From: Alphaproteobacteria bacterium
Lineage (GTDB): Bacteria; Pseudomonadota; Alphaproteobacteria; Micavibrionales; UBA2020
Direction: 5' to 3'
Assembly (NCBI GenBank): GCA_018971405.1
Contig: JAGXAX010000016.1
Coordinates: 1 to 13,296, forward strand
Length of the DNA: 13,296 bases
Position numbers and translations under genes: made by a program
Notes under the pieces: model-generated
What the model was told of the DNA's origin: nothing
The model's database searches: none
The model's input: the letters and a program-made list of their open reading frames with translations, nothing else
In this document: one piece after another, positions 1 to 13,296 of the stretch
Position numbering within the stretch: position 1 is the first letter of the stretch
How the letters are laid out: each line of letters starts with the position of its first letter

Positions 1-342
1 ACCGACCCGACGACCGGCGGCGTTTCCGCCTCTTTCGCTATGCTCGGCGACATCCACATCGCCGAGCCGGGCGCGCAGATCGGCTTCGCCGGTTCCCGCG
101 TCATCAAGGAAACCATCCGCGAAAACCTGCCCGAAGGCTTCCAGACCGCAGAATACCTGCGCAACCACGGCATGGTCGATCTCGTCGTACCGCGCAAGGA
201 GCTGCGCGCGCAAATCGTGACGCTGATCAATATCCTCATGCAAAAGAAGCTCGGCAAGACCGCGACGGAGGACGCCGACCTCCCCGCCACAAAGCAGTCG
301 GGGCGCGGCAAAAAAGACAAGAAAGACAAATCAAAAAATTAA
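1..342 (+). CDS. accD: Acetyl-CoA carboxylase carboxyltransferase subunit beta, C-terminal part (5' truncated by window)
   Basis: The reading frame is open from base 1 and ends at TAA 340-342, so only the last 113 codons are present. AccD and AccA form the carboxyltransferase that moves the carboxyl group from biotin to acetyl-CoA, giving malonyl-CoA for fatty acid synthesis in the cytoplasm. The visible segment carries the typical AccD stretch [17 protein letters not shown], followed by the [11 protein letters not shown] and RVIKETI motifs and the end of the crotonase-like fold ([18 protein letters not shown]). The last 15 or so residues form a lysine-rich hydrophilic tail, common and variable in this family. 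An internal ATG at 40 is not the true start because conserved sequence continues upstream of it. folC begins 11 bases downstream, the usual proteobacterial accD-folC arrangement, so the two are probably co-transcribed. Confidence 0.95.
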
Positions 343-353
343 CGGCGCATGCG

Positions 354-1706
354 ATGACAGGACCTCACTCCGCCGGAACCGCGGGATTGCCTGACTGGAC
401 CTTCTCGCCGCATCCCGCGCTCGAGCAGGCAATCCGCGACGTTTTCGCGCGGCATCCGCCGCTTTATCCCGTCGGGCTTGCGCGTTTGCGCGGTTTCTTC
501 AAAAAACTCGGCAATCCGCACCTGAGGCTGCCCTTCACCTTCCATGTCGCCGGCACGAACGGCAAAGGCTCGACTCTCGCCTTCCTGCAGGCCGTGCTCG
601 AAACAGCGGGCCTGCGTGTGCATAAATACACCTCGCCGCACCTCGTGAGCTTCGACGAACGCATTGTCGTCGGCGGGCAGAACATCGCGCCGGAATCCCT
701 GCTGGAACTGATCGTCGAAGGCGAGCGGGCGGCGACTGGCGAGGAGATATCCTTCTTCGAATTTTTTACCGCGCTGGCGTTTCTCGCCTTTTCGCGCAAT
801 CCCGCCGACGCCGTGCTGCTGGAAACCGGCCTCGGCGGGCTTTACGACGCGACGAACGTCGTGGAGAGCAATCTGGTCGCGCTGCTCACCGGCATCTCCT
901 ACGACCATATGCAGATCCTCGGCGACACGCTGCCGGAGATCGCGGCGCAAAAGGCCGGCATCATCAAGCCGCGCATGCCCTGCGTCATCGCCCCGCAGGA
1001 AGAAAATGTCATCGGCGTTTTCATCAGACAGGCCGCCGCGCTGAAATCGCCGACATTCGTTTATGGCAAGGACTGGACGGTCACGCCCCGCCCCGACGGA
1101 TTCACATACGAAAGCGCGCGGCACACGTTCCGCCTGCCGCCGCCGCGCCTGCAGGGACGGCACCAGCTTTTCAACGCGGGGCTTGCGCTCGCCGCTCTTG
1201 AAAACAGCCCGCATGCCGCGCTGCTGGAACAAAACATCCTCGAAGAGGCCATGAACCGCGTGACATGGCCGGGGCGGCTGCAGAAAATCACGACGGGAAA
1301 ACTGGCGGCGCTGCTGCCCGCGGAATGGGAACTCTGGCTTGACGGCGCGCATAACGACGCTGGCGCCGCCGTCCTCGCGGAACAGGCGGAACGCTGGGGT
1401 CACGAAAAACCGCTGCATCTGATCACCGCCATGAAGCGCACCAAGGACGTCTCCGGTTTTTACGGCCATCTCCTGCCCCATGCCGCAAACATTCAGGCCG
1501 TGGACAGCGGCTGGATCGACGCCCCGATGCTGGCGGCGGAGGACTTATGCGGCCAGATCCGCGCCATGGGCTGCGAAAACGTCAAGACCGCCGCCACTCT
1601 GGAAAGCGCGATCCGGGCGATCGCCTTCCAATTTACCGCCCCGCAACGTATACTTGTGACAGGATCCTTGTATCTGGTGGGCCATGCCCTGAGGCAGCAA
1701 CTCTAA
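354..1706 (+). CDS. folC: Bifunctional folylpolyglutamate synthase / dihydrofolate synthase
   Basis: FolC adds L-glutamate to dihydropteroate, making dihydrofolate, and then extends the polyglutamate tail of folates using ATP; it is cytoplasmic. The 450-residue length is normal for the family. Visible motifs are the Mur-ligase P-loop GTNGKGST (residues 67-74), a TSPHLVSFDERI segment just after it, LLETGLGGLYDATNVV (the Mg/substrate loop), the DHMQILGDTLPEIAAQKAGIIKP block and the C-terminal-domain WLDGAHN motif. The usual loop GGRLDATN reads GGLYDATN here, a small departure. The first roughly 20 residues are not conserved in the family, so a later start is possible, but ATG 354 sits 11 bases after accD, as expected for an operon. 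The response regulator gene starts 12 bases after its stop, so transcription may continue into chvI. Confidence 0.95.
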   Translation: MTGPHSAGTAGLPDWTFSPHPALEQAIRDVFARHPPLYPVGLARLRGFFKKLGNPHLRLPFTFHVAGTNGKGSTLAFLQAVLETAGLRVHKYTSPHLVSFDERIVVGGQNIAPESLLELIVEGERAATGEEISFFEFFTALAFLAFSRNPADAVLLETGLGGLYDATNVVESNLVALLTGISYDHMQILGDTLPEIAAQKAGIIKPRMPCVIAPQEENVIGVFIRQAAALKSPTFVYGKDWTVTPRPDGFTYESARHTFRLPPPRLQGRHQLFNAGLALAALENSPHAALLEQNILEEAMNRVTWPGRLQKITTGKLAALLPAEWELWLDGAHNDAGAAVLAEQAERWGHEKPLHLITAMKRTKDVSGFYGHLLPHAANIQAVDSGWIDAPMLAAEDLCGQIRAMGCENVKTAATLESAIRAIAFQFTAPQRILVTGSLYLVGHALRQQL

Positions 1707-1718
1707 CGGCGGTACGCG

Positions 1719-2417
1719 ATGAAACAGCGGATTGCGCTTGTCGACGACGACAAGAACATCCTCACTTCCGTGACCATGGCGCTGGAAGCGGCGGGCTTCG
1801 CCGTTTCCGCCTACAGCGACGGCGCGACGGCCCTGCGGGGGCTGATGGAAACGCCCGCCGATCTCGCCGTGCTCGACATCAAGATGCCGCGCATGGACGG
1901 CATAGAGTTGCTCAAAAGAATCCGCGAGCGCTCGTCCATGCCGGTGATGTTCCTGACCTCGAAGGACGACGAGGCAGACCAACTCGCCGGTCTGCGCCAC
2001 GGCGCGGATGACTACGTGACCAAGCCTTTCTCGCAGAAGCTGCTGCTGGAACGCATCCGTACCATCCTGCGGCGACAGGAGCTGTTGCAGCAGCCGTCCG
2101 AAAACCAGCCCCCGCAAGTCTGCATGCTGGGAAACCTGACACTCGACGAAGGACGCCATCTCTGCCTGTGGAAGAAACGTCCGGTGGACATGACCGTCAC
2201 CGAATTCCTGCTTGTCAGGGCGCTGACGGAACATCCGGGCCATGTGAAATCCCGCGAGCAGCTGATGAGCGCGGCCTACGGCGAGACGCTGGACGCGGAC
2301 GACCGCACGATCGACAGCCACATCAAGCGCATCCGCGCGAAGTTCAGGGCTGCCGACCCTTCCTTCAACGCCATCGAGACGGTCTACGGCGCGGGGTACC
2401 GCTACAACCATGATTAA
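1719..2417 (+). CDS. chvI: ChvI-type OmpR/PhoB-family response regulator
   Basis: This is a DNA-binding response regulator of 232 residues. The receiver domain (about 3-120) has the acidic pocket DDD (residues 9-11), the phosphoacceptor Asp53 in LAVLDIKMPRMDG, the switch Thr/Ser in MFLTSKDD and the conserved Lys in DDYVTKPFS. A winged-helix domain follows (about 130-230), with the OmpR-like VTEFLLVRAL and RTIDSHIKRIRAKF recognition region and a YGAGYRY wing. The ChvI assignment rests on the sequence and on the next gene being a ChvG-type kinase followed by hprK, the classical alphaproteobacterial order. In rhizobia ChvI controls envelope, exopolysaccharide, motility and acid-response genes. 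Its stop overlaps the chvG start by 8 bases, which implies translational coupling. No strong Shine-Dalgarno sequence is visible; GGCGG at 1708-1712 is the nearest purine-rich match. Confidence 0.9.
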   Translation: MKQRIALVDDDKNILTSVTMALEAAGFAVSAYSDGATALRGLMETPADLAVLDIKMPRMDGIELLKRIRERSSMPVMFLTSKDDEADQLAGLRHGADDYVTKPFSQKLLLERIRTILRRQELLQQPSENQPPQVCMLGNLTLDEGRHLCLWKKRPVDMTVTEFLLVRALTEHPGHVKSREQLMSAAYGETLDADDRTIDSHIKRIRAKFRAADPSFNAIETVYGAGYRYNHD

Positions 2418-4014
2418 CAGGACCAAAAGATACGTTTCGCCCATCACGCTGCGCATTCTCGCCGTGAACCTTGCCGCGCTGCTGATCCTCGCCTTCGGGC
2501 TGCTCTATACCGGCGAATACGAACGCGGGCTGATAGAGCAGGCGCAAGTCTCCCTGCTCGCGGAAGGCCGGCTTCTCTCCGCTGCGCTGGCGGGCGGCGG
2601 CACGCGGGCGAACGTCAATGGCCAGCCCATCCTCGTCAAGGACCTCTCCCTTTTCATGCTGCGCAAGCTCTCGGACCGCAATCCGCTGCGCACCATCGTC
2701 TTCGGCAAGGACGGCAAGATGCTGCTGGACAGCAACCAGCTCGTCGGTCCCGGCGGCGCCATCGAAATGGTGCCGCTCGACGCGCCTTACGATTCATGGC
2801 CGCTCGACAAAAAAATATCCTATGCCTTGCAAAAACTGCTGCGCTTCATCCCCACGCGGGTCAGGCTGCCGAAATACCCCCAAAAACTCTCCAATATTTC
2901 AAACTACCCCGGCATGTACGACGCACTGCGCGGCAATTCGTCCACCGGCGCATGGTACGGCGACGACGGGCATATTCTGCTGACCGCCTCCCTGCCCGTG
3001 CAGGACCTCAAAAACGTGCTGGGCGCGGTGATGGTGCAGCGTTCCGGCAAGCAGATCGAAGAAGCGGTGCACGACGTTCAGGAACGGGTGATCGACCTGT
3101 TCCTGTGGGCGCTCCTGACGACGCTGCTGCTCTCCATTTACCTCACGGAGACGATCGGCATCCCGATCCTGCGCCTCGCCGCCGCCGCCGAGAAGGTCGA
3201 GCAAAGCCTGCTGCTGAAAGATTCCATCCCCGACTTTTCCTACCGGCTGGACGAGATCGGCGTCCTCTCGACGCAATTGCGGCGGATGACCGTGGCGCTT
3301 TACGAACGCATCAATGCCATCGGCAGTTTCGCCGCCGACGTTGCGCACGAGATCAAGAACCCCCTCGCCTCGCTGCAAAGCGCCGTGGAGACATTCTCTC
3401 TGGTCAAAGACCCCGCGCAGCAGCAGAAGCTTCTCTCCATCATCGCCGACGATGTGGAGCGCCTCGAACGGCTGATCACCGACATCTCCGCTGCCTCGCG
3501 GCTTGATTCGGAGATCAACCACGCCCCCAAAACCGTTTTCAACCTCGCGAAGTTCCTGCAGGAGGTCGTGAAGGGAGAAACGGAAAATCTCGGCCTGAAA
3601 GGCAAGCTTTTCCTCGACATCGAGAAAAACCGCAGGTTCATCCTGTCGGGGAACGAAATCCAGATCGGGCAGGTCGTCACCAACATCATCCAGAACGCCG
3701 CCTCCTTCATCCCGTCCGATGGCGGAAGGATCACCGTGTCCTGCCGCATGCAGCAGGACAAGATTGTCGTTCACATCGACAACAACGGCCCTCCCGTCAC
3801 GGAAGGGAAGCTGGAGACCATCTTCGAACGGTTCTATTCCGAGCGCCCGCCGACGGAAAGGTTCGGCATGCACTCGGGCCTCGGCCTCAGCATCTCGCGG
3901 CAGATCATCCGCGCGCACAAGGGCGCCATTTTCGCGCGCAACATCACGTCCGACAAGGGCCGCACCGAAGGGGTGCGCTTCACCATCATCCTGCCCGCGG
4001 AGGGAAAGAAATGA
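2410..4014 (+). CDS. chvG: ChvG-type membrane sensor histidine kinase
   Basis: This inner-membrane sensor kinase of 534 residues should phosphorylate ChvI. The layout is a hydrophobic helix at about 12-33, a periplasmic sensor region at about 35-226, a second hydrophobic helix at about 227-248, a HAMP-like linker, a dimerisation domain with the H-box FAADVAHEIKNPLASLQ (phosphoacceptor His313), and an ATPase domain with N-box QIGQVVTNIIQNA (Asn425/Asn429) and G-box HSGLGLSISRQI (490-493). All catalytic motifs look intact. The start overlaps the end of chvI by 8 bases, and its TGA shares ATGA with the hprK start, so chvI-chvG-hprK behave as one translational unit. In rhizobia ChvG is held inactive by periplasmic ExoR; no exoR-like gene is visible in this window. 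Confidence 0.92.
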   Translation: MINRTKRYVSPITLRILAVNLAALLILAFGLLYTGEYERGLIEQAQVSLLAEGRLLSAALAGGGTRANVNGQPILVKDLSLFMLRKLSDRNPLRTIVFGKDGKMLLDSNQLVGPGGAIEMVPLDAPYDSWPLDKKISYALQKLLRFIPTRVRLPKYPQKLSNISNYPGMYDALRGNSSTGAWYGDDGHILLTASLPVQDLKNVLGAVMVQRSGKQIEEAVHDVQERVIDLFLWALLTTLLLSIYLTETIGIPILRLAAAAEKVEQSLLLKDSIPDFSYRLDEIGVLSTQLRRMTVALYERINAIGSFAADVAHEIKNPLASLQSAVETFSLVKDPAQQQKLLSIIADDVERLERLITDISAASRLDSEINHAPKTVFNLAKFLQEVVKGETENLGLKGKLFLDIEKNRRFILSGNEIQIGQVVTNIIQNAASFIPSDGGRITVSCRMQQDKIVVHIDNNGPPVTEGKLETIFERFYSERPPTERFGMHSGLGLSISRQIIRAHKGAIFARNITSDKGRTEGVRFTIILPAEGKK

Positions 4015-4475
4015 CGGCGCACGCGAAAACAGTCCTGCCCGGGACGGCAGTGGCCGTCGGCGGCGCGGACTTCCCCGCCTCGGCCGTCCTGCTGCGCGGA
4101 TTTTCTGGCCGCGGCAAGTCTGACCTTGCCTTCCGGCTCATCGGGGCGGGCGCAACGCTGATCTGCGACGATCAGGTGGCGCTGGAGCGCCGTCAGGACG
4201 ATAAAATCATCGCGGAACCGGTCGAAAGCATCCGCGGCCTGCTCGAAGTGCGCGGCCTCGGGCTGTTGAAATATCCAGTCGCGCCGCCTACCCAGTTGCG
4301 GCTGGCGGTCGATCTCGTTTCGCGCGAGGACGTGCCGCGCCTGCCCGACCCGGAAACGGTGGATATCCTCGGGGTTCCCGTCGCCGTTCTGAAGCTCCAC
4401 GCCTTCGACGCCTCCGCGCCCGCAAAAATCATCCGGGCAATAGAACTGGTGCATCGGCCCGATCTTTTGGTATAA
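4011..4475 (+). CDS. hprK: HPr kinase/phosphorylase, short alphaproteobacterial form
   Basis: This protein of 154 residues corresponds to only the C-terminal catalytic domain of Firmicutes HprK (about 310 residues), the form usual in alphaproteobacteria. Visible motifs are the Walker A loop GFSGRGKS (30-37), the DD pair of LICDDQVAL (Asp53/Asp54) that follows it, and the HprK signature LEVRGLGLLKYP (about 78-89). His4 in the N-terminal AHAK segment is a candidate for the His that precedes the P-loop in this family. HprK phosphorylates, and may dephosphorylate, the regulatory serine of HPr, encoded two genes downstream. The start ATG overlaps the chvG stop by four bases (ATGA). The final codons TTG-GTA-TAA embed a TATAAT box, treated as a separate feature. 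Confidence 0.93.
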   Translation: MTAHAKTVLPGTAVAVGGADFPASAVLLRGFSGRGKSDLAFRLIGAGATLICDDQVALERRQDDKIIAEPVESIRGLLEVRGLGLLKYPVAPPTQLRLAVDLVSREDVPRLPDPETVDILGVPVAVLKLHAFDASAPAKIIRAIELVHRPDLLV

Positions 4476-4476
4476 T
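4468..4476 (+). promoter_or_regulatory. Extended -10 promoter candidate for manX-ptsH-ptsI
   Basis: TGG followed by TATAAT matches the extended -10 consensus TGN-TATAAT exactly. It lies over the last codons and stop of hprK, 42 bases before the manX ATG. No good -35 box is visible at 16-18 bases upstream, but extended -10 promoters can work without one. A start about seven bases downstream would give a leader of some 35 bases carrying the GGGGAGGA ribosome site. This is inferred from sequence only; it could be a chance effect of the codons used. Confidence 0.4.
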
Positions 4477-4506
4477 CCGGAGCGCCATCGTCGCGCTTGC
4501 ATATTC

Positions 4507-4514
4507 GGGGAGGA
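4507..4514 (+). promoter_or_regulatory. Strong ribosome binding site for manX
   Basis: GGGGAGGA lies four bases before the ATG at 4519. It is one of the best Shine-Dalgarno matches in the window. It supports this start and suggests efficient, independent initiation of the PTS genes after the 43-base gap that follows hprK. Confidence 0.75.
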
Positions 4515-4518
4515 AAAC

Positions 4519-4920
4519 ATGATCGGTCTTGTCTTGGTGACACACGGACGTCTGGCGGAAGAATTCATCGCCGTCATGGAGCATGTCGTCGGCCCGCAGG
4601 AACAAGTCGCCGCCGTCTGCATGGCGCCGGACGACGACCTCGATGACAAACGCAAGGAGATCCTCCAGAAGATCAAGGACGTCGACAAGGGCGGCGGCGT
4701 CCTGCTGCTCACCGACATGTTCGGCGGCACGCCCTCCAACCTCGCCATCTCGGTCACGCAGGACAAGAAGATAGAGGCACTGGCGGGCATCAACCTGCCG
4801 ATGCTCATCAAGCTCGCCTCGGCCCGACAGACGGAAACGCTGCACCAGCTTGCCGCGAGCGGACAGGAAGCGGGACGGAAATACATCCACGCCGCCTCCG
4901 CCCTGCTGAACGCCCCGTGA
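4519..4920 (+). CDS. manX: PTS mannose-type EIIA domain protein
   Basis: This 133-residue single-domain EIIA of the mannose family accepts phosphate from HPr. The start MIGLVLVTHGRLAEEF contains the phosphoacceptor His9. LLLTDMFGGTPSNLAISV is the conserved EIIA-Man loop, and the AGINLPMLIKLA segment follows. No fused EIIB and no neighbouring EIIB/EIIC/EIID transport components are visible. As in other alphaproteobacteria, it is probably a terminal phosphoacceptor or regulator rather than part of a sugar importer. ptsH starts 9 bases after its stop. The symbol manX follows common alphaproteobacterial usage; ptsM or EIIA-Man may be used elsewhere. Confidence 0.92.
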   Translation: MIGLVLVTHGRLAEEFIAVMEHVVGPQEQVAAVCMAPDDDLDDKRKEILQKIKDVDKGGGVLLLTDMFGGTPSNLAISVTQDKKIEALAGINLPMLIKLASARQTETLHQLAASGQEAGRKYIHAASALLNAP

Positions 4921-4929
4921 CGCGCCTCC

Positions 4930-5205
4930 ATGACGTCCGCGCTTGAAAAGACGGTACAAATCCGCAACCTGCGCGGCTTGCACGCGCGGGCAGCTGCCAA
5001 GTTCGTCAAGATCGTGGAGTGCCGCAAGGCCGACGTCACCGTGGCCAAGGACGACATGTCCGTCCGCGGAGCGTCCATCATGGGGCTTTTGATGCTCTCC
5101 GCCAGCAAGGGCACGCACATCCGCATTGCCGTCTCCGGCGACGATGCCGCATCCGTCCTTGATGAACTCGTCAGCCTCGTCGAGCGGAGGTTCGATGAAG
5201 AATGA
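4930..5205 (+). CDS. ptsH: HPr phosphocarrier protein
   Basis: HPr is the small cytoplasmic PTS phosphocarrier; 91 residues is the usual length. Both regulatory sites are present: His18 in NLRGLHARAAAKFVK, which receives phosphate from enzyme I and passes it to EIIA, and Ser49 in RGASIMGLLML, matching the serine site targeted by HPr kinase. Having both sites next to hprK and ptsI indicates that HPr here integrates a PEP-dependent and an ATP-dependent signal. The gene starts 9 bases after manX without a clear ribosome site, suggesting coupling, and its TGA overlaps the ptsI start by 11 bases. Confidence 0.95.
   Translation: MTSALEKTVQIRNLRGLHARAAAKFVKIVECRKADVTVAKDDMSVRGASIMGLLMLSASKGTHIRIAVSGDDAASVLDELVSLVERRFDEE
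5186..5190 (+). promoter_or_regulatory. Ribosome binding site that fixes the ptsI start
   Basis: GGAGG lies four bases before the ATG at 5195, inside the end of ptsH. It favours 5195 over the farther upstream in-frame ATGs at 5126, 5144 and 5162, whose encoded residues are only the out-of-frame shadow of conserved ptsH sequence. Confidence 0.75.
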
Positions 5206-6955
5206 CGGGGAAGAAATCGTCCTGACCGGACTCGGCGTCTCGCACGGCATCGCTGCCGGGCCCGCTTATCTGGTACAGATCGAGCATCCACAGCCGCCGG
5301 ACGCTGCGCTGGAGCCAGAGCAGACGGAGACGGAAATCGCGCGGTTCGACGACGCCGTAAGACAGGCTCAGCGCGAGCTTGCCGCGCTGAAGCGCAAGTC
5401 CACGGGGCTTCCGGACGACGCGGCGGAGGAGATCGGCCTGCTGCTCGACGCCCACATGGCGATGCTCTCCGGCTCAAGGCTGATCCGCGGCGTGCGGGCG
5501 CGCATCCTCAGGGATCAGGTCAACGCCGAAAGCGCCATCCGGCGCGAGATCGATTCGATCGCCGGCCAGTTCAACCGCATCAAGGACGCCTATATCGCCG
5601 CGCGCGGCGAGGACGTGCGCAACGTCGGCTACAGGATCATCCGCATCCTGATGAACGTGCCCTATCTTTCGCTCGACGACGTGCCGCCGGGCGGCATCGT
5701 CCTCGCGCTCGAAATCTCGCCCGCCGAAACCGCCCTGCTCGACCCGCGGCGCTTCGCGGGCATCGCCACCGTCTACGGCGGCCCCGCCGGACACACCGCC
5801 GTGATGGCGCGGAGCCTCGGCCTGCCCGCCGTTCTCGGGCTCGACCGCGCGGCGCTGGAAAGCCTGCATCACGGCACGCCCTCCATCGTGGACGGCATCG
5901 GCGGCAAGCTCGTCCTCAACCCCTCGCAGGCGACGCAGCGGCATTACGAACGGCGCATGCAGGACCTCAAGGCCGACAAGGCCGCCCTCGACAAGCTGAC
6001 GCGCCTGCCCGCCGTCACAACGGACGGCGCCGAGATTGTTTTGCGCGCCAACCTCGAAATCCCGCGCGAGATCGACAATCTCCCCGCCTGCGGCGCGGAC
6101 GGCATCGGGCTTTTCCGCACGGAATTCATGTTCATGAACCGCGACACCATTCCGGCGGAAGACGAGCAGTTCGAGATTCTCGTCGAGATCGTCCGCGCCA
6201 TGAAGGGCGCGCCGGTGACTTTCCGCACGCTCGACATCGGCGGCGACAAGCTCGCGCGCGCGCTGGGCGCGCATCTCGATGCGTCGGACAATCCGGCGCT
6301 GGGGTTACGCGCGATCCGCCTTTCTTTGAAAGAGCCGCATCTTCTGGAAGCGCAGTTCCGCGCCATTATGCGCGCAGGATACTTCGGACCCGTGCGCATC
6401 CTGCTGCCGATGGTCACCACGGCGGCGGAGATCGAGGACGCGCGCCTTATTCTCCAAAAATGCCATGCCGCACTGGAAAAGGAGAAAGTCCCCATGGCGG
6501 CGCAGATGCCGCCGCTCGGGGCGATGATCGAAATTCCCGCCGCCGCCCTCTCGGCGGATAGCCTCGCCGCCGTGTCGGATTTCTTCGCCCTTGGCACCAA
6601 CGACCTGATCCAGTACACCGTCGCCATCGACCGCGGCAACGACCAGGTGGCGGCGCTCTACAACCCGCTCAACCCCGCCGTGCTGCGACTCATGGAATTT
6701 TCCATCCAGGCGGGATTGCGCGCCGGCATCCCCGTCAGCATCTGCGGGGAGATGGCGGCCGATCCGAAACTGACCGCCCTGCTCCTCGGCCTCGGTATCC
6801 GCGAGATGTCGCTGGGGGCGGCGAGCCTGCCGCGCATCAAGCAGCGAATCCGCAGCCTGGCCCTCGCCCATGCCGAAAGCCACGCAAAATACGTTATGGA
6901 TCAATATGATCCCGACCGCATCGCCCAGATCGTCAATTCTTTCAAAACTCAATAA
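5195..6955 (+). CDS. ptsI: PTS enzyme I (phosphoenolpyruvate-protein phosphotransferase)
   Basis: Enzyme I takes phosphate from phosphoenolpyruvate and passes it to HPr. With the start at 5195 the protein has 586 residues, close to the usual 570-590, and no N-terminal GAF domain, so it is the PtsI form rather than PtsP. Visible parts are the N-terminal VLTGLGVSHGIAAGPAY strand, the HPr-binding helical region, the phosphohistidine loop GGPAGHTAVMAR (His200), and the PEP-binding barrel with DGIGLFRTEFMFMNRD, FRTLDIGGDK, GTNDLIQYTVAIDRGN and SICGEMAADP (Cys517). The start overlaps the ptsH stop by 11 bases and is preceded by GGAGG. An in-frame extension to 5126 exists but encodes ptsH-shadow residues. 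Many proteobacteria with hprK-manX-ptsH keep the enzyme I gene elsewhere; here the complete phosphorelay is contiguous. Confidence 0.95.
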   Translation: MKNDGEEIVLTGLGVSHGIAAGPAYLVQIEHPQPPDAALEPEQTETEIARFDDAVRQAQRELAALKRKSTGLPDDAAEEIGLLLDAHMAMLSGSRLIRGVRARILRDQVNAESAIRREIDSIAGQFNRIKDAYIAARGEDVRNVGYRIIRILMNVPYLSLDDVPPGGIVLALEISPAETALLDPRRFAGIATVYGGPAGHTAVMARSLGLPAVLGLDRAALESLHHGTPSIVDGIGGKLVLNPSQATQRHYERRMQDLKADKAALDKLTRLPAVTTDGAEIVLRANLEIPREIDNLPACGADGIGLFRTEFMFMNRDTIPAEDEQFEILVEIVRAMKGAPVTFRTLDIGGDKLARALGAHLDASDNPALGLRAIRLSLKEPHLLEAQFRAIMRAGYFGPVRILLPMVTTAAEIEDARLILQKCHAALEKEKVPMAAQMPPLGAMIEIPAAALSADSLAAVSDFFALGTNDLIQYTVAIDRGNDQVAALYNPLNPAVLRLMEFSIQAGLRAGIPVSICGEMAADPKLTALLLGLGIREMSLGAASLPRIKQRIRSLALAHAESHAKYVMDQYDPDRIAQIVNSFKTQ

Positions 6956-6979
6956 CTTGCTGGACAAACAGCGATTTTC

Positions 6980-7009
6980 CATTATTTTAAACGGCGTTAA
7001 AAAATAATG
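6980..7009 (+). repeat. Inverted repeat between ptsI and ahcY (operator or hairpin candidate)
   Basis: Two perfect 9-base arms, CATTATTTT (6980-6988) and AAAATAATG (7001-7009), flank an inner near-palindrome AACG-G-CGTT (6990-6998). The element is strikingly AT-rich at its edges compared with the surrounding genes and ends one base before the purine-rich ribosome site of ahcY (AGGGAGA, 7011-7017). It also contains TTAA-N6-TTAA (6987-7000), one base short of the CtrA consensus spacing TTAA-N7-TTAA. It could be an operator for ahcY or an mRNA hairpin at the ptsI 3' end. A simple rho-independent terminator is less likely because A rather than T follows the right arm on the + strand. Confidence 0.55.
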
Positions 7010-7022
7010 CAGGGAGACAGCG

Positions 7023-8336
7023 ATGACGGCAAAACTCAAAACCCACGGCGCAGGTGATTTTAAGGTAAAAGATCTTCATTTATCCAACTGGGGTGAAAAG
7101 GAAATTTCCATCGCTGAGACGGAAATGCCCGGCCTCATGGCCATCAAGAAGGAGCTGCACGACAAACGGCCGCTCAAGGGCGCACGCATCGCCGGTTGCC
7201 TGCACATGACGATCCAGACCGCCGTCCTTATTGAGACATTGGTTGATCTTGGCGCAGAAGTGCGTTGGTCTTCCTGTAATATTTTTTCGACGCAAGACCA
7301 CGCCGCCGCGGCAATCGCCGTGCAGGGCATCCCCGTCTTCGCCTGGAAGAACATGACCGAGGAGGAGTTCTGGTGGTGCATCGAGCAGACCATCAACGGC
7401 CCGAACGGCTGGACGCCCAACATGATTCTCGACGATGGCGGGGACCTCACCAAGCTCATGCACGAGAAATATCCGGAACTTCTCAAAGACGTGAAAGGCA
7501 TCTCCGAGGAAACGACCACGGGCGTCCACCGGCTTTATGAAATGGCGAAGAAGGGCACGCTGAAAGTTCCCGCCATCAACGTGAACGATTCCGTGACCAA
7601 ATCCAAGTTCGACAACCTCTACGGCTGCCGCGAGAGCCTCGTAGACGGCATCAAGCGCGCGACCGACGTGATGGTCGCCGGGAAAATCGCCGTCGTCTGC
7701 GGCTACGGCGACGTCGGCAAGGGCTGCGCCGTCTCGATGCGCGGGCAGGGCGCCCGCGTCGTCGTCACCGAGATCGACCCGATCTGCGCGCTGCAGGCGG
7801 CGATGGAGGGTTATCAGGTCATGACGATGGATGAAGCCGCAGCGCTGGGCGACATCTTCGTCACCGCGACGGGCAACGTCGACGTCATCACCATCGACCA
7901 CATGCGCGCGATGAAAGACCGCGCCATCGTCTGCAACATCGGCCACTTCGACAGCGAAATCCAGATCGAGGCCCTGCGCAACCTCCCGTGGGAGGAAGTC
8001 AAGCCGCAGGTGGACGAAGTGATCTTCCCCGACGGCAAGCACCTGATCGTCCTCGCCAAGGGTCGCCTCGTCAACCTCGGCTGCGCCACCGGCCACCCGA
8101 GCTTCGTCATGAGCGCATCGTTCACCAATCAGGTGCTGGCGCAGATCGAGCTGTGGAACAACGCCAAAGCTTACGAAAATAAGGTCTACGTGTTGCCCAA
8201 GCATCTCGATGAAAAAGTGGCGCGCCTGCACCTCGACAAGCTCGGCGTCCGCTTGACGAAGCTTACGGAAAAACAGGCGGCATACCTTGGCATCGATGCC
8301 GCAGGCCCCTTCAAGCCCGACCACTACAGGTATTGA
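7023..8336 (+). CDS. ahcY: Adenosylhomocysteinase (S-adenosylhomocysteine hydrolase)
   Basis: AhcY reversibly hydrolyses S-adenosylhomocysteine to adenosine and homocysteine, relieving product inhibition of SAM-dependent methyltransferases; it is a cytoplasmic NAD-dependent enzyme, usually tetrameric. The 437-residue protein shows the whole family pattern: [21 protein letters not shown] near the N-terminus, [17 protein letters not shown], the [13 protein letters not shown] region, [19 protein letters not shown] with the NAD/substrate lysine, the Rossmann loop [24 protein letters not shown], and the C-terminal FKPDHYRY tail that contributes to the neighbouring subunit's cofactor site. ATG 7023 has the ribosome-like AGGGAGA a few bases upstream. 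ahcY next to this PTS cluster and a PAS kinase is a recurring alphaproteobacterial arrangement. Confidence 0.97.
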
Positions 8337-8360
8337 ATTAGCCGGATCTTTCCGCACCAC

Positions 8361-8397
8361 CCCCGCGCGGGGCTTGTTCCCTTGCGCGAAGCCCTTT
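8361..8397 (+). terminator. Possible weak terminator or leader hairpins after ahcY
   Basis: The 72-base gap between ahcY and the next gene contains a perfect 12-base palindrome CCCCGCGCGGGG (8361-8372). It overlaps an alternative stem GGGCTT (8370-8375) pairing with AAGCCC (8389-8394), which is followed by TTT (8395-8397). The two stems are mutually exclusive. The T-run is short, so termination would be weak; the structure might instead influence initiation of the downstream gene 12 bases later. Confidence 0.3.
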
Positions 8398-8408
8398 AAC
8401 ATGCACTT

Positions 8409-10799
8409 ATGACAGGTTCAGAGACAGAGATACCGCCCGAGCAGCACCGCCCGTCGGCCTTGAGCCGTCTGCTGGACGCTCTCGTTCCGCTGCGCCGCAG
8501 CTACCGCAAACAAGTGCGGGAAAACCAGCGGCTGGAATCCTTCCTGCGCGCCGTGCCGGTCGAATATTGCGGCTGGGATCAGGCGGGGGTGCAGGCTATC
8601 TCGCCCGGGTTTTGCAATCTGCTCGGCATCGCGAACGTCAACGGCCTCGCCGACATCCAGTCCGTTCTTGGCCCGGGCGACGCCGCGGCGCTCGAAAGCC
8701 TGTTCGACCAGCTCGAACAGCACGGCGAAACGTTCGAACTGAACGTGCAGACAACCGCCGGCGGAAAAATGCTGAAGATCTCCGGCAAGCAGGGCGCGGC
8801 GGACGCGCAGGCGCCGATCTTCTCCGTCATCTGGATCGCCGACATCACGCCTTTCGCGCAAAAATCCCTGCATGACATGGAGTCCGTCGCCGCCGCCGAA
8901 AAGCGCGAGAACGACCTGCGCGCCGCCATCAACGGGCTGCCCTTCCCCGTCTGGCTGCGCAATCAGGCGCTCGACCTCGTCTGGTGCAACAAATCCTACT
9001 CCCGCCTGGTGGATGACACGGCCGCCGCCGTCATCGCCGACCAGAAAGAGCTGCCCCTCACCGGCGGCGGAAAAGCCGACATGGGCCAGCGCGTTCTGGC
9101 GCAGCGCGCGCTCGCCAAGCTGGCGCCGCAGACCTTGCGCGGGCACGTCATCATCGACAAGCAGCGCCGCCTCGTCGAAATGACGGAAGCGCCGGTCGAC
9201 GCCGGAAAGCAGGTCATCGGCGTCGCACTCGACGTGACGCGCGAGGAAGAATGGGAATCCTCCTGCAAGCGGCTGGCGGGCTCGCACCATGCGGCCATGG
9301 AGCAATTGCGCACCGCCATCGCCATGTTCGACACCGAGACGCGGCTGGAATTCTACAACTCCGCCTACGAGCAGCTCACCGGCATGTCGGGCGCGTGGCT
9401 CGACACCAAACCGCGGCTGGTCGACATCATCGACAAGATGCGCGAACTGCGCAAATTGCCGGAACAGGCGGACTACAAGCTCTTCAAGCAGAACTGGGTG
9501 AAAAAATTCACGACGCTGCTCGACCCTTCGGAGGAAATGCTTTACCTGCCGGACGGTTCCGTCATCCGCATGATCGTCGTGCCGCGCGCGGCCGGCGGCG
9601 CCATGCTGACGCTCGAGGACGTGACCAGCCATCTCAAGCTCGAAACCTCCTACAACACGCTCATGGCCGTGCAGCAGGAAACCATGGACAATCTCGCCGA
9701 GGGCGTCGTGGTGTTCGGCGAGGACGGGCGCGTGCGGCTTTCCAACAATTCCTTCGCAAAAATGTGGGGCATCCCGCCGGAAGACCTCACGGGGGCGCTG
9801 CATATCTCCAAGCTGGTGGAACGGACGAAGTCGTTCTTCGACGCGCACGGCTGGCCCGCCATGCGCCAGACCCTGCTCGGCAACGGCCTGGAGCGCGAGC
9901 CGCGCCGCGGGCGCATCGAGCGCAACAACGGATCGGTGCTGGAATATTCCGTCATGCCCCTGCCCGACGGCAACATTCTCAACGCCTATTTCGACATCAC
10001 CGACACTGTCAAGGTCGAACAGGCTCTGCTGGAGAAAAACGCCGCGCTGCAAGCGGCAGAACGGCTGAAGACGGACTTCCTCGCCAACATGTCGTACCAG
10101 CTGCGCACGCCGCTCAACGCCATCATGGGCTTTGCGGAAATGCTACAGCAGCAGTATTTCGGCCACCTCAACGAACGGCAGATGGAATATACCGGTAGCA
10201 TGATCGAGGCCGGACAGCGGCTCATTTCTCTCGTCAACGACATCCTTGACCTCTCGACGATCGAGGCGGGATACTTCAGCCTCTATCCGGTCGAGATCAA
10301 CGTCCACGACCTGCTGGAGCGCGTCGTCCACCTGACGCGGGAATGGGCACACAAGCAAAACCTCGAAATGGTCATCCATTGCCCCGATGCGCGCCTGACC
10401 GTGATGGCCGACGAGCGCCGCCTCAAGCAGGTCCTGCTCAACCTCATCAGCAACGCCATCAATTACAGCCCCAACGGCGGGAAGATAACGCTGATCGCTG
10501 AAAAATCCGGCGACACCGTTTCCATCGGCGTGAAGGACACGGGCATGGGTATCCCCGAAGAGGATATGGCCAGCGTCTTCACCCCCTTCGAGCGGATCAA
10601 CAGCAAAAAAGCCCACCGTCGCAGCGGCGCCGGACTTGGCCTCACGCTGGTCAAGAACATCGTCGAACTGCACGGCGGCACGGCGGTTCTTGAAAGCAAG
10701 GAAGGCATTGGTACGCTCGTTACCTGCCGCCTGCCTGCTGGCGGGCCGAATGCGGCCCTTAAAGGCAGCGCCATCTCGGAAAAGAAAAACGCCATATAA
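8409..10799 (+). CDS. divL: DivL-like multi-PAS pseudo-histidine kinase with tyrosine at the phosphoacceptor site
   Basis: This 796-residue protein has four PAS-like segments (about 43-150, 170-280, 295-420 and 430-545), a coiled-coil linker, a HisKA-like dimerisation helix pair (about 555-620) and a HATPase domain (about 665-777). The H-box reads LANMSYQLRTPLNAI, so Tyr563 replaces the usual phosphoacceptor His. The ATP-binding motifs appear intact: NLISNAINYSP (Asn682), DTGMGIP (Asp710) and RSGAGLGLTLV (740-744). Caulobacter DivL has a similar length, four PAS domains and a tyrosine (Tyr550) at this site; it binds phosphorylated DivK and tunes the CckA-ChpT-CtrA cell-cycle pathway rather than acting as a normal kinase. 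No clear transmembrane helix is visible; the N-terminus only has an amphipathic stretch (about 17-36). The start has no Shine-Dalgarno sequence and overlaps a three-codon ORF. Family assignment is confident; strict orthology is less so. Confidence 0.8.
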   Translation: MTGSETEIPPEQHRPSALSRLLDALVPLRRSYRKQVRENQRLESFLRAVPVEYCGWDQAGVQAISPGFCNLLGIANVNGLADIQSVLGPGDAAALESLFDQLEQHGETFELNVQTTAGGKMLKISGKQGAADAQAPIFSVIWIADITPFAQKSLHDMESVAAAEKRENDLRAAINGLPFPVWLRNQALDLVWCNKSYSRLVDDTAAAVIADQKELPLTGGGKADMGQRVLAQRALAKLAPQTLRGHVIIDKQRRLVEMTEAPVDAGKQVIGVALDVTREEEWESSCKRLAGSHHAAMEQLRTAIAMFDTETRLEFYNSAYEQLTGMSGAWLDTKPRLVDIIDKMRELRKLPEQADYKLFKQNWVKKFTTLLDPSEEMLYLPDGSVIRMIVVPRAAGGAMLTLEDVTSHLKLETSYNTLMAVQQETMDNLAEGVVVFGEDGRVRLSNNSFAKMWGIPPEDLTGALHISKLVERTKSFFDAHGWPAMRQTLLGNGLEREPRRGRIERNNGSVLEYSVMPLPDGNILNAYFDITDTVKVEQALLEKNAALQAAERLKTDFLANMSYQLRTPLNAIMGFAEMLQQQYFGHLNERQMEYTGSMIEAGQRLISLVNDILDLSTIEAGYFSLYPVEINVHDLLERVVHLTREWAHKQNLEMVIHCPDARLTVMADERRLKQVLLNLISNAINYSPNGGKITLIAEKSGDTVSIGVKDTGMGIPEEDMASVFTPFERINSKKAHRRSGAGLGLTLVKNIVELHGGTAVLESKEGIGTLVTCRLPAGGPNAALKGSAISEKKNAI

Positions 10800-10841
10800 A
10801 TTAATAACTTAAATATAATGCGCCCGCTTTCGAACGGCCAG

Positions 10842-10870
10842 TTGACAGCGGCTTCTTGAACTTTTATTAT
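10842..10870 (+). promoter_or_regulatory. Sigma70-type promoter candidate P1 upstream of the deamidase gene
   Basis: TTGACA (10842-10847), a perfect -35 consensus, is followed after 17 bases by TATTAT (10865-10870), a five-of-six -10 match. It lies in the AT-rich 118-base gap between the DivL-like gene and the protein-glutaminase gene, oriented toward the latter. Confidence 0.55.
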
Positions 10871-10884
10871 TTATGGCATATAAT
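10856..10884 (+). promoter_or_regulatory. Sigma70-type promoter candidate P2 upstream of the deamidase gene
   Basis: TTGAAC (10856-10861) is followed after exactly 17 bases by a perfect TATAAT (10879-10884). It overlaps candidate P1, offset by 14 bases. A start near 10891 would leave a leader of about 27 bases that includes AGGAG at 10908-10912, five bases before the ATG at 10918. Two consensus-like promoters suggest the downstream pair is transcribed independently of the upstream genes. Confidence 0.6.
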
Positions 10885-10917
10885 TATTGAAATATAATCG
10901 CATCATCAGGAGCTTAC

Positions 10918-11652
10918 ATGAAGAAATATGCCGCAGAGAGACGGCGCGTAGCGATCTCATTCCATGAGCAAGCTTCCCGCAAAAATACCGATGTCCCGAT
11001 AGACGACAAGGGCATCGTTTCATTCAAGCATGCGCTGGAAATATTCGACCAGCTTGCCGACCGGCCGGATATCGCGTTCGCTTATACGCAGGATGGCTGC
11101 TACGCGCGCGCGCACCTGATGTGCCGGGCCATGGCCATGCTGGGCCTTGCCCCGCAAAAGGCCTGGGCTTTTGAAAGCGACGGGATATACAGCCCTTGCC
11201 TCTACGTCACGATGCCGAATGGGAAAAAGGAGGAATGGGGATGGCACGTCGCGCCCGCCCTGCTCGTGCGGATGCCGGATTGCAGCGTGCAAAACCTTGT
11301 TTTCGATCCCGGTCTGTTCGACGGGCCGGTCACGGCGCATGACTGGGCGGATCTCATACACGCGCATCAGGAGAACCTGCAAATCGTCCCGTTCGGCACC
11401 GCCCCCAACGGCTACACGGGGCATTATTTGCCTCATGACCCATACGCGAACCCGGACACGCATGCCAAAGAAACGATGCTCAAATACCTGAAGTGGCAGG
11501 ATCGCGCGCCACGCATCGTTTTTCAGACAGACGCACGCAGGATATTCTGCAGAAAGAAGCGCATTCGCCTCCTGAAAGCGGGAAAGACCTGGGTCTCCGT
11601 CCGGCAACAACCCCATGCGGTCAAAGAGAAAACACGCGCTCTGAAACAATAG
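10918..11652 (+). CDS. Protein-glutaminase-like papain-fold deamidase, no visible signal peptide
   Basis: The 244-residue protein matches the protein-glutaminase family, enzymes that convert glutamine side chains in proteins to glutamate and release ammonia. The core motif DGCYARAHLMCR gives nucleophile Cys61, EWGWHVAPALLV gives His110, and NLVFDPGLFDGPVTAHDW gives Asp130. The His-Asp spacing of 20 equals that of Chryseobacterium protein-glutaminase (Cys156/His197/Asp217, from memory), and similarity extends through an IAFAY strand before the cysteine and a GHYLPHDPY segment after the triad. Unlike the secreted enzyme, it has no hydrophobic signal peptide and no N-terminal propeptide; the N-terminus is basic. 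The last 45 or so residues form a Lys/Arg-rich extension. AGGAG precedes the ATG, and two promoter candidates lie upstream. It could be an intracellular modifier or an effector delivered by another route. Target unknown. Confidence 0.8.
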   Translation: MKKYAAERRRVAISFHEQASRKNTDVPIDDKGIVSFKHALEIFDQLADRPDIAFAYTQDGCYARAHLMCRAMAMLGLAPQKAWAFESDGIYSPCLYVTMPNGKKEEWGWHVAPALLVRMPDCSVQNLVFDPGLFDGPVTAHDWADLIHAHQENLQIVPFGTAPNGYTGHYLPHDPYANPDTHAKETMLKYLKWQDRAPRIVFQTDARRIFCRKKRIRLLKAGKTWVSVRQQPHAVKEKTRALKQ

Positions 11653-11660
11653 GCATCCTC

Positions 11661-11873
11661 ATGGAAACCGTGCAATCCAGCAGCAAAGTGCAAAAAATCC
11701 GCGATGACGCCGAAGGATTTCGCGTGTCTTTCTCCGGCCATTCCGGATATTTCCGCGTCGCAAAAACGCCGGAAACACGCGGTATCAGAGAAAAAATCAT
11801 CAAGGCGCACACGGACGGCGCGGAAATAACTTTCGACTACGACAGAAACCTGACAATCATAAACGTTCTCTAA
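11661..11873 (+). CDS. Small protein downstream of the deamidase; candidate inhibitor or immunity partner
   Basis: This 70-residue ORF starts eight bases after the deamidase stop and ends at TAA 11871-11873. The frame is open further upstream (from 11493), but that stretch overlaps the deamidase gene and has no conserved look, so ATG 11661 is preferred; AGG at 11651-11653 is a weak ribosome site. The predicted pattern is a polar N-terminus, a beta hairpin (GFRVSFSGHSGYFRVAK), a helix (GIREKIIKAHTDG) and two short strands (AEITFDYDRN, LTIINVL). By eye this layout resembles the inhibitory propeptide of Chryseobacterium protein-glutaminase, which carries VSF, then FYEIK, then a helix and a VHIF-type strand. 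An in-trans inhibitor role is inference from that resemblance and from gene position. No family is otherwise recognised. Confidence 0.65.
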   Translation: METVQSSSKVQKIRDDAEGFRVSFSGHSGYFRVAKTPETRGIREKIIKAHTDGAEITFDYDRNLTIINVL

Positions 11874-11898
11874 GAAAAGCCGCGCCGATTGCCGTTTG

Positions 11899-11920
11899 CC
11901 CCATACACATGTATCATGGG
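11899..11920 (+). repeat. Imperfect inverted repeat before the TMTC-like gene
   Basis: CCCCATACA (11899-11907) and TGTATCATGGG (11910-11920) pair except for a two-base bulge. The structure sits in the 52-base gap between the small ORF and the next start codon, five bases before the ATG. No T-run follows, so a terminator is unlikely; it could mask the weak ribosome region or be incidental. Confidence 0.3.
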
Positions 11921-11925
11921 CCGCG

Positions 11926-13296
11926 ATGGACAAGGTTTCCTCGAAAACACGTCTTGAGAATATTTGCGCGGGGCGCGCCGCATACGCGCTGCTCTGCCTT
12001 AGCGTCATCATTGCCTATTCAAGCGTCTGGCCCAATAGTTTCGTGTTCGACGACCGCGCGCTGATCGTCGGCAATCAATTCCTGCGCCGCTGGGGAGACC
12101 TGCCGAAATTGCTGACAAGCCTCAACTTCTCGGGATTCGGCACCGACAGGCAGGGTTTTTACCGCCCGATCCCAATGCTGCTGCACTTTTTCGTCTATCA
12201 GGCCTTTGGCCTCTCGACACAGGCCTTTCACGCCGTCAACATAGCCCTGCAGGCGCTGAACGCCTGCCTTCTCTGCCGTTTCGGCCAACGCTCGGGATTT
12301 AAAAAGGGTGTCGCGTTTTCCGCCGCGCTGCTCTGGGCCGTGCATCCGCTCTTCACTGAAGCCGTCGCCTACATGTCCTCGACACCGGAGTTGCTCGGCG
12401 GCACGTTCTGCCTGCTGGGGCTGACGGCACTGCTGCCGGATTTCACGCCGCGCAGGATATGGCGCGCTGCCGCTTTTTACCTGCTGGCGCTGGGAACGAT
12501 CGAGACGTCGGTGGTTTTTCCGGCGCTGGCGGCGGCAACGTTCTTCTTCATGAACGAAACGCGCATCGATATCCGCGCCTACCGCAAAATGTGGCCGCTG
12601 TGGCTGATGGCCGCGCTTTACATCGCCGCATGGCTGGTTTACATGCATGTTTCAGGCTACAACATGAACGGCGCGATGCAGGGCGTGACCGACCCGCGCT
12701 TTCCGGCCTACGCGACAAGCATTCTCCATCGCACGCTGACGGCGCTTGCCACGCTGCCTGTCTATCTCGGCCTGATCCTCTGGCCGCATGGACTGCATAT
12801 GGAGCGCCTGTTTCCGGTTTTCACGTCGCTCCTGCATCCGCTGCCCGCCGCAGGAGCGCTGATGGTTGCGCTCGCGTTCCTGCAAATATATACGGGCCGC
12901 GCGAAGCGCGGACTGGCCTTAAGCTTCGGCCTTATCTGGTTCGGCATCGCCTTTTCGCCGATGACCGGCATCCTTTTTCCCGTCAACGCGCTGGTGTCGG
13001 AACACTGGATGTATCTGCCGCTTATGGGCCTTGCGCTCGGCGTGCTGGAAACGGTTGCGGAATTTCTTGAAGGCAAACGCGCCATCGCGCTTGTCACGCT
13101 CGCGGCGCTGGCGTTCGGCGCCGTCACGTTCCAGCAGTGCAAAGTCTGGCGCGATCCTGAAACGCTCTACCGCAACATCGTCGAAAACGGCGGCAACCGC
13201 TATCGCATCAGCGAAGACGTCGCTTACTATTACATGGAGCATCACGATTTCAACAAGGCGATCCCGCAGTTCGCATGGCTGACCGCCCACACCTTC
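11926..13296 (+). CDS. Polytopic TMTC/DUF1736-like membrane protein, N-terminal part (3' truncated by window)
   Basis: Direct translation from ATG 11926 is open for 457 codons to the last base of the window, so the stop lies outside. The protein has many hydrophobic helices, the first at about residues 18-34. Just after it comes NSFVFDDRALIVGN, the aspartate-pair loop typical of TMTC/PMT-type membrane proteins. Further family-like blocks are FYRPIPMLLHFFVY, HAVNIALQALNACLL, WAVHPLFTEAVAYMSSTPELLGG and LVSEHWMYLPLMGLALG. The last residues (RYRISEDVAYYYMEHHDFNKAIPQF) look like the start of a TPR repeat, as expected for proteins with a membrane domain followed by soluble TPRs. In animals TMTC proteins are O-mannosyltransferases; the substrate of bacterial relatives is generally unknown. 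No good ribosome site is seen; GGG at 11918-11920 is the best candidate. Confidence 0.75.
   Translation, partial: MDKVSSKTRLENICAGRAAYALLCLSVIIAYSSVWPNSFVFDDRALIVGNQFLRRWGDLPKLLTSLNFSGFGTDRQGFYRPIPMLLHFFVYQAFGLSTQAFHAVNIALQALNACLLCRFGQRSGFKKGVAFSAALLWAVHPLFTEAVAYMSSTPELLGGTFCLLGLTALLPDFTPRRIWRAAAFYLLALGTIETSVVFPALAAATFFFMNETRIDIRAYRKMWPLWLMAALYIAAWLVYMHVSGYNMNGAMQGVTDPRFPAYATSILHRTLTALATLPVYLGLILWPHGLHMERLFPVFTSLLHPLPAAGALMVALAFLQIYTGRAKRGLALSFGLIWFGIAFSPMTGILFPVNALVSEHWMYLPLMGLALGVLETVAEFLEGKRAIALVTLAALAFGAVTFQQCKVWRDPETLYRNIVENGGNRYRISEDVAYYYMEHHDFNKAIPQFAWLTAHTF

Follow-up and report, generated by a model that had tools for sequence, protein, structure and literature searches.

The locus examined here raises the question of whether the propeptide of a protein-glutaminase can exist as the product of a separate gene and inhibit, in trans, the enzyme encoded beside it. 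The window, a 13,296-nucleotide stretch of alphaproteobacterial DNA, carries a predicted deamidase gene followed by a short open reading frame (ORF), which an earlier note made from the letters alone had read as a propeptide relative, possibly a split-off inhibitor. The features concerned are the following.

10918–11652, + strand: protein-glutaminase-type deamidase, 244 aa, predicted from PF18626, PDB matches and predicted structure
11098–11100, + strand: codon of Cys61, predicted nucleophile (Cys in 20/20 rows of alignment A3 and 24/25 of A5)
11245–11247, + strand: codon of His110, predicted catalytic (invariant, 20/20 in A3 and 25/25 in A5)
11305–11307, + strand: codon of Asp130, predicted catalytic (invariant, 20/20 in A3 and 25/25 in A5)
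11653–11660, + strand: intergenic gap of 8 bases, ribosome-binding site not evident by eye
11661–11873, + strand: small ORF, 70 aa, ATG start, predicted inhibitor of the upstream enzyme, propeptide-like by profile and predicted fold
11733–11753, + strand: SGHSGYF loop, residues 25–31 of the small protein, with Ser28 where the propeptide has Ala47 (gapless alignment and structure match)

The upstream protein matches PF18626 with an E-value of 2.3e-23 (82.8 bits against a curated cut-off of 25), and sequence searches of the PDB retrieved the protein-glutaminases 8z3i, 2zk9 and 3a54. When its AF2 model (pLDDT 86.2) was compared with the PDB using Foldseek, protein-glutaminase chains filled the first six places (E 3e-9 to 1e-7). 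Cys61, His110 and Asp130 occupy what we take to be the positions of the catalytic residues of protein-glutaminase; the 20 rows of alignment A3 include fragments of two solved enzymes. The enzyme is predicted to deamidate protein-bound glutamine. The NCBI equivalog of the Chryseobacterium enzyme, PG_glutam_Chrys (NF040782), aligns with its catalytic part only, at 49.1 bits, below the full-length threshold of 250 bits. A cis propeptide domain is absent, and the enzyme was scored as "free partner only" for the enzyme tree described below. According to a home-made hydropathy rule, used here for the signal-peptide calls in place of a trained predictor, the start of the enzyme is not signal-peptide-like, and neither is that of the small protein.

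Read from the sequence, the small ORF is present on the + strand with its ATG start, and it contains in the given order the four motifs, VSF, YFRVAK, GIREKIIKAH and AEITFDY, on which the propeptide comparison had been built. The enzyme stop codon finishes at 11652, leaving exactly the eight bases previously noted between the two genes; stop–start translational coupling is possible from this arrangement. An alternative in-frame GTG at 11493 would extend the product to 126 aa, but conservation in the alignment of relatives starts near the ATG despite this longer frame. With dN/dS values of 0.06–0.22 in four comparisons among close relatives, the ORF looks protein-coding and under selection. Database searches with it gave no match in Pfam, NCBIfam or PADLOC, nothing in a single-sequence search of the PDB and a self-match only in a 5.8-billion-protein database. 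Its relatives were recovered only by six-frame searches of related genomes and by profiles, and nine of them yielded no Pfam match above cut-off. Neither the window enzyme nor the small ORF matches the PADLOC anti-phage defence models.

The proposed likeness to the propeptide is backed by sequence profiles, by predicted fold and by an NCBI model that recognizes one stand-alone relative. In the profile–profile comparison that the earlier note had put forward as a check, hhalign aligned the small-ORF profile with the propeptide alone, whose sequence exactly matches PDB 3a56, over a gapless core of 53 columns (E 9.5e-6, probability 82.7, a single comparison). Against 177,635 PDB sequences, a 15-row profile, one row of which duplicates the window protein, ranked 3a56 and 3a54 first, albeit with weak E-values (0.025 and 0.045; next match 0.27). 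A profile of 31 stand-alone copies, free of cis propeptides and of the solved enzyme, returned the propeptide entries at E 5.5e-7 and 2.4e-6 (next protein 0.14); because its rows were partly recruited with iterated profiles already holding cis copies, this second test is not wholly blind, and the 15-row search is the blind one. Structure comparison with 3a54/3a56 gave the small protein the same predicted fold as the propeptide, its residues 1–70 lying on propeptide residues 20–90, at an identity of just 13–16%. NF040782 in turn matches the stand-alone relative at locus L191 over its propeptide part (positions 14–111, E 9e-4) and did not match the second relative checked, the stand-alone partner at L192. 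Together, these profile and model comparisons support homology of the small protein to the protein-glutaminase propeptide in both sequence and predicted fold. As a separate ORF, the small protein has no covalent link N-terminal to the enzyme.

A first six-frame survey of 94 related genomes found the enzyme in 15, the window's included, with the small gene adjoining in 13; it was not found beside the enzyme in L045 (G028) or L046 (G021, which has two enzymes). Across 142 genomes of the window's order, profile A2 detected the small gene in 13 genomes (14 copies) and PF18626 was present in 22, among them all 13 (Fisher p 5.7e-13); these genome-wide counts rule out a chance coincidence of two genes. 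Weak single-sequence matches in G054 and G062 (E 0.07 and 0.10), together with a second hit in G030, likewise weak, did not recur with the profile and are taken as chance. Conservation of the pair, which the earlier note had suggested surveying, extends to 13 of the 22 enzyme genomes of the order and to 57 of the 80 loci described next. Deamidase loci without the small ORF, which it had named as evidence against its proposal, do occur, in nine of the 22 and mostly with weaker PF18626 matches; the remaining 13 are paired. No natural enzyme–propeptide fusion was detected at E 1 among 66 proteins of the window's clade, its own included. PF18626 is rare in the class overall (5 of 385 genomes).

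We then considered named enzyme loci, taking the best 80 of the 173 confirmed ones. Iterated profiles over these loci identified 109 domains, and none of the five rounds gave a hit at E 0.1 among shuffled ORFs used as a control. The domain occurs solely as a separate ORF in 33 loci, as separate and cis forms together in 24, solely in cis in 12 and in neither form in 11, so that a separate partner gene lies beside 57 of the 80 enzymes. Separate domain ORFs account for 61 of the 4,322 ORFs examined in these loci, each no more than 400 bp from an enzyme ORF; as the loci were picked around enzymes, the genome-wide counts weigh more. Re-reading partnerless loci with a wider profile recovered partners in L048 and L049 and found none near the enzyme in L045/L094, L046, L050, L051, L052, L080–L085, L087, L096, L102, L108, L121 (where the contig ends 19 bases on), L132, L137, L147, L148, L150 or L166. 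Tandem partner copies occur among the relatives. Bacteroidota loci mostly carry the cis form, for the most part alongside the free one.

Of 66 pairs, 60 agree between partner and enzyme in whether the start is signal-peptide-like (both proteins in 43, neither in 17) and 6 are discordant, with a two-partner locus counted twice and L100 and the duplicates L088–L094 excluded. In the alphaproteobacterial pairs checked, neither protein has such a start; in the Bacteriovorax group, both do in most pairs.

Several of these loci are unusual in themselves. At L039 (G009), the enzyme (7955–8650, − strand) has Gly in the catalytic Cys position (DDGGYARTH) beside an intact partner gene, perhaps, from its sequence, an inactive enzyme that has retained its antidote. 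L040 (G017; 6125–8611, − strand) encodes an 828-aa protein with the glutaminase domain near its N-terminal end (residues 104–209), and two different partner genes lie directly upstream (8708–8905 and 8911–9171, − strand). On contig C133 (L100/L049, G143), glutaminase genes alternate with genes for 128-aa proteins in which the partner domain makes up the second half, the first half being perhaps a weak further copy of it; the first enzyme copy is split across two overlapping frames. Ten long or odd enzyme proteins were scanned for delivery domains, and beyond PF18626 only WXG100 was found, in the single Herpetosiphon protein scanned (L096).

A second genome-wide count came from the order around a Bacteriovorax genome (129 genomes), where the free domain occurs in 40 genomes as 51 copies and PF18626 in 94 genomes. 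All but one of the free-domain genomes (39/40) also carry PF18626, and 55 of the 94 enzyme-bearing genomes have no partner at the threshold used. Among the 53 enzyme matches compared, at least 37 of the 51 free copies adjoin an enzyme, and 14 have none within 800 bp. The DNA around these 14 solitary partners was re-read and no enzyme was found, while the control locus L190 did reveal its enzyme; since the sequence runs out within about 100 bases on the upstream side of the partner in L180 and L189, and within about 600 in L187, some 11 solitary partners are firm. At L181, L183, L184 and L185, the solitary gene lies 3' of the same neighbour (with one small ORF in between at L183), a gene whose product presumably resembles aspartate-semialdehyde dehydrogenase. 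Four genomes of this order (G603, G604, G610 and G628) show an unusual expansion to 11 to 14 PF18626 matches each.

When 395 genomes were sampled evenly across the phylum to which one Bacteroidota locus belongs, 12 contained PF18626, of which seven have a cis propeptide plus a separate copy (two of these loci, L195 and L196, duplicate the earlier L161 and L131) and five have neither in the DNA examined. The enzymes of L191 and L192 are of the Chryseobacterium type by the NCBI model (520.8 and 470.5 bits, cut-off 250) and share 86–90% of 92 core residues with the solved enzyme; their partners begin with a lipoprotein-like signal, as read by eye. In the genus of these two loci, 70 of 118 sampled genomes match the profile of the propeptide-like domain, a count of this domain alone and not of PF18626. 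Sixty-five of the 70 (65/118 genomes) have a cis copy in a long frame and a second copy in a short frame 965–1046 bp further on, on the same strand; of the other five, three have a single long-frame copy, a fourth carries three such copies and the fifth shows a short, stop-containing stretch. We predict from this that Chryseobacterium-type bacteria have a further inhibitor with a gene of its own, about 1 kb downstream of the protein-glutaminase propeptide, which would bear on the production of this food enzyme and on its purpose.

How the free and fused forms are related was assessed on an enzyme tree of 106 rows (both forms in 29, the free form alone in 40, the cis form alone in 11, neither in 26), a quick and unrooted tree in which long branches are numerous and 33 of 101 inner branches are left open. 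Two changes suffice on it for the cis form and 14 for the free form. All rows with the cis form fall in a single 41-row clade (support 98); L167, within this clade, was scored as neither, its cis match lying at threshold (protein E 0.0088, domain E 0.017). A tree of the domain itself (115 rows, 74 columns), too short to resolve, gave four cis/trans changes and did not reject a single cis origin (p-AU 0.24). The free form is found tree-wide, the fused form in one clade, and many loci hold both; the copying of a free inhibitor into the enzyme gene is therefore the simpler reading of the unrooted tree, and the earlier suggestion that an ancestral zymogen had become two genes is probably wrong. 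A free form that is older or wider and a derived zymogen are the plain reading, on an unrooted tree that does not formally separate gain from loss of the cis form.

A broader account, to which we give somewhat less than an even chance, makes the zymogen a late version of a wider enzyme–immunity system. The ancestral pair would have been a deamidase effector and a free OB-fold antidote; the propeptide would have arisen once by fusion, with the free copy mostly kept and a second inhibitor gene persisting even beside the industrial-type enzyme. As part of the same joint account, held with the same reserve, the antidote would share the location of its enzyme: the cytoplasm in Micavibrio-like bacteria and the periplasm in Bacteriovorax-type predators, with a likely lipoprotein in the Chryseobacterium type.

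What, then, would the small protein do? Starting from a conserved gene that is paired with the enzyme and homologous to the propeptide, and from an enzyme with retained catalytic residues, all established computationally, we infer that the small protein binds the enzyme, blocks Cys61, is released upon export or injection and has a protective role. With good confidence, we regard the small protein as a stand-alone propeptide relative that binds the adjoining deamidase in the producing cell, the Ser28 loop blocking the active site, as a two-gene zymogen or as an antidote or immunity protein. The free homologue would bind the window enzyme in the manner of the cis propeptide, and the loop around Ser28 would occlude the active site at Cys61. 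An enzyme lacking its own propeptide would remain harmless until the two proteins part, presumably upon export or injection; the partner would shield the producer's own proteins before export or confer immunity against siblings. Relatives show the features of toxin–immunity pairs, with a cognate gene adjoining and with solitary and tandem copies, and such copies speak for immunity. The enzyme can exist without the partner, given the nine of 22 and 55 of 94 PF18626 genomes of the two orders in which none is detectable, and the partner is not simply a replacement, since 29 of the 106 enzyme rows hold a cis propeptide as well. According to the available text of PMC13139226, the Chryseobacterium pro-enzyme is inactive before propeptide cleavage; the cleaved propeptide was recovered together with mature enzyme, and stripping it from that of Chryseobacterium took 4 M urea. 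The same text describes a Bacteroides pro-form that is partly active, with a 17-fold rise upon cleavage, so the propeptide domain need not inhibit tightly everywhere. The partner kept at L039 beside an enzyme with Gly for the catalytic Cys counts against the inhibitor reading.

Propeptides of secreted enzymes often assist folding, which speaks for a trans-acting foldase of the deamidase with inhibition secondary or absent. The shared signal status of partner and enzyme would fit this equally well, and a folding role of propeptides is stated for subtilases in the accessible part of PMC6993865. Solitary partners without an enzyme in the surrounding DNA that was read, and tandem copies, are unexpected of a dedicated foldase, and cis-propeptide loci often hold a partner as well; we consider this explanation unlikely. 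Less likely again, by about half, is that the pair comprises a type IVB (Dot/Icm) effector and its cytoplasmic export chaperone. DotI/IcmL is found in 51 of 55 genomes of relatives, the window's own among them, PF18626 genes are placed near Dot/Icm genes in the part seen of a published survey (PMC10318531), and both window proteins lack a signal-peptide-like start. That secretion gene is nearly ubiquitous among the searched genomes whether the pair is present or absent, which leaves the type IVB system as a possible but unspecific exit route; most partners of the Bacteriovorax type and of Bacteroidota have signal-peptide-like starts of their own, so a cytoplasmic chaperone role is not general. 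Marginally below this stands a classical type II toxin–antitoxin module aimed at the cell's own proteins, which two adjoining, closely spaced genes with the enzyme upstream would suit. Neither Pfam nor PADLOC gave an antitoxin match for the window protein, no DNA-binding part is evident in its 70 aa and exported versions exist in other groups; one Bacteroidota relative gave a sub-threshold match to a Phd/YefM antitoxin model (17.8 bits, cut-off 29.8). A propeptide likeness arising by chance, for which the empty single-sequence searches and the low identity might be cited, is the least probable of all, contradicted by profiles, predicted fold and an NCBI model that converge on one domain of one protein.

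The position that would sit in the active site under the inhibitor reading varies across the family. Residue 47 is where 3a56 and 3a54 differ, the latter being titled "A47Q1 mutant". Cis copies (n = 36) have A in 18, E in 9, P in 5, T in 3 and Q in 1; free copies of Bacteroidota and Chlorobi (n = 25) have A in 14 and Q in 11; Bacteriovorax-type copies (n = 25) have A in 21, S in 3 and P in 1; those of Alphaproteobacteria (n = 14) have S in 5, A in 5, D in 3 and P in 1; and the remaining four have A in 3 and P in 1. The Gln of the 11 free copies, as in the Chitinophagaceae-type L131 (1222–1572), is an odd feature, a natural counterpart of A47Q, and such partners might, judging by this residue, be deamidated by their own enzyme. 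Gln (11/25 free) and Glu (9/36 cis) at this position are a possible substrate and product of the enzyme.

Our results suggest a widespread enzyme and inhibitor pair, present in several bacterial phyla and unrecognised as far as literature searches go. They provide a function hypothesis for a small-protein family unnamed in the libraries, link the enzyme to predator-type bacteria (Bacteriovorax and Micavibrio-like) and open a testable question, namely whether a zymogen propeptide can originate as an immunity protein.

The closest known counterpart is the Chryseobacterium propeptide (PDB 3a54, 3a56), a homologous domain that shares the predicted fold and a gapless core alignment with the small ORF. 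It is N-terminal in the enzyme chain and cleaved off, whereas the small ORF is a separate gene whose product has no signal-peptide-like start. Among inhibitors encoded on their own, Spi resembles a propeptide. SpeB/spi, staphopain/staphostatin and Bacteroides C10 protease/bti each combine a bacterial cysteine enzyme with a co-transcribed small inhibitor gene; in the portion of PMC3462683 available, Spi and staphostatins are thought to protect the producer, the Bacteroides C10 enzymes also have a cis propeptide, and none of the inhibitors is described there as a propeptide homologue. All these enzymes are proteases, unlike the window's deamidase. The earlier note knew of no described example of its arrangement, which may hold for deamidases: we found no stand-alone inhibitor of protein-glutaminase or PF18626 in open-licence PMC papers. 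It does not hold for proteases, whose propeptide-like inhibitors are known (PMC6993865, PMC4089206, as far as the accessible text of each goes). SUB1-ProM of Plasmodium is, like the small ORF, stand-alone, propeptide-like and encoded beside enzymes, one of which it inhibits by assay, but it belongs to a subtilase system, a eukaryote and another propeptide family (PMC6993865, in part). The I29 inhibitors CTLA-2alpha, crammer and BCPI are likewise free propeptide-like proteins that inhibit the enzymes whose propeptide they resemble; they differ in targeting cathepsins, in animals, and gene adjacency is apparently not involved in the excerpt of PMC4089206. The Herpetosiphon glutaminase polymorphic toxins (L096, L102, L108) share the enzyme domain, with a WXG100 fusion shown for L096, and also have a gene directly downstream; its 186–187-aa lipoprotein-like product gave no propeptide-like profile match, unlike the small ORF, and by its sequence is likely a different immunity protein.
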